Part shown: positions 1 to 52,182 of the stretch, in pieces
How the letters are laid out: each line of letters starts with the position of its first letter
Position numbering within the stretch: the first letter of the stretch is position 1
Source of the DNA: Lachnospiraceae bacterium
Lineage (GTDB): Bacteria > Bacillota > Clostridia > Lachnospirales > Lachnospiraceae
Assembly: GCA_017465475.1 (NCBI GenBank)
Contig: JAFTWC010000075.1
Coordinates: 1-52,182 of the forward strand
DNA length: 52,182 nucleotides
Reading direction: 5' to 3'
Translations under genes and position numbers: made by a program
Notes under the pieces: model-generated
What the model was told of the DNA's origin: nothing
The model's input: the letters and a program-made list of their open reading frames with translations, nothing else
Databases searched by the model: none

Positions 1-65
1 AATTATTTTGAAAATCTTTTTTTTCAAAACTTTTTATTTTTTTGCTTCGTTTCGACAGCTTCCAC

Positions 66-94
66 AGTATAACACCGAAGTGTTTATCTGTCAA
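66..94 (-). promoter_or_regulatory. sigma-A promoter reading off the left edge
   Basis: On the minus strand there is TTGACA (89-94), a 17-bp spacer and TATACT (66-71). It points out of the window to the left, so the gene it drives is not visible. It lies just downstream of the tRNA-Ser pair and shows that a new transcription unit begins here. Confidence 0.75.
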
Positions 95-142
95 TACCTT
101 TTTTCAACTTTTTTCTTTTCGAAAATCAGTTTGAAAAAGGAA

Positions 143-231
143 CGGAGAAAGAGGGATTTGAACCCTCGCGCCGCTATTAACGACCTACTCCCTTTCCAGG
201 GGAGCCCCTTCAGCCGCTTGGGTATTTCTCC
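143..231 (-). tRNA. tRNA-Ser (anticodon GGA)
   Basis: The minus strand folds as a class II tRNA with a long variable arm. The acceptor stem pairs GGAGAAA with TTTCTCC, and the T-arm contains GGTTCAAATCC. The anticodon stem is CTCCC/GGGAG with loop CTGGAAA, giving anticodon GGA at 195-197. The discriminator base is G (position 143), as in serine tRNAs. CCA is not encoded. It is the second gene of a two-tRNA unit. Confidence 0.95.
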
Positions 232-297
232 AAATGCTGACACAATGTCATTATTTAATTCCATGTTCCGGAAGAAGTCTGTTCACCATCTTCCTAG

Positions 298-383
298 CGG
301 AGAATGTGGGATTCGAACCCACGGTCCCTTTCGGAATCACTGGTTTTCAAGACCAGCCCCTTAAACCACTCGGGCAACTCTCC
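298..383 (-). tRNA. tRNA-Ser (anticodon UGA)
   Basis: The minus strand is a class II tRNA. Acceptor GGAGAGT pairs with ATTCTCC including a G-U pair, the anticodon stem is CTGGT/ACCAG with loop CTTGAAA (anticodon TGA at 347-349), there is a long variable arm, and the T-arm has GGTTCGAATCC. The discriminator is G and CCA is not encoded. It is the first gene after the promoter at 400-428, followed 66 bp later by tRNA-Ser(GGA). Confidence 0.95.
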
Positions 384-399
384 GAAACAGTGCTTGATT

Positions 400-428
400 A
401 TAGTACCACGAAACCTTTTCCATGTCAA
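400..428 (-). promoter_or_regulatory. promoter of the tRNA-Ser pair
   Basis: TTGACA (423-428), a 17-bp spacer and extended -10 TGG-TACTAT (hexamer 400-405) lie upstream of tRNA-Ser(UGA). The start would be near 393, about 10 nt before the mature tRNA. A perfect 9-bp inverted repeat, AGTGCTTGA (389-397) and TCAAGCACT (425-433), brackets the promoter. Confidence 0.75.
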
Positions 429-446
429 GCACTTTTTTATATTTTT

Positions 447-2288
447 TTATTTCTTTTTTTGAAAGAAAGTATACACTGCATGTGCCGCTGCTGCATTCAT
501 CGTATCTACTGCTGCCAGCTCCTCTTCCGAAGCCGCCTTAATCGCTTCCTGACTACCAAATGCCTTCATAAGTGCCCTACGTCTGGTAGGTCCGATTCCT
601 TCTATTTCATCTAATATAGAATGTACTTGTTCTTTTCCGCGCAGGGATCGATGATACTCAATCGCAAATCGATGCGTCTCATCCTGAATTCGGGTCAGCA
701 GACGAAAGCCCTCGCTATGCTGATTCATCGGTAACTCTTCATTATGAAAATACAGTCCTCTGGTACGGTGCTTGTCATCCTTTACCATTCCGCACACCGG
801 AATATGAATCCCCAATTCATATAATACTTCCTCTGCAATGTTGACTTGCCCCTTGCCGCCATCCATCAATATCAAATCCGGAAACTTAGAAAACTTCTCT
901 CCGTCTCCCTCTTCCAGTTCTTTTAATCCGTGCGAAAAACGCCTGGTCAGCACTTCTCTCATGCTGGCATAATCATCCGGACCTTGTACCGTCTTAATAC
1001 GAAACTTACGATACTCCGCTTTATTTGGCCTTCCGTTTTCAAATACAACCATGGAAGCCACCGATGCAAATCCGGCCGTATTGGAAATATCAAAAGATTC
1101 GGTTCTGCCCAATTCCGATAAGCCGAGAAGCTCCGCGATTTCATCCGCAGCCCCCTTTGTCTTTTTCTCCTCTGCCGCGATTTTCTCTGCATCCTTTTGT
1201 AACACCATGGACGCGTTCTTTTCCGCCAATTCTACCAAACGCTCCTTTTCTCCTTTTTTCGGAACCAGAATCTTTACCTTTCTTCCGGAACGTTCCAACA
1301 AATAGGTTTCCAGTAATTCTCTTTCCTCGATTTCTTCCGATAATAAAAGCTCCTTCGGAATATGAGGAGTTCCGCCGTAAAACTGCTTAATAAACTCCTG
1401 CAACACAAATGCTCTGTTCTCACCTTCCACTCCGGTCAGATAAAAATGCTCTCTTCCGATCATCTTTCCTTCCCGTACGAAGAACACCTGCACTACTGCT
1501 TCTTCTCCCGCTGTAGCTATAGCTGCAATATCCCGGTCCACGGTCAAATCCGCATCCGCCTTCTGGCGTTCCGCCATACGCAGTACATTATTTAATAAGT
1601 CTCGATACTCCGCAGCCTTTTCAAACTCCAGATTTCCCGCAGCCTCCTTCATTAACTGCTCCAGTCGCTTTGTAATCAACGAAAAGTTTCCGGAAAGAAA
1701 CGCCATCACTTGTTCAATGGACTTTCCGTATTCTTCTTTGGATACCAACCCCTGGCACGGTGCTTTACACTGTCCCATATGATAATACAGGCACGGCCGG
1801 TTGGAAGTTTCCTTCGGTAAACTCAGATTGCAATTTCGAATCTGGTAGGTTTTCTTTAACAAATCCAATGTTTCTTTTACTGCCAGACCGCTGGTATACG
1901 GTCCGAAATATTTCGCTTTATCCTTTCCCCTGGAACGTGCAAATAACACCCGCGGAAACGGTTCATTTACCGTTACCCGGATGTACGGATAATGCTTGTC
2001 GTCTTTTAACATGGTATTATATTTCGGACGATGTTCTTTTATTAAATTACATTCCAGTACCAAGGCCTCCATCTCAGAATCCACTACGATATATTCAAAC
2101 CGCGCCACAAGAGACACCATCTTTTGAATTTTCGGAGACAAATTCCGGCTGCTTTGGAAATATTGACGCACCCGATTTTTAAGACTGATTGCCTTTCCTA
2201 CATATATAATGGCATCACTCTTATCATGCATAATATAAACTCCCGGCTTAGCCGGGAGTTTTTTTAACTCTTCTTCAATATCAAACAT
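447..2288 (-). CDS. uvrC: UvrABC excinuclease subunit C
   Basis: UvrC makes the 3' and 5' incisions in nucleotide excision repair after UvrA/UvrB find the lesion; it acts on DNA in the cytoplasm. The 613 residues match the usual family length. An N-terminal GIY-YIG nuclease (about 14-92, with GVYIM and IIYVGKA) is followed by a UVR helical motif near 205-240 that contacts UvrB. An RNase H-like nuclease follows (about 375-535, with ESFDISN and LILMDGGKG), and the C-terminus has helix-hairpin-helix DNA-binding motifs ([14 protein letters not shown]). It starts 26 bp after ftsH in the same direction, so the two are probably cotranscribed. No clear terminator lies between uvrC and the tRNA promoter. 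Confidence 0.97.
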
Positions 2289-2314
2289 AAGGGCACCGAC
2301 CTTTCTTCACAGTC

Positions 2315-4288
2315 TTATTCCTCGTTTGTCAAAGTTTCATCTGCCACATCCGTTCCCGCTTGCTTTTCTTCCAAAGCTTCACAGTCAGCCGCTTCTTTTC
2401 CTTCCTCCGGCTCCGGAAGTCCCTTTACCTCACGATAAATCTTCATGAATTCCTTGCCGGTGATGGTCTCTTTTTCAAATAAGAATTCCGCAATCTTATC
2501 CAATACATCCCGATTTTCGGAAAGCATTTTGTATGCCTTATCGTAACACTCCTTCAAAAGTTCCATTACTTCATTATCAATAAGTGCTGCCGTGGCATCC
2601 GCACAATTTTGTACCGGTCTTCCGTCAAGATAACGATTCTGTACCGATTCAAGCCCCATCAAACCGAACTTCTCCGACATACCGTACTGGGTGATCATAG
2701 CCCGGGCTATGGAGGTGGCTTTCTCTATATCATTGGAAGCTCCTGTTGTTACTTTTCCGAATACCAACTCTTCCGCAGCACGACCACCGAACAGCGTCAC
2801 CAAACGAGCCAGTAACTCGTCTTTTTTCATTAGATATTTTTCTTCTTCCGGCACCTGCATCACATATCCCAATGCTCCCATGGTACGTGGTACTATGGTA
2901 ATCTTCTGCACCGGTTCCGCATTTTTATCCAGACAGGCAATCAATGCGTGGCCCACTTCATGATATGCCACAATCTGCTTCTCTTCTTTTCCGAGAATGC
3001 GGTCTTTCTTTTCCTTACCTGCGATAACCACTTCCACAGATTCAAACAAATCCGCCTGTGTCACTACGGTACGTCCCTGCTTCACCGCAAGAATTGCCGC
3101 TTCATTAATAATATTTGCCAAGTCGGAACCTACCGCACCGGAGGTAGCCATAGCAATTTCTTCTAAATTTACAGAATCGTGCATTAACGCATGCTTTGCA
3201 TGCACCTTTAAAATATCAATACGGCCCTTCAAATCAGGCTTATCTACAATAATTCTGCGGTCAAAACGTCCCGGACGAAGAAGCGCCTTATCAAGCACCT
3301 CCGGACGGTTCGTTGCAGCCAAAATCACAAGACCCTTTGAAGTATCAAACCCATCCATCTCGGACAATAACTGATTTAAGGTTTGTTCTCTTTCATCATT
3401 TCCGCCACCGTAATGAGAATCACGACTCTTACCGATGGCATCCACTTCATCAATAAAAATGATACACGGTGCCTGCGCCTGCGCCTGCTTAAATAAATCG
3501 CGGACACGGGATGCCCCCACACCTACAAACATTTCTACAAAGTCTGAACCGGATAAAGAGAAAAACGGCACCTTTGCCTCACCGGCCACTGCCTTTGCCA
3601 ATAGTGTCTTACCGGTTCCCGGAGGTCCTACTAAAAGGGCACCTTTCGGAAGCTTCGCACCGATCCGGGTATATTTCCCCGGATTATGCAGAAAGTCTAC
3701 CATCTCCGTCAATGACTCTTTTGCTTCTTCTTGTCCTGCTACATCTTTAAAGGTAACGCCTGTTTCTTTTTCCACATAAACCTTGGCATTACTCTTTCCG
3801 ACGCCCATCATTCCGCCGCTGCTCTTACTAATCATGCGGAACAAAAAGAACATTACACCATATATAATGGCAAACATCAAAACAGAACTCAAAATCGACT
3901 GTATCAAAGAATTGGTTTTATCCACCGTTAGACGACTATATTTTACGCCTGCCGCCTCACAACGTTCCTGTACTTTATTACCATCCTCCAAAATACCGGT
4001 ATAATACGTAATCGTAAGATTCGGCAGTTCGGTAGAACTCTTTTCCGGCAAAATCAAAATCCGGCCGCTGTCGGAATCCACTTGTACTTCAGATACCTTT
4101 CCTGCTTCCAACATCGTCACAAACTCATCATATGTCACTTTCTGATTCGTACTTTCTTCAATTCGATTCATCATATAGAAAAACATCAAAACCATAAACA
4201 GCGCAATGACCAGACAGAAAATCATTCCGCTACGGTTATTCTGTGAACCCTTGTCCTTCTTCCCGTTATTATTACCAGTCTCTCCCAT
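2315..4288 (-). CDS. ftsH: ATP-dependent zinc metalloprotease FtsH
   Basis: FtsH is a membrane-anchored AAA+ protease that extracts and degrades misfolded membrane proteins and short-lived regulators. Of 657 residues, two membrane helices (about 22-42 and 127-150) flank an extracytoplasmic domain. The AAA+ module has Walker A GPPGTGKT (221-228), Walker [10 protein letters not shown] and the second region of homology near RPGRFDRR. The peptidase has the zinc motif HEVGH (443-447; HEAGH is more common). The C-terminus is acidic. The start has a good SD (GGAAAACGC then ATG). Its own promoter is at 4363-4391, and uvrC follows after 26 bp. Confidence 0.97.
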
Positions 4289-4362
4289 GCGTTTTCCTTT
4301 CTTTCCTTAACTTCCCCTGAAGTCTAAAGATACCTATGCTATTACATTTTAATCCTATGCCT

Positions 4363-4391
4363 ATTATATAGGCACAAACTTTTTAAATCAA
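4363..4391 (-). promoter_or_regulatory. sigma-A promoter of ftsH-uvrC
   Basis: TTGATT (4386-4391), a 17-bp spacer and a perfect TATAAT (minus strand, 4363-4368) lie 75 bp before the ftsH start. The -10 sits inside the palindrome CCTATATAATAGG. Confidence 0.75.
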
Positions 4392-4452
4392 TAGCAGAAT
4401 CCTAAAATTCTTTAAAATTTCATAAACATTTCATGGAAGAGTTCAAAATTTC

Positions 4453-5187
4453 CTACCGTAACGGACGAAGTTTTCCCGGCAATCGAAAACATTCCCTTGT
4501 TCCCGTCACTTGCTTCATATTTGCTCGTGCCTGCTGATATTCCCGAATGGTACGATCCAGTCTGCGGTAACGTTCTTCTTCCCGTTCCTCTTGCTGACGG
4601 AACAAGAAGCGCAACTCCCTTGCCATCCGCTCCGACACTCCGTCCTCAATCTTCTGTGTCAACTGTTCATTATTTTTTTGTAACAATTCCCCCAACCACT
4701 TCGTCATTCCTTCTTGCAACAGGCGAACCCCGTCTGTACGCTCTTCCCGCACAGAAATACCACATTCTTCTCTTTCACTCACACAACTCGGAAGCGCCCG
4801 CTGTTCCGTATTATTATCCGTATCCTCCTTCGTATCCTTTTCCTCCGTCTTCTCCGTTTGCAGTTTTACTTGTTTCCCGCAACAGGCTTCTTCCTGTTCA
4901 GCTTCCATTCCTAAAATTCGATTCCGGAGTTCCGAAAGTTTTTCATCCGACAAAGCTGCCACCGCAGCCATCCGTTCTCCCATCGCCTTAATCTGGCGCA
5001 AGCCAAAGCCGGCATCTTTCAGTCGTTTTACATTTCGAAACATCAAAATCTGTGTTTCTTCATAATACCGATGCCCCGCCGCATTTCTCGGCACTTCCAG
5101 TCCCAACTGATTTTCCCAGTAACGTAATGTATATACTTCTGTCTCCAGCTCTTCCGCTGCTTCCGATACCTGATAAATTTTTTCCAT
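4453..5187 (-). CDS. MerR-family regulator with long charged coiled-coil tail
   Basis: The first about 75 residues are a MerR winged helix (KIYQVSEAAEEL, TLRYWENQLGLEVPRN, HRYYEETQILMFRNVKRL). The remaining 170 residues are rich in Glu, Lys, Arg and Gln and look coiled-coil or disordered; there is no known ligand-binding domain. This arrangement resembles MerR-like proteins of Clostridia and Bacillus with a helix-turn-helix plus coiled coil, some acting in chromosome or sporulation processes, but I cannot assign a target. SD AAAGGGG precedes the ATG. It stands alone between dnaB and ftsH. Confidence 0.75.
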   Translation of the reverse strand: MEKIYQVSEAAEELETEVYTLRYWENQLGLEVPRNAAGHRYYEETQILMFRNVKRLKDAGFGLRQIKAMGERMAAVAALSDEKLSELRNRILGMEAEQEEACCGKQVKLQTEKTEEKDTKEDTDNNTEQRALPSCVSEREECGISVREERTDGVRLLQEGMTKWLGELLQKNNEQLTQKIEDGVSERMARELRFLFRQQEEREEERYRRLDRTIREYQQARANMKQVTGTRECFRLPGKLRPLR

Positions 5188-5253
5188 TTCTGTTCCCCTT
5201 TCCGCCTTGCGCTGTCCTCATCTTTTTAGACGCCACGCTTATCCATGTCATAC

Positions 5254-5282
5254 AGTATAACGAAAAAGGGAACAGATACACA
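5254..5282 (-). promoter_or_regulatory. possible promoter of the MerR-like gene
   Basis: A minus-strand TATACT (5254-5259) lies about 70 bp before the start of the MerR-like gene. The -35 region is poor (TTGTGT at 18-bp spacing), so only the -10 is convincing. Confidence 0.4.
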
Positions 5283-5364
5283 AGTATCCATTCCCATTTT
5301 TTTACAATTTCATTCGACGTATCTCTACCTTTTTCGTCAAAAAGCAATGCATCGTTCCCTCATA

Positions 5365-6705
5365 TTACTGCTTTCTGTTGTCCAGATTTGCAAATTTCGT
5401 ATAATTACCGAGCCACGCCAGTTTCACCGTACCGGTCGGACCGTTTCTCTGCTTACCAATAATGATTTCAGACACACCCGGTTCTTCACATTTCTCTTTT
5501 GTATAGTACTCGTCACGGTAAATAAACATTACCACGTCCGCATCCTGCTCTATTGCGCCGGATTCTCGAAGATCGGAGAGCATCGGCCGCTTATCGTCAC
5601 GGGATTCTACCGCACGGGAAAGCTGTGACAGTGCAATTACAGGGCAATTAATTTCTCTTGCCAACGCTTTTAAGGAACGGGAAATCTCAGAAATCTCCTG
5701 CTGTCTGGATTCGGATTTCTTTCCGCCGGTCATAAGCTGCAAGTAGTCAATAATCACCAAGCCGAGATCCTTCTCCAGCTTAAACTTTCTGCATTTCGAA
5801 CGAAGTTCCTGAATGGAAATACCCGGTGTATCATCAATCATAAGCGGTGATTCGCCGGTAAGCCTTGCACTTTCCATCAGTTTTACCCAGTCATCGTCTT
5901 TCAGGTCACCGGTACGCATGGTCTGAGAATCCACCTTGGAATTCATGGCAAGAATACGATTTACCAACTGGGTACGGGACATTTCCAAGCTAAAAATCGC
6001 CGTCGGAATCTTACTCTTTAACGCAACAAACTCCGCAATATTTAACACAAACGCCGTTTTACCCATGGACGGACGAGCCGCCACCAATATCAAATCCGAA
6101 CGTTGCAAACCTGCAGTCTTATAATCCAAATCATAAAACCCTGTGGCTATACCGGTAACCGCACCGCGGTTTTTCGCTGCATTTTCGATATTCTCGATTG
6201 TTTTTATTACAATACTTCGAATATCTTCCGTATCCCCACTGCCACGACGTTGCACCAGTTCAAAAATCTGCTTTTCCGTATCTGCTAAAATCTCATCCGT
6301 ATCTTTTTTTCCAAGATAACAATCGTTGGCAATCGCCTCCGTTACCTTTATGGTCCTGCGCTTAATTGCCTCGTTCTTTACAATTTCCGCATAAAAACGA
6401 ACATTGGCCGTTGTAGGTACAGAACCAATCAGTTCGTTAAAATATTTTAACTCATAGGCTTCCGGCGGTGCATCCTTCTCTTTTAATCGATTCTGCACCG
6501 TAAGGATATCCGCCGGTTTTCCTTCATTAAATAATGCTGTTATAATTTCAAACAAAAGACCGTACATCGGATTATAAAAATCCTCCCGGGTCAGCATTTC
6601 CGCCACCGTCATAATCGCCTCTCTGTCCAACAACATCGAACCGATAACCGACTGTTCGGCCTCCGTACTGTGAGGCATAACCCGCTTAATCAGTGCTTCA
6701 TCCAT
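5365..6705 (-). CDS. dnaB: replicative DNA helicase DnaB
   Basis: DnaB is the hexameric helicase that unwinds the fork and recruits primase. The N-terminal helical domain (about 10-110, HSTEAEQSVIGSMLLD) interacts with primase. The RecA-like domain has Walker A ARPSMGKTAF, Walker B LVIIDYLQLM, and the conserved SLKALAREI and SQLSRAVESR stretches. The length of 446 residues is normal. There is no intein. It lies 33 bp after rplI; the gene order gdpP-rplI-dnaB is the common Firmicutes arrangement and is probably one transcript. Confidence 0.97.
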   Translation of the reverse strand: MDEALIKRVMPHSTEAEQSVIGSMLLDREAIMTVAEMLTREDFYNPMYGLLFEIITALFNEGKPADILTVQNRLKEKDAPPEAYELKYFNELIGSVPTTANVRFYAEIVKNEAIKRRTIKVTEAIANDCYLGKKDTDEILADTEKQIFELVQRRGSGDTEDIRSIVIKTIENIENAAKNRGAVTGIATGFYDLDYKTAGLQRSDLILVAARPSMGKTAFVLNIAEFVALKSKIPTAIFSLEMSRTQLVNRILAMNSKVDSQTMRTGDLKDDDWVKLMESARLTGESPLMIDDTPGISIQELRSKCRKFKLEKDLGLVIIDYLQLMTGGKKSESRQQEISEISRSLKALAREINCPVIALSQLSRAVESRDDKRPMLSDLRESGAIEQDADVVMFIYRDEYYTKEKCEEPGVSEIIIGKQRNGPTGTVKLAWLGNYTKFANLDNRKQ

Positions 6706-6738
6706 ATTAAAACCCTCTCATCGTATGCACATTATTCC

Positions 6739-7185
6739 TTACGCTTCTACTACCTTTACCGTAAGCTCTGCGGTTACTTCCGGGTGAAGTCGAACCGGAA
6801 CAATAGTGGTTCCAAGGGTACGAATCGGCTCCGGAAGCACCAACTTCTTCTTGTCTACATCTAACTTTAACTGTTCTTTTATTGCCACTGCAATTTCCTT
6901 GGTAGATACAGAACCGAAGGTTTTCCCTTCTTTACCGGACTTAATTTTTAGCGTAACGCTCAGCTTCTTAATCTGCTCACCCAAAGCCTGTGCCTCCGCC
7001 AGTACTTCCTGTCTGTGCTTCTCTTCCGCTGCCTTCTGTAACTTTAAATCATTCATGGTTTTCGCATTCTTCTCCACACCCAACTTTTTCGGCAGGATAA
7101 AATTTCTCGCATAACCGTCGCTTACTTTTACAATCTCACCTTTCTTACCAAGGCTCTTTACATCCTCTAATAAAATAACTTCCAT
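6739..7185 (-). CDS. rplI: 50S ribosomal protein L9
   Basis: L9 binds 23S rRNA through its N-terminal domain. The 148 residues match the family: N-terminal [19 protein letters not shown] and [12 protein letters not shown], a central connecting helix, and a C-terminal domain beginning near [25 protein letters not shown] precedes the ATG. It starts 18 bp after gdpP and is followed by dnaB, consistent with one operon. Confidence 0.97.
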
Positions 7186-7203
7186 TTTCTTTCTTCCTTT
7201 CCG

Positions 7204-9270
7204 TTAAAATTTAATTTCTCCTTCTTCAATCATCTGTCGCAACACTTCTTTTACACGTTCGATTGCTTCCGGAATATCACAGTCATCATACTGAGCACCG
7301 GCCACACTAAAATGGCCTCCGCCTCCCAGCCGATTTGTAACAACCTGTACATTTAACTCATCAATCGATCTGGCACTGATAAAAACTCTTCCTCCTGATT
7401 GCGTAAATACAAAGGACGCCATCACACCGTTGATATCCATAAGGTCATTGGCCGTTTGAGCTGCCACCTCTGTCGGGCTTGTCAAGCCGGCACTTTCCAC
7501 CACAGCAAACGCAAAACGATTTTCAAATATTTCTGCTTCTGCAATGGATTTTGCTTTTGCGCAATACTCCTGCATATCAGTCCGGAGCATTTTTCGAACT
7601 CGCGCCACACTTGCACCGGTACGATGTAAATATGCAGTTGCTTCCGCTGTACGGACACCGGTCTTTACTACAAAATTGTTGGTATCTATCATAATACCGG
7701 CATACATCGCATCCGCTTCTAACGGCTTCAGTACTTTTGCTCCATTCGCAATAAACTGTAAGCACTCCGCCACCATCTCACAGGCGGAAGACGGGTATGT
7801 CTCCACATATCTCAGCTCAGGATTCATAATCTCATTTCCCGAGCCTGCTCTGTGATGGTCAATTACCGCTATTGCCTTTGTCATGGAAAGAATGGCCTCA
7901 CATTCCGTACGTCCCGGTATGTTCACATCCACCACAACAAGTAAAGTGCCGTCATCCACCAGTTTCTGTGCCTTTGCACTGTCAATAAACATATCATCTT
8001 CATATTCCGGACTTTCCAAAAACTTCGTCAACATCGGACGTATGGAACCTGTCACTTCATTAATTACAATATGAACCTCTTTATTTAACATTTTTGCAAT
8101 ACGATAAATACCGATTGCCGCTCCGAAAGAATCACTATCCCCTTTCACATGTCCCATTACAACAACACGCTCTTTAGACTCCATAAGCCGCTTCAAATCA
8201 TCTGCTTTGACACGCGCCTTTGTTTTACTGTTTCTTGAATCATTGGATTCTTTTGTAGCACCGAAGGTTTCAATATTTGTCTCGCTCTTATATTTTATCG
8301 CCGTCTGATCTCCGCCGTTTCCTAATGCTTTATCAATTGCCATCTGCGCAAACTTGTAGCCTTCAGAATAGGTATCCGCATCCACGCCAAGCCCGATACT
8401 GATGGTTACACTTAAACCGTCATTACCCACATTGGTACCGCGAACTTCCTCCACCAAAGAAAACTTATTGGCTCTAATTTGTTCCAAATACTTCTGCTGG
8501 AACACAAAAATATACTTGTCCTTTTCCAGTTTCTTGATGATAGCATCCACACTGGTCATATACTTGTTAATCTTTCTGTCTACCAGTGCGGTAAGCAAGG
8601 AACGACGCACTTCATCGATACTTTCAAACGTTTCCTCGTAGTTGTCCAGATACAACAATCCAACAACAAGCTTCTTATCCTCATTTTCCTGACGCAGAGC
8701 CACAATTTCCGTCTCGTCATACATATATAACGCAATCAGCTCATTGGCGCGACGCTGCATATCCTGCCAAAGAATATCTTCATCAAAGTCCGGTGTATTC
8801 ACTGTTCTGAGACACACTTCAAACTTTCTCTCATTCACTTCCACATGAAGTGTAACATCTTTTTCTACCGTCGGCAGGTTATTTGACGTAATTTCCGGAA
8901 TCAGAGCTTTTATATTTTTCTGTCTCGGCGCAAACTGGGCCAAATCCATAAACTCATCATTTGCCCAAAGTATAGTGCCCTCCGTATCCATGACTACATA
9001 AGGGATAGCCAGTTCTTTTAACAGCTTACGCTGTACCTGGCTGTATCCCGCAGCAAAATGTACCAATTCATTAATAATCAACGGTTTTTTCACAAAATAA
9101 AGCAACACGGTTACAACCGCATAGATTAATACAAATATAGCCATCACCGCAGCTGCTTTTTTACTTACTGTCAGTATACTTAAGTTCATGCAAATCAAAA
9201 GGAAGGTCAAAAAAATCGGCCAGCTCAAATACAGCCGCATCGCTCCTTTTAATTTTATGATTCTTCTCAT
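7204..9270 (-). CDS. gdpP: c-di-AMP phosphodiesterase GdpP (DHH/DHHA1, PAS, degenerate GGDEF)
   Basis: GdpP hydrolyses cyclic di-AMP to pApA and so controls potassium, osmotic and wall homeostasis. Two membrane helices (about 14-32 and 41-61) are followed by a PAS-like domain (about 85-150) and a GGDEF fold (about 165-325) whose signature is gone (YIFVFQQK there), as usual in this family. The DHH domain has GHVKGDSDSFGAA (373-385), VVVDVN and IDHHRA (470-475). DHHA1 carries GGGGHFSVAGAQ near the end. A longer frame opens with TTG at 9288, but the ATG at 9270 has a well-placed AAGGGAG, so 688 residues is the better model. It is first in the gdpP-rplI-dnaB unit. Confidence 0.93.
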   Translation of the reverse strand: MRRIIKLKGAMRLYLSWPIFLTFLLICMNLSILTVSKKAAAVMAIFVLIYAVVTVLLYFVKKPLIINELVHFAAGYSQVQRKLLKELAIPYVVMDTEGTILWANDEFMDLAQFAPRQKNIKALIPEITSNNLPTVEKDVTLHVEVNERKFEVCLRTVNTPDFDEDILWQDMQRRANELIALYMYDETEIVALRQENEDKKLVVGLLYLDNYEETFESIDEVRRSLLTALVDRKINKYMTSVDAIIKKLEKDKYIFVFQQKYLEQIRANKFSLVEEVRGTNVGNDGLSVTISIGLGVDADTYSEGYKFAQMAIDKALGNGGDQTAIKYKSETNIETFGATKESNDSRNSKTKARVKADDLKRLMESKERVVVMGHVKGDSDSFGAAIGIYRIAKMLNKEVHIVINEVTGSIRPMLTKFLESPEYEDDMFIDSAKAQKLVDDGTLLVVVDVNIPGRTECEAILSMTKAIAVIDHHRAGSGNEIMNPELRYVETYPSSACEMVAECLQFIANGAKVLKPLEADAMYAGIMIDTNNFVVKTGVRTAEATAYLHRTGASVARVRKMLRTDMQEYCAKAKSIAEAEIFENRFAFAVVESAGLTSPTEVAAQTANDLMDINGVMASFVFTQSGGRVFISARSIDELNVQVVTNRLGGGGHFSVAGAQYDDCDIPEAIERVKEVLRQMIEEGEIKF

Positions 9271-9360
9271 AGCGTTCTCCCTTTTCAAAAGTAAAGCCTA
9301 GCACTTTGTTTTTCTTTATCATTTTGCTTCCGGAATGTACTTTTTCCCGAAGTCCCTTTT

Positions 9361-9389
9361 AGTATACCACATTTTGGCTTCTATGTGAA
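9361..9389 (-). promoter_or_regulatory. promoter of gdpP-rplI-dnaB
   Basis: TTCACA (9384-9389), a 17-bp spacer and TGG-extended TATACT (9361-9366) on the minus strand leave a leader of about 85 nt before the gdpP start. Confidence 0.75.
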
Positions 9390-9455
9390 GTCTTTCTTTT
9401 TTGGCAAAAATACAATCCCCCTGTTAATGTACGAGTACAGGCATTCTGTCTTTCG

Positions 9456-9809
9456 TCAACTCAACATTCCCCCTGCCATTCCACCGAGGCATACCGGTAC
9501 CGCCACCCATAAAATATCACTTACAGACACATCCTGTAAGCAAAGGGCAGCTATGGCATATAATAAAAAGTAAACCGCACCAACCAAAATCCCCCACAAA
9601 AAACGATTCACCTTCCGTTTTCTCCCCAACATAAATCCTCCTATTGCCGGTGCCAGTACATACACGGCAATCATGACCTTAGCTACCACTTCTTCCGTCA
9701 AACCCGCTTTTAACATAAAAAATGCAATCAACAGCAAAAACAACAGTGTTGCCAAAAAAGACACCCCTACCGCTAACCCTGTTTCTTTCCATATTTTTTT
9801 CATTTCCAT
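9456..9809 (-). CDS. small four-helix membrane protein, TIGR04086-like
   Basis: The protein has 117 residues and about four hydrophobic segments: GLAVGVSFLATLLFLLLIAF, MIAVYVLAPAIGGFMLG, FLWGILVGAVYFLLYAIAAL and ILWVAVPVCLGGMAGGML. Size, helix pattern and the nearby yajC match a clostridial family named TIGR04086, whose function is unknown. SD GGAG with ATAAAGT spacing supports the ATG at 9809. It is transcribed divergently from the PHP gene, with about 140 bp between them. Confidence 0.7.
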   Translation of the reverse strand: MEMKKIWKETGLAVGVSFLATLLFLLLIAFFMLKAGLTEEVVAKVMIAVYVLAPAIGGFMLGRKRKVNRFLWGILVGAVYFLLYAIAALCLQDVSVSDILWVAVPVCLGGMAGGMLS

Positions 9810-9868
9810 ACTTTATCTCCGAACCACTCTTTGTTCTACTATATGAAAACAAGTTCCCGTCCATTCCC

Positions 9869-9897
9869 TTGTTGAATTATTTTTTTTATGATATAAT
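9869..9897 (+). promoter_or_regulatory. promoter of the PHP phosphoesterase gene
   Basis: TTGTTG (9869-9874), a 17-bp spacer and a perfect TATAAT (9892-9897) lie 57 bp before the ATG at 9954. Confidence 0.7.
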
Positions 9898-9953
9898 GTG
9901 GGCGAACGCAAATTAAGTATAATTTCATATTGCTGTCGCAGAAAGGAGCTTTT

Positions 9954-10805
9954 ATGATTGACCTTCATGTACATTCCAATCATTCCGACGGAACCCTGTC
10001 TCCGGATGAATTAGTCGCACTAGCCGTACAAACAGGCCTGTCGGCATTTGCCCTAACGGACCACGACACCGTTTCCGGAATTCAAATAGCAAAAGAAGCC
10101 GCCCTTTCCTCCGGTTCCGGTCTTACTGTCATTGCCGGAACAGAAATTTCTGCCGCATACAAGAAAAAAGATATTCATATTTTAGGTCTTTTTATTGACG
10201 ATACAAATCCCACACTTCTGGCCGCGCTAAACGAAGCCGTCAAAGCCAGAGACTCGCGAAACGAGCAGATGGCGGAACGTTTTCGTGCCTTGGGTATTCC
10301 TGTCTCATTGGACGAGCTTCGCATCGACAATCCGGATACAGTAATTACAAGAGCTCACTTTGCCAACTACTTAATCAAGCACGGTCATGTAAAAACTTCC
10401 GAAGAAGCCTTTCGTCGATATCTCGGCTATGACGGGCCATGCTTTGTTCCCCGGGAATATATGCAACCGGAGCGTGCTATTTCTCTTATTTTAGAGGCCG
10501 GCGGCATCCCTGTACTGGCCCATCCGCTCCTATACCACCTTCCTCCTGCAGAGTTGGAAGCGTTACTGAATCGTTTAACCGATGCCGGATTAAAAGGACT
10601 CGAGGTATATTATTCTTCCAACACCGGCTACGATGAACAAATCAGCTACAGCCTCGCGAACCGCCATGGTCTTTTAATGACCGGAGGCACCGACTTCCAC
10701 GGTGAGAACAAACCAAATCTTTTTCTCGGCACGGGACGAAACAACAATTTAAACATATCTGACCAACTTTTAGACCCTCTTTTATCTTATCTTTCGAATA
10801 AATAA
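9954..10805 (+). CDS. PHP-domain phosphoesterase (RNase AM / nucleotide phosphatase type)
   Basis: This 283-residue protein begins with the PHP motif MIDLHVHSNHSDGTLSPDEL and has FALTDHDTVSG, IAGTEISA, VLAHPLLY and a C-terminal GGTDFHGENKP, together supplying the His/Asp metal ligands of the trinuclear PHP site. The family includes 5'-3' exoribonuclease/3',5'-nucleotide bisphosphate phosphatase (YciV/RNase AM), and the length fits. The true start is 9954, where AAAGGAGC precedes the ATG; the frame remains open 24 bp further upstream. It is one of the few plus-strand genes in this half of the window. Confidence 0.88.
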   Translation: MIDLHVHSNHSDGTLSPDELVALAVQTGLSAFALTDHDTVSGIQIAKEAALSSGSGLTVIAGTEISAAYKKKDIHILGLFIDDTNPTLLAALNEAVKARDSRNEQMAERFRALGIPVSLDELRIDNPDTVITRAHFANYLIKHGHVKTSEEAFRRYLGYDGPCFVPREYMQPERAISLILEAGGIPVLAHPLLYHLPPAELEALLNRLTDAGLKGLEVYYSSNTGYDEQISYSLANRHGLLMTGGTDFHGENKPNLFLGTGRNNNLNISDQLLDPLLSYLSNK

Positions 10806-10807
10806 TA

Positions 10808-10863
10808 ACAGGACACTGTACTCGAATCTCCCAACGGGAATACACTCGCTTACAGTGTCCTGT
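10808..10863. terminator. bidirectional hairpin between PHP gene and yajC
   Basis: A perfect 13-bp inverted repeat (ACAGGACACTGTA at 10808-10820 and its complement at 10851-10863) lies in the convergent gap. There is no long T-tract on either side, so termination strength is uncertain. Confidence 0.6.
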
Positions 10864-10900
10864 TTCATTTCTCTGTCTCGTTTTAGTGCTGTCGATAGAA

Positions 10901-11245
10901 TTACTTCGCCTTTGCCTCTTCTTCCATCGGCTTCTCAACTTCTACAATAGAACGTTTCTGCATCGGAATACGGCAGTTCTTATTGTTACCAAACTCAACA
11001 ATAACCACTTCATCCATAACATCGATAACTACACCGTAAAATCCGGCAGTAGTAAGAATGCTGTCACCGATAGCAACAGATGCCATTAATTCATCCTGCT
11101 TCTTCTGCTGCTTTTTCTGCGGTCTGATCGCCATAAAATAGAACATCAAGCCAAATACAGCAATCAAAACTACCCAATACAACAACGTACCTACCGGATT
11201 AATCTCCGCAGGATTGCTCGCTGTCCCTGTCAAAAACTGAAACAT
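10901..11245 (-). CDS. yajC: preprotein translocase subunit YajC
   Basis: YajC is a small accessory subunit of the Sec translocon. The 114 residues have one N-terminal membrane helix (LLYWVVLIAVFGLMFYFMAI) followed by RPQKKQQKKQDELMASVAIGD and GFYGVVIDVMDE, the YajC signature. SD AGAAGGAGG precedes the ATG. It lies 29 bp after tgt; the tgt-yajC pairing is widely conserved. Confidence 0.94.
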   Translation of the reverse strand: MFQFLTGTASNPAEINPVGTLLYWVVLIAVFGLMFYFMAIRPQKKQQKKQDELMASVAIGDSILTTAGFYGVVIDVMDEVVIVEFGNNKNCRIPMQKRSIVEVEKPMEEEAKAK

Positions 11246-11274
11246 AACTTCCTCCTTCTTGTGCTTTCACACGT

Positions 11275-12417
<1,143 letters not shown>

Positions 12418-12642
12418 CTAACAGACCGCAAACTTTTCCAACGTCTTCTCAAATGCAACGTCTTCGCCGTGGCTATAAACCGAAATCGGATTCACTGCCA
12501 AACCTAATACTCCAAGAAACGACTTTGCATCCACAATAATGCGATTGTATTTTGCGTCAATATCAAAATTACATTTTCCTGCTGCGTTAACAAACTCCTG
12601 TACTGCTTCCGGACTATCCAAACGAATCAATGTGCTCTTCAT
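12418..12642 (-). CDS. HPr-like protein lacking the phosphorylated histidine
   Basis: This 74-residue protein matches the second half of HPr: a core FDIDAKYNRIIVDAKSFLGVLGL keeps the Ser-46 region (AKSFLGVLGL), followed by SVYSHGED and an amphipathic C-terminal helix. The His-15 motif (GLHARPA in true HPr) is absent; the equivalent segment reads LDSPEAVQEFVN. It therefore cannot carry PTS phosphate and is more likely a regulatory homologue. The ATG at 12642 has a strong AAGGAGG; the frame extends 36 codons further without an SD. Its own promoter is at 12722-12750. Confidence 0.82.
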   Translation of the reverse strand: MKSTLIRLDSPEAVQEFVNAAGKCNFDIDAKYNRIIVDAKSFLGVLGLAVNPISVYSHGEDVAFEKTLEKFAVC

Positions 12643-12721
12643 ACGCGATACCTCCTTACAATATGAATCACAAGTGAAATGAACCGCAAGAAAAAAAATT
12701 CCTGCAAAGTTATATTTCCCA

Positions 12722-12750
12722 TTTATACCACCGTTTTCTTGATTCGTCAA
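12722..12750 (-). promoter_or_regulatory. promoter upstream of the HPr-like gene
   Basis: TTGACG (12745-12750), a 17-bp spacer and TGG-extended TATAAA (12722-12727) on the minus strand. The leader of about 75 nt contains a run of eight T, with no obvious riboswitch. Confidence 0.75.
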
Positions 12751-12759
12751 TACCCTTTT

Positions 12760-13308
12760 TTATTTCTTACCGATATTGTCCAGTATTCTTCCCGCTGTCG
12801 GCAAGTAAACATTCGGAAGTTCCACATTCTCATTTCCGAATAACAGCTTTGCATAATCACCACAAACTTTTGCAAAAACCTCTGCCGTATACTTAACTTG
12901 CAACTGCATTGCTGCCAAATCAAACAACACCGGCATAACCGCAAAGCCCCAGCTTTCCCCCATGGTCTCCACAAGGCAAGACTGTGTTAAACTTTCCGGG
13001 GTAATCTCATAACGTGTTCCCGTGACGCTGTTTTCGCAAACAATGTGTGCAAAATTCTTTTCATCTTTCTCATAAAGCAACATACACTGCTCTCTCTGTA
13101 CAGCGATGTCCTTTTCCACAGATAACACCGCATTGCCATAAAAACGTCCGTTTGCACTGTCTTCGGATTTCGCATCCGTCAAAATTTCCACCAGTCGGTC
13201 AATACTGGACTGGTCCAATACGTCACCACCGATTTTGTCTTTCGTCTTCAAAAAGTTGACCAATGCGTCAATTTCCGACTGTGAAAGTAATGCCTTATTA
13301 TCACTCAT
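12760..13308 (-). CDS. uncharacterised protein with FliM-like N-terminal peptide
   Basis: I do not recognise the family of this 182-residue protein as a whole. Its N-terminus (LLSQSEIDALVNFL, about residues 7-20) closely resembles the peptide at the start of flagellar switch proteins FliM/FliY (consensus LSQxEIDALL) that binds phosphorylated CheY. The remainder has none of the FliM or FliN domain motifs; it is a soluble, mixed alpha/beta sequence with VLFDLAAMQLQVKYTAEVFAKVCGDYAKLLFG near the end. SD AAAGGAGAACGCT precedes the ATG. A strong promoter lies at 13362-13390. A CheY-binding or CheY-phosphate sink role would be an inference from the peptide alone. Confidence 0.72.
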   Translation of the reverse strand: MSDNKALLSQSEIDALVNFLKTKDKIGGDVLDQSSIDRLVEILTDAKSEDSANGRFYGNAVLSVEKDIAVQREQCMLLYEKDEKNFAHIVCENSVTGTRYEITPESLTQSCLVETMGESWGFAVMPVLFDLAAMQLQVKYTAEVFAKVCGDYAKLLFGNENVELPNVYLPTAGRILDNIGKK

Positions 13309-13361
13309 AGCGTTCTCCTTTCCGTATATTACTCACGTTCATCAATAGTTGTAATATATTT

Positions 13362-13390
13362 AGTATAACAAAAATCACACCTTTCGTCAA
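13362..13390 (-). promoter_or_regulatory. promoter of the FliM-peptide protein gene
   Basis: TTGACG (13385-13390), a 17-bp spacer and TATACT (13362-13367) on the minus strand, about 54 bp before the start codon. Confidence 0.75.
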
Positions 13391-13417
13391 TTAAGAACGC
13401 CTAAAAAAAGAGTCGTT

Positions 13418-14203
13418 TTATGCCGGTGCATCACTCCGGAACTCTGTCATATACGGGCGGAACCGTAACGGAAGATTATTCCGTTGTAATGCAATATTTT
13501 CTCTCTCGGAGATTGCGATACTTCGATGGAATATTTTCCATAAAGTCACATAGGAATCCTCTTCCTTGTAAACCTCCGAAAAAAAATTATATTCCTCCGG
13601 TGTCAAACGATATACAAACCAAGGTGCTCCTTTCTTATGCACCCCTACAATCCTGCGTTTTTCATCCATTATCATAAAATCTTCCCCATTCATCCGGTCT
13701 GAAAAATGTTCCATCAAATCCCCCAGCACGTTATTTTTCGGTGCGCAGCGGGCCAGTAACAAACCGTTCTCTTGTTCGTCAAACCGCAAAAATCCCTTCA
13801 GATGATGAGATTCGTTATCATAATTCCGGACAGCAGAAAACAGCTTCATCACCCACGGATTCCCGTAACTTCTGCAGGCCCGCACTCCTTCCCTATAAGC
13901 ATAGATCAGGAAACGATAAATAATCTCACCCTTTTCCGGCTCTTGGGAAAGCACGGCTTTCATCACCATCTCATAAGCCTCTTCCGAAATACGTAATCGA
14001 ATCGAACGTTGCACCTTTTCACTTTTTTCCCTATCCGGCACTACCTCAATGTACTCTGCAAACAGAAGTGTTTCTTCCCACTCCTCATTCTGTATTTCGA
14101 TCCTGTTTCCTTCATGACGGTGCACTGATGACCACGCATCATAAATCCCCGTAAAAATCCCTTCTGCACTGTCCTCACACCGGTATATATACTTTTGCTC
14201 CAT
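13418..14203 (-). CDS. TIGR03915-type DNA-repair partner protein
   Basis: The 261-residue protein begins KYIYRCEDSAEGIFTGIYDAW and ends FRPYMTEF, with KNNVLGDLMEHFSDRMNGEDFMI, IVGVHKKGAPWFV and RSIAISERENIALQRNNLPLRFRP-type motifs (given here in pieces). This fits the family annotated as a probable DNA metabolism partner of a linked radical-SAM protein; in some genomes it is fused to a uracil-DNA glycosylase domain, which is absent here. The start is set at the ATG (14203) with AGAGGTGAG upstream, 14 bp after the radical-SAM stop; an in-frame GTG lies 9 bp earlier. The chemistry is not established. Confidence 0.8.
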   Translation of the reverse strand: MEQKYIYRCEDSAEGIFTGIYDAWSSVHRHEGNRIEIQNEEWEETLLFAEYIEVVPDREKSEKVQRSIRLRISEEAYEMVMKAVLSQEPEKGEIIYRFLIYAYREGVRACRSYGNPWVMKLFSAVRNYDNESHHLKGFLRFDEQENGLLLARCAPKNNVLGDLMEHFSDRMNGEDFMIMDEKRRIVGVHKKGAPWFVYRLTPEEYNFFSEVYKEEDSYVTLWKIFHRSIAISERENIALQRNNLPLRFRPYMTEFRSDAPA

Positions 14204-14217
14204 TTTTCTCACCTCTT

Positions 14218-15717
14218 CTACCCCGCCGCAGGAAATCCCGGCAGTTCAAACAATGACATCTGATGCCCATAAAGCGCATCTTTTAGATTCTTAGGAAGCT
14301 TTTCGTTTAACATCAGGCTCTGTGTCACATACGTTTCATCCAGATGTAAGTACCCCAAAGTCTTCCCTGCGCAAGTGATAAAGTACTGTGCCCGCTTTAA
14401 AACAACACCAATCTTTTTCAAATCTTCAAACGACAGGCTTCCGTTTCTTCTAGCCTCTACAATGCGTTTAGCTGACTTCGGCCCGATTCCCGGAACACGA
14501 AGAAGCATAAAATAGTCCGCTTGTAACACCTCCACCGGGAACAATTCCATATGATGTACCGCCCAGTCACACTTAGGGTCCAGTACTGCATTAAAATTCG
14601 GTCGCTTCTCCGTGAGAAGTTCGCCTGCCGCAAATCCATAATAGCGCATAAGCCAATCTGCCTGATACAACCGATGCTCCCGCAGAAGCGGCGGTCCTCC
14701 CGGCAGGTCCGGAAGCAGGGAATCTTCATTTACCTTTACAAAGGCAGAATAAAACACTCGCTTTAAATCAAACTTCTGATACAGTGCCTCGGCCACCGAT
14801 ACCAACTGATAATCCGTTTCCGGTGTAGCTCCGATAATCATCTGGGTACTCTGCCCCGCAGCAGCAAACCCTCTTCCGGTAGGTCTTCCTATCTTTTCCG
14901 TCAGAGAAAGCTTCGGCATGTATTGCCCATGTACTACCGCTGTCAAATCCTGCTTCGTCACAATTTCATCATGAGGTAACACAGTTTCCTGACGTAGGGC
15001 CGGACTATGAAATCGTTCTTCAATCCCCTCCCTTTTTGCTGCCTTGCTTGTATGATAATACGCGCTGCGATTGCCTCCCTTAAAGCCCAAAAGCTGCCTG
15101 CTTTCCGTAATTCCTGACTGAATCTGTCGCATGGGAGCCAGAATATTTTTTCGCGTTTTATGAGGCGCAAGCTGACGCAAGCCCTCATTGGTAGGAAGTT
15201 CCAGATTCACACTCATACGATCCGCATACCACCCGGCGTACTCAATCAGCACAGGATTCGCCCCCGGTATGGCCTTGCAATGAATATACCCCCTGAAATG
15301 ATACTCCTCCCGAAGCATACGTAAGGTCTCACAAATCAGCTCCATGGTATAATCCGGCGTATGTAAAATACCGGAACTCAAAAACAACCCTTCTATATAA
15401 TTTCGTTTATAAAAACCGATAGTCAACTCGCAAAGCTCCCGGGGTGTAAAGCTGGCCCGGGGCACATCATTGGAAGAACGATTGATACAATACTTACAAT
15501 CAAAAATGCATTCATTGGTAAATAACACTTTTAACAAAGAAATACATCTGCCGTCCGACGAAAAAGAATGACAAATCCCTGCAGCAACGGAATTTCCGAG
15601 TTCTCCTTTCTTTCCTTCCCTCTGCATCCCGCTGGAGGTACAAGCCACATCATACTTTGCTGCATCAGACAGTATCTCCAGTTTTTTCTCTACGGACAAC
15701 CCTTCTTCCAGTACCAT
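14218..15717 (-). CDS. putative DNA modification/repair radical-SAM protein
   Basis: Of 499 residues, an N-terminal radical-SAM domain has CIFDCKYC (Cys 70, 74, 77) to ligate the 4Fe-4S cluster. Later come GYIHCKAIPGANPVLI and TNEGLRQLAPHKTR, and the C-terminal part holds a helix-hairpin-helix DNA-binding motif (LLRVPGIGPKSAKRIVEARR). This matches the TIGR03916 family, a radical-SAM enzyme linked to uracil-DNA glycosylase-like partners; its product is unknown. SD GGGAGGTG precedes the ATG. It forms a two-gene operon with the TIGR03915 partner. Two LexA-like boxes at its promoter suggest DNA-damage induction. Confidence 0.88.
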   Translation of the reverse strand: MVLEEGLSVEKKLEILSDAAKYDVACTSSGMQREGKKGELGNSVAAGICHSFSSDGRCISLLKVLFTNECIFDCKYCINRSSNDVPRASFTPRELCELTIGFYKRNYIEGLFLSSGILHTPDYTMELICETLRMLREEYHFRGYIHCKAIPGANPVLIEYAGWYADRMSVNLELPTNEGLRQLAPHKTRKNILAPMRQIQSGITESRQLLGFKGGNRSAYYHTSKAAKREGIEERFHSPALRQETVLPHDEIVTKQDLTAVVHGQYMPKLSLTEKIGRPTGRGFAAAGQSTQMIIGATPETDYQLVSVAEALYQKFDLKRVFYSAFVKVNEDSLLPDLPGGPPLLREHRLYQADWLMRYYGFAAGELLTEKRPNFNAVLDPKCDWAVHHMELFPVEVLQADYFMLLRVPGIGPKSAKRIVEARRNGSLSFEDLKKIGVVLKRAQYFITCAGKTLGYLHLDETYVTQSLMLNEKLPKNLKDALYGHQMSLFELPGFPAAG

Positions 15718-15776
15718 ATTGCACCTCCCTTATCGTTCTTCTCTTTATCAAGTCTCTGTTTTCGTTGTGTATATCC

Positions 15777-15805
15777 ATCATACCACACGTTTGTTCGATT
15801 TTCAA
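15777..15805 (-). promoter_or_regulatory. promoter of the radical-SAM repair operon
   Basis: TTGAAA (15800-15805), a 17-bp spacer and TGG-extended TATGAT (15777-15782) on the minus strand. One LexA-like box fills the spacer and a second lies just upstream of the -35. Confidence 0.75.
15784..15797 (-). promoter_or_regulatory. LexA-like box 1
   Basis: CGAACAAACGTGTG on the minus strand matches the Gram-positive SOS box (CGAAC-N4-GTTYG type) with its second half degraded. It lies exactly between the -35 and -10 of the repair operon promoter. Confidence 0.45.
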
Positions 15806-15813
15806 GTATATTT

Positions 15814-15827
15814 CGAAACTATGTTCG
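15814..15827 (-). promoter_or_regulatory. LexA-like box 2
   Basis: CGAACATAGTTTCG is one base off GAAC-N4-GTTC and has the flanking C/G of a Gram-positive LexA operator. It lies 30 bp (about three turns) upstream of box 1, centre to centre. Confidence 0.5.
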
Positions 15828-15919
15828 AATATTTTAGATTATCATAGGATTTTCAACCGGATTTCACCGTTCCTTCTTTCCTCGCATATCCTGATACAAA
15901 GACTTATCTGAGGTCTGTT

Positions 15920-16453
15920 ATGGAACAAAAAAACTATTTCTTATCTCTTCTTTCCGATGCCGAACCGGACGCAATCGCTGTTTTAAAGGGCAGTTCCCTC
16001 TATCCTGACATCAACGGCGTTGTAAAATTCTTCGCCCTTCCGGAATCCGGTATTCTGATTGCTACGGAAATTTCCGACTTACCGGACGGTGCAAACGAAG
16101 ATACTCCTACTTTTTTTGCTTTTCACATTCACGAAACAGGCAACTGCTCCGGTGATTTTTCTGCCACCGGCGTTCATTACAACCCGGACAATGTTCCGCA
16201 CCCGGAACACGCCGGAGACCTTCCGCCCCTTCTTTCCAACGACGGTTACGTTTGGATGATTGTCTACGACAGTTTTCTTACCCTGCCCATGATTCTGAAC
16301 CGTTCTGTTGTCATTCATCAGAATCCGGATGACTTTACCACACAGCCTACCGGCAATTCGGGCGAAAAAATCGCCTGCGGCGTGATTACGGTAAACAATG
16401 GCACTCCTTCCCCTTATCCGTATGATGATGACGATGATGAGCCGGAGGACTAA
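15920..16453 (+). CDS. Cu/Zn-type superoxide dismutase without signal peptide
   Basis: SOD_Cu family; dismutates superoxide. The copper ligands are visible as FHIHE (His 69, 71), His 86 (GVHYNP) and His 133 (SVVIHQNPDDFTTQP). The zinc ligands are His 86, His 94, His 97 and Asp 100 (HAGDLP), with the segment between His 94 and His 97 very short. Cys 76 and Cys 153 (GEKIACGVI) can form the conserved disulphide. Of 177 residues there is no signal peptide or lipobox, which is unusual because bacterial Cu/Zn SODs are normally exported. The C-terminus is acidic (DDDDDEPED). SD GAGGT precedes the ATG. It is a single plus-strand gene. Confidence 0.88.
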   Translation: MEQKNYFLSLLSDAEPDAIAVLKGSSLYPDINGVVKFFALPESGILIATEISDLPDGANEDTPTFFAFHIHETGNCSGDFSATGVHYNPDNVPHPEHAGDLPPLLSNDGYVWMIVYDSFLTLPMILNRSVVIHQNPDDFTTQPTGNSGEKIACGVITVNNGTPSPYPYDDDDDEPED

Positions 16454-16471
16454 TCTATAGAATCTCATAAA

Positions 16472-16504
16472 GGGGCTGTCGCACATCTTCTGTGCAACAG
16501 CCCC
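16472..16504. terminator. strong hairpin between SOD and MerR genes
   Basis: GGGGCTGT (16472-16479) pairs with ACAGCCCC (16497-16504), with an inner GCACA/TGTGC stem. It lies between convergent genes and can end both; TTTAT follows on the minus strand. Confidence 0.75.
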
Positions 16505-16522
16505 ATGTATTCCTATTTGTAT

Positions 16523-17029
16523 CTATAACCAAATAGCTTCGTTAATCACACTTTGTACCTGTACATTTTCCACGCAGACCAATTTTACCAACAGCCAGGC
16601 CCGTTCTTCTTCCGTAAGCTCCTGTAGCTTTTCTGCGTCCTTGGATGTCACCAAACGTTCCGAAATACTCTCAATGGCATCGATTTTACTCTGCGCCATA
16701 GTCATGAGATTTTCCCAATTTCTCCGCTTTTCCTGCATTGCCTTATACAACGTTTCCTTAGAACTTCCGCCCACCATAACATCCTTAATTTCATCCAGCG
16801 AAAAGCCCAATGCCTTCAGCTCCAGCAAAGCTGCCAACTGATGCAGTTGATCCGGTGTATAATAACGATACCCGGACTCCGGATCCACATAAGAGGGGAC
16901 TATAATTCCCTTCTTTTCATAGATACGCACCGCCTTCACCGAAATTTGAAAAAAATCTGCCACTTCTCCGATTTTAAGCAGCATATCTTCCCCGTCTTCC
17001 ATTCGCTTATCTTCCGTTTTCTGTTCCAT
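16523..17029 (-). CDS. MerR-family regulator of the split ABC exporter
   Basis: The 168-residue protein has a MerR winged helix (about 16-85: MLLKIGEVADFFQISVKAV, RIYEKKGIIVPSYVDPESG, YRYYTPDQLHQL) followed by a dimerisation helix and a short C-terminal domain. It is the last gene of the operon starting at 19549 and overlaps the preceding TMD gene by 23 bp. The operon promoter (19581-19611) has the overlong 19-bp spacer with a central dyad that MerR proteins twist open, so it most likely controls its own operon. SD GGAGG with a 7-nt gap supports the ATG at 17029; an internal ATG at residue 16 is possible. Confidence 0.85.
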   Translation of the reverse strand: MEQKTEDKRMEDGEDMLLKIGEVADFFQISVKAVRIYEKKGIIVPSYVDPESGYRYYTPDQLHQLAALLELKALGFSLDEIKDVMVGGSSKETLYKAMQEKRRNWENLMTMAQSKIDAIESISERLVTSKDAEKLQELTEEERAWLLVKLVCVENVQVQSVINEAIWL

Positions 17030-17975
17030 ATATTTCCTCCATCCTTCTCAGCCCTACGCTGTTTTTCCTTACTTCGGCGTACGAATTTAACCACATCATC
17101 GTACCGGCCAACATTCCGCTCCGGTACTGAAAGGCTTCGGTCAATGTCCCGAAATCTAATTTCCCTGCATGTATCATCTCACACCCCAGACAAAATAGCA
17201 AGAGATATCCGCCTCTGTTTAACAACAGTTGCAAAAACTCCCCTATGGTCTTTCTGATATTACTGCGCAAGCGGAACTTCACCAAAAAAAGACTGTTTGC
17301 CCGATACCTCTCCAACAATAATTCCTCTGCCCCATATAACCGTATCGTATCGCCACACTCCACAGTACTTTCCAAATACACCGCGGCATGTTCCATTTTC
17401 TCCTGTGATTCTTTCATTAGCCGCTCCATAGGCCGAACCACAAACCATTGCCTAAAAAATGTATGCGGCACCAATATTACCAGTTCCACTGTTAAAAGAA
17501 GAGGACTGATTTTTCCGAAAATCAGCGATGTTACCGCAATACGAACCGTTGAAAACACCAGATGGGGCAGATTCAGCGCTCCGGTCAACAGATTCAGGGT
17601 CATCGTCACATCGCTGTTTAACCGTGTCAGCCATCCGCCGGTTGTTTTCTCTTCTATCTGCTCAAAGGGTAGTTTCAACATAGTGTCAAACAGAAATTGC
17701 TTCAGTTTTCCTACAAACCTTGCGGAAAACACCGCAAATTTCCCCCACATTGTTCCGTTATATAGAAACAAACAAAAATTTGCCACACCAAACCCCGCAC
17801 AGGTAAACAAAAGTCCTGCCGAATCTCCTTCTTCGATACTCTGAAATGCCTTTCTCAAAAAAACTGCATTGATTATACAAAATACCGTATCCACCGGACA
17901 ACGTAACACCAATAGAAAACAATAGGTACAACCTCCGCCTAACCTTCGGAACACGTTACAAAGACTCTTTCTCAA
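17007..17975 (-). CDS. ABC exporter membrane subunit B (TMD only)
   Basis: The 322 residues form a type-1 exporter transmembrane domain: hydrophobic segments separated by the long cytoplasmic loops, with LPFEQIEEKTTGGWLTRLNSDVT as the typical intracellular loop motif and LYGAEELLLERY later. There is no Walker motif, so it needs the ATPase encoded just upstream. Starts with TTG at 17975, 6-8 nt after GGGAGGGG, and overlaps the ATPase gene by 20 bp. The downstream MerR gene overlaps its end. Substrate unknown; drug or peptide export is a guess. Confidence 0.82.
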   Translation of the reverse strand: MRKSLCNVFRRLGGGCTYCFLLVLRCPVDTVFCIINAVFLRKAFQSIEEGDSAGLLFTCAGFGVANFCLFLYNGTMWGKFAVFSARFVGKLKQFLFDTMLKLPFEQIEEKTTGGWLTRLNSDVTMTLNLLTGALNLPHLVFSTVRIAVTSLIFGKISPLLLTVELVILVPHTFFRQWFVVRPMERLMKESQEKMEHAAVYLESTVECGDTIRLYGAEELLLERYRANSLFLVKFRLRSNIRKTIGEFLQLLLNRGGYLLLFCLGCEMIHAGKLDFGTLTEAFQYRSGMLAGTMMWLNSYAEVRKNSVGLRRMEEIYGTENGR

Positions 17976-18603
17976 ACAGTTTCCCCTCCCTTAACACCAG
18001 AATTCTGTCATACCCTTGTATTGTCTCCTCCCGATGAGTCACATGAATCACCGTCTTTCCTTTCGTCAAAGGTTCCATAGCCCGCAAGAGAGCATCCGCC
18101 GTTTCGCCATCCAACGCAGACGTAGGTTCATCCAGCAATACCACCGGCGCATCTTTGGCAATGGCTCTTGCAATGGCAATGCGCTGTGCCTGCCCTCCGG
18201 AAAGATTACTGCCCCGTTCTTCCACAAGGCTGTCCAATCCCTCCGGCAGACTCCGGACCCATTCTTCCAGTTGCGCTGCCTGCACCGCCTCCCACACCTT
18301 CTCCTCGGAAATAGGATGCCCGCAGGTAATATTCTCTCTGATTGACAGCGGAAACACACCCGGTGTTTGCATCACCATAGCCACTTGTTTCCGGATTCCT
18401 TCCGGTTTTGTCTCACCCTCCACTTCACAATACCCTTCTTTTACCGTATACAGCCCCGACAGAAGCTTTAACAATGTACTTTTTCCTCCGCCGCTGCATC
18501 CTAAAATCCCAATGTGTTCCTTTTCACGAACCGCCAAGGAAACCTTATCAAGTATCCTTTTATCTCCATATCCGAAGCTAACCTCTTTCAGTAAAATCCC
18601 CAT
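17956..18603 (-). CDS. ABC exporter ATPase (stand-alone NBD)
   Basis: The 215 residues are a complete nucleotide-binding domain: Walker A GCSGGGKST, Q-loop VMQTPGVFPLS, signature LSGGQAQR, Walker B VVLLDEP and H-loop HVTHRE. It contains no membrane helix. It sits between two TMD-only genes, so one NBD pair may serve a TMD heterodimer. The gene overlaps the upstream TMD gene by 26 bp in another frame and has its own SD (AAGGAGA), which argues against a sequencing or genetic frameshift splitting one exporter. Confidence 0.9.
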   Translation of the reverse strand: MGILLKEVSFGYGDKRILDKVSLAVREKEHIGILGCSGGGKSTLLKLLSGLYTVKEGYCEVEGETKPEGIRKQVAMVMQTPGVFPLSIRENITCGHPISEEKVWEAVQAAQLEEWVRSLPEGLDSLVEERGSNLSGGQAQRIAIARAIAKDAPVVLLDEPTSALDGETADALLRAMEPLTKGKTVIHVTHREETIQGYDRILVLREGKLFEKESL

Positions 18604-19549
18604 GGTCCCAATCTCCTTTCTCCTGTAAGCATTCCCTCACACGCTCTAAATTTCCGCAAAATCGTCTAAAATTCGCCAGATGTACCGAAATATTTATCAT
18701 CACCCCCGATACATTTCCGGACAAATTGACAAACGCGTAGAGCGTTCCGATACTAAGGCTTCCCTTTAAAATCATGGAACCGCCCGCCGACATCAGAAGC
18801 ACAAGAGGAATACAAGACAACATTCCGGACACCGACATCAGTCTTGCCTTTACTCTTTCCTGGGCCACCACCGCATCGTTCCAGCCGGCAATACGCGACT
18901 GATAACGTTTTTCCAGCAGACGTTCTGCCTCAAAAATCCGCACTATAGGAAACACATTCAGAAGAACTCCCGTAATACCGTTCATCTTCTTTTGTTGTTC
19001 CTGCTCTATCTTGGTATATCGATAAATTACCTTTCCGGAAACTGTTGTGTACAATGCCAACCCTGCAACCGGCAGCAGGTAAAAAATCGTCAACCTCACA
19101 TTTTGCGTTAACAAAAACAACAATGTTAGTATAAAGCTGATGACCGTTGTGCATAGTGTAAACAAATTCTCCGATACGTACCGGTTTATGTCCTCCATCT
19201 CATTTTGTAACACGGAAACCGGTTCCGAACCATTTTCCCTTGCGACCTCCCCATACTCTCTTTTCATCGTTACTTTTGCAAGACTCATTCGCAAATCATG
19301 TACGGCATACTCTCCCGTATATGCTGATAGAAACTGCATCCCCCCATGAAACAAGGCTGCCCATATCAAATAAATACTACATCGCACAACGCCTTCCCGG
19401 TATAAGCCGTTTCCTTCCTGCACTCTGTCAATCAGTACCGCCAATTCTTTATTCCAAAATAATGAACTCAACACAGAACCCATGCAACACAACAGAGTAA
19501 AACATACCGCCCGTTTCCGGTTTTGAAACAACTGAAAAACACGCCTCAT
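18578..19549 (-). CDS. ABC exporter membrane subunit A (TMD only)
   Basis: The 323 residues form a type-1 exporter transmembrane domain, with hydrophobic segments near AVCFTLLCCMGSVLSSLFW, FTLCTTVISFILTLLFLL and MLSCIPLVLLMSAGGSMIL. Intracellular loop motifs are visible in between (EYGEVARENGSEPVSVLQNEM). The chain ends just where an NBD would begin in a fused exporter. It is first in the operon, behind the MerR-type promoter. SD AAGGTG precedes the ATG. With subunit B and the ATPase it should make one exporter. Confidence 0.85.
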   Translation of the reverse strand: MRRVFQLFQNRKRAVCFTLLCCMGSVLSSLFWNKELAVLIDRVQEGNGLYREGVVRCSIYLIWAALFHGGMQFLSAYTGEYAVHDLRMSLAKVTMKREYGEVARENGSEPVSVLQNEMEDINRYVSENLFTLCTTVISFILTLLFLLTQNVRLTIFYLLPVAGLALYTTVSGKVIYRYTKIEQEQQKKMNGITGVLLNVFPIVRIFEAERLLEKRYQSRIAGWNDAVVAQERVKARLMSVSGMLSCIPLVLLMSAGGSMILKGSLSIGTLYAFVNLSGNVSGVMINISVHLANFRRFCGNLERVRECLQEKGDWDHGDFTERG

Positions 19550-19580
19550 TCTTTCACCTTCTTCCGTTTCGTTTCTTCTT

Positions 19581-19611
19581 ATCCTAAACTATGTCCCAAG
19601 GACAGAGTCAA
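19581..19611 (-). promoter_or_regulatory. MerR-type promoter with operator
   Basis: TTGACT (19606-19611), a 19-bp spacer and TAGGAT (19581-19586) on the minus strand. The dyad ACTATGTCC (19588-19596) / GGACAGAGT (19600-19608) is centred in the spacer and matches at eight of nine positions. A 19-bp spacer with a central palindrome is the hallmark of promoters activated by MerR proteins, and a MerR gene ends this operon. Confidence 0.8.
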
Positions 19612-19633
19612 GATAAATTCCAAATAAACGAAC

Positions 19634-19663
19634 AAGGGCGACACAGCTTCCTGTGTCGCCCTT
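19634..19663 (-). terminator. terminator after the EAL protein gene
   Basis: AAGGGCGACACAG (19634-19646) pairs fully with CTGTGTCGCCCTT (19651-19663) around a four-base loop. TTGTTCGTTT follows on the minus strand. Confidence 0.85.
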
Positions 19664-19740
19664 TCTTCTTGCGTATAACGCTATAACATATGTCGCCTGT
19701 GCCAAACCCAATGCAAACATATAATACATTACTGAATTTC

Positions 19741-22272
19741 TTATACCGGTGTTGCCGAACCGTATGCCTTTATCGGACGTCCGTTTGCATCAAACTCCGT
19801 AGTGTATTTCACCCGGAACGGTACTCTCGCCTCCGTGAGCGGCATCACCGCCTCAAGCTCCGGTACGCCGGCCTCAATCTGCTTATGCCAGTCACGATAC
19901 ATATCCGCCACTTCCGGCGGGAAAATCCCCCGTTCAATGGCACTGTCCGGATAGTTCGTTAAAACCTCCGGCAGACCAAGGTCGCGCATACAGCGGAAAC
20001 ACGGTCGCATCTCCTTTGTAGCCACATTGTACTCCCAGTAGAACATATTGGCATGCTCACTTGCCGCTTTAAACCTTTTCTCATTATCCTTCAGAGCTTG
20101 ATAGTATTCTTTCTCGATGGTCACATTCCGTATCATTGCATAAAACAGATAATGATTTCCGTTGTGCCCGATCATGCGCACATTAGACCGAATACACACC
20201 TTCTCTTCTCCGCAACAAGAGGATGACAACATTCTCCAAGTATCACACTCTTGCTCTTCTCCTGTTTCTACCGCCCGACGTAACGTATCGGAATAAGTTT
20301 TTCCGTTCTCTTCATCGAAAAACGACATCGGATCTGTTTCAATCAAATCCTTCTCGGATAAATTCATTCCCAGTTCCCGGAGATATTTCTTGTTCACCCG
20401 CAGGATTTCTACTTTTCCGCTATGGTACTCAAAAATCGCCGCACCACCTACAAAATTACTGAAGATAAGAGTCTCCTGCGATTTCGGCTCCCAAAAGTCT
20501 CTCGCATTCTGCGTTTCACCCTGATTTTCCTTAAACGTCGTCACATCCAGTGTACTCTTTCCTAACAATTCTTCAAACTCCTCTTCCGGAAGAGGTTTTG
20601 AATACAAGTAACCCTGAATATATTCACAGCCGATACTACGCAAAAAGTCTGCCTGTCCCATAGTTTCCACACCTTCTGCTATGACCGGCATATCCAGCCA
20701 CTTCGCCATACGGACAATGGAACTGATAATGGTGCCGCCACGGTTGTTGTTTGCCTTTTCTGACAAAAATAACATATCTAACTTAATAATATCCAAATCC
20801 ACTTCCCGCAGCACATTCAAAGAGGAATATCCGCTTCCGAAATCATCCATCTCCACCACATAACCACAGGCACGCAGACGTTTTACAATCTCGTTGACCC
20901 GATCACTTCCGCCTACAATGGCAGACTCCGTAATCTCTACCCGCAAGTACTTTACCGGAACATCATACTTCATGCGGAGTTCTTCCAACTTTTCCACAAA
21001 CCGCGGTTGAAAAATATCATACTGGGAGAAATTAGATGATATCGGTACAATCGGTATATTACGGTCCAAACATTTTCTCAGAAAACAACAAACCTGCCCG
21101 AATACATACAAGTCAAGCTGTGTGATAAATCCGTTCTTCTCAAAAATCGGAATAAACAGTCCCGGCGAAACCAAGCCTCTTTCCGGGTGTTTCCAACGAA
21201 CCAAAGCCTCCGCGCCCATCAAACTTCCCGTTGCATGATTGTACTGAGGCTGATAGTACACCAAAAACTGCTGTTCCGCCAAAGCCTCTTCCATAATACC
21301 GGCAATTTCCTGCTCACTCAGCAAATTACTTCGAAGGGATTCCGTATAATAATTGCACTTCAAAGTATAACTTCCCTTAATGGTAGACTGGGCCAGTATT
21401 GCACGGTCCATCATAGCAACTGCAGAAAGAGACTCCCCCGTTGTTACATAGATACCAACATTACATGCAATGGCAAACGGTAAATCAAACTCTGTGAGCC
21501 CGTTTAACAACTGTTCTACCAACTGTTCCAACGCTTCGCCGGAAGTTTTGGTAAAGAAAATGAATCGGTCCGAATTAATTCGGCAAGCTAGATCCTTCCT
21601 GTCAATCAAACCTAAAATCAAATCTGCCACATAACAAAGAACCCGGTCCCCCTCTGCCATGCCGAACATATCATTGATTGCTTTAAAGCGAAGTACGTCA
21701 AAATAAACCATAGCATACTTTCCGGCTGCCGTATCCTCCGGATTTTTCTGCATGATTGATTCTACTTTTCTGCAAAATGCATTTCGATTCAAAAGTCCCG
21801 TCAGTTCATCATTTTCCGCTCTCTGCTTAAAGCGCTGACTGGTGGCAATCTCATCTGTAATGTCTGTAATCGTGATTGTCAGTGCGGCACCGGGAACAGC
21901 AGAGATAATACCGATACAGTACCATCGCCCCTCTTGTCCGGTGTTTCGAATGAAGTATTCCTCATACGTTGCCGTCGGAATACCCGCAATAGATGTTTCA
22001 TTAATTTGGGTTTGAAGCTGTTCCGCAACTTCCTTTGTACACAAACCATCCTGAGCAAACACTTCCCATAACGGTCTGTCATCAAAATTTGCCGTAAACA
22101 TTTCTTTTATCGTATCAGGATAAGAAAAGCGCTTCGTACTGCAATCATATTGAATCACCAAAGACTGCTCATATTTTCTTCCTGTTCGATTTGCGATTTC
22201 ATACCCGCTTTTCATCTGTCCCGTTCGCCTAACTCCTCTTACGGGCACTTGCGCATTCGTTTGTCTAACCAT
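19741..22272 (-). CDS. c-di-GMP phosphodiesterase: PAS, degenerate GGDEF, EAL, PAS
   Basis: The 843-residue protein has an N-terminal PAS-like region, a GGDEF fold whose signature is replaced by NSDRF, and an EAL domain with EALVRWKHPERG, VEITES, MDDFGSGYSSLNVL, IIKLD, VIAEGVET and QGYLYSKPLP. The C-terminal about 240 residues contain further PAS-like sensory segments. The intact EAL motifs indicate active c-di-GMP hydrolysis; the GGDEF domain should not synthesise it. No membrane helices are seen, so it senses something cytoplasmic. The start is the ATG at 22272 after GGAGGAGG; a GTG five codons upstream lies inside that SD. Single gene with its own promoter and terminator. Confidence 0.9.
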   Translation of the reverse strand: MVRQTNAQVPVRGVRRTGQMKSGYEIANRTGRKYEQSLVIQYDCSTKRFSYPDTIKEMFTANFDDRPLWEVFAQDGLCTKEVAEQLQTQINETSIAGIPTATYEEYFIRNTGQEGRWYCIGIISAVPGAALTITITDITDEIATSQRFKQRAENDELTGLLNRNAFCRKVESIMQKNPEDTAAGKYAMVYFDVLRFKAINDMFGMAEGDRVLCYVADLILGLIDRKDLACRINSDRFIFFTKTSGEALEQLVEQLLNGLTEFDLPFAIACNVGIYVTTGESLSAVAMMDRAILAQSTIKGSYTLKCNYYTESLRSNLLSEQEIAGIMEEALAEQQFLVYYQPQYNHATGSLMGAEALVRWKHPERGLVSPGLFIPIFEKNGFITQLDLYVFGQVCCFLRKCLDRNIPIVPISSNFSQYDIFQPRFVEKLEELRMKYDVPVKYLRVEITESAIVGGSDRVNEIVKRLRACGYVVEMDDFGSGYSSLNVLREVDLDIIKLDMLFLSEKANNNRGGTIISSIVRMAKWLDMPVIAEGVETMGQADFLRSIGCEYIQGYLYSKPLPEEEFEELLGKSTLDVTTFKENQGETQNARDFWEPKSQETLIFSNFVGGAAIFEYHSGKVEILRVNKKYLRELGMNLSEKDLIETDPMSFFDEENGKTYSDTLRRAVETGEEQECDTWRMLSSSCCGEEKVCIRSNVRMIGHNGNHYLFYAMIRNVTIEKEYYQALKDNEKRFKAASEHANMFYWEYNVATKEMRPCFRCMRDLGLPEVLTNYPDSAIERGIFPPEVADMYRDWHKQIEAGVPELEAVMPLTEARVPFRVKYTTEFDANGRPIKAYGSATPV

Positions 22273-22371
22273 ATATACCTCCTCCACTTCTCCCGTAAGG
22301 TATTCCGTCCCGGAACAGCTTGACCGAAATCAGTTTTAGCGCAATATTGTCTATTAGATGTACTTATCTGT

Positions 22372-22400
22372 ATTATAAGCGAAATTAACTAAAATAGCAA
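22372..22400 (-). promoter_or_regulatory. promoter of the EAL gene at 19741
   Basis: TTGCTA (22395-22400), a 17-bp spacer and TATAAT (22372-22377) on the minus strand. The -35 falls inside the downstream arm of the preceding gene's terminator hairpin. Confidence 0.65.
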
Positions 22401-22436
22401 CCGTTTTCTTTAATAATTACTGAAAAACGGTTGCTA
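22395..22436 (-). terminator. terminator after aldo/keto reductase 1
   Basis: A 13-bp stem (22395-22407 with 22424-22436, AGCAACCGTTTT and its complement) is followed by TTTTAGTT on the minus strand. Confidence 0.75.
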
Positions 22437-22458
22437 CTGTCAAACTCTGTCAGCACCT

Positions 22459-23580
22459 TTAATCCAACTTTTCACTGGCCTCTTTTAACAGCTCAATAAT
22501 GGATAAATGCTGCGGGCAAACACTTTCACACTGTCCGCAACCGATACAATCCTTTGCGCGACCGCTCCGTCCCACCAATCCATTGTAAAAGAAATGCGGA
22601 CGATTATCATTTTTCGGATACAAACGCTTTGTATTTAGTGCCCGGAACACATCCGGAATCAAGATACCGGAAGGACATCCGTCCACACAATACCGACAAG
22701 AGGTACACGGAACAAGCGGCATGCTGTGCATCTTTTCCACCACTGTGTCAATTGCTTTTTTCTCCTTCTCATTTAACGGTTCAAAATTCGTAAACGTGTT
22801 GATGTTATCCTGCATTTGTTCTTCTGTGGACATACCGCTCAGAATAGTTGCCACTCCGTCTAAAGACGCAACAAACCGAAATGCCCAGGATGCGATGGAA
22901 GCTTCCTTATTTTCCGCCTTCAAAATCGCCTCCAGATTATCTTCCATCTTCGCTAACATTCCGCCCTTTACCGGCTCCATAATAATCATCGGAATATTAC
23001 GCTTTCTTAAAATCTCATATAACTTTCCGGAATGTACAATCGGGTTGTCCCAGTCCACATAGTTTAACTGAATCTGAACAAACTCCAGTTCCGAATGCTC
23101 GTCCACAATCTTTTCCAAAAGAGCCGGCGTTCCGTGGAAGGATAAACCGAAGTGCTTAATCTTTCCCTGCTTTTTCTTTTCCACCGCCCAGTTAAAGCAG
23201 TCATACTGCACGTACTTGTCATAATTTCCGCCGTCTTCCACACTGTGAAGCAGATAGAAATCAAAATAGTCCACACCGGCACGCTCACACTGGATATCAA
23301 ATATCTTATCTCTGTCTTCAAAGCTATGTATTTCCCAAGCCGGAAGCTTCGTAGCAAGATAGAAAGAATCTCTCGGATACCTCTTTACAACAGCTTCTCT
23401 TACCGCCACTTCAGACTTTCCCCCATGATATACATAGGCAGTATCAAAGTAGTTCATACCATTTTTCATATACGCATCTACCATGTCACACACACGGGAC
23501 ATATCAATTTCTCCATCCTTTTCCGGCAAACGCATCAATCCGAATCCAAGCTTCGGTAACTTACTTACATCTACACTCAT
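22459..23580 (-). CDS. aldo/keto reductase with C-terminal ferredoxin domain
   Basis: The first about 270 residues are an AKR barrel. It has GFGLMRLP, the catalytic Asp/Tyr of NYFDTAYVYHG, Lys in LATKLP and His in FYLLHS. The tail carries two cysteine clusters, CTSCRYCVDGCPSG and CIGCGQCESVCPQ, which should bind two 4Fe-4S clusters. The family (373 residues here) is common in anaerobes; substrate and electron partner are unknown. SD AGGAGG precedes the ATG. A second member lies at 36257-37432. Confidence 0.92.
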   Translation of the reverse strand: MSVDVSKLPKLGFGLMRLPEKDGEIDMSRVCDMVDAYMKNGMNYFDTAYVYHGGKSEVAVREAVVKRYPRDSFYLATKLPAWEIHSFEDRDKIFDIQCERAGVDYFDFYLLHSVEDGGNYDKYVQYDCFNWAVEKKKQGKIKHFGLSFHGTPALLEKIVDEHSELEFVQIQLNYVDWDNPIVHSGKLYEILRKRNIPMIIMEPVKGGMLAKMEDNLEAILKAENKEASIASWAFRFVASLDGVATILSGMSTEEQMQDNINTFTNFEPLNEKEKKAIDTVVEKMHSMPLVPCTSCRYCVDGCPSGILIPDVFRALNTKRLYPKNDNRPHFFYNGLVGRSGRAKDCIGCGQCESVCPQHLSIIELLKEASEKLD

Positions 23581-23652
23581 TTCTGTTCCTCCTGATCTTC
23601 ACAAACATCGTTGCTCTGTTCTTTTCATTATATTCATATCTTTTGTGTTCTC

Positions 23653-23661
23653 AGTATATCA
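23653..23661 (-). promoter_or_regulatory. extended -10 promoter of aldo/keto reductase 1
   Basis: TGA-extended TATACT on the minus strand (TATACT at 23653-23658), about 75 bp before the start. No good -35 at 16-18 bp. Confidence 0.45.
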
Positions 23662-23760
23662 TAGGTTTTTTCAAATCGCACCAATATTTTTCTGTAGAAT
23701 ATGAACAAAATAAAGTAAAATGAAGAAATTGATTTTTCCCCTTTATCACGCTAAAATGAA

Positions 23761-23774
23761 GTATTTCAAAATAC
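23761..23774. promoter_or_regulatory. palindrome just upstream of the GH9 promoter
   Basis: GTATTT-CA-AAATAC, with perfect six-base arms, ends four bases before the -35 of the GH9 promoter. A candidate operator for a sugar-responsive regulator; no regulator is encoded next to it. Confidence 0.4.
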
Positions 23775-23778
23775 GCAG

Positions 23779-23807
23779 TTGACCTTTTCCCCGCAAACTA
23801 ATATAAT
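23779..23807 (+). promoter_or_regulatory. promoter of the GH9 gene
   Basis: TTGACC (23779-23784), a 17-bp spacer and TATAAT (23802-23807), 64 bp before the ATG. Confidence 0.85.
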
Positions 23808-23871
23808 ATATTTAATCTCATTGCAATTCATTTTCTTGCATTTAAGCATACGTATACAAAGGAGGTTTTTT

Positions 23872-25584
23872 ATGAATATTTACGTAAATCAGTTAGGTTA
23901 TCTTCCAAACACTGCAAAACACGCCGTTCTCGCTTGCCCGCCGGAACAAAGTGCAGAACTTTCTGCTGTTTCCGATAAAGCACGAATTTGTAAGGAGGAC
24001 GGCACCTGCCTCTTAGAAAAAGAACTGATTCCCTTCGGACCGGACACCGCTTCCGGCGACTACGTATTCCGTATCGACTTTTCGGAAATAACCGAGTGCG
24101 GCACCTATGTAGTAAAATGGAACAATGAAACTTCCTATCCGTTCCGGATTGCACCGGATTTATATACAAAGCTTAATGTACTTTTATCAAAAGCTTTATA
24201 CTTCCAGCGTTGCGGCATGGAACTGACAGCGCCGTATGCCGGAAAATATGCCCGCAAAACCTGTCATACCGCACCGACCGTTCTTTGGACCGAATACGAG
24301 AAGTTTTTAAACAATGAGTTACCGGAAGATTCCATGCAAAAGTTTGATATCCGGGGCGGTTGGCACGATGCCGGTGACTACGGGCGCTATACCACCGCTG
24401 CCGCTTGTGCCCTGGGACACATCCTTTACGCATATCGCTTTTTCCCGGACGCATTTACCCAATCCCTTAACATTCCGGAAAGCGGAAACGGTATTCCTGA
24501 CATTTTAAACGAGTGTCGCTATGAACTGGACTGGATGCTTCAGATGCAGGCAGAAGACGGCAGCGTATATCACAAACACACCACAAAAAATCACGCAGGA
24601 TTTGTAATGCCTTGTGATGATACCAACCAAATGATTTTGTTGCCGCCTTCCTCTATGGCCGTTGCGGATTTTGTTGCCACCATGGCATTAGCCTCCCGTA
24701 TCTACCGCCCGTTTGATGCAGAATTTGCAGACCGTGCATTGACCGCAGCAAAAAAATCTCAGGCATGGCTTGTTGCCCATCCGGAGTTTTTATTTGAACA
24801 TATCAAAGAATGCGGTACCGGCGGATACGGTGACCGTTCCGATATAGATGAACGTATGTGGGCTGCCATGGAGTTATACCGCACCACCGGAGAAGAACAT
24901 TATTTAGAACTGGCACGAAGCTTTTTCGAGAAACATCCGAACCCGATTCAATACGGTTGGGCCGATATCAGTGGGTTTGCGGGCTGGGCCTTATTAGAAG
25001 ACGAACTGACCCTTGATGCTTCTTTTGTACAGTCCGGTACTCTTACTTCCGCAGAGCAGGACTTCCGTGTCGCCTACAAGGCTCTGCTTCAAAAGGAAGC
25101 AGACCATCTGTTAGAAGTCATGACCTCCTCCGGTTACGGCGTCGCCCTGGAGGAAAAAGAATATTGCTGGGGAAGTAATCTTAGTGTACTGAACCGCGGC
25201 ATGCTGTTCGGTACAACTTACCGTTTGAATCCGAAGCCGGAATACTTTACTGCCGTGGTTCGTCAAATGGATTATCTTCTCGGCATCAATGCCACAGACT
25301 ACAGCTACGTTACCGGCGTGGGTGCGCATGCTTTCTGCAACCCGCATAACCGTATTACCGTAGCGGCTCATTTAGAGGAAGGAGAAACCATTCCGGGCTA
25401 TGTATCCGGCGGAGCCAACGGCACCCGTTGGGTAGACCCGTTAGCAAAAGAACTGATTCCGGAAGGCACTCCGCCGATGAAGTGCTTTGTGGACCGTTGG
25501 GAATGCTACTCTCTGAATGAAATTACGATTTACTGGAACTCCCCGGCCATTTTCTGCGCGGCGTTTTTGGATTGTGTGAAGTAA
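23872..25584 (+). CDS. GH9 beta-glucanase, apparently cytoplasmic
   Basis: Glycoside hydrolase family 9 cleaves beta-1,4-glucans by an inverting mechanism. The 570 residues have an N-terminal Ig-like CelD_N domain (about 1-90, NIYVNQLGYLP) and an (alpha/alpha)6 barrel. DAGD at 166-169 supplies the catalytic base, Glu 550 in SLNEITIYWNSP is the catalytic acid, and CNPHNRIT stands in for the usual PHHR motif. There is no signal peptide, dockerin or carbohydrate-binding module. The ATG at 23872 has AAAGGAGG; the frame stays open to 23779, but that overlaps the promoter. This suggests intracellular cleavage of imported cellodextrins or mixed-linkage oligosaccharides. It is a monocistronic gene. 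Confidence 0.92.
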   Translation: MNIYVNQLGYLPNTAKHAVLACPPEQSAELSAVSDKARICKEDGTCLLEKELIPFGPDTASGDYVFRIDFSEITECGTYVVKWNNETSYPFRIAPDLYTKLNVLLSKALYFQRCGMELTAPYAGKYARKTCHTAPTVLWTEYEKFLNNELPEDSMQKFDIRGGWHDAGDYGRYTTAAACALGHILYAYRFFPDAFTQSLNIPESGNGIPDILNECRYELDWMLQMQAEDGSVYHKHTTKNHAGFVMPCDDTNQMILLPPSSMAVADFVATMALASRIYRPFDAEFADRALTAAKKSQAWLVAHPEFLFEHIKECGTGGYGDRSDIDERMWAAMELYRTTGEEHYLELARSFFEKHPNPIQYGWADISGFAGWALLEDELTLDASFVQSGTLTSAEQDFRVAYKALLQKEADHLLEVMTSSGYGVALEEKEYCWGSNLSVLNRGMLFGTTYRLNPKPEYFTAVVRQMDYLLGINATDYSYVTGVGAHAFCNPHNRITVAAHLEEGETIPGYVSGGANGTRWVDPLAKELIPEGTPPMKCFVDRWECYSLNEITIYWNSPAIFCAAFLDCVK

Positions 25585-25627
25585 ACATAAGCTTCGCTAT
25601 CATTGCAATCGAGAAGTTCCATAAGAA

Positions 25628-25648
25628 AGAGTCCGCTTTGCGGACTCT
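25628..25648 (+). terminator. hairpin after the GH9 gene
   Basis: AGAGTCCGC-TTT-GCGGACTCT: nine perfect pairs and a three-base loop, 43 bp after the GH9 stop. No T-tract follows on the plus strand, so it may stabilise or only weakly terminate the message. Confidence 0.5.
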
Positions 25649-25707
25649 CACGCCGAGCGCAACCGGAAAACTACAGTTACGCCACGTGATTACAACTTTT
25701 TGTAGCT

Positions 25708-26102
25708 TACCATGATAAGAGTGCATAGGCAAATATCTCATGGTACAGAAACAAAACTGAATTTAAAAAATACCATGAGAAAAGTACACGAATAAGAATA
25801 TCAGGGTACAAAAACAAAACTGTTTTTAAAAAATACCATGAGAAGAAAATACGAAGGAATATTTCATGGTATTATCTTACATTATTTCCGTATCCGGTCA
25901 AGAAAATGTGTGATCAACACAAAAAGAAAGCGTATTTTTACCATGAGAAATAACAATCTTAATACATATCATGGCAAAAAGAAAAAGGTGCAATAATTTT
26001 CTTACCATGACAACGTAAAAGAAACCGAAAACTCATGGTAAAAGAAAAAAGAGGTATAAATAATTACCATGAGGTTACCCCAAAACAAATATCTTCATGG
26101 CA
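25708..26102. repeat. array of six TACCATGA-N22-TCATGGTA dyad units
   Basis: Six inverted pairs of an 8-bp box occupy this gene-free stretch. Left boxes (TACCATGA) start at 25708, 25771, 25834, 25939, 26003 and 26065. Right boxes start at 25738, 25801, 25864, 25969, 26033 and 26095. The start-to-start distance is 30 bp in all six. All left boxes are exact; right boxes are exact in units 1, 3 and 5, TCAGGGTA in unit 2 and TCATGGCA in units 4 and 6. Interiors are 22 bp and differ in sequence; linkers are 25, 25, 67, 26 and 24 bp and A-rich. The neighbouring genes converge on it, so it is not an ordinary promoter operator. Function unknown. The whole gap 25585-26183 contains no credible gene; apart from the array it holds the hairpins at 25628 and 26129. 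Confidence 0.93.
25742..25867. repeat. 63-bp tandem duplication inside the dyad array
   Basis: 25742-25804 and 25805-25867 align without gaps at about 50 of 63 positions. Each copy comprises the linker (GGTACA, then a CAAAACTG-containing A-rich stretch) and most of a dyad unit. Linkers 1 and 2 match at 22 of 25 bases, whereas the interiors of units 2 and 3 have diverged more than the boxes. Confidence 0.75.
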
Positions 26103-26128
26103 ATTCTAATACCTATTCAGCAAAACAA

Positions 26129-26171
26129 GAACCCCTTGTATCGCCACCATTTATGTCGACACAAGGGGTTC
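26129..26171 (-). terminator. terminator after the GNAT gene
   Basis: GAACCCCTTGT (26129-26139) pairs fully with ACAAGGGGTTC (26161-26171). TTGTTTTG follows on the minus strand, just beyond the GNAT stop. The loop is 21 nt. Confidence 0.7.
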
Positions 26172-26183
26172 CCATTTCATACA

Positions 26184-26648
26184 TTATCTTTTATACTTAT
26201 AATTCCATGCATCCCCGTCCGGATGCTCGGACTCAAACTGAAATCCCGCCTTTTCAAAAGCTTTCTGTGAAGCAACATTATTTGGATATATTACCGCACG
26301 CGCCTCGAAAATTTCCCTCTTCAAAATCTTTTTTGCTTCCAGCAGCACTTCAGCAAGCGCAGACGGCCCGATGCCTTTTCCTCTATAATCAGGAGAAATG
26401 ATATACTCCGATACAGTAAAAGCATTCTCCCACAAAGCAATCACCAAAACACCCACCGGAATATCCTCTTGAAGAATGATTTTTGCCCAGAAATTCTCTC
26501 CCAACGTCGTATCCGGTTCGTTTACCCAATAATTGTAGTACCCCTCAAATCCGTCATCGCACCCGGTGAATTTCTTTGCTTCCTCATCCAACCAAGTCTC
26601 TACTACGTCTTTGTATGTAGCGGAATAATCGTCCCAAGTGAACTTCAT
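26184..26648 (-). CDS. GNAT-family N-acetyltransferase
   Basis: A 154-residue single GNAT domain. Motif A appears as VSEYIISPDYRGKGIGPSAL (acetyl-CoA pyrophosphate loop YRGKGIG), and motif B as ARAVIYPNNVASQKAFEKAGF. The acceptor is unknown. SD GGGAG lies 8-9 nt before the ATG. It ends 39 bp before argC, which is upstream in the same direction, so it may be the second gene of the argC transcript. Confidence 0.85.
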   Translation of the reverse strand: MKFTWDDYSATYKDVVETWLDEEAKKFTGCDDGFEGYYNYWVNEPDTTLGENFWAKIILQEDIPVGVLVIALWENAFTVSEYIISPDYRGKGIGPSALAEVLLEAKKILKREIFEARAVIYPNNVASQKAFEKAGFQFESEHPDGDAWNYKYKR

Positions 26649-26687
26649 TTATACATCTCCCAAATTCCAAATTGCCCGAGCGAACTC

Positions 26688-27635
26688 CTATAAATTCAAC
26701 CCCTTCGCCTCATCACATCCGAGAAGCACATTCAGACACTGGATTGCTGCGCCGGATGCTCCCTTACCGAGATTGTCAAACTGTGCGGAAACTACGATAC
26801 GCTCCTCATTACCGGTCACGTAAATCTTCATACCGTCCCAACCGGACAAGCCGTTTCCCGCAAGGAAGCCACTGGCTGCCACTTCATCATCTGCAGCTGC
26901 CACCTTAATAAACTGCTCTCCCTTATAGTAATCTGCATAGTAGGAAAGTAAGGATTCCGGAGTCTCTTTCTTTGCAAGCATATCTGCATACAACTGAATG
27001 GTTACTACCATACCGCTGTAATAATCGTCAATGACCGGAGAAAACAACGGTGCACGGTCAAGGCCGGTAATCGCCTTCATCTCCTTTAAGTGTTTGTGCT
27101 GCTGGGTCAGTGCATACACACGACCGGAGGCAAGCTCCGTCGGTCTGTCCTCACTTTCATACACCGCAATGGTCTTCTTTCCTGCTCCGCTGTAACCGGA
27201 CAGCGCAAAACAACTCACCGGATAGTCCTTCGGCAAAATTCCTCCCTTTACTAACGGATACACAAGGGAAATAAAGCCCGATGCATAACAGCCCGGCACT
27301 GCGATACGCTTGCCCTTCTTAATATTCTCTCTATGCTCCGGAGATAATTCCGGAAAACCGTATGCCCAGCCCGGCTCCGTACGATGTGCGGTAGACGCAT
27401 CGATAATAACCGTATTCTCATTCTCCACAAAGGAAACCGCTTCCTTTGCTGCCGCATCCGGCAGACAGAGGAACGTCACGTCAGATGCATTAATCATCTT
27501 CTTTCTCTCTTCCGGATCTTTTCTCAGCTCCGGATCAATCTTCATAATTTCAATATCGTCACGATTCTGAAAACGTTCAAAAATTCTAAGTCCTGTAGTT
27601 CCTTCGCTTCCGTCGATAAATACCTTTGTTTTCAT
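26688..27635 (-). CDS. argC: N-acetyl-gamma-glutamyl-phosphate reductase (short form)
   Basis: ArgC reduces N-acetylglutamyl phosphate with NADPH in arginine synthesis. The 315 residues match the short ArgC type. FIDGSEGTTG forms the nucleotide-binding loop; LCLPDAAA and IDASTAHR follow; the catalytic cysteine is C116 in VPGCYASGF; the C-terminal half has ALSGYSGAGKK and TQQHKHLKEM. The ATG at 27635 has AAAGGAGA; a longer frame runs back into the promoter. A consensus promoter is at 27666-27694. No other arginine genes are nearby and no obvious ARG box or T-box is seen. Confidence 0.94.
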   Translation of the reverse strand: MKTKVFIDGSEGTTGLRIFERFQNRDDIEIMKIDPELRKDPEERKKMINASDVTFLCLPDAAAKEAVSFVENENTVIIDASTAHRTEPGWAYGFPELSPEHRENIKKGKRIAVPGCYASGFISLVYPLVKGGILPKDYPVSCFALSGYSGAGKKTIAVYESEDRPTELASGRVYALTQQHKHLKEMKAITGLDRAPLFSPVIDDYYSGMVVTIQLYADMLAKKETPESLLSYYADYYKGEQFIKVAAADDEVAASGFLAGNGLSGWDGMKIYVTGNEERIVVSAQFDNLGKGASGAAIQCLNVLLGCDEAKGLNL

Positions 27636-27665
27636 AGTCGGGTCTCCTTTTCTTTTGGTTTCATA

Positions 27666-27694
27666 ATTATACAACTGTCTTTGTTTCTTGTCAA
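27666..27694 (-). promoter_or_regulatory. consensus promoter of argC
   Basis: TTGACA (27689-27694), a 17-bp spacer and TATAAT (27666-27671) on the minus strand: a perfect sigma-A match 31 bp before the ATG. Confidence 0.9.
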
Positions 27695-27750
27695 CATTGC
27701 GGTCTAAGTATCGATACGCTCTAACTCGTGGATATCTTTATTTCGATATA

Positions 27751-28551
27751 CTAAATCTTCGCGAGCAATGAATCCTCCTTTATACGATACCAATAACTGT
27801 ACACATCTTCAAATCCCAAACTTTTATACAGCTTCTTCGCCACTTCGTTACTGTCCACCACCTGCAGCCACCCCGCAGATGCACCTTTTTCTTTCCCCTT
27901 ATCCAACAAAGCACGGCACAATATCTTCCCAAATCCACAGCCTCTGTATTCTTCCTTCACAACGATATCAAGAAGTCCCACATGCTCCTGCTCCAACACT
28001 CCCAAACCACAGGCCACCGCTTTTTTATCCGCATATACCGTCGCACATAACACCGGATTTGTAATCTTTGCCTGTATCTTCTTTGCCGTAGGAATTGCCG
28101 CCACCGGTACACGATTAAACGTAAAATAATAATACTGCCAAGCCTCGGTAAACTTTTCCTCAATAGAAACCGTAATATCTTCCTTCATGTTTCCGGTGCT
28201 CTGCTTCTTTTGATTCTGTTTCTCCGGCGCCGTTTCCTTCTCTGTTAACTCCACCGCCATCACATTGGTTTTATCAACTGCGGAATACCCTTTTTTCTCC
28301 AGCACTATGTCCAGTTCCAGTGCCATGGGTGCGATTTTAAACACCGGCGTCAAATGATGTTTTACATATTTTTCTTCGCAATACGCTATTTTTTCCTCCA
28401 CAGATAATGTAGAAATACCGATTACATTCACCGAGTTCGCGCGTTTCGTATATCCTTCCGCAAAACGCAGAAGCCATCCGTCGTACTCTTCCGACACAAG
28501 ACACGGATGGGTATTAAAGCTAAGCATTTCATAAAACAAACTATTCATCAT
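27751..28551 (-). CDS. GNAT-family N-acetyltransferase, two-domain
   Basis: The 266 residues end in a GNAT domain (about 150-255) with VGLLDIVVKEEYRGCGFGKILC (acetyl-CoA loop EYRGCGFG), then WLQVVDSNEVAKKLYKSLGF. The N-terminal half (FNTHPCLVSEEYDGWLLRFAEGYTKRANSVN) is the regulatory-like domain seen in many Firmicutes acetyltransferases. A Lys/Gln-rich linker near 105-125 separates them. SD GGGAGG precedes the double ATG at 28551. Substrate unknown. Confidence 0.87.
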   Translation of the reverse strand: MMNSLFYEMLSFNTHPCLVSEEYDGWLLRFAEGYTKRANSVNVIGISTLSVEEKIAYCEEKYVKHHLTPVFKIAPMALELDIVLEKKGYSAVDKTNVMAVELTEKETAPEKQNQKKQSTGNMKEDITVSIEEKFTEAWQYYYFTFNRVPVAAIPTAKKIQAKITNPVLCATVYADKKAVACGLGVLEQEHVGLLDIVVKEEYRGCGFGKILCRALLDKGKEKGASAGWLQVVDSNEVAKKLYKSLGFEDVYSYWYRIKEDSLLAKI

Positions 28552-28605
28552 CGTACTACCTCCCTTACATGCATACTAACATTACGCCTTACTTACAATG
28601 GCATA

Positions 28606-28634
28606 ATTATACATTCTGTATGCATATTTGTCAA
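28606..28634 (-). promoter_or_regulatory. consensus promoter of the two-domain GNAT
   Basis: TTGACA (28629-28634), a 17-bp spacer and TATAAT (28606-28611) on the minus strand. The hexamers and flanks (AATG before the -35, TATG after the -10) match the argC promoter. Confidence 0.9.
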
Positions 28635-28724
28635 CATTGTTTTAAGTTTTATATAATAATTATTCATTATGTTATTAAATAGTATCACCTTCATCCCTCT
28701 CATTCGCTCCCAGCGCATTCCCTA

Positions 28725-28764
28725 TAAAACAAAAAAGAAGCTACAGTTTTTTCTCTGTAGCTTC
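28725..28764 (-). terminator. terminator after the charged coiled-coil protein gene
   Basis: GAAGCTACAG (28737-28746) pairs with CTGTAGCTTC (28755-28764). On the minus strand TTTTTTGTTTT follows. Confidence 0.9.
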
Positions 28765-28846
28765 TCCGTCTTACTTCTCAACTTCAATCCACATTTTCGC
28801 AAGTTCTTCCGTTTCAACAACACGACTTATCAATTCACAGACCTGC

Positions 28847-29164
28847 TTATCTTGCCTGCTTTGCATGCTCAACACGCTCATTTGCAGCAACAGTTCTTTC
28901 CTTGGCAGCGGCAATCTGCTTTTCACGCTCCGCCTGCATCATCTCCTGTCTTGCCTTCGGGGACATCTTCGCCTCTTCCCACTGGGCCCTACTTTCTGCC
29001 TTAGCTGCTTCAAAATTAGCCTTGTCCACCTCATGCTGTGCCTTCGCACTTTCCTTCATATCACGGAATGCTTTCTTAAAAAATCCCTCTGCCTTTTCGC
29101 TTACCTTCTCTGCCATGTTTACCATACCTTCCTGCTGATACATATCCTTTTCGAATTCACTCAT
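28847..29164 (-). CDS. small, highly charged helical protein
   Basis: Not recognised. The 105 residues are rich in Ala, Glu, Lys and Gln and should be almost entirely helical (EKVSEKAEGFFKKAFRDM, EREKQIAAAKERTVAANERV), with no membrane segment or signal. The composition resembles stress or DNA-/membrane-associated helical proteins, but that is only a likeness. The ATG at 29164 has a strong AGGAGG; the frame opens 15 codons earlier without an SD. It is followed by a strong terminator and preceded by the ABC cluster in the same direction, with an AT-rich 124-bp gap. Confidence 0.65.
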   Translation of the reverse strand: MSEFEKDMYQQEGMVNMAEKVSEKAEGFFKKAFRDMKESAKAQHEVDKANFEAAKAESRAQWEEAKMSPKARQEMMQAEREKQIAAAKERTVAANERVEHAKQAR

Positions 29165-29288
29165 CTTTTTTCCTCCTGCTTTCATGCATTTTTCTGCACC
29201 TGTGTGCATCCTTTGTTGTCATCTGATGAGTATAATATATCAGCCGATTGTTCACGAATTGCTTCGGAAATGTTTTTGTTTTATTAAT

Positions 29289-30119
29289 TTATACCAAACT
29301 TGATTTTTTTAATACCACAGCACTGATAGTCCCTAACCCCAGGGCAAACAACATGCCGCACGCAAGGCAAAAAAGCACATTCAGGATTGTGGAACCAAGC
29401 GGTGTAATCATTCCCACCATCATGAAAAGTAACATTCCCGCAGCCAGACTACCGCAAAGACAAAGCCATGTTTTCTGCTTTGCCGCCACACTAATAAGGA
29501 CAAAAATTGAAATAAACACAAGCATCAAAAAGATTTTTGCCAGAATACACATGACAATGTTTCCTGTATTTAAAGTGCTCAGTTCAAAGGACAAGCCGGA
29601 AATGGCACCACCGAGCATAGCACCGATAAAGTAGGCAAGTAACATAAGTGCTCCGCATACGAAACCGGAAAGAGTTTTGGAAATTACATATTCACTCTTC
29701 TTCGCACGGACCGCAAAAAGATTCTTCGCATAACCGCTTTTAAAATCCTCGGAAATGAATAGGCAGATAAATACAGCTGTCAACATAAACATCATATTAA
29801 TATTACACATCCCCATCACGTCCATACCACCCATCGCTGTTGCCTGTCCGTTTTCGGTACCGGCTGTTGGGAGCGTTCCGATGGACTGCCAGGTATTTTC
29901 AGGTCCTTCCATCACTGTTTCTACACCGGTCTGCGGATTCACGGAAACCGAACCATCCATCATGGTCATCATAACGGTAATAAGAACAGGAATAACGAGG
30001 GCACAGGCAAGTAAAATGTAGAAGATTTTTGATTTGCCCATTCTTCTGAAATCCACTCTTACCATGCTGCCAAGACGTTTACCAAAACTGACAGATTCAA
30101 ACTTTACCTGGTTTTCCAT
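29289..30119 (-). CDS. ABC-2 type permease B
   Basis: The 276 residues have six hydrophobic segments: one at FYILLACALVIPVLITVMM, then a polar extracytoplasmic loop, then FMLTAVFICLFISEDF, CGALMLLAYFIGAMLGGAI, CILAKIFLMLVFISIFVLI, AGMLLFMMVGMI and ALGLGTISAVVL. FKSGYAKNLFAVRAKKSEYVISK follows the second helix and is shared with permease A. It partners ATPase B, whose stop is one base upstream of this ATG. The pair is of the lantibiotic-immunity or bacitracin-exporter kind; no substrate can be deduced. Confidence 0.85.
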   Translation of the reverse strand: MENQVKFESVSFGKRLGSMVRVDFRRMGKSKIFYILLACALVIPVLITVMMTMMDGSVSVNPQTGVETVMEGPENTWQSIGTLPTAGTENGQATAMGGMDVMGMCNINMMFMLTAVFICLFISEDFKSGYAKNLFAVRAKKSEYVISKTLSGFVCGALMLLAYFIGAMLGGAISGLSFELSTLNTGNIVMCILAKIFLMLVFISIFVLISVAAKQKTWLCLCGSLAAGMLLFMMVGMITPLGSTILNVLFCLACGMLFALGLGTISAVVLKKSSLV

Positions 30120-30120
30120 G

Positions 30121-31020
30121 CTATTTTCCCTCCTTCATCAGATCAATATAGTATTCTTCCAGACCGATTTTATCGGTTTTGATTTCCGTAACACAAATTC
30201 CGTTTTCGTAGAGATAGGTTACAATCTCTTCCGGCGTAGTCTCGTCATACACACGGAGGTATCCGGCTTCATCCTCTTCCACACGAGAAAACTTACATCC
30301 AAGCAACATCTTGCTTCGACTCATATCAGCATTTTGCATTGCCACATAGGTACGGCAGCTTGTATCCAACTCCTCTGCTGTCATTTCTCGAATCATTTTC
30401 CCGTGCCGAATGATTCCGTAATGAGTGGCAACCTTTTGAAGTTCTCCGAGAAGATGCGACGACACTACTACACTGCGCGTCCCGTCTTTTACAATATCAC
30501 GAAGTACTTCCCGCATAATACGCATACCGTCCGCATCCAATCCGTTTAAAGGCTCGTCCAACACTAAAAGGGTAGGATCTCCAAGAAGTGCCATGGCAAT
30601 TCCCACTCTCTGTTTCATACCAAGGGAGCAGTTTTTAAATTTATTCCCTGCAGCACCTTCCATACGAACCCTTTTCAGTACCCTCACCACTTCTTTTTCC
30701 GCCTCCTCAATACCCAGATTCGTTGCCTGTAACATCATATTTTCCCAAACGGAAAGCCCTGGGAAACATCCCGGTGCTTCAATCAACACCCCAACCTTTG
30801 CTCTTACCGCTTCGTCCTTATAATCCTTCCCATACAATTTAATCGTGCCACCACTTGTAGGAATCAAACCGCAAATCATTTTTTCCGTAGTAGATTTGCC
30901 CGACCCGTTTTCCCCGATAAAGCCATAAATTGCGCCCATAGGTACCGTCATTTCAAGACCGCATACCGCCTGTTTTGCACCAAAATTTTTTGAAAGATTT
31001 CTTATTTCAACCGCATTCAT
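30121..31020 (-). CDS. ABC transporter ATPase B
   Basis: The 299 residues have Walker A GENGSGKST, Q-loop IEAPGCFPGLSVWENM, signature CSLGMKQRVGIAMAL, Walker B LLVLDEPLNGLD and H-loop VVVSSHLLGE. A C-terminal accessory domain of about 85 residues follows, as in drug/lantibiotic ATPases. It is strongly similar to ATPase A throughout, showing a module duplication. SD AAAGGAGG precedes the ATG, 15 bp after permease A. Confidence 0.92.
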   Translation of the reverse strand: MNAVEIRNLSKNFGAKQAVCGLEMTVPMGAIYGFIGENGSGKSTTEKMICGLIPTSGGTIKLYGKDYKDEAVRAKVGVLIEAPGCFPGLSVWENMMLQATNLGIEEAEKEVVRVLKRVRMEGAAGNKFKNCSLGMKQRVGIAMALLGDPTLLVLDEPLNGLDADGMRIMREVLRDIVKDGTRSVVVSSHLLGELQKVATHYGIIRHGKMIREMTAEELDTSCRTYVAMQNADMSRSKMLLGCKFSRVEEDEAGYLRVYDETTPEEIVTYLYENGICVTEIKTDKIGLEEYYIDLMKEGK

Positions 31021-31035
31021 CTGCCCAGCCTCCTT

Positions 31036-31878
31036 TTAATATACATCGCTTTTTACAAGAATCCGTGTCCCTAAGACATTGTAAATAACTGTCCAAACAC
31101 CCGATACCACAATACAGATAAGCAGCGTACCTATATTGCTTACCAGACAGGCATTCACCGACGAGCCGTATAAGAATATGTTCAAAAAGAAGGTTGGAAA
31201 GGTTAAATTTTCCACTATAGCAGCTATACCGATAATTAAAATACCCGTTCCGAAAAAGAAGCTGGAGGCAATAGAAACTCCGAAATATCTTCTAAAAATA
31301 ATATTGAGGAACGTATACAAGCTTGCCCAACCAAGACTCATTACCATCTTCCCAAGAATAGCAAAGACCAAAGAACTCACATTCACTTCAAGAGAATACC
31401 CTGCCAGGATACCTCCCACCGTTCCTCCGATGAGATATGTAAGGCACATGCACGCCATAGCAAAAGCACATACAATACTCTTGGACATCATATAATCCTG
31501 CTTCTTTGCGTGGGTAGTAAATAGTTGTTTTACATAACCGCTTTTATAATCATGTCCGATAAAAATAGAAACCATAATCCCGCCGAAAATAAATACCATA
31601 TTCATATTGGCATAATCCGCAATACTATTAATGACATACAGCGGTTCTGAAGCTGCAATAATCTGCCAAACATTGGAGTACAACGGTTCCATCGTGTTTC
31701 CGTTTTGATCCGGCAACATGGTCATAGCCGACACCATGGCCGGAATAATGGCTGCAATAGCAAGAAAAATGTAGAACATCGGCGTATGAAACAAACGATA
31801 AAAATCCACGCCCAACATCCCCTTTAGACGCTTTGAAAAACTTGGTGACTCAAATTGAAGTTCTCGTCGTGCTTCCAT
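31036..31878 (-). CDS. ABC-2 type permease A
   Basis: This 280-residue permease is a paralogue of permease B; both begin with the pattern FESxSFxKRLxxMxxVDF, and FKSGY/YKSGY follows the second helix. Six hydrophobic segments. A large extracytoplasmic loop (DQNGNTMEPLYSNVWQII) follows the first helix. It starts one base after the ATPase A stop; SD AAAGGAGGG lies upstream. Confidence 0.85.
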   Translation of the reverse strand: MEARRELQFESPSFSKRLKGMLGVDFYRLFHTPMFYIFLAIAAIIPAMVSAMTMLPDQNGNTMEPLYSNVWQIIAASEPLYVINSIADYANMNMVFIFGGIMVSIFIGHDYKSGYVKQLFTTHAKKQDYMMSKSIVCAFAMACMCLTYLIGGTVGGILAGYSLEVNVSSLVFAILGKMVMSLGWASLYTFLNIIFRRYFGVSIASSFFFGTGILIIGIAAIVENLTFPTFFLNIFLYGSSVNACLVSNIGTLLICIVVSGVWTVIYNVLGTRILVKSDVY

Positions 31879-31879
31879 T

Positions 31880-32782
31880 TTACTTTCCCTCCTTTTGTGA
31901 CATCAGTTCAATGTAGTATTCTTCCAAACCAATTTTATTCTTTCTGATTTCACTTACAATATGACCGTTTTTTATTAAATAATCTACAATAGAAGCTGTA
32001 TCCTCCACATCATATACCCGAAGGTATCCTTCTTCTTCCCGTACATCCGCAAACTTTGCCGCAAGCACTGTTTTCGCTCCTTGCATATCCTTCGTTCTAA
32101 TTGAAACAAACACTTGGGCTCTGGCATCCATCTCCTCCGCAGAAAGCTCCATAATCATCTTGCCTTGACGAATAATTCCGTAATGAGTAGCGATTTTTTC
32201 CAATTCCCCGAGAATATGGGAAGAAATCAAAACGGTGCAACCGCAATTTTGTGTTATATCTATCAGGATTTCCCTCATAATCCGCATACCATCGGTATCC
32301 AGTCCGTTAATCGGCTCATCCAGAATAAGAAGTACCGGATTCCCAAGAAGCGCCATAGCAATACCGATACGTTGTTTCATCCCTAAAGAACAACTTTTGA
32401 ATTTAATGTCGGCTGAATCCTCCATACGGACAATCTGAAGTACACGTTTAATTTCCTCGTCCCGGTTTTCAATTCCTAAGTTAATTGCCTGCATCATCAA
32501 ATTTTGATATACGCTGGAGTTCGGAAAACATCCCGGATCTTCAATCAGTGCCCCCACCCGTACTCTGACTCCGGGATCCGTATAGTCTCTTCCGAACAAT
32601 TTAACTTCACCGGCCTCCGGTACAAGATGCCCACAAATCAACTTTTCTGTAGTAGATTTACCGCTTCCGTTTTCACCGATAAATCCGTAAATTGCTCCCA
32701 CCGGCACAGTCATATTCAGGTTGTCCACCGCATACATTCCGCGAAAACTTTTTGACAGGTTTCTGATTTCAATCGCGTTCAT
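31880..32782 (-). CDS. ABC transporter ATPase A
   Basis: The 300 residues have Walker A GENGSGKST, signature CSLGMKQRIGIAMAL, Walker B LLILDEPINGLD and H-loop LISSHILGE, with a C-terminal accessory domain. It is the first gene of the four-gene ATPase-permease-ATPase-permease operon. SD CTAGGAGG precedes the ATG. There is no adjacent histidine kinase or response regulator, which such transporters often have, although the upstream region carries direct repeats that may bind one. Confidence 0.92.
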   Translation of the reverse strand: MNAIEIRNLSKSFRGMYAVDNLNMTVPVGAIYGFIGENGSGKSTTEKLICGHLVPEAGEVKLFGRDYTDPGVRVRVGALIEDPGCFPNSSVYQNLMMQAINLGIENRDEEIKRVLQIVRMEDSADIKFKSCSLGMKQRIGIAMALLGNPVLLILDEPINGLDTDGMRIMREILIDITQNCGCTVLISSHILGELEKIATHYGIIRQGKMIMELSAEEMDARAQVFVSIRTKDMQGAKTVLAAKFADVREEEGYLRVYDVEDTASIVDYLIKNGHIVSEIRKNKIGLEEYYIELMSQKEGK

Positions 32783-32863
32783 TTTAAGCCTCCTAGCATG
32801 ATGTAATCCTCTTAATTTTGTTTTACCGTGTCTAATAACCGAACTTTTTCATTTTATATCCGA

Positions 32864-32892
32864 ATTATATCCCGCAACTGTTTGAGAATGTT
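32864..32892 (-). promoter_or_regulatory. promoter of the tandem ABC operon, weak -35
   Basis: A perfect TATAAT (32864-32869) on the minus strand has AACATT at the -35 position (32887-32892), far from consensus. This suggests that an activator is needed. Confidence 0.5.
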
Positions 32893-32915
32893 TAAAAAAA
32901 TGTTTCCGAAATGTT
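32887..32915 (-). promoter_or_regulatory. three AACATT direct repeats at the ABC operon promoter
   Basis: AACATT occurs at 32887-32892, 32899-32904 and 32910-32915 (minus strand), spaced 12 and 11 bp, about one helical turn. The first copy lies exactly on the -35. Direct repeats of this spacing are typical of response-regulator activators. Confidence 0.45.
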
Positions 32916-32956
32916 AATAGACTAGTTCTAAGAATCGGGCCTACTTCGAAAAAAAC

Positions 32957-33003
32957 CGAAAAAAGACCGCTTCCGATATATTGTTACAATACCGGTCACA
33001 GTC
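32957..33003 (-). terminator. terminator after the EAL/PAS gene
   Basis: A long imperfect stem (33003 inward to 32965, GAC...GTC outer pairs and CCGGTA/TATCGG inner pairs) is followed by TTTTTTC on the minus strand. Confidence 0.75.
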
Positions 33004-33035
33004 TTTTTTACACAACACACATTATCATTTGTTAT

Positions 33036-35993
33036 TTAGTGCAGTTCATTTAACAACAACAGCCGCTCCATCTCTGCCTCGGTGATGGTATCCGTAATAT
33101 CGGAAATAAATACATAAAACAATTTATTCTCATCACCGGAACCTGCATCTTCCAAATGTCCGCAATCATCAATCCAACGAACTCTTCCGTCCTTTGTAAT
33201 AATACGATATCGTATGAAATCCAGTTGCTTGTCCGTCTGCACCACCTGTTGACCGATTTCCCTTTGCACTCTGTCTAAATCATCCGGATGAACCATTCCC
33301 TTAAAGGAGTTATTTACCAGTTTACGGAACTCATCCATAGTATCACAGCCGAAAATCTTAAGCACCGACGGATTGGCATACAGAATCTTTTCATCTCCGA
33401 AGGCATTGTAAATAAAGAACCCGTCTGACATATTCGCAAGTACCTGTGCCATACTTTGATGCTTAAATTCCTCTTTTTCCCTCATCAAAGATTCAATACT
33501 GCGGATGGTCATAATTGCCGTTTTCGGAACACTACCGTCTCTTTCCTGTACCTGGAACGTGGTCAAACACCATTCTTCTCCGACCCCTTCCTTATACCTT
33601 CGGTACTTATACTCTATCGTATCTTTTTTCGTCAGAACAGTACGGAGATTTTCCAAGGATAGGAAGCGACGCACATTTTCCTCGTCCTGTCGCAAAATCC
33701 GACCGGTTCCGAAATGTCGGTTGACCAGCTCCACGTAATTTCCTCGCTCCAAAAGCTGATTTTCATCCGGATATACCATTCTACAATAATTATCCTGCAA
33801 ATGAACAAAATAAACCTCGCGATAGGACTTTAAAATCTCCTTCATGGTACTCTGGTACACTTGAAATTTCGTCATATCCTGCACTAAACAGTTGGCATAT
33901 CCGTACCGATATTGACTGAAGGTCAGTTGTATATAACGATTCGTCGCCGGGTTATACCCGAAGTATTCTTCAACTTCCCCCAAATACGCTGCCCGGTACA
34001 CCTTTTCCAAAGGATTTCCGCCGTTATGAGCAAATAACCTTTCCACCAAAAACTGCATTCGCTTTAAATCACCGCCGCACAAGCGACTTAGTTCAGCATT
34101 GATATATAAAATTTCATACCCCTTCGGCGTTCCTTCCTCAGATAAATTCACCCTACCGACTGCATACCCGCACGGTAAATTCCCATAAAACTTTTCCATA
34201 TGCTCTTTTTGCTTTTCCGTCCATTCTTCTACTTCCTGTTCCGCAAAAATCACACTACGCTTCTTTTCCTGCAACGCAGTCATATCCGTCAAAGAGGCAT
34301 AGAACTGCTTATGACCGTCCACTTCCCTCAAGAAAAAGACACGCATATAAACCCAAAGCACCTGTCCGTCGGTTCGCACAAAATGAATATACCCCTGTCC
34401 GCCACTGTTCCCGTTATCATATGCATTGGTAAAAATTGTAAATAACGTGTTTTTATCATCATCCCTGACATGATTTCCGACTTTTTTATAGTACTCTGCT
34501 TCTCCCGCGGAAGAAATCCCTGCCAACTGATAATACTGTTCGTTAAAACGCGTTACCTCTATATGATTTTCATACATGTCATAAAACGCCGCCGCGCCCA
34601 AAATATTGTTTACCATAGTATCCGTAAACAAATTTCTGTCCAAAAACTCTCTTGCATGCAATGACTCAATTTGCCGACACCAGATTCCGTTTAAATCCAA
34701 ATTATTTTCATCTGCAATTAATTTTTCAAACTCCTCCACCGGCATAGGCTTATAGTAATAATACCCCTGCATATAGCGACAACCCATCTTCAAAAGAAAG
34801 CTTTCCTGTTTCTGCGTTTCCACTCCTTCCACTACGATAGGCATACGCATCTGTCTGGCCATATTTACCACAGACTCCAAAATGCTGATTCCCTTTTCTT
34901 CTTCCTGCTCGTCAATATCAAGAAAACGCATATCAATTTTAAGCACATCCACCGATACACTTTTTAACATATTCAAAGATGAATATCCGCTGCCGAAATC
35001 ATCCATCATAACCAAAAAATCAGAGTCCCGCAACTGCTTTACCGTACGAATGATATTGTCGTTACTTTCCGCATAGGCACTTTCCGTTACCTCTACTTTC
35101 AACAACTTCGGCGGCAAATCATACTTACGAAGCAATTCCTGTAAATACCCCGGCACATCCATGGAAAAAATATCAATCCGGGACACATTGACAGAGATCG
35201 GCACTGCCTCGTATCCTCTGTCCAACCAGTTTCTGAGCCACTTACAAACTCTCTCCCAAACATATTTGTCAAGATCTGCGATAAACCCGTTTCTTTCCAA
35301 AACCGGCACAAAAACCCCGGGAGATATCATTCCTTTGGTGCTGTGCTTCCACCGCACCAACGACTCACCTCCCACAATTTTTCCCGTAGAAATATCACAC
35401 TGGGGCTGAATATAAAAGACAAACTCTTCCTTTTGTAAGCCTTCCTGCACTTCTGCCAACAGCCGTACTTCTTCCTCTACCTTTTCCTCCATATTTTGAT
35501 TATACACGCAGGTTCTCACCTGATAATTTCCCATTACATGAGACAACGCTATGGTGGCACGGTCATACATCAGCACCGCAGGCACGGAAGCATCATCTAT
35601 CTTATAAATACCGAAAGCCGGCCAAAAGCCCATGGTATTAACGATTGTTTTCACCTCATCGTTTACTTCCTGTTGTAACCGGGTCATAATTTCTTCTTCA
35701 TAAGGTAACAAAACACCGAAATTATCTCCGCCAAGATGACCGATTACACCTCCGTACCGCTTCTGAAATGTTATCAGGCATTCTCCCATGCGTACCAACA
35801 GGCGGTTTCCCAGCTCTCTTCCGTACAACTTATTGAACACCCGAAAATGTTCCACATCCATGGCAATCATGCAAAAAGTATTATTTTTTATCTGTTCCTT
35901 ATACTCATCTACCTTCACAAAGAACTCATTTCCGGCATATAAGCCTTCCATTTGGTTCAACTCCACATAATGTAACATATCAGTTCTTGCCAT
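33036..35993 (-). CDS. large GGDEF-EAL protein with multiple PAS domains
   Basis: The 985 residues start with a GGDEF domain (about 10-165) whose signature is GGDNF, lacking the catalytic Glu. An EAL domain (about 180-425) follows, with ESLVRWKHS (ESL for EAL, catalytic Glu kept), VEVTESA, MDDFGSGYSSLNML, LKIDMRFL, VVEGVET and QGYYYYKPMP. Three or four PAS-type segments fill 470-985; the last is clear (GRVRWIDDCGHLEDAG, FYVFISDITD). It is likely a c-di-GMP phosphodiesterase with cytoplasmic sensing. SD AAGGAGG precedes the ATG. It has its own promoter and terminator. Confidence 0.88.
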   Translation of the reverse strand: MARTDMLHYVELNQMEGLYAGNEFFVKVDEYKEQIKNNTFCMIAMDVEHFRVFNKLYGRELGNRLLVRMGECLITFQKRYGGVIGHLGGDNFGVLLPYEEEIMTRLQQEVNDEVKTIVNTMGFWPAFGIYKIDDASVPAVLMYDRATIALSHVMGNYQVRTCVYNQNMEEKVEEEVRLLAEVQEGLQKEEFVFYIQPQCDISTGKIVGGESLVRWKHSTKGMISPGVFVPVLERNGFIADLDKYVWERVCKWLRNWLDRGYEAVPISVNVSRIDIFSMDVPGYLQELLRKYDLPPKLLKVEVTESAYAESNDNIIRTVKQLRDSDFLVMMDDFGSGYSSLNMLKSVSVDVLKIDMRFLDIDEQEEEKGISILESVVNMARQMRMPIVVEGVETQKQESFLLKMGCRYMQGYYYYKPMPVEEFEKLIADENNLDLNGIWCRQIESLHAREFLDRNLFTDTMVNNILGAAAFYDMYENHIEVTRFNEQYYQLAGISSAGEAEYYKKVGNHVRDDDKNTLFTIFTNAYDNGNSGGQGYIHFVRTDGQVLWVYMRVFFLREVDGHKQFYASLTDMTALQEKKRSVIFAEQEVEEWTEKQKEHMEKFYGNLPCGYAVGRVNLSEEGTPKGYEILYINAELSRLCGGDLKRMQFLVERLFAHNGGNPLEKVYRAAYLGEVEEYFGYNPATNRYIQLTFSQYRYGYANCLVQDMTKFQVYQSTMKEILKSYREVYFVHLQDNYCRMVYPDENQLLERGNYVELVNRHFGTGRILRQDEENVRRFLSLENLRTVLTKKDTIEYKYRRYKEGVGEEWCLTTFQVQERDGSVPKTAIMTIRSIESLMREKEEFKHQSMAQVLANMSDGFFIYNAFGDEKILYANPSVLKIFGCDTMDEFRKLVNNSFKGMVHPDDLDRVQREIGQQVVQTDKQLDFIRYRIITKDGRVRWIDDCGHLEDAGSGDENKLFYVFISDITDTITEAEMERLLLLNELH

Positions 35994-36066
35994 CCCTTAC
36001 CTCCTTGTAAAAAACACGCTCGCCCCAATTTATGTAAATTCAAATAATTTTCGTCCCTCATTATAA

Positions 36067-36095
36067 ATTTTACATCCAAGAACGGAATATGTCAA
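36067..36095 (-). promoter_or_regulatory. promoter of the EAL/PAS gene
   Basis: TTGACA (36090-36095), a 17-bp spacer and TAAAAT (36067-36072) on the minus strand, 73 bp before the start codon. Confidence 0.8.
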
Positions 36096-36186
36096 TTATT
36101 TTCCACTTTTTGCCACTATTCTTCATCGTTTCCTTCATTCAAATGGGTATTGTGTTTATTTTTGCATTAATATTTATATTTTATCA

Positions 36187-36228
36187 CAAAAAAGAGCCTG
36201 TATGTGAATCACTTCACAGCAGACTCTT
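36187..36228 (-). terminator. terminator after aldo/keto reductase 2
   Basis: AAGAGTCTG and CAGGCTCTT form a stem (36192-36200 with 36220-36228, one G-U pair), with an inner GTGAA/TTCAC stem. TTTTTTG follows on the minus strand. Confidence 0.85.
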
Positions 36229-36256
36229 CTTTTCTCTCCTATTTTCCATGAAACAA

Positions 36257-37432
36257 CTACTTCTTTTTCGAAGCTTCCTCTCTCTGCCTACAAATCTCCG
36301 TCCAGCTTACCCTTTTTGCCAGGCGGTCACTCAAATCACGCAGGGCACTGGGAATGTCAATATTCTGCGGGCAAATCGCCGTACACGCACCACATCCGAT
36401 ACAAGCAGAAGGGCGTTCCTCCTCCGGCATAAACTCAATTCGCATCCCCGCGTTCATGGACGGTGCCGTCCGAAGCTCATTATAGGTATGTAAAAATCCC
36501 GGAATATCAAGCCCCATTGGACAACCGTCACAGCAATACCGGCATCCGGTACACGGTACGGAATCTTTCATTCCATCCGCGATTTCCAACAGTGTATTAC
36601 GCTCCTCTTCCGATAACGGCTTCCGTTCCTCAAAGGACAGTACATTGTCATGCATCTGGGCCTCGTCTGACATACCGCTCAATACCATCTTCACATTGGG
36701 CAGTTCCTGCAGAAAACGAAAACACCAAGAAGCGGTAGACACGTTCGGACGAAACGCTTTTAATTTTCCTTCTTCTTCAGCGGACAGCTTTGCAAGTTTT
36801 CCTCCCCGAACCGGTTCCATGACCCAAACCGGAATACCACGCTCCGTAAGAAGCTCATACTTTCCCTTTGCATCCTGCAGGGTCCAGTCCAGATAGTTCA
36901 ACTGAATCTGACAAAACTCCATATCCTCACCGCAGACATCAAGAAACTCCTTTAAGCCCTTTACCTCTGCGTGGGTACTGAAACCCAAATGTTTAATCCG
37001 TCCCAGCTTTTTCTGCTCTTTAAAATAGTCTATGATCCCCCACTGCGGGTCAAGGTACGTCTCCATGGATTTTTCATAAACATTATGTAATAAATAAAAA
37101 TCAAAATACTCCACACCGCACTTCTTAAGCTGCTCTTCAAAAATCTCCGCCGGATTGTAGCCGGTACTTAAAATCTGGTGCCCCGGATATTTGGTAGCAA
37201 GATAATAACTGTCTCTCGGATACTCCGACAAAATCCGCCCCATGACCCGTTCCGAATCTCCGTTATGGTACGGCCAGGCAGTATCAAAGTAATTTACTCC
37301 GTGCTCTATGGCATAACGGGTCATTTCTTTTACCTGAGGTTCATCAATGCTTCCGTCGGCAAGCACCGGCAGACGCATGGCTCCGAACCCCAAAAGGGAA
37401 AGCTTTTTCTCTTGAAATGTGGTGTAAATCAT
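36257..37432 (-). CDS. aldo/keto reductase with C-terminal ferredoxin domain (second copy)
   Basis: This 391-residue paralogue of the protein at 22459 has GFGAMRLP, NYFDTAWPYHNG, LATKYP and FYLLHN. The tail carries CTGCRYCCDGCPMG and CIGCGACTAICPQ for two 4Fe-4S clusters. The ATG at 37432 has AAAGGAGA; twelve upstream codons remain open but have no SD. It probably reduces carbonyls in an anaerobic setting; the substrate is unknown. It has its own promoter and strong terminator. Confidence 0.92.
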   Translation of the reverse strand: MIYTTFQEKKLSLLGFGAMRLPVLADGSIDEPQVKEMTRYAIEHGVNYFDTAWPYHNGDSERVMGRILSEYPRDSYYLATKYPGHQILSTGYNPAEIFEEQLKKCGVEYFDFYLLHNVYEKSMETYLDPQWGIIDYFKEQKKLGRIKHLGFSTHAEVKGLKEFLDVCGEDMEFCQIQLNYLDWTLQDAKGKYELLTERGIPVWVMEPVRGGKLAKLSAEEEGKLKAFRPNVSTASWCFRFLQELPNVKMVLSGMSDEAQMHDNVLSFEERKPLSEEERNTLLEIADGMKDSVPCTGCRYCCDGCPMGLDIPGFLHTYNELRTAPSMNAGMRIEFMPEEERPSACIGCGACTAICPQNIDIPSALRDLSDRLAKRVSWTEICRQREEASKKK

Positions 37433-37520
37433 GATTATTCTCCTTTGTTTTTGCGTCATATGAATCATCAGATATACGCTCTGTCACAATATTCATAGTG
37501 TTCATTGTACCTCTTCTTCC

Positions 37521-37549
37521 ATTTTACCGAACTCTCTCCAAATATGCAA
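37521..37549 (-). promoter_or_regulatory. promoter of aldo/keto reductase 2
   Basis: TTGCAT (37544-37549), a 17-bp spacer and TAAAAT (37521-37526) on the minus strand, about 89 bp before the ATG. It lies close behind the membrane-protein gene. Confidence 0.6.
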
Positions 37550-37569
37550 CAAGATATTCACTTGATTGT

Positions 37570-38526
37570 TTACTTTCCCTTCGCACTGTTCAGTATCATA
37601 CAAATGCCGCCCCCCGCCGCACCTGTCAGCAGAATAATCAGGATATCTACCGGAGCCAGCACAATTCCCGGAAGACTCCGAAACAAAAATCCCGTGCCGA
37701 ATAAATAGAGATGTCCGCTAAGCAAACATAGTTCTCCGATGTACATCGCTAAGGCGGTAGCCGCACTTACGGCTGCCGGAACCCACACCGCCAATGCTTT
37801 CCTCTTTCCCAAAAGGAAAGACCCCACATAAAGTCCTACCGTCACACCCAGCAGCAGAAAAAACACCCCCATCAAAACCGCAGACACCGGAGATACCAAA
37901 AGTTCTCCGTCTCTGAAAAAGGCAGTAAAGCATGCAAAAATGCAAAGTCCTAAAAACAACCCCGTACACACCGATTGTATCATCAGTACTTTTTTCTTCT
38001 CCCGGTTTCCGGTCAAAATCATCTTTCCAAAACCGTACAGACAACTTAAAATCGTCAAAATCAACACTACGGAAATCAAATAGAAGTGTATCTTAAATGT
38101 AGGGCTGTACTCTCCGATTAAAATATCCACTGCACGCCATTTTCTTGTTTCAAACAACTCCGGTGAAACATAGCACATCATCATCTGCCAGCTTTCCAGT
38201 TTGGTTTGTTTTGTTCCGTTTACAATGATTTTATTTTCGAACAAAAACTCTGCCACAAAAAACATCGCTAATGAAATCCCCGATGCCGCAAACAACGGAT
38301 GCTTTTTCACCTTCTTAAGAAGAATGAACATAAGACACACCGCCACTACTACCGCTATGGCAATGGGTGTATACGGGATAACGTACTTCGGAAACCTTGC
38401 CTGCGGCACAAATCCGTAACGTGCCATATCATGAAGCACTTTGATTCCCATATAAATCGGATACCCGGATACCGCCAGGGTTCCCAGCAGCACATACAAC
38501 CAATATTTTTTTAACTTTGTTTCCAT
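37570..38526 (-). CDS. polytopic membrane protein of the BlaR-type operon
   Basis: Not recognised. The 318 residues have about eight hydrophobic segments (WLYVLLGTLAVSGYPIYMGI, IAIAVVVAVCLMFILL, ISLAMFFVAEFLF, FYLISVVLILTILSCLYG, GLFLGLCIFACFTAFF, VLMGVFFLLLGVTVGLYVG and two more) and one soluble loop with ESWQMMMCYVSPELF. The ATG at 38526 has GGGAGG; it follows the M56 gene closely, so it is the third gene of the blaI-M56 operon. It may be the output target or a partner of the sensor. Confidence 0.7.
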   Translation of the reverse strand: METKLKKYWLYVLLGTLAVSGYPIYMGIKVLHDMARYGFVPQARFPKYVIPYTPIAIAVVVAVCLMFILLKKVKKHPLFAASGISLAMFFVAEFLFENKIIVNGTKQTKLESWQMMMCYVSPELFETRKWRAVDILIGEYSPTFKIHFYLISVVLILTILSCLYGFGKMILTGNREKKKVLMIQSVCTGLFLGLCIFACFTAFFRDGELLVSPVSAVLMGVFFLLLGVTVGLYVGSFLLGKRKALAVWVPAAVSAATALAMYIGELCLLSGHLYLFGTGFLFRSLPGIVLAPVDILIILLTGAAGGGICMILNSAKGK

Positions 38527-38586
38527 ACAACTACCTCCCGCTTCTCTTCTTCCGTTTTTCCTTTCTCCCTCTCCTTCGCTCCGCAC

Positions 38587-39942
38587 CTACTCTTCCCAGA
38601 ACAACGCTTCCAGTTCTTCCCGATACTTTACCGGATCTTCCACCGGTACCATATAACTGGAATAAGGCATGGAAAATGGTACAATCGTTACCGCCTCCCG
38701 AGGATATCCATAGCTTTCTACCGCGCTCCTTGCATCTTCCATACGCAGGGATTTCATACTCCATAACTCTTCCGTTGTATAGCCTGTCTCTCTTTTCTCC
38801 ATCACTCCGCAGGAATAAGCACCTGCACCCAGTTGCCAAATAAAAACATACAAGCCTTTTTCATTGCTCCCTTTCCTATATTCCGGAAGTTCATATCGTT
38901 CTTCTCCCACCAATGTAGCTGTCGGCCCGTCCGCGCCTCCGATAACCGATATTCCTTGAAGTTCTGTAAGCTCGTCCGGATCCGGCTTCGGATTGGTCAA
39001 AAAGCAAACTGCCACCGCAAGTCCTGCCACAATCGTTACCGCCACTATCCAAAAAGCAGGCTTCTTATAATTTAATACTGACTTTACCCGATTTTTCACA
39101 CCTACTTCTCCGAAGGCCAACGGGCAAGCAAACATCCTGCGTTTTTGCAAACTACAGGATACTAACGCCTCCGCATACCATTTCCGGTCCTCCGGTTCCA
39201 TTTCACGCACCACCCGTTCGTCACAAGCCCGTTCAATATCTTTAGAAAACAACAGATACGAGATCCACAAAAGCGGCTGAAACCAATATACCGACAACAA
39301 GAAAAAAGCAAGGGTTTTCCACCAGTGATCTTTCCGATTTAAATGGGCCGATTCATGGGCAATAACACAGTTCATCTGCTCCTCTTCCATTCCGGACGGC
39401 ACATAGATTCTCGGCTTTATGACCCCAAACACAAAAGGTGTGGCAATACTGTCACAAATATAAATATTGTCCCGATAGCAAAGAGATACCTTTACTTTGT
39501 GACGAAGCCACAAATAAGAAGTAAGACTGTAGGTAAACATAAGTCCCATGCCAACAATCCAAATCACCGCTGCCACAAAGGCAATTATCTGCATCGGATT
39601 GGCACTGGCCCCCGGTGTCGGCGTCCCCAAAACACTGTAGCCCGGGGCAAAATATTCCGAAAGGAGGGGATTTACCGTCGAATTTAACATAGTCACTCCG
39701 GTATGTATCTTCGGCTGTTCCGCCAGTAAAATGTCCGGCGACACAATCTCTGCACTGGGAATCAGACTCAACACACTTTCCATAACAAAGGGACAAACAA
39801 GGCGCAGTCCCACCAGACCCCACAGAGCTACCACTAACGACCGCGGCGCCTTATGACACAGTCCGCGCACCGCCAATACCGCCAGTACAACCCAGGTAGC
39901 GGTCAATCCCATATTCAGAAGTTCAATAAAAAACTTCTCCAT
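38587..39942 (-). CDS. BlaR1/MecR1-type M56 sensor metallopeptidase
   Basis: The 451 residues begin with several membrane helices. The cytoplasmic-facing M56 peptidase has HESAH (196-200) and ERACDERVV (third zinc ligand), followed by a membrane helix near FWIVAVTIVAGLAVAVCFL. The C-terminal about 120-residue extracytoplasmic domain is not a penicillin-binding sensor (no SxxK/KTG) and is unlike BlaR1. In the family, ligand binding triggers cleavage of the BlaI-type repressor. Start set at ATG 39942 (GGGGAGG), overlapping the repressor gene's end; a TTG two codons earlier is less likely. Confidence 0.88.
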   Translation of the reverse strand: MEKFFIELLNMGLTATWVVLAVLAVRGLCHKAPRSLVVALWGLVGLRLVCPFVMESVLSLIPSAEIVSPDILLAEQPKIHTGVTMLNSTVNPLLSEYFAPGYSVLGTPTPGASANPMQIIAFVAAVIWIVGMGLMFTYSLTSYLWLRHKVKVSLCYRDNIYICDSIATPFVFGVIKPRIYVPSGMEEEQMNCVIAHESAHLNRKDHWWKTLAFFLLSVYWFQPLLWISYLLFSKDIERACDERVVREMEPEDRKWYAEALVSCSLQKRRMFACPLAFGEVGVKNRVKSVLNYKKPAFWIVAVTIVAGLAVAVCFLTNPKPDPDELTELQGISVIGGADGPTATLVGEERYELPEYRKGSNEKGLYVFIWQLGAGAYSCGVMEKRETGYTTEELWSMKSLRMEDARSAVESYGYPREAVTIVPFSMPYSSYMVPVEDPVKYREELEALFWEE

Positions 39943-39944
39943 AC

Positions 39945-40307
39945 TCAACCCTCCCCAAAGGAATCCAAAATCTTTCGAATTTCCGCCAGTTCCTTTTCAG
40001 ACGGCTTTTTTCTGGAACCGAATGCTGCAATAAATGCGGGCAGAGAACCTTCAAAGGTTTCCTCTACAAATTTCTCACTTTGAATGGCATAAAACTCCTC
40101 TTTTCCGATAAGTACCGTAACCCGGCTGTTTTCCATCTCAAATATGCCCCGCTCACAAAGCTTCTTCAGCACCGTGTAAGTCGTGGTCCTTTTCCAGTTC
40201 AGTTCCTCTTCGCAACGTGCCACCAGCTCTTTTGTGGACAACGGTGCATTCTGCCATACAATATCCGCAAAGCGGGCTTCTACCATACCAAGCTTGATTT
40301 CTGCCAT
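39945..40307 (-). CDS. BlaI/MecI-family repressor
   Basis: The 120 residues have a winged-helix domain (IKLGMVEARFADIVW, STKELVARCEEELNWKRTTTYTVLKKLCERGIF) and a C-terminal dimerisation helix region (FVEETFEGSLPAFIAAF). As in BlaI, the partner peptidase follows immediately. SD AAGGAGG precedes the ATG. Two related dyads flank the -10 of its promoter, so it very probably represses its own operon. Confidence 0.93.
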   Translation of the reverse strand: MAEIKLGMVEARFADIVWQNAPLSTKELVARCEEELNWKRTTTYTVLKKLCERGIFEMENSRVTVLIGKEEFYAIQSEKFVEETFEGSLPAFIAAFGSRKKPSEKELAEIRKILDSFGEG

Positions 40308-40355
40308 TGTAATGCCTCCTTATGTAAAAATACCGTGATGTTCCCTATAAAAAAA

Positions 40356-40400
40356 CTGTCTATCCGCAATAGTCATTTTCATTCTATCGCAGATAGACAG
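40356..40400. promoter_or_regulatory. paired BlaI-type operators
   Basis: Two related dyads: TCTATCGCAGATAGA (40383-40397), covering the -10, and CTATCCGCAATAG (40360-40372) just downstream of the start. Both have the CTGTCTAT-type arm (the outer CTGTC motifs face each other). They share 15 of 17 bases in opposite orientation, with centres 24 bp apart. Confidence 0.7.
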
Positions 40401-40409
40401 TTTTGTCAA
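40381..40409 (-). promoter_or_regulatory. promoter of the blaI-like operon
   Basis: TTGACA (40404-40409), a 17-bp spacer and TAGAAT (40381-40386) on the minus strand, overlapping operator 1. Confidence 0.85.
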
Positions 40410-40460
40410 GCTCACTTATACGGATTATTGTTCTCTAAACGTAGTACTTCCCGCTGAAAG

Positions 40461-40490
40461 AAAAAAAGACAGACTACCATATCTGTCTTT
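40461..40490 (-). terminator. terminator after hicB
   Basis: AAAGACAGA (40465-40473) pairs with TCTGTCTTT (40482-40490). The minus strand continues with TTTTTTT. Confidence 0.85.
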
Positions 40491-40527
40491 TACATCTCTG
40501 CATTTTCTCTTTGACTTCTGTAAGAAA

Positions 40528-40734
40528 TTATATTACATTTGTATACGTCGGTTCCGGAATCTCTCTTCCCATCTCTTTTGCCGTTTCAATCCATTCCCCT
40601 ATCACAATTTGAGCATTCTTCGCAGCTTCTTCCGGTGTTGCTCCGTCTGCCACGCACCCCGGCAAATCCGGTACGGATACTATATAACAATTATCTTCCT
40701 TTGACCATTGCACGAATAACGTATATTTGTACAT
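40528..40734 (-). CDS. hicB: HicB-family antitoxin
   Basis: The 68 residues are the HicB fold: YTLFVQWSKEDNCYIVSVPDLPGCVADGAT, then EEAAKNAQIVIGEWIETA (given in pieces below 20 in other analyses, here shortened to key motifs VPDLPGC and GATPEEA). There is no C-terminal helix-turn-helix. In intact systems a HicA toxin of the double-stranded RNA-binding fold is encoded next to it; here only a decayed remnant lies upstream (40748-40931), so HicB appears orphaned. Confidence 0.85.
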   Translation of the reverse strand: MYKYTLFVQWSKEDNCYIVSVPDLPGCVADGATPEEAAKNAQIVIGEWIETAKEMGREIPEPTYTNVI

Positions 40735-40747
40735 AGCTTCACACCTT

Positions 40748-40931
40748 TCTATATGTTATATTTCAAAAAGATATATCGTACTTGCTTTACTTGATATGGC
40801 TTCGCCTTATTCCCGTTCGGTTGGATGTTAATAATTTCTTCTACATCCTCCCTTGTATAAATATAATGGTCACCTTTTATTCTACATCGAAAATTTACTT
40901 TTGACAATATGTATTGTAAATCTGCAAGGAA
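40748..40931 (-). pseudogene. remnant of a HicA-type toxin gene
   Basis: The minus-strand frame ending at 40748 reads KGDHYIYTREDVEEI, then INIQPNGNKAKPYQVKQV, ending FLKYNI. It matches the C-terminal half of HicA-type toxins that pair with this HicB class (GDHHIY with the catalytic His, then IQPxGxKAKPYQVKQV). The N-terminal half looks deleted (LQYILSKV joined to NFRCRIKG), no ATG or SD is available, and a TAG precedes at 40932-40934. It lies just upstream of hicB, in operon order, and overlaps the XRE gene's promoter region on the other strand. Confidence 0.6.
40901..40920. promoter_or_regulatory. palindrome upstream of the XRE gene
   Basis: TTGACAATA-TG-TATTGTAAA, nine-base arms with one mismatch, ends 13 bp before the XRE ATG. 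It is a likely autoregulatory operator. No convincing promoter pair is visible here. Confidence 0.5.
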
Positions 40932-40933
40932 CT

Positions 40934-41272
40934 ATGTTTTTACCCGAAAGACTCATTTCATTACGAACTTCACTAGGAATCAACAAGGCCGAAGCTGCAC
41001 GACGCCTGAATATGTCTGCCATGGGATACGGTCGCTATGAAAGTGGTGAACGAGAACCGTCTTATCAAACCGTCAGCTTCATCGCACAGACATTCCACTG
41101 TTCCGTCGACTACTTATACGGTTTATCCGACTCCATGGAATCGCCTATGATTATAGTCTCTGCTTCCGAAGAACCGGATTTATTTCTGCTAATAAAGACC
41201 ATTAGAAATAATAACAGCGACTTATTAAACCGTATGCTTGTTTATGCCGAATATTTAAACGAAACCAAATAA
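40934..41272 (+). CDS. XRE-family transcriptional regulator
   Basis: The 112 residues have an N-terminal Cro/CI helix-turn-helix (ERLISLRTSLGINKAEAARR, LNMSAMGYGRYESGEREPSY, TVSFIAQTFHCSVDYLYG) and a short C-terminal helix that may dimerise. The ATG at 40934 has AAGGAA four to five bases upstream; the frame is open earlier but lacks an SD and crosses the palindrome. Targets unknown; its own promoter region is one candidate. Confidence 0.87.
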   Translation: MFLPERLISLRTSLGINKAEAARRLNMSAMGYGRYESGEREPSYQTVSFIAQTFHCSVDYLYGLSDSMESPMIIVSASEEPDLFLLIKTIRNNNSDLLNRMLVYAEYLNETK

Positions 41273-41275
41273 TAA

Positions 41276-41327
41276 AGAACAGCCTTTCAGAAAAATGCCA
41301 TCCATTTCCGAAAGACCGTTCTCTTTT
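41276..41327. terminator. bidirectional terminator between XRE and anti-sigma genes
   Basis: AGAAC/GTTCT and CTTTC/GAAAG form an imperfect stem. CTTTT follows on the plus strand and TTATTATTT on the minus strand, serving both convergent genes. Confidence 0.6.
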
Positions 41328-41344
41328 ATACAACCCAACCGTTT

Positions 41345-41956
41345 CTATCGACTAAACTCACACTCCCACTCACCATGAATCGGAAGCGGCTGATCTGCTT
41401 TTTTCTTTCCGGTTAACTCCGTAATTACCAGTTTGTAAGTACCGGCAGCCATCTCCGGAAGCGCTACGGAAACCGATGCTGTTCCGTCTGCTATCGTTGC
41501 TACTGTTGACACCTCATCCTTTGCTACCTCCTCACCGCTTTCGGATGCAATCTTCCATTTGCTCACTTCAATAGTCTCAAGCTCACGATACGGAGCCTTT
41601 GTTCCGTCCATCTTCATGTCGATTACGAGAATATCCGATACCTCCGTAATACACATTTCGATTTCGTCCGTTGCCTGCTCATACGTCGTTCCCGTTACTG
41701 CACCAAACATGCCTTTTACATCCCGGAAAAATCCTGTAAGTTTTCCTGTTGCCGCCATTGCAGTCACACCCGTCAAACACAAGCAACCTGCAAGTACCGC
41801 CGCTGCCACTATCGGTTTTCTGAATCCGTTCTTCACACTATTCTTTTTCATTATCATTTCCTCCTGTTCCGAATAACATTTGTCCAAAATACGTTTTTGC
41901 ATTTCTACCGGCATTTCAATCTTCTTCATCTCTTCCGTCAACTTTTTTTCTACCAT
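41345..41956 (-). CDS. anti-sigma-like single-span membrane protein
   Basis: The 203 residues have an N-terminal cytoplasmic segment of about 55 residues (KKLTEEMKKIEMPVEMQKRI, DKCYSEQ), one membrane helix (PIVAAAVLAGCLCLTGVTAM) and an extracytoplasmic domain of about 120 residues with beta-rich character (ELETIEVSKWKIASESGE, GTYKLVITELTGKKK). It starts within the sigma gene's end (ATGGTAG overlap), SD AAAGGAGA, as expected for a cognate anti-sigma factor. The frame extends upstream inside the sigma gene but that part is the shadow of another gene. Confidence 0.75.
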   Translation of the reverse strand: MVEKKLTEEMKKIEMPVEMQKRILDKCYSEQEEMIMKKNSVKNGFRKPIVAAAVLAGCLCLTGVTAMAATGKLTGFFRDVKGMFGAVTGTTYEQATDEIEMCITEVSDILVIDMKMDGTKAPYRELETIEVSKWKIASESGEEVAKDEVSTVATIADGTASVSVALPEMAAGTYKLVITELTGKKKADQPLPIHGEWECEFSR

Positions 41957-42444
41957 TTCTGATTCTCCTTTCGATATGCTTCTCCTAATAAAATGCGTCC
42001 CTTTTGCAACCGCATTTTCACGGCAGATGCTGTTTTTCCTATAATTTTGGCAATCTCTCCCACACTGTATTCTTCCACATAATACAGTGTCAACACCATT
42101 CGAAATTTTTCCGGCAATGTCAGCAACGCTTCTAAAATACCGCTGTCCGGTTCTTCCGTTGTATACTCTTTTATTTCCTCTACATCTATTACCGGATGTC
42201 TTATTCTGAATCGCAACATATCCCTGCAATTATTTGTAGCCACCGTAATGAGCCATGCTTTTTCATGCTCAGACGTTTCAAATACAGGTTTCTTCTGAAT
42301 ATATTTTATCAACGTTTCCTGCACCGCATCTTCTGCGTCACTTGCATTTCCGAGACTGACCAGACACAATCGGAACAGCATCGTTCCGTAGGTTTCCATC
42401 ACATCTTCGATACAATCAGCCGGCCGTGCTGATGTACTTTTCAT
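41950..42444 (-). CDS. ECF sigma factor 1
   Basis: The 164 residues have region 2 (YGTMLFRLCLVSLGNASDAE, DAVQETLIKYIQKKP, WLITVATNNCRDML) and region 4 (LPEKFRMVLTLYYVEEYSVG, EIAKIIGKTASAVKMRLQKG). SD AAAGGAGG precedes the ATG. It is cotranscribed with the anti-sigma gene. The upstream CTTTCACTTATA resembles that before ECF sigma 2. Confidence 0.92.
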   Translation of the reverse strand: MKSTSARPADCIEDVMETYGTMLFRLCLVSLGNASDAEDAVQETLIKYIQKKPVFETSEHEKAWLITVATNNCRDMLRFRIRHPVIDVEEIKEYTTEEPDSGILEALLTLPEKFRMVLTLYYVEEYSVGEIAKIIGKTASAVKMRLQKGRILLGEAYRKENQKW

Positions 42445-42503
42445 CTCATCAACCTCCTTTCACTTATAACACGTTTAAAAACGGGATTCGGTCAATTTCC
42501 CGT

Positions 42504-42536
42504 AGAAAAAGCTGCAGAATCTCTTCCGCAGCTTTT
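42504..42536 (-). terminator. terminator after the third EAL gene
   Basis: AAAAGCTGC (42507-42515) pairs with GCAGCTTTT (42528-42536). TTTTTCT follows on the minus strand. Confidence 0.85.
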
Positions 42537-42573
42537 CCATCTCATATTCTTTCTCTTTTAATCTGTTTTCCTA

Positions 42574-44262
42574 TTACGAATACTGTCCGAACAGTAACCT
42601 GTTCAAATACTCATCCACAGGAAGCGGTTTGTCGAAATAATACCCTTGAATAATATCGCAGCCGGCATCTCTCATGTACTCATATTGTCGTAACGTTTCC
42701 ACACCTTCCGCAACCACCTGAAATCCCAGCGCTTTCGCGAGAGATACAATACTTTCAAACATAATGCAGTCTTTTTGGTTGTCACTATTAAATCTACCGA
42801 ACGGAATCAATGATTTGTCAACCTTCAGAATATCCGTATGAATCATTTTTAACATATTCATTGAAGAATATCCCGTACCAAAATCATCTACTGATACACT
42901 GATTCCTTCTGCTTTTAACTTATCAATCAGATTAGACATTACGATGTAATCCTTTGCATCCTCACTTTCCGTCAATTCAATTTCAATCAGTTCATGAGGT
43001 ACTCTGTGTGAATCTAATACATTCACAATCTCATTCACCAAATGGGGATTCTCTACATGTCGCTTGGAAAAATTCACAGAAATCTTATAAAGCGGCTTAT
43101 GTTCGCGAATGCATCGGTTCAAAAAAGCGCACACCTTATCCAACACATAAAAATCCAAAAGACAAATACTTCCGTCCTTTTCCAAAATCGGAATGAACGC
43201 CATCGGAGGAACCAAACTCTCGTCCGGTTTTCGCCAGCGAACTAATGCCTCGGCACCGCAAAGTTGTTTATTCTGCGTATTCACCTTCGGTTGATAATAC
43301 ACCACAAACTCCTGTTTTTTTATGCCGCGGTGAAATTCACCAATCACCTCTTTTTGTCGCATCATCTCTTTATAAAGCTCTTCATTGTAGTATACAACGT
43401 CGTTGCCTTCCTTTTGCCGCGCCGCCTGATAGGCGCTACTGATGCGTAGCATAATTTCACCCGGATTCCGGATTTCCTTCAGCTGCGCCGCACCGATAGT
43501 CGCCCCGAAATTAAACACCTTCTCCTCACTGTCACCCTTATATCTGACATTGATATCACTAACCCAGCGAATAAACGCGTCTGCATTTTCATTACGAATC
43601 AATGCAACAAAATTATCTCCTCCCAGTCTGGCAACACACTCATCCTCTTCTATTCCGCTTAATAACTGACGAATATACAACCACATTACTTCATCCGCAT
43701 TCTGATGAGGAAGCACTTTATTTACATACTTAAAGTTATGTGTATTCAAGTAAAAACCGGTGTAATGTTCAATACGCCCTTGTGCGATAACCCCGGCTAA
43801 ACGTCCTATAAATCCGGCCGTATTCGGAATTCCTCCCGCCAAATCCATGGTAGCCGTTCGTTTTAACAAATCTCCCATGATAATCAATCGAAATGCCCAA
43901 AGAATTAAATTCCCCAGAAGTAGGAGTTCCCGCTGTTCTTCTTCCTCCCATCGGTAATTCTTTACCGGATAATAAGACAGTGTCGCAGCCCCGCCATCAT
44001 CGCTACGATAGGTAAGTTCCAGTGCATCATCACCGACCAACGCATCGCTCTGATATAAAACCACTGTGTGCCTGTCAATTTGCGCACGCAGTCTTGAATC
44101 GGGTGCAAACCGGCACACCTCCACCTTCCCGATTTTCATCTGCCCGGCAATACATTCCAGTGCCATCCGTACATTCTTTGCCAATTCCTCTTCCGAAGAC
44201 ACCGGCTTTTGCAATAGTTCTAAAAAGGCAGTTAACTTATCCCCCAAAAGCGCTTTTTCCAT
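42574..44262 (-). CDS. GGDEF-EAL protein (c-di-GMP phosphodiesterase)
   Basis: The 562 residues have an N-terminal region of about 130 residues without a clear family. A GGDEF domain (about 150-300) carries GGDNF, lacking the catalytic Glu. The EAL domain has EALVRWRKP, KISVNFSKR, IEIELTES, VDDFGTGYSSMNML, LKVDKSLI, VVAEGVET and QGYYFDKPLP. No membrane helix is seen. The ATG at 44262 has AGGAGG; the frame opens 17 codons earlier. It stands alone with a TGA-extended promoter and a strong terminator. Confidence 0.9.
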   Translation of the reverse strand: MEKALLGDKLTAFLELLQKPVSSEEELAKNVRMALECIAGQMKIGKVEVCRFAPDSRLRAQIDRHTVVLYQSDALVGDDALELTYRSDDGGAATLSYYPVKNYRWEEEEQRELLLLGNLILWAFRLIIMGDLLKRTATMDLAGGIPNTAGFIGRLAGVIAQGRIEHYTGFYLNTHNFKYVNKVLPHQNADEVMWLYIRQLLSGIEEDECVARLGGDNFVALIRNENADAFIRWVSDINVRYKGDSEEKVFNFGATIGAAQLKEIRNPGEIMLRISSAYQAARQKEGNDVVYYNEELYKEMMRQKEVIGEFHRGIKKQEFVVYYQPKVNTQNKQLCGAEALVRWRKPDESLVPPMAFIPILEKDGSICLLDFYVLDKVCAFLNRCIREHKPLYKISVNFSKRHVENPHLVNEIVNVLDSHRVPHELIEIELTESEDAKDYIVMSNLIDKLKAEGISVSVDDFGTGYSSMNMLKMIHTDILKVDKSLIPFGRFNSDNQKDCIMFESIVSLAKALGFQVVAEGVETLRQYEYMRDAGCDIIQGYYFDKPLPVDEYLNRLLFGQYS

Positions 44263-44347
44263 ATCGCACCTCCTCGGCTGCGTGCATTCCCCTCTGATAC
44301 ACATACGACACAACTACTGTTCTGATTCCATCACCCATTTTCTAAAT

Positions 44348-44356
44348 AGTATATCA
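44348..44356 (-). promoter_or_regulatory. extended -10 promoter of the third EAL gene
   Basis: TGA-extended TATACT (hexamer 44348-44353) on the minus strand, 86 bp before the ATG. The -35 region lacks a match. Confidence 0.5.
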
Positions 44357-44460
44357 CAATTTTCCCGAAAAAGAAATAGTTTTTTCTCAATTCATAGTCG
44401 CAAAATAACATTTCTGTCAATTTAATTTCATGAAACATTTTACATTCAACTGTTCTTAAC

Positions 44461-44496
44461 AAAAAAAGAGGAAGGAATCCATCTCATTCCTTCCTC
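44461..44496 (-). terminator. terminator of the ECF sigma 2 operon
   Basis: GAGGAAGGAAT (44468-44478) pairs with ATTCCTTCCTC (44486-44496), and TTTTTTT follows on the minus strand. Confidence 0.9.
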
Positions 44497-44501
44497 CGTT
44501 A

Positions 44502-45344
44502 CTAATTTTTAATTTGAAACTCCACCCAATACGTTGCCGTTTCATAATCGTCGGACTCAGGCCGATCCATAAAACTTTTCGTCAACCGGTAAGTACCTGC
44601 GGTCAGCTTTCCGTACAACCACTCCCAGTCAATTTCAAATTCCGTATCTGTTCCTTCCGAAATCCGGTATCCCATGGAATTAAAACCATAATTCGTAATG
44701 ACCGTCGGCACCGTCTTCCACGTGCCATCCTTTAAAGTAATCAGCTGATACTCCTCACCGCACATTAACTCCCCGGTTGGATTTCCTCCGTTTTTCGTGC
44801 ACACAAGAGTCAATCCGGATGTAGTCACGTCTTTCACCGAAAGGGTTAGTCCCCAATCCGGGAAGCCTTCATCCATACTGACTACCGGTCCAATCCATCC
44901 CATTGCCGTCAAATCATTCAGAACCTTTCCCGGAATATCTCCTATGCCGCCGTCATCCAATTTAAACACCGCATATACTCCGGTACCTCCCGGATAAGAC
45001 TCCTTGACTCCCCCATGCACAAATAAAATTTTATCTCCCGTATTCAGTTTTTTGAACAAATCCCGTTCCGTCCGGTTTGACATCACAACCGGTGACATAT
45101 ACCGCTCCCGTTCTGACCGATCTTTAATACTATCAGGTGCATCATCCATTACCACCATGCTCACTCCGTCATCTGCCGCCAGGTACCTGCCTACGGAAAA
45201 TCCTAATTCTTTTTTTGCCATAACGGCAAGCAGTATAAAACACGCAACGATAAACACAGCAATCACACTTGCTGCAACCACAATCGGTATCACACACTTT
45301 TTCTTCTTTCTTGTAGTTCCTACCTGTTCGTTTCTACGTTTCAT
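44502..45344 (-). CDS. membrane-anchored protein with Ig-like domain
   Basis: The 280 residues have a Lys-rich N-terminus and one membrane helix (VIPIVVAASVIAVFIVACFI), then an extracytoplasmic region. Its second half has GLTLVCTKNGGNPTGELMCG, YQLITLKDGTWKTVP and AGTYRLTKSF, the pattern of the bacterial Ig-like Big_14 family found in clostridial cell-surface proteins. The start is set at ATG 45344 (SD AAAGGGGG); a GTG nine codons earlier has no SD. It is last in the ECF sigma 2 operon, 63 bp after the previous gene. Confidence 0.7.
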   Translation of the reverse strand: MKRRNEQVGTTRKKKKCVIPIVVAASVIAVFIVACFILLAVMAKKELGFSVGRYLAADDGVSMVVMDDAPDSIKDRSERERYMSPVVMSNRTERDLFKKLNTGDKILFVHGGVKESYPGGTGVYAVFKLDDGGIGDIPGKVLNDLTAMGWIGPVVSMDEGFPDWGLTLSVKDVTTSGLTLVCTKNGGNPTGELMCGEEYQLITLKDGTWKTVPTVITNYGFNSMGYRISEGTDTEFEIDWEWLYGKLTAGTYRLTKSFMDRPESDDYETATYWVEFQIKN

Positions 45345-45407
45345 TCCGTAATCCCCCTTTCCGGTTTTCACTACTGTTTCACTTCCCGTTCCGACTTTAT
45401 TTTTGCT

Positions 45408-46772
45408 CTATTCTACTTCCGTTCCGCCCCATTCCACTACCGTAAAACCGGTACGCTCCGGCGCCGTCAGATTTTGTTCCGAAATCTCTATAAACTCTTC
45501 CGCACTCTTCCACGCCATAAATACACGAAGCAACGTATCCGGTGTCGGATTTACTGTAAGCTTTGCGGCTTCCGTATACACATCGGTCTGGAAGGCAATG
45601 AGGTTGTACGGGTTCACTTCCATCATCGGTAACCAAAACACAATAAACTCGTTGGCTTCTCTACGGGTCAGACCAAGCTGTTCCAGTGCCTCTTCCAAAA
45701 AGGCAGCCGTATCCTCTCCTTTGATGCAAAAGCCTTTGGAGAAATCATACTGCACATGTGTCTCCCCTTCCCAGTACAAATAATTATAGCTCTGCCCCTT
45801 TGCATCCGTCAGTGTTCCGTCCGGCGCCGCCGTTACCCGCCATCCATCCTTATAGGCCGGGTAGGTACAGGTCAATTCTCCGTCAAGGGTAAGTTCCACC
45901 GATACTTCCGTTTCCTCTTCCGGGTACAGATAGATAACCGGCTTATAACATGCATTAGGATCCGGTTCCCAATCACTGACCTCTATGGTCAGCAAATCAG
46001 CCTCCATACGGCCGTGCTTGTCATCATAATAAGTGTTCTCGTAGGTACAAATCACCTGATCTCCCACACACCACTCCTCCGACAGGGTTCCGTTCAGCTT
46101 AATATCATAAGGCATCGGAATCACTGTCCGGGCAAAGAAACAGTTGGAGTAAATCTTTGTAATCCGAATATCTCGAAACACGTTATTGTCGTATGGTTGT
46201 GCAGCTTCCTTATCAAGCCATGGTTCCGTGTAGGAAAGCTCCCTCAAACGTTCGGAAAACTTCCAGCGAATTGCATTGACTCTGGCGGGCGATGTATTCT
46301 CAATGGCTCCGCGGTACACCACTTCCACAATATCTCCGGCTTCCGCATCCAACCAGTCCAAATGCCCCGTAGTAAAGTGTATCCGGTCACAAAGTTTGCT
46401 TTCATACTCTCCTTCTTCCGGTTCCACCAAAACCATGCCTTCTCCGGCACTCACTACGGTTGCCACAAAGGAATACTCCATATTCTTCCGTTCTGTTTGC
46501 CACAACTTATCAATAGACTTATTTTTTTCCGAGAAAAAATACACCCTCGTCTTATCATAAACCGTATCACCTTCAATTCGATTCCAGTCCACAATCTTGT
46601 AAGTCAGTGCCACGTATTCCCTTGTGCCGCCGTCATCATAAGCCCCCAGCGGAATCGGCACAAACAAAACCGCAAGTGCTGCCACAGCTATCACTATGGG
46701 TATCCAAAGCTTTCTTTTCCGATTTCTATTCTGCGTTTCTCTTTCCAAAGGTTTCTGTTTCATCCTTTCCAT
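45408..46772 (-). CDS. single-span membrane protein with KPVIYLYP domain
   Basis: The 454 residues have one N-terminal membrane helix (WIPIVIAVAALAVLFVPIPL) and a large extracytoplasmic part. Its C-terminal half contains ACYKPVIYLYPEEETEVSV, WRVTAAPDGTLTDAKG and SYNYLYWEGE, a conserved motif set that I recall from uncharacterised Lachnospiraceae proteins, with no assigned function. The start is uncertain: ATG 46772, four bases after the previous stop, or ATG 46763. It belongs to the ECF sigma 2 operon and may be a surface sensor or its target. Confidence 0.68.
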   Translation of the reverse strand: MERMKQKPLERETQNRNRKRKLWIPIVIAVAALAVLFVPIPLGAYDDGGTREYVALTYKIVDWNRIEGDTVYDKTRVYFFSEKNKSIDKLWQTERKNMEYSFVATVVSAGEGMVLVEPEEGEYESKLCDRIHFTTGHLDWLDAEAGDIVEVVYRGAIENTSPARVNAIRWKFSERLRELSYTEPWLDKEAAQPYDNNVFRDIRITKIYSNCFFARTVIPMPYDIKLNGTLSEEWCVGDQVICTYENTYYDDKHGRMEADLLTIEVSDWEPDPNACYKPVIYLYPEEETEVSVELTLDGELTCTYPAYKDGWRVTAAPDGTLTDAKGQSYNYLYWEGETHVQYDFSKGFCIKGEDTAAFLEEALEQLGLTRREANEFIVFWLPMMEVNPYNLIAFQTDVYTEAAKLTVNPTPDTLLRVFMAWKSAEEFIEISEQNLTAPERTGFTVVEWGGTEVE

Positions 46773-46776
46773 CCCC

Positions 46777-47466
46777 CTATTCCTTTTCTTCCTCAATTCC
46801 AAACTGCGTTTTCAACATCTGTAGTTGTTCTTCGGTAAGTATGATTTTACGATCATTTGTCCTATCCGTCAGTTCGTTTCCGGACAATCGGAACTCTGCC
46901 TCCTTACCGGCTTCCATTTGAAACACAAACTCGTAGATGGTTGCTTGCTCTGTACTGCCATATGTCGCATCGTCACCCGTCGCGTTTTCGCCCATTTGAT
47001 AATTTATCTTGCCTGTTGTGGTATCCTTCGCGACGGTTCCCGCCGTGTCCCGGTCTGTGTCTTCTGTTCCTTCGCTTACTCCTGACTGATAGTCCTTCGC
47101 TGTATCTTCCACCGCGTCGTCCTTGGCAGTATACTCTTCTTCAATTACAAATAACCCCACTACCATATCGTAGGAATCTTTCGCCGCTTCTTTTTCCGTG
47201 ATTCTGTCAAGCGTCTGAAACACACTGCCCTCTTTTGCACATTTTACATATGCGTATGCAGGTGCCGCGCTTTTCTCTGCTCCGTCACTCCTATTTATAA
47301 ACAACTCGTCTACCGGACCAAGTCTCGGTATCACTACTCCTGCGACAAGCAAAACACACAACGAAGTACAACATACCATTGCACGCTGTCTTTTCTTCCT
47401 CCGCATCTTAATTCTCTCATTACTGCGTCGGAATACTTCTTTTTTACATTCTTCTAACTCTCTCAT
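46777..47466 (-). CDS. anti-sigma-like protein of ECF operon 2
   Basis: The 229 residues have an Arg/Lys-rich cytoplasmic N-terminus (about 28 residues), one membrane helix (MVCCTSLCVLLVAGVVIP) and an extracytoplasmic part with a low-complexity acidic/Thr stretch (about 110-165) before EFRLSGNELTDRTNDRKI. The start overlaps the sigma stop as ATGA, the usual coupling of an anti-sigma factor to its sigma. The short cytoplasmic part lacks the zinc-type anti-sigma motif. Confidence 0.65.
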   Translation of the reverse strand: MRELEECKKEVFRRSNERIKMRRKKRQRAMVCCTSLCVLLVAGVVIPRLGPVDELFINRSDGAEKSAAPAYAYVKCAKEGSVFQTLDRITEKEAAKDSYDMVVGLFVIEEEYTAKDDAVEDTAKDYQSGVSEGTEDTDRDTAGTVAKDTTTGKINYQMGENATGDDATYGSTEQATIYEFVFQMEAGKEAEFRLSGNELTDRTNDRKIILTEEQLQMLKTQFGIEEEKE

Positions 47467-48014
47467 TCCAACAGCTCACCATCCTCTCCAAGCAGGATGC
47501 GAAGTTCTTTTTTCGCTCGATACAAAAGATTGTCCACCTGTTTCCGATTCTTTTTCATCACCTTTGCCGCTTCCTCGTAGGTCATGTCCTCAAAGTAAAT
47601 GAGGTGAATCACCACCCGCATCTCCTCCGGCAACCGGCCAACAGCCCCATTTACGATGCGCTTTTTCTCCTCGGAAAGTACGCTCTCCTCCAGCGTCTTT
47701 TCTTCTGCCGACACCTCAGTCGCTTCCGAAAGTTCCGTAAATTCAATGACTTTCCGATGCTTCAGATAATCCAACGCACGACTTCTGCCTACCATGAAAA
47801 GATAGGTTTTTAACGTCACCTTAAAGTTATACCGATGCTTATGTACAATCAAATCGGATAGGGCATCAATGGCAATATCCTCAGCGGCATGCACATCATG
47901 CACATAGCGGTCCACAAAAAACACCAGACCGTGAAACAATTCTTTCATAATATCGTCAAAAGCACTTTCATCCCCATCAAGGAAACGGCGGTAGCTACAG
48001 GCACCGTTATCCAT
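47463..48014 (-). CDS. ECF sigma factor 2
   Basis: The 183 residues have region 2 (LVFFVDRYVHDVHAAEDIAI, DALSDLIVHKHRYNF, TYLFMVGRSRALDYL) and region 4 (LPEEMRVVIHLIYFEDMTYE, EAAKVMKKNRKQVDNLLYRA). SD AGGAGG precedes the ATG. A TATAAT at 48056-48061 lies upstream but has no sigma-A -35, consistent with control by an alternative sigma. Confidence 0.92.
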   Translation of the reverse strand: MDNGACSYRRFLDGDESAFDDIMKELFHGLVFFVDRYVHDVHAAEDIAIDALSDLIVHKHRYNFKVTLKTYLFMVGRSRALDYLKHRKVIEFTELSEATEVSAEEKTLEESVLSEEKKRIVNGAVGRLPEEMRVVIHLIYFEDMTYEEAAKVMKKNRKQVDNLLYRAKKELRILLGEDGELLE

Positions 48015-48123
48015 TTGGTTTCCTCCTGACTGATTGGGTAATTACCCTTTCACTTATTATACGACTAAGGAACACTTTTTTCCTTATACTTTTTTATATC
48101 TTTTCAAAACACCCTTTCAACAT

Positions 48124-49080
48124 TTAGAAAATTCCCGGCATCAGGTTCGCCACATACAGTCCTGCCGCAAAAGATACTCCGTTTGCCGCCAGCGCATACA
48201 CCGCATAAAACCACTTTGGCTTTATGTTCTCCGACAAACGGTTCATGTATTTACCATACACTAACGCCTCCAAAATGAACACAAGCAGCTCAAATAACAC
48301 GTAGTAGAGCACAAATGCCATGTGACCGGAGTTATAATTGATAACATTCAACAACACATTTAAAACAACCTGGGTTCCCGCATTTACTCCCATAAGTAAC
48401 AACAACTGTTTCTTGTTCCGGAAACCGAATAACAGTGCAAGTACCATCTCAATGGCAATAGTGACAACAATCCGCGCAAGGAGAGAAATCACCTCCACCC
48501 GGTAATTGTAGGAACGATGGGCTTCAAGGCGGGCATCGGTACTCAGTTCCTTATCATACTCTACCGACCTCATGGTTATTCCATCCATGTCTACCGTATA
48601 ATAAGTATCAAAGGCATACTTTTCATAAATTCCACTGGACACAAAGGTTCCCGTTTCCGGATAGTACAAAAGAATCTTAAAAGGGCTGGGCGGATAATAG
48701 GTCCAGGCAATTTCTTTCGTCTCGCTTACCTTCCAACCCTCCTGCAAAAAGAAGTACCCATCCGGGTCCTCATACTCCACGAAGGCTTTCCATGTCTCAT
48801 AATCCAAGGTCATCCAAGCATAATTCTCATTTCCGTTATGTTGCGCATCTTCCTCAATCCCATTCCAGACACTTGCCGGACCGGTTGACTCACGCGCCGA
48901 CAAAAGTGTACCGTAGCACAACTCATCCCCCATGTTTTCAAAAAGAATCCGTACCGACGGTTTCGGTCCCATATCTGCCTTTGCTGTCGCCGGTGCAAAA
49001 CACAGTACCGTCATCACCAGACATAAAATGCCCGTAAGTAACTTCCGTTTTCTGTTTCCTTTTATCGTATTACTTTTCAT
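48124..49080 (-). CDS. membrane protein of ECF operon 3
   Basis: Not recognised. The 318 residues have a signal peptide (LLTGILCLVMTVLCFAPATA, cleaved near residue 35), an extracytoplasmic domain of about 160 residues rich in aromatic residues (FFLQEGWKVSETKEIAWTYY), and four C-terminal helices. These include LLARIVVTIAIEMVLALLFG, LLLLMGVNAGTQVVLNVLLN and MAFVLYYVLFELLVFILEAL. It starts two bases after the anti-sigma stop with GGAGGAG upstream, so it is the third gene of the operon. Confidence 0.72.
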   Translation of the reverse strand: MKSNTIKGNRKRKLLTGILCLVMTVLCFAPATAKADMGPKPSVRILFENMGDELCYGTLLSARESTGPASVWNGIEEDAQHNGNENYAWMTLDYETWKAFVEYEDPDGYFFLQEGWKVSETKEIAWTYYPPSPFKILLYYPETGTFVSSGIYEKYAFDTYYTVDMDGITMRSVEYDKELSTDARLEAHRSYNYRVEVISLLARIVVTIAIEMVLALLFGFRNKKQLLLLMGVNAGTQVVLNVLLNVINYNSGHMAFVLYYVLFELLVFILEALVYGKYMNRLSENIKPKWFYAVYALAANGVSFAAGLYVANLMPGIF

Positions 49081-49082
49081 TG

Positions 49083-49703
49083 CTACTCCTCCTCCAGTGT
49101 AAAATGATACTCCGTAAAGTGCGGTCCGAAATAGGCCGACAGAGTTTGCTCCAAGGACTCCAGTAAAAGGGTCTCATCCGTCTGTTCATAATAGGTTTCC
49201 AGACTCTTTGAAACAATCACATGCATACTCATGACTTCTCCCTGTTCGATAATCTCACTCCATGGCTCATAATCCAGAAGCAGAACCTCTTCTCCGATCC
49301 CGTTTCTCTCCTTCCATGCATCAAACACATCCATCACCAACCATTTCACCGTACACTGTTCGTTACATAGTTCTCCGTTATCCACGTAATAAACCCATAT
49401 CGTTTCCTCGGAAACAATTCCTTCTCCATCACATTCTCCCGATGCATTCTCCATAGGATTTACATGTTCCTCACACTCCATCCCCACCGGTGCATCCGAA
49501 CCGCATCTTCTTGTAGCAAAAAATAAAAGCGGAGTTGCAAATATCAGCATAAGACAAGCTGCCGCCGATGCTAAGGTTATCCACAGCAGCTTCCGATTTC
49601 CGGTCTGTTTTTCCCCGGTTTTCCGAAACTCATAGTTCCCTGCCCACTCAATCAAATCTTCCCTTATATTTGTGATTCCGTCATAAATCTGTTCTTCTTT
49701 CAT
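49083..49703 (-). CDS. anti-sigma-like protein of ECF operon 3
   Basis: The 206 residues have an N-terminal cytoplasmic segment (KEEQIYDGITNIREDLIEWA, about 40 residues), one membrane helix (LLWITLASAAACLMLIFATP) and an extracytoplasmic domain with several cysteines (RRCGSDAPVGMECEE, ELCNEQC). ATGA overlap with the sigma stop and SD AAAGGAG fix the start at 49703. Confidence 0.75.
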   Translation of the reverse strand: MKEEQIYDGITNIREDLIEWAGNYEFRKTGEKQTGNRKLLWITLASAAACLMLIFATPLLFFATRRCGSDAPVGMECEEHVNPMENASGECDGEGIVSEETIWVYYVDNGELCNEQCTVKWLVMDVFDAWKERNGIGEEVLLLDYEPWSEIIEQGEVMSMHVIVSKSLETYYEQTDETLLLESLEQTLSAYFGPHFTEYHFTLEEE

Positions 49704-50257
49704 AGTGCGACTCCTTTCTGTTCCAAAGTAAACCGCAAATCTTTTCTTAGCCGTAACATTCGCTGTGCCATCTGAGCCGCAGAAATTCCGCACTTTCCCG
49801 CCAAATCCTTTACAGAATCTCCGAACCAATATCGGCGAATAAACAATGCGCAATCCTCCGGCGGCAATTCCTCCAGCCATTCATTTATGTACCCGGCAAG
49901 CTCCTTTGCTTCCATACTTTGTTCCACGTTATCAGAAGAAGGAACGCAATCTCCAAGTTCCGACAGCATCACATCCATACTGTTATATCTCTTTTTTGCC
50001 CGCATATTACGAAACCGGCTAATGGAAAGATTACGCACAATCCGACCAAGAAACGCTTGAAAGGAATCCGGTCTGGTGGGCGGAATCTGCTTCCAGGCCG
50101 AGAAATAGGTATCGCTGACGCACTCCTCCGCATCTTCCCGTACCCCCAGCACATTCAGGGCAATTCGCAAACAAAACCGGCCGTATTTCTGCTCCGTTTC
50201 GGAAATCGCCTGCTCATCCCGGGCAAAATATAACTCAATAATCTGACTGTCGTCCAC
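49700..50257 (-). CDS. ECF sigma factor 3
   Basis: The 185 residues have region 2 (YGRFCLRIALNVLGVREDAE, ECVSDTYFSAWKQIPP, LGRIVRNLSISRFRN) and region 4 (LPPEDCALFIRRYWFGDSVK, DLAGKCGISAAQMAQRM). The start is GTG at 50257 after GGAGG. It is first in an operon with an anti-sigma-like and a membrane protein. Confidence 0.92.
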   Translation of the reverse strand: MDDSQIIELYFARDEQAISETEQKYGRFCLRIALNVLGVREDAEECVSDTYFSAWKQIPPTRPDSFQAFLGRIVRNLSISRFRNMRAKKRYNSMDVMLSELGDCVPSSDNVEQSMEAKELAGYINEWLEELPPEDCALFIRRYWFGDSVKDLAGKCGISAAQMAQRMLRLRKDLRFTLEQKGVAL

Positions 50258-50460
50258 GTCCGTTCCTCCTTTCCGTAGTTTTGTTTTAAGAGCTCTTATA
50301 AGTAAAGTCGCAAAAGAGGATGGAATATTGAAAGAATCCTAGATTTTTTGAAAGTTTAAAAAATTATTTTTCTTACTCACCCTCTTAATTTTCTCACCAC
50401 ACATGCCATGTGTCTGCAATCCGTGCCGTTTCGTTCTGATTAAACGGCTGTATCAATGCC

Positions 50461-51036
50461 TTATACAGGATACTCGGATGAACACAGTTGGTCATATAGC
50501 AAACCGGCTTGTCCCTCAATATACCGCATCACATCCCGCAATATCTCCAAACTCTCAAAAGGCTCCCCTTCCACTTCCAACGAATGGTTCGCACCTTCTA
50601 TGTACATCGGCTGTACTCCGTGTTCGTCAAAATATGCCTTACACTCCGGATAGACTTCATCTGCGGTCCCGATGACTACCGTGTCTTCTTCTTTAATATA
50701 CGGCAGTGCCCTCGGCACCGGAGTCAAATAGATTTGTATCGGGTTTATTCCAAGCTTTTCCGCAAGAATACCTGCCTCTGCGGTTCCGAAGCTTTTAGAG
50801 AAAAAGACCACTTCCTCATATGCAGAAAAATCGATATCCTTTGCCTTTTCCCACACATAAGCTCTCGTTTTCAAAGTCTTTTCCTCCCTCGATAAATCCG
50901 GATCCAAAAGGATGCTGTTATACTTCATATGAATCTGCTCATAGCCCTTCGCTTCGTATAAAAAACTTGCGTAGTACATGAGCGGAAAATCCATGGTGTA
51001 ACCTACACCTGGGAACATGATAACTAGTTTTTTCAT
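50461..51036 (-). CDS. small alpha/beta hydrolase
   Basis: The 191 residues have MFPGVGYTMDFP (oxyanion-type strand end), the nucleophile elbow FFSKSFGTAEAG (Ser in SKSFGT, where G-x-S-x-G is usual), Asp in GTADEVYPEC and His in GANHSLEVEG. This gives a plausible Ser-Asp-His triad. Substrate unknown. The ATG at 51036 shares its A with the HAD stop; a TTG one codon earlier is also possible. It is cotranscribed with the HAD gene. Confidence 0.82.
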   Translation of the reverse strand: MKKLVIMFPGVGYTMDFPLMYYASFLYEAKGYEQIHMKYNSILLDPDLSREEKTLKTRAYVWEKAKDIDFSAYEEVVFFSKSFGTAEAGILAEKLGINPIQIYLTPVPRALPYIKEEDTVVIGTADEVYPECKAYFDEHGVQPMYIEGANHSLEVEGEPFESLEILRDVMRYIEGQAGLLYDQLCSSEYPV

Positions 51037-51677
51037 CAAACATTCTCCTCCTTATTTTTTACAAGCTCCTTCAACTCATCCAAACTCCAAATCGTCCAAT
51101 CCGGATACTCCAACGCTTCTTTGGGAGTTGCATAAATCCAATTTCCTTGCTTAATCCAAATGGTATACATTCCCAGTTCATTTGCCGGAACAATGTCGTT
51201 ATCAAGACGGTCCCCCACCATGGCCGCCTCGGACGGCTTACAGCCTGCACGATTAAGAGCGATTTCAAAAATACGCTTGTCCGGTTTCGCCACGCCCTCC
51301 TCCGCAGACGCAACCAGGAGATCAATATATTTCAGAATTCCGAACCGCTCCAGACGTTCTTCGCTTCCCAGTGACTGATTTGCAATAATTCCGATTTTAT
51401 AACGCTTATGAAGACATTCCAGACACTCCACCGTTTCCGGATATAATCGCTCATCCTCCTTATGCCATGGAGTTTTGGTTAGTCCAAAAAATTTTATTGT
51501 TTCCAAATCTGCCGGTTTGTTTTGTTTTGCAAAGAATACCTTCTTCTCAAGAAATTGCTCGTATGTAATGTCGGTTTCTTCAATCACTTCCCTGATGCGG
51601 TGTTCTATCGCAACCGATTCATCAATCAAGGTGGAACCCATATCAAAAAATAGCCATTTCAGCTTGTCTCTGTTCAT
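51036..51677 (-). CDS. HAD-superfamily hydrolase
   Basis: The 213 residues have motif I FFDMGSTLID, motif II IIANQS, a Lys/motif III GVAKPDKRIFEIAL and motif IV MVGDRLDNDIVPANE. In motif I the second acidic residue of the usual DxDx(T/V) is Gly (DMGST), so the general acid Asp is missing; some clostridial HAD hydrolases share this. The start is set at ATG 51677 with GGGAGA; an earlier ATG at 51689 has no SD. Confidence 0.85.
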   Translation of the reverse strand: MNRDKLKWLFFDMGSTLIDESVAIEHRIREVIEETDITYEQFLEKKVFFAKQNKPADLETIKFFGLTKTPWHKEDERLYPETVECLECLHKRYKIGIIANQSLGSEERLERFGILKYIDLLVASAEEGVAKPDKRIFEIALNRAGCKPSEAAMVGDRLDNDIVPANELGMYTIWIKQGNWIYATPKEALEYPDWTIWSLDELKELVKNKEENV

Positions 51678-51693
51678 ATTCTCTCCCATTATT

Positions 51694-51861
51694 TTATTCC
51701 ATTGTTTCTTTCGTCCCTTGAATTTCCATCCGTTCCTTAATCAACTCCACCGCCCATGCATGATGCGGATGAACCTCTTCTCGTCGAATACTTTTGTTTC
51801 CATTTTGTACCGCCTTTCCCGTAATATACACTACATTCTGTGCGTTTCCATTCCCCCCCAT
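51694..51861 (-). CDS. small hypothetical protein, start uncertain
   Basis: Up to 55 residues, not recognised. The C-terminal part (RREEVHPHHAWAVELIKERM) looks like a real amphipathic segment, and the frame stops 16 bp before the HAD start. The promoter at 51860-51888 would start transcription near 51853, inside the first codons, so the true start lies further downstream (a GTG at 51831 is in frame) or the gene is not translated. Confidence 0.35.
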   Translation of the reverse strand: MGGNGNAQNVVYITGKAVQNGNKSIRREEVHPHHAWAVELIKERMEIQGTKETME

Positions 51862-51888
51862 TATAACGTTACTGTCGTCACTCTTCAA
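51860..51888 (-). promoter_or_regulatory. promoter of the HAD/hydrolase unit
   Basis: TTGAAG (51883-51888), a 17-bp spacer and TATAAT (51860-51865) on the minus strand. It probably drives the small gene, the HAD gene and the alpha/beta hydrolase. Confidence 0.7.
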
Positions 51889-51959
51889 TCTTTTTTCGGG
51901 ACATTTGTAACAAAAAAAGATTCCCACAAACAACTATGTGTTCCCAAAATCCCCTACAA

Positions 51960-51992
51960 AGAAAAAGACTTCGGGCAATTCCCAAAGTCTTT
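51960..51992 (-). terminator. terminator after the ABC ATPase at the right edge
   Basis: AAAGACTT (51964-51971) pairs with AAGTCTTT (51985-51992), with an inner GGG/CCC. TTTTTCTTT follows on the minus strand. Confidence 0.85.
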
Positions 51993-51998
51993 CTGCTC

Positions 51999-52182
51999 TT
52001 ATTCCTCCGTCAACATTCCGTTGTCGATTCTAAAGATACGATCTGCTGTCTTCGCAATCTCCGGTTCATGGGTAATCATGACAAGGGTTCCGTTAAACTT
52101 CTTAATGGTGTTTTGCAAAAGCTGCATTACCTCTTCTGCCGCATCCTTGTCCAGGTTTCCGGTAGGCTCGTCTGCAAGAATC
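51999..52182 (-). CDS. ABC transporter ATPase, C-terminal end (partial)
   Basis: The minus strand enters the window coding for ILADEPTGNLD (Walker B and D-loop), then EEVMQLLQNTIKKFNGTL, VMITHEPEIAKTADRIFRID and a stop at 51999-52001. This is the end of a MacB/LolD-type ATPase (DEPTGNLD is characteristic), of which the first about 75 percent lies beyond the edge. The permease and substrate are not visible. Confidence 0.93.
   Translation of the reverse strand, partial: ILADEPTGNLDKDAAEEVMQLLQNTIKKFNGTLVMITHEPEIAKTADRIFRIDNGMLTEE

Follow-up and report, generated by a model that had tools for sequence, protein, structure and literature searches.

Helically phased arrays of alternating TACCAT boxes at many loci in a genus of Lachnospiraceae

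Between two genes of the window, the whole stretch of 52,182 nucleotides of Lachnospiraceae DNA analysed here, lies a row of short inverted boxes (25708-26102, Table 1), and the question raised by this locus is what such a row is and what could read it. The first-pass annotation had described twelve boxes forming six TACCATGA-N22-TCATGGTA pairs, and all twelve are found at their places. The start-to-start distance is 30 bp in 6/6 pairs, the linkers from pair to pair measure 25, 25, 67, 26 and 24 bp, and nine of the twelve boxes are exact while the other three carry one mismatch. With up to one mismatch per box, the whole window contains six pairs at spacing 30, and none when the other spacings between 15 and 59 are tried. 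Of 20 mononucleotide-shuffled windows, 19 gave no pair and one gave a single pair, and the exact pair pattern, which occurs three times in the window, was absent from 100 dinucleotide shuffles. The 22-bp interiors do share little sequence, as had been noted: their mean identity is 0.367 against 0.340 after shuffling, a value reached by 244 of 2000 shuffles. The original observation of an array is correct, and the array is part of something larger than first described.

Table 1. Positions of the boxes, the central gap and the flanking genes in the window.
Feature	Sequence	Position	Strand	Remark
Flanking gene, glycosyl hydrolase family 9 (GH9)		23779-25584	+	context of window array
Box F1	TACCATGA	25708-25715	+	exact
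Box R1	TCATGGTA	25738-25745	-	exact
Box F2	TACCATGA	25771-25778	+	exact
Box R2	TCAGGGTA	25801-25808	-	1 mismatch
Box F3	TACCATGA	25834-25841	+	exact
Box R3	TCATGGTA	25864-25871	-	exact
Central gap, 67 bp		25872-25938		array midpoint; 73 bp core to core, about 7 helical turns
Box F4	TACCATGA	25939-25946	+	exact
Box R4	TCATGGCA	25969-25976	-	1 mismatch
Box F5	TACCATGA	26003-26010	+	exact
Box R5	TCATGGTA	26033-26040	-	exact
Box F6	TACCATGA	26065-26072	+	exact
Box R6	TCATGGCA	26095-26102	-	1 mismatch
Flanking gene, GNAT acetyltransferase		26184-26648	-	context of window array

The GH9 and GNAT genes converge on the array, as the first-pass annotation had stated. Its further claim that both have their own terminators was upheld in part: an 18-nt inverted repeat is present at 26129-26171, but a terminator scan of 25500-26300 under strict settings came out empty. 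In the other nine genomes of the genus, the GNAT gene has hits of 29-34% identity in seven and none in two (G003 and G006), so that the window locus stays outside the interspecies comparisons given below. Rfam, applied to the window at gathering thresholds, reported two tRNAs only and no match for the array. The two tRNA genes lie at the left end of the window on the minus strand (143-231 and 298-383).

The boxes of the window belong to a family whose universal core is the 6-mer TACCAT, with ATGGTA as its complement, the two orientations alternating. In class A the core is followed by GA, in class B mostly by TG. Of the 8-bp box described earlier, the 6-bp core is therefore general, whereas the final GA is a class-specific tail outside the universal core. 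In two mixed arrays, L018 (2046-2386) and L094 (2072-2410), most forward boxes have TG, whereas the reverse boxes have GA, a pattern that an alternation of two paralogous readers might produce.

In the source genome of the window (G000; 3.07 Mb, 81 contigs, 88.8% complete), the exact class-A pair occurs 30 times as compared with 0 for a backwards control. All 45 pairs that lie within two mismatches of the class-A pattern at N22 (control 6) are inside arrays. The core-only pattern revealed at least 14 arrays in this genome, the window array included, with 172 boxes. The element had been proposed to be distinct and conserved, and both the pattern and its spacing are indeed kept in close relatives. 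The core pattern is present in six of the ten genomes of the genus and the exact class-A pair in three, while the core-pattern search found no arrays in G002 (72% complete), G005 (90%), G006 (86%) and G009 (87%). The array set comprises 37 arrays and 395 boxes, 349 of them with an exact core. Each array has 3 to 18 boxes, and the full ones mostly 10-18. The counts per genome are all lower bounds: at least 14 in G000, at least 11 in G003, at least 6 in G007 and at least 2 in each of G001, G004 and G008. Both classes are represented in G000 and G003. Array L104 of G008 is nearly a copy of L098 of G007, and the neighbour protein of these two arrays gave weak coiled-coil matches only. In G000 (C13, C17, C37 and C48), G003 (C25), G001 (C8) and G008 (C33 and C73), a contig end is only some hundred bases away from an array. 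This suggests that assemblies are interrupted by arrays or by what adjoins them, and that the array counts are too low. The array flanks, 133,358 bp in all, contained no chain of three or more boxes.

Beyond the genus, a class-A F-R-F pattern was compared with GTDB genome contigs, from which the source genome is possibly absent. It matched 14 stretches, all from Lachnospiraceae. Array boxes were seen in ten stretches from RGIG5355 (sheep colon), two from RGIG7215 (water buffalo cecum) and one from SIG307; relatives of the array-bearing genus are known from ruminant guts. A further stretch, L039 from RGIG3232, has no chain of boxes and was rejected as a partial or chance match. Exact class A was found in one of 397 genomes of a family sample, namely the source genome, and the core pattern in three of 396, two of them in this genus; both the family and the GTDB samples hold few genomes of the genus, and genera with a different core would escape these searches. 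The third genome, G256, lies outside the genus and was rejected as a carrier, its single triple being located within a 603-codon open frame. In the core-pattern searches of the genus and of the family sample the backwards control is uninformative, since the reversed pattern is almost or fully identical to the original. No description of such arrays was found in the titles and opening abstract lines of those open-licence papers that were listed as matches.

The geometry of the arrays is more regular than the window alone would indicate. When cores were chained with 30-33 bp permitted between them, the core-to-core distance was 31 or 32 bp in 335 of 343 intervals, that is, in 189/193 F-to-R and 146/150 R-to-F intervals. 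With no distance limit, 260 of 309 steps from one exact core to the next measure 31 or 32 bp (36 arrays, L104 left out). The remaining distances are 30, 43, 62-64, 73-75, 84-85, 94 and 127 bp, with two exceptions only, 20 and 22. Taking 10.5 bp per turn, the core distances apart from these two deviate by no more than about 1.5 bp from 3, 4, 6, 7, 8, 9 and 12 whole turns. For 15 gaps, which are not all independent and were taken without a shuffle control, the phase vector is 0.952 at a period of 10.5 bp and 0.869-0.941 at 10.0, 10.25, 10.75 and 11.0 bp. In the window, the cores are 32 bp apart within all six pairs and 31, 31, 73, 32 and 30 bp apart between pairs. The earlier view that the conserved unit is box-N22-box stands for the interiors, which are fixed in length; it does not stand for the linkers, which are equally fixed, with 31 or 32 bp between the 6-bp cores.

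The commonest exact class-A layout consists of three pairs, a gap and three pairs (29, 33, 30, 33, 30, [76], 30, 33, 30, 33 and 29 bp, start to start). Four arrays show it, namely L006, L010 and the orthologues L007 and L026. In the class-B array L091 (2084-2497 in G000 C48), the first units are nearly identical 63-bp repeats, which, judged from their likeness, are a recent amplification by unit duplication; the window array has diverged. At the ilvE locus, the number of boxes varies by whole pairs, with 18 in L013 and 14 in both L025 and L106. Arrays thus grow by whole units (L091; L013 as compared with L025 and L106), and part of their regularity may be inherited.

The regular boxes could also be a row of RNA hairpins in a 3'UTR or a small RNA, each with an 8-bp stem and a 22-nt loop, and this was one of the three possibilities raised in the first-pass annotation. 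Single units of the window fold better than shuffles (z from -2.3 to -4.3 in five of six, -1.1 in one) and RNA folding of the whole window array gave a z of -5.25, a behaviour that is expected anyway since the boxes are inverted repeats. The tail positions are pairable in 163/193 and 144/193 F-R pairs, because class-A and class-B tails are both self-complementary between the boxes of a pair, and a symmetric protein site would give the same result as a hairpin. Moreover, the spacers are strongly purine-rich on the coding strand of the neighbours at many tandem loci, which could mean transcription or stem from a strand bias of replication; exceptions include padR, pheT and L098. Their purine content on that strand is about 0.69-0.78, for example, in L005, L007, L008, L013, L025, L103 and L106. 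However, when the core changes in the 193 F-R pairs were followed, 24 break the stem, 14 leave a G-U and 3 are compensated. In the mixed arrays L018 and L094, TG-type forward boxes are paired with GA-type reverse boxes, whose tails are non-complementary, and Rfam offered nothing but the tRNAs. The R-to-F linkers and the gaps are in helical phase, which hairpins do not need. The core test, the constraint on linkers that are fixed like the interiors and the near-whole-turn gaps favour a lattice at the level of DNA over hairpins, and a transcribed hairpin row seems very unlikely.

In a profile of 105 class-A units, conservation is limited to the box and weak A/W positions, and no tag is seen. Beyond the box, A is found at the second next base and A/T at the third, so that the half-site extends inward. 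The spacers carry a 10.5-bp W component that exceeds 1000 of 1000 shuffles for the FR31, FR32 and RF31 intervals and 986 of 1000 for RF32 (L104 left out), with the W phase of the linkers opposite to that of the interiors. W is present at the dyad in 95% of the 31-bp F-R intervals and in 78% of the 32-bp ones, while the centre of the R-F linkers has about 50%. The base before the box is informative as well, as counted in 33 of the 37 arrays (L035, L040, L096 and L104 left out). In gapped class-A arrays, G occupies this position in 37 of 66 boxes with the 5' side toward the array centre, as compared with 4 of 64 with that side outward; the figures are 30/44 and 11/54 in ungapped class-A arrays, and 5/10 and 0/10 in the two mixed arrays. 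Polarity is weak in class B, with 16/61 toward the centre and 14/69 outward. Class-A units therefore tend to point opposite ways in the two halves, which makes the whole array a dyad, and in gapped class-A arrays the reversal tends to fall at the central gap.

A two-part layout is also known from a centromere-like site, parC of ParMRC systems, which consists of direct, closely spaced repeats in two groups around a gap; parS of ParABS systems, another centromere-like site, is a single palindrome. The present arrays would share with such sites a multi-site nucleoprotein platform, and with parC the two repeat groups around a gap. They differ in that their boxes are inverted, follow one another about every 31.5 bp and are present at many sites of the chromosome.

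Orthologous class-A arrays could be aligned at rplA (three species), pheT (two species), padR (two species) and ilvE (three species). Common boxes are 0.92-0.99 identical, spacers 0.58-0.64 and flanks 0.39-0.78, with a separate tally for one-sided columns, which belong to a box in just one of the two species (8, 8 and 10 of them in three out of eight class-A comparisons). For the mixed arrays L018 and L094, whose flanking genes are unmatched, the values are 0.97 for boxes and 0.60 for spacers. Conservation is lower for the class-B arrays at ilvE, with identities of 0.75-0.93 for boxes and 0.37-0.70 for spacers and with 24-58 one-sided columns, and L089 and L093 gave 0.84 for boxes and 0.43 for spacers. 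Box identity is somewhat inflated by the fact that boxes are defined by their likeness to the core; judging from these alignments, that definition does not explain why almost all class-A boxes and the spacing are retained. Of 93 orthologous intervals, taken from comparisons that share arrays, 73 have the same length in both species, while the length differs by 1 in 18, by 2 in one and by 20 in one, the last being a gap that changed by about two turns. Summed over nine pairs, the arrays show 28 gap openings (3396 aligned columns) and the flanks 62 (3186 columns). Boxes and phase are thus kept while the spacers diverge, which suggests selection on the sites and not recent mobility. CRISPR arrays, which are built of direct repeats of more than 20 bp with unrelated spacers, are similar in combining constant short words with variable spacers, but here the boxes are inverted and 6-8 bp long, and orthologous spacers align and drift by substitution.

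Several array positions are shared between species. The ilvE locus is adjoined by an array in six species, of class A in three and of class B in the other three. The ilvE locus of G002, G005, G006 and G009 has no chain of core boxes, and a de novo search for a lattice of any 6-mer in the ilvE region of these four genomes and of G064 gave at most four boxes, with mismatches. The gene rplA, for ribosomal protein L1, is adjoined by an array in four species (L007, L019, L026 and L040). A 164-aa gene bounds the array on the side away from rplA in L019 and L026. In L019 this gene encodes ribosomal protein L10 and is co-oriented, so that the array is inside a ribosomal-protein gene cluster. In G004 (C19; L048 and L052), in-frame stops interrupt the 268-aa gene next to the ilvE array, and the array persists with a few altered boxes.

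The convergent setting seen in the window is not general. Convergent genes also flank L092, L094 and L096, whereas the genes are tandem at ilvE, rplA, pheT and padR and divergent at L099. These gene contexts were obtained by longest-ORF heuristics, in which some short ORFs are spurious, and the extragenic status of the arrays rests on these calls. Besides ilvE, the array neighbours include pheT, purD, PurL, pyruvate:ferredoxin oxidoreductase, HemW, [FeFe] hydrogenase, TrpB, type III glutamine synthetase, a DeoR-type regulator, an ECF sigma factor and PadR. BlaI- and AraC-type regulators, matched at family level only, are further neighbours. In the scan that gave these regulators and PurL to TrpB, partial genes score under full-length cut-offs. 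No common function was seen among the neighbours scanned.

Inverted paired boxes around a central gap resemble the layouts of attachment sites or transposon ends. On this likeness, the arrays might be a recombination or integration platform, as the first-pass annotation had suggested, or the ends of a mobile element. No sign of this was found. Several of the array positions are shared between species at housekeeping loci, no recombinase is among the 29 distinct flanking proteins scanned, and scans of viral contigs gave no array, with 0 matches to class A and 12 single matches to the core, the longest chain having four boxes, one of them mismatched. We consider this origin extremely improbable.

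A wrapping regulator of the Lrp/AsnC type deserves more attention. The arrays would then be operators, wrapped by octamers that tune the neighbouring genes. In the cited passages, Lrp-type sites lie two or three helical turns apart on one face and are wrapped (PMC2995911), the six Lrp sites of pap form two sets of three (PMC11316696; PMC10073500), and the Lrp/AsnC site is a semipalindrome of about 15 bp bound by a dimer (PMC10201364). The present arrays agree with these sites in several ways (PMC2995911, PMC11316696): whole-turn spacing on one face is common to both, the three-turn distance being found here in the 335 of 343 intervals given above, both have two half-arrays around a gap, and cooperative wrapping would be a further likeness. 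Some arrays also lie closely upstream of genes, at 1, 41 and 51 bp from the start of a 268-aa gene family (L013, L025 and L103) and at 81-94 bp from padR, with gene starts set heuristically. On the other hand, many arrays lie downstream of a gene, and the scanned neighbours have no function in common for such a regulator to tune. The half-site TACCAT with its GA or TG tail is not palindromic. The arrays mostly have 10-18 boxes, strictly alternating and at many loci. A gene with an AsnC domain is present in one copy in eight of the ten genus genomes, including the array-free G005, G006 and G009, and is missing from the array-bearing G001 (82% complete) and from the array-free G002 (72%). An Lrp/AsnC-like regulator is thus an unlikely reader.

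The layout can also be compared with that of dispersed repeats. BIMEs are described in the cited text as extragenic clusters of alternating, regularly spaced elements for which a role in chromosome organisation has been proposed (PMC2817692), and REPs as palindromes of 20-40 bp, most with a GTAG or CGTC tag, which occur mainly between unidirectional and convergent genes (PMC3733652). The present arrays, if of this kind, would have been spread by a transposase or by copying and would have a secondary role such as gyrase binding. They agree with the description in being dispersed extragenic units of alternating orientation and regular spacing, and most seem to lie between unidirectional or convergent genes, like REPs. 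Units also seem to have been copied between loci, as L101 (2202-2331) and L102 (2049-2398), on different contigs of G007 (C60 and C62), are 83.5% identical over 170 bp. Unlike REPs as so described, however, they conserve only arms of 6-8 bp, and the 105 class-A units showed neither a 20-40 bp palindrome nor a GTAG or CGTC tag. Orthologues keep boxes and phase in diverged spacers, and the three-turn spacing is locked in both kinds of interval. In G000, with its 172 boxes in at least 14 arrays, none of the 45 class-A-type pairs is solitary. A BIME/REP-like origin therefore appears improbable. The layout of the arrays resembles both BIMEs and phased Lrp sites, yet a tested defining feature of each is lacking, and we describe them as helically phased, dispersed site arrays that are placed under neither.

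Of the three possibilities in the first-pass annotation, a multivalent binding site fits best, with its same-face spacing, near-whole-turn gaps and conserved boxes in drifting spacers, and it is rather likely that each array is a cooperative protein-binding lattice at the level of DNA, on one face of the helix and dyad-symmetric in class A. A putative protein, specific to the genus, would read a half-site of about 12 bp, K-TACCAT-(GA or TG)-n-A-W, and its copies would bind in alternating orientation every three helical turns. All copies would then be on one DNA face and able to touch their neighbours on both sides, and these contacts would form a cooperative wrapped or filamentous complex. Alternate subunits would oppose one another over the AT-rich dyad and contact the following pair over the linker, and the class-A complex would be dyad-symmetric about the array centre. 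Classes A and B may be read by two related proteins, that is, by paralogues. Several observations weigh against the lattice reading: growth by whole units may account for part of the regularity, tail complementarity is equally expected of hairpins, the purine bias could point to transcription, polarity is weak in class B, the W component is weaker in RF32 and of opposite phase in linkers and interiors, class-B orthologues are less conserved, and four genomes of the genus show no arrays.

What is plainly visible in the sequence is the box, its alternation, the spacing, the near-whole-turn gaps, the conservation, the shared loci and the two tail classes. From these features, a protein as reader, its cooperative binding, paralogues for the two classes and an architectural role are inferred. 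The arrays are probably the footprint of an undescribed DNA-binding protein. As the positions are fixed and the neighbours have no common function, chromosome architecture is our guess for the role: the arrays would mark or organise intergenic chromosome positions rather than switch one promoter. The genomes without arrays suggest that the whole system can be lost. More speculatively, and less likely than not, two paralogous proteins, one for TACCAT-GA and one for TACCAT-TG, might co-assemble on mixed arrays and form three-turn filaments with dyad symmetry, at fixed positions between genes that number a dozen or more in each chromosome, as a genus-specific architecture system that is gained or lost as a whole in each lineage. 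Such gain or loss, if true, would explain the four of ten species that have no arrays.

Phased multi-site arrays are usually met promoter by promoter. Here one geometry is found at many loci and is kept across species, with internal controls in the form of two box classes, mixed arrays, near-whole-turn gaps of various lengths and array-free sister species. The contrast between six array-bearing and four array-free genomes makes the reader protein findable by comparison, and half-turn insertions offer a test of the lattice geometry. Should their role prove architectural, these arrays would represent a new way for bacteria to mark positions on their chromosome.
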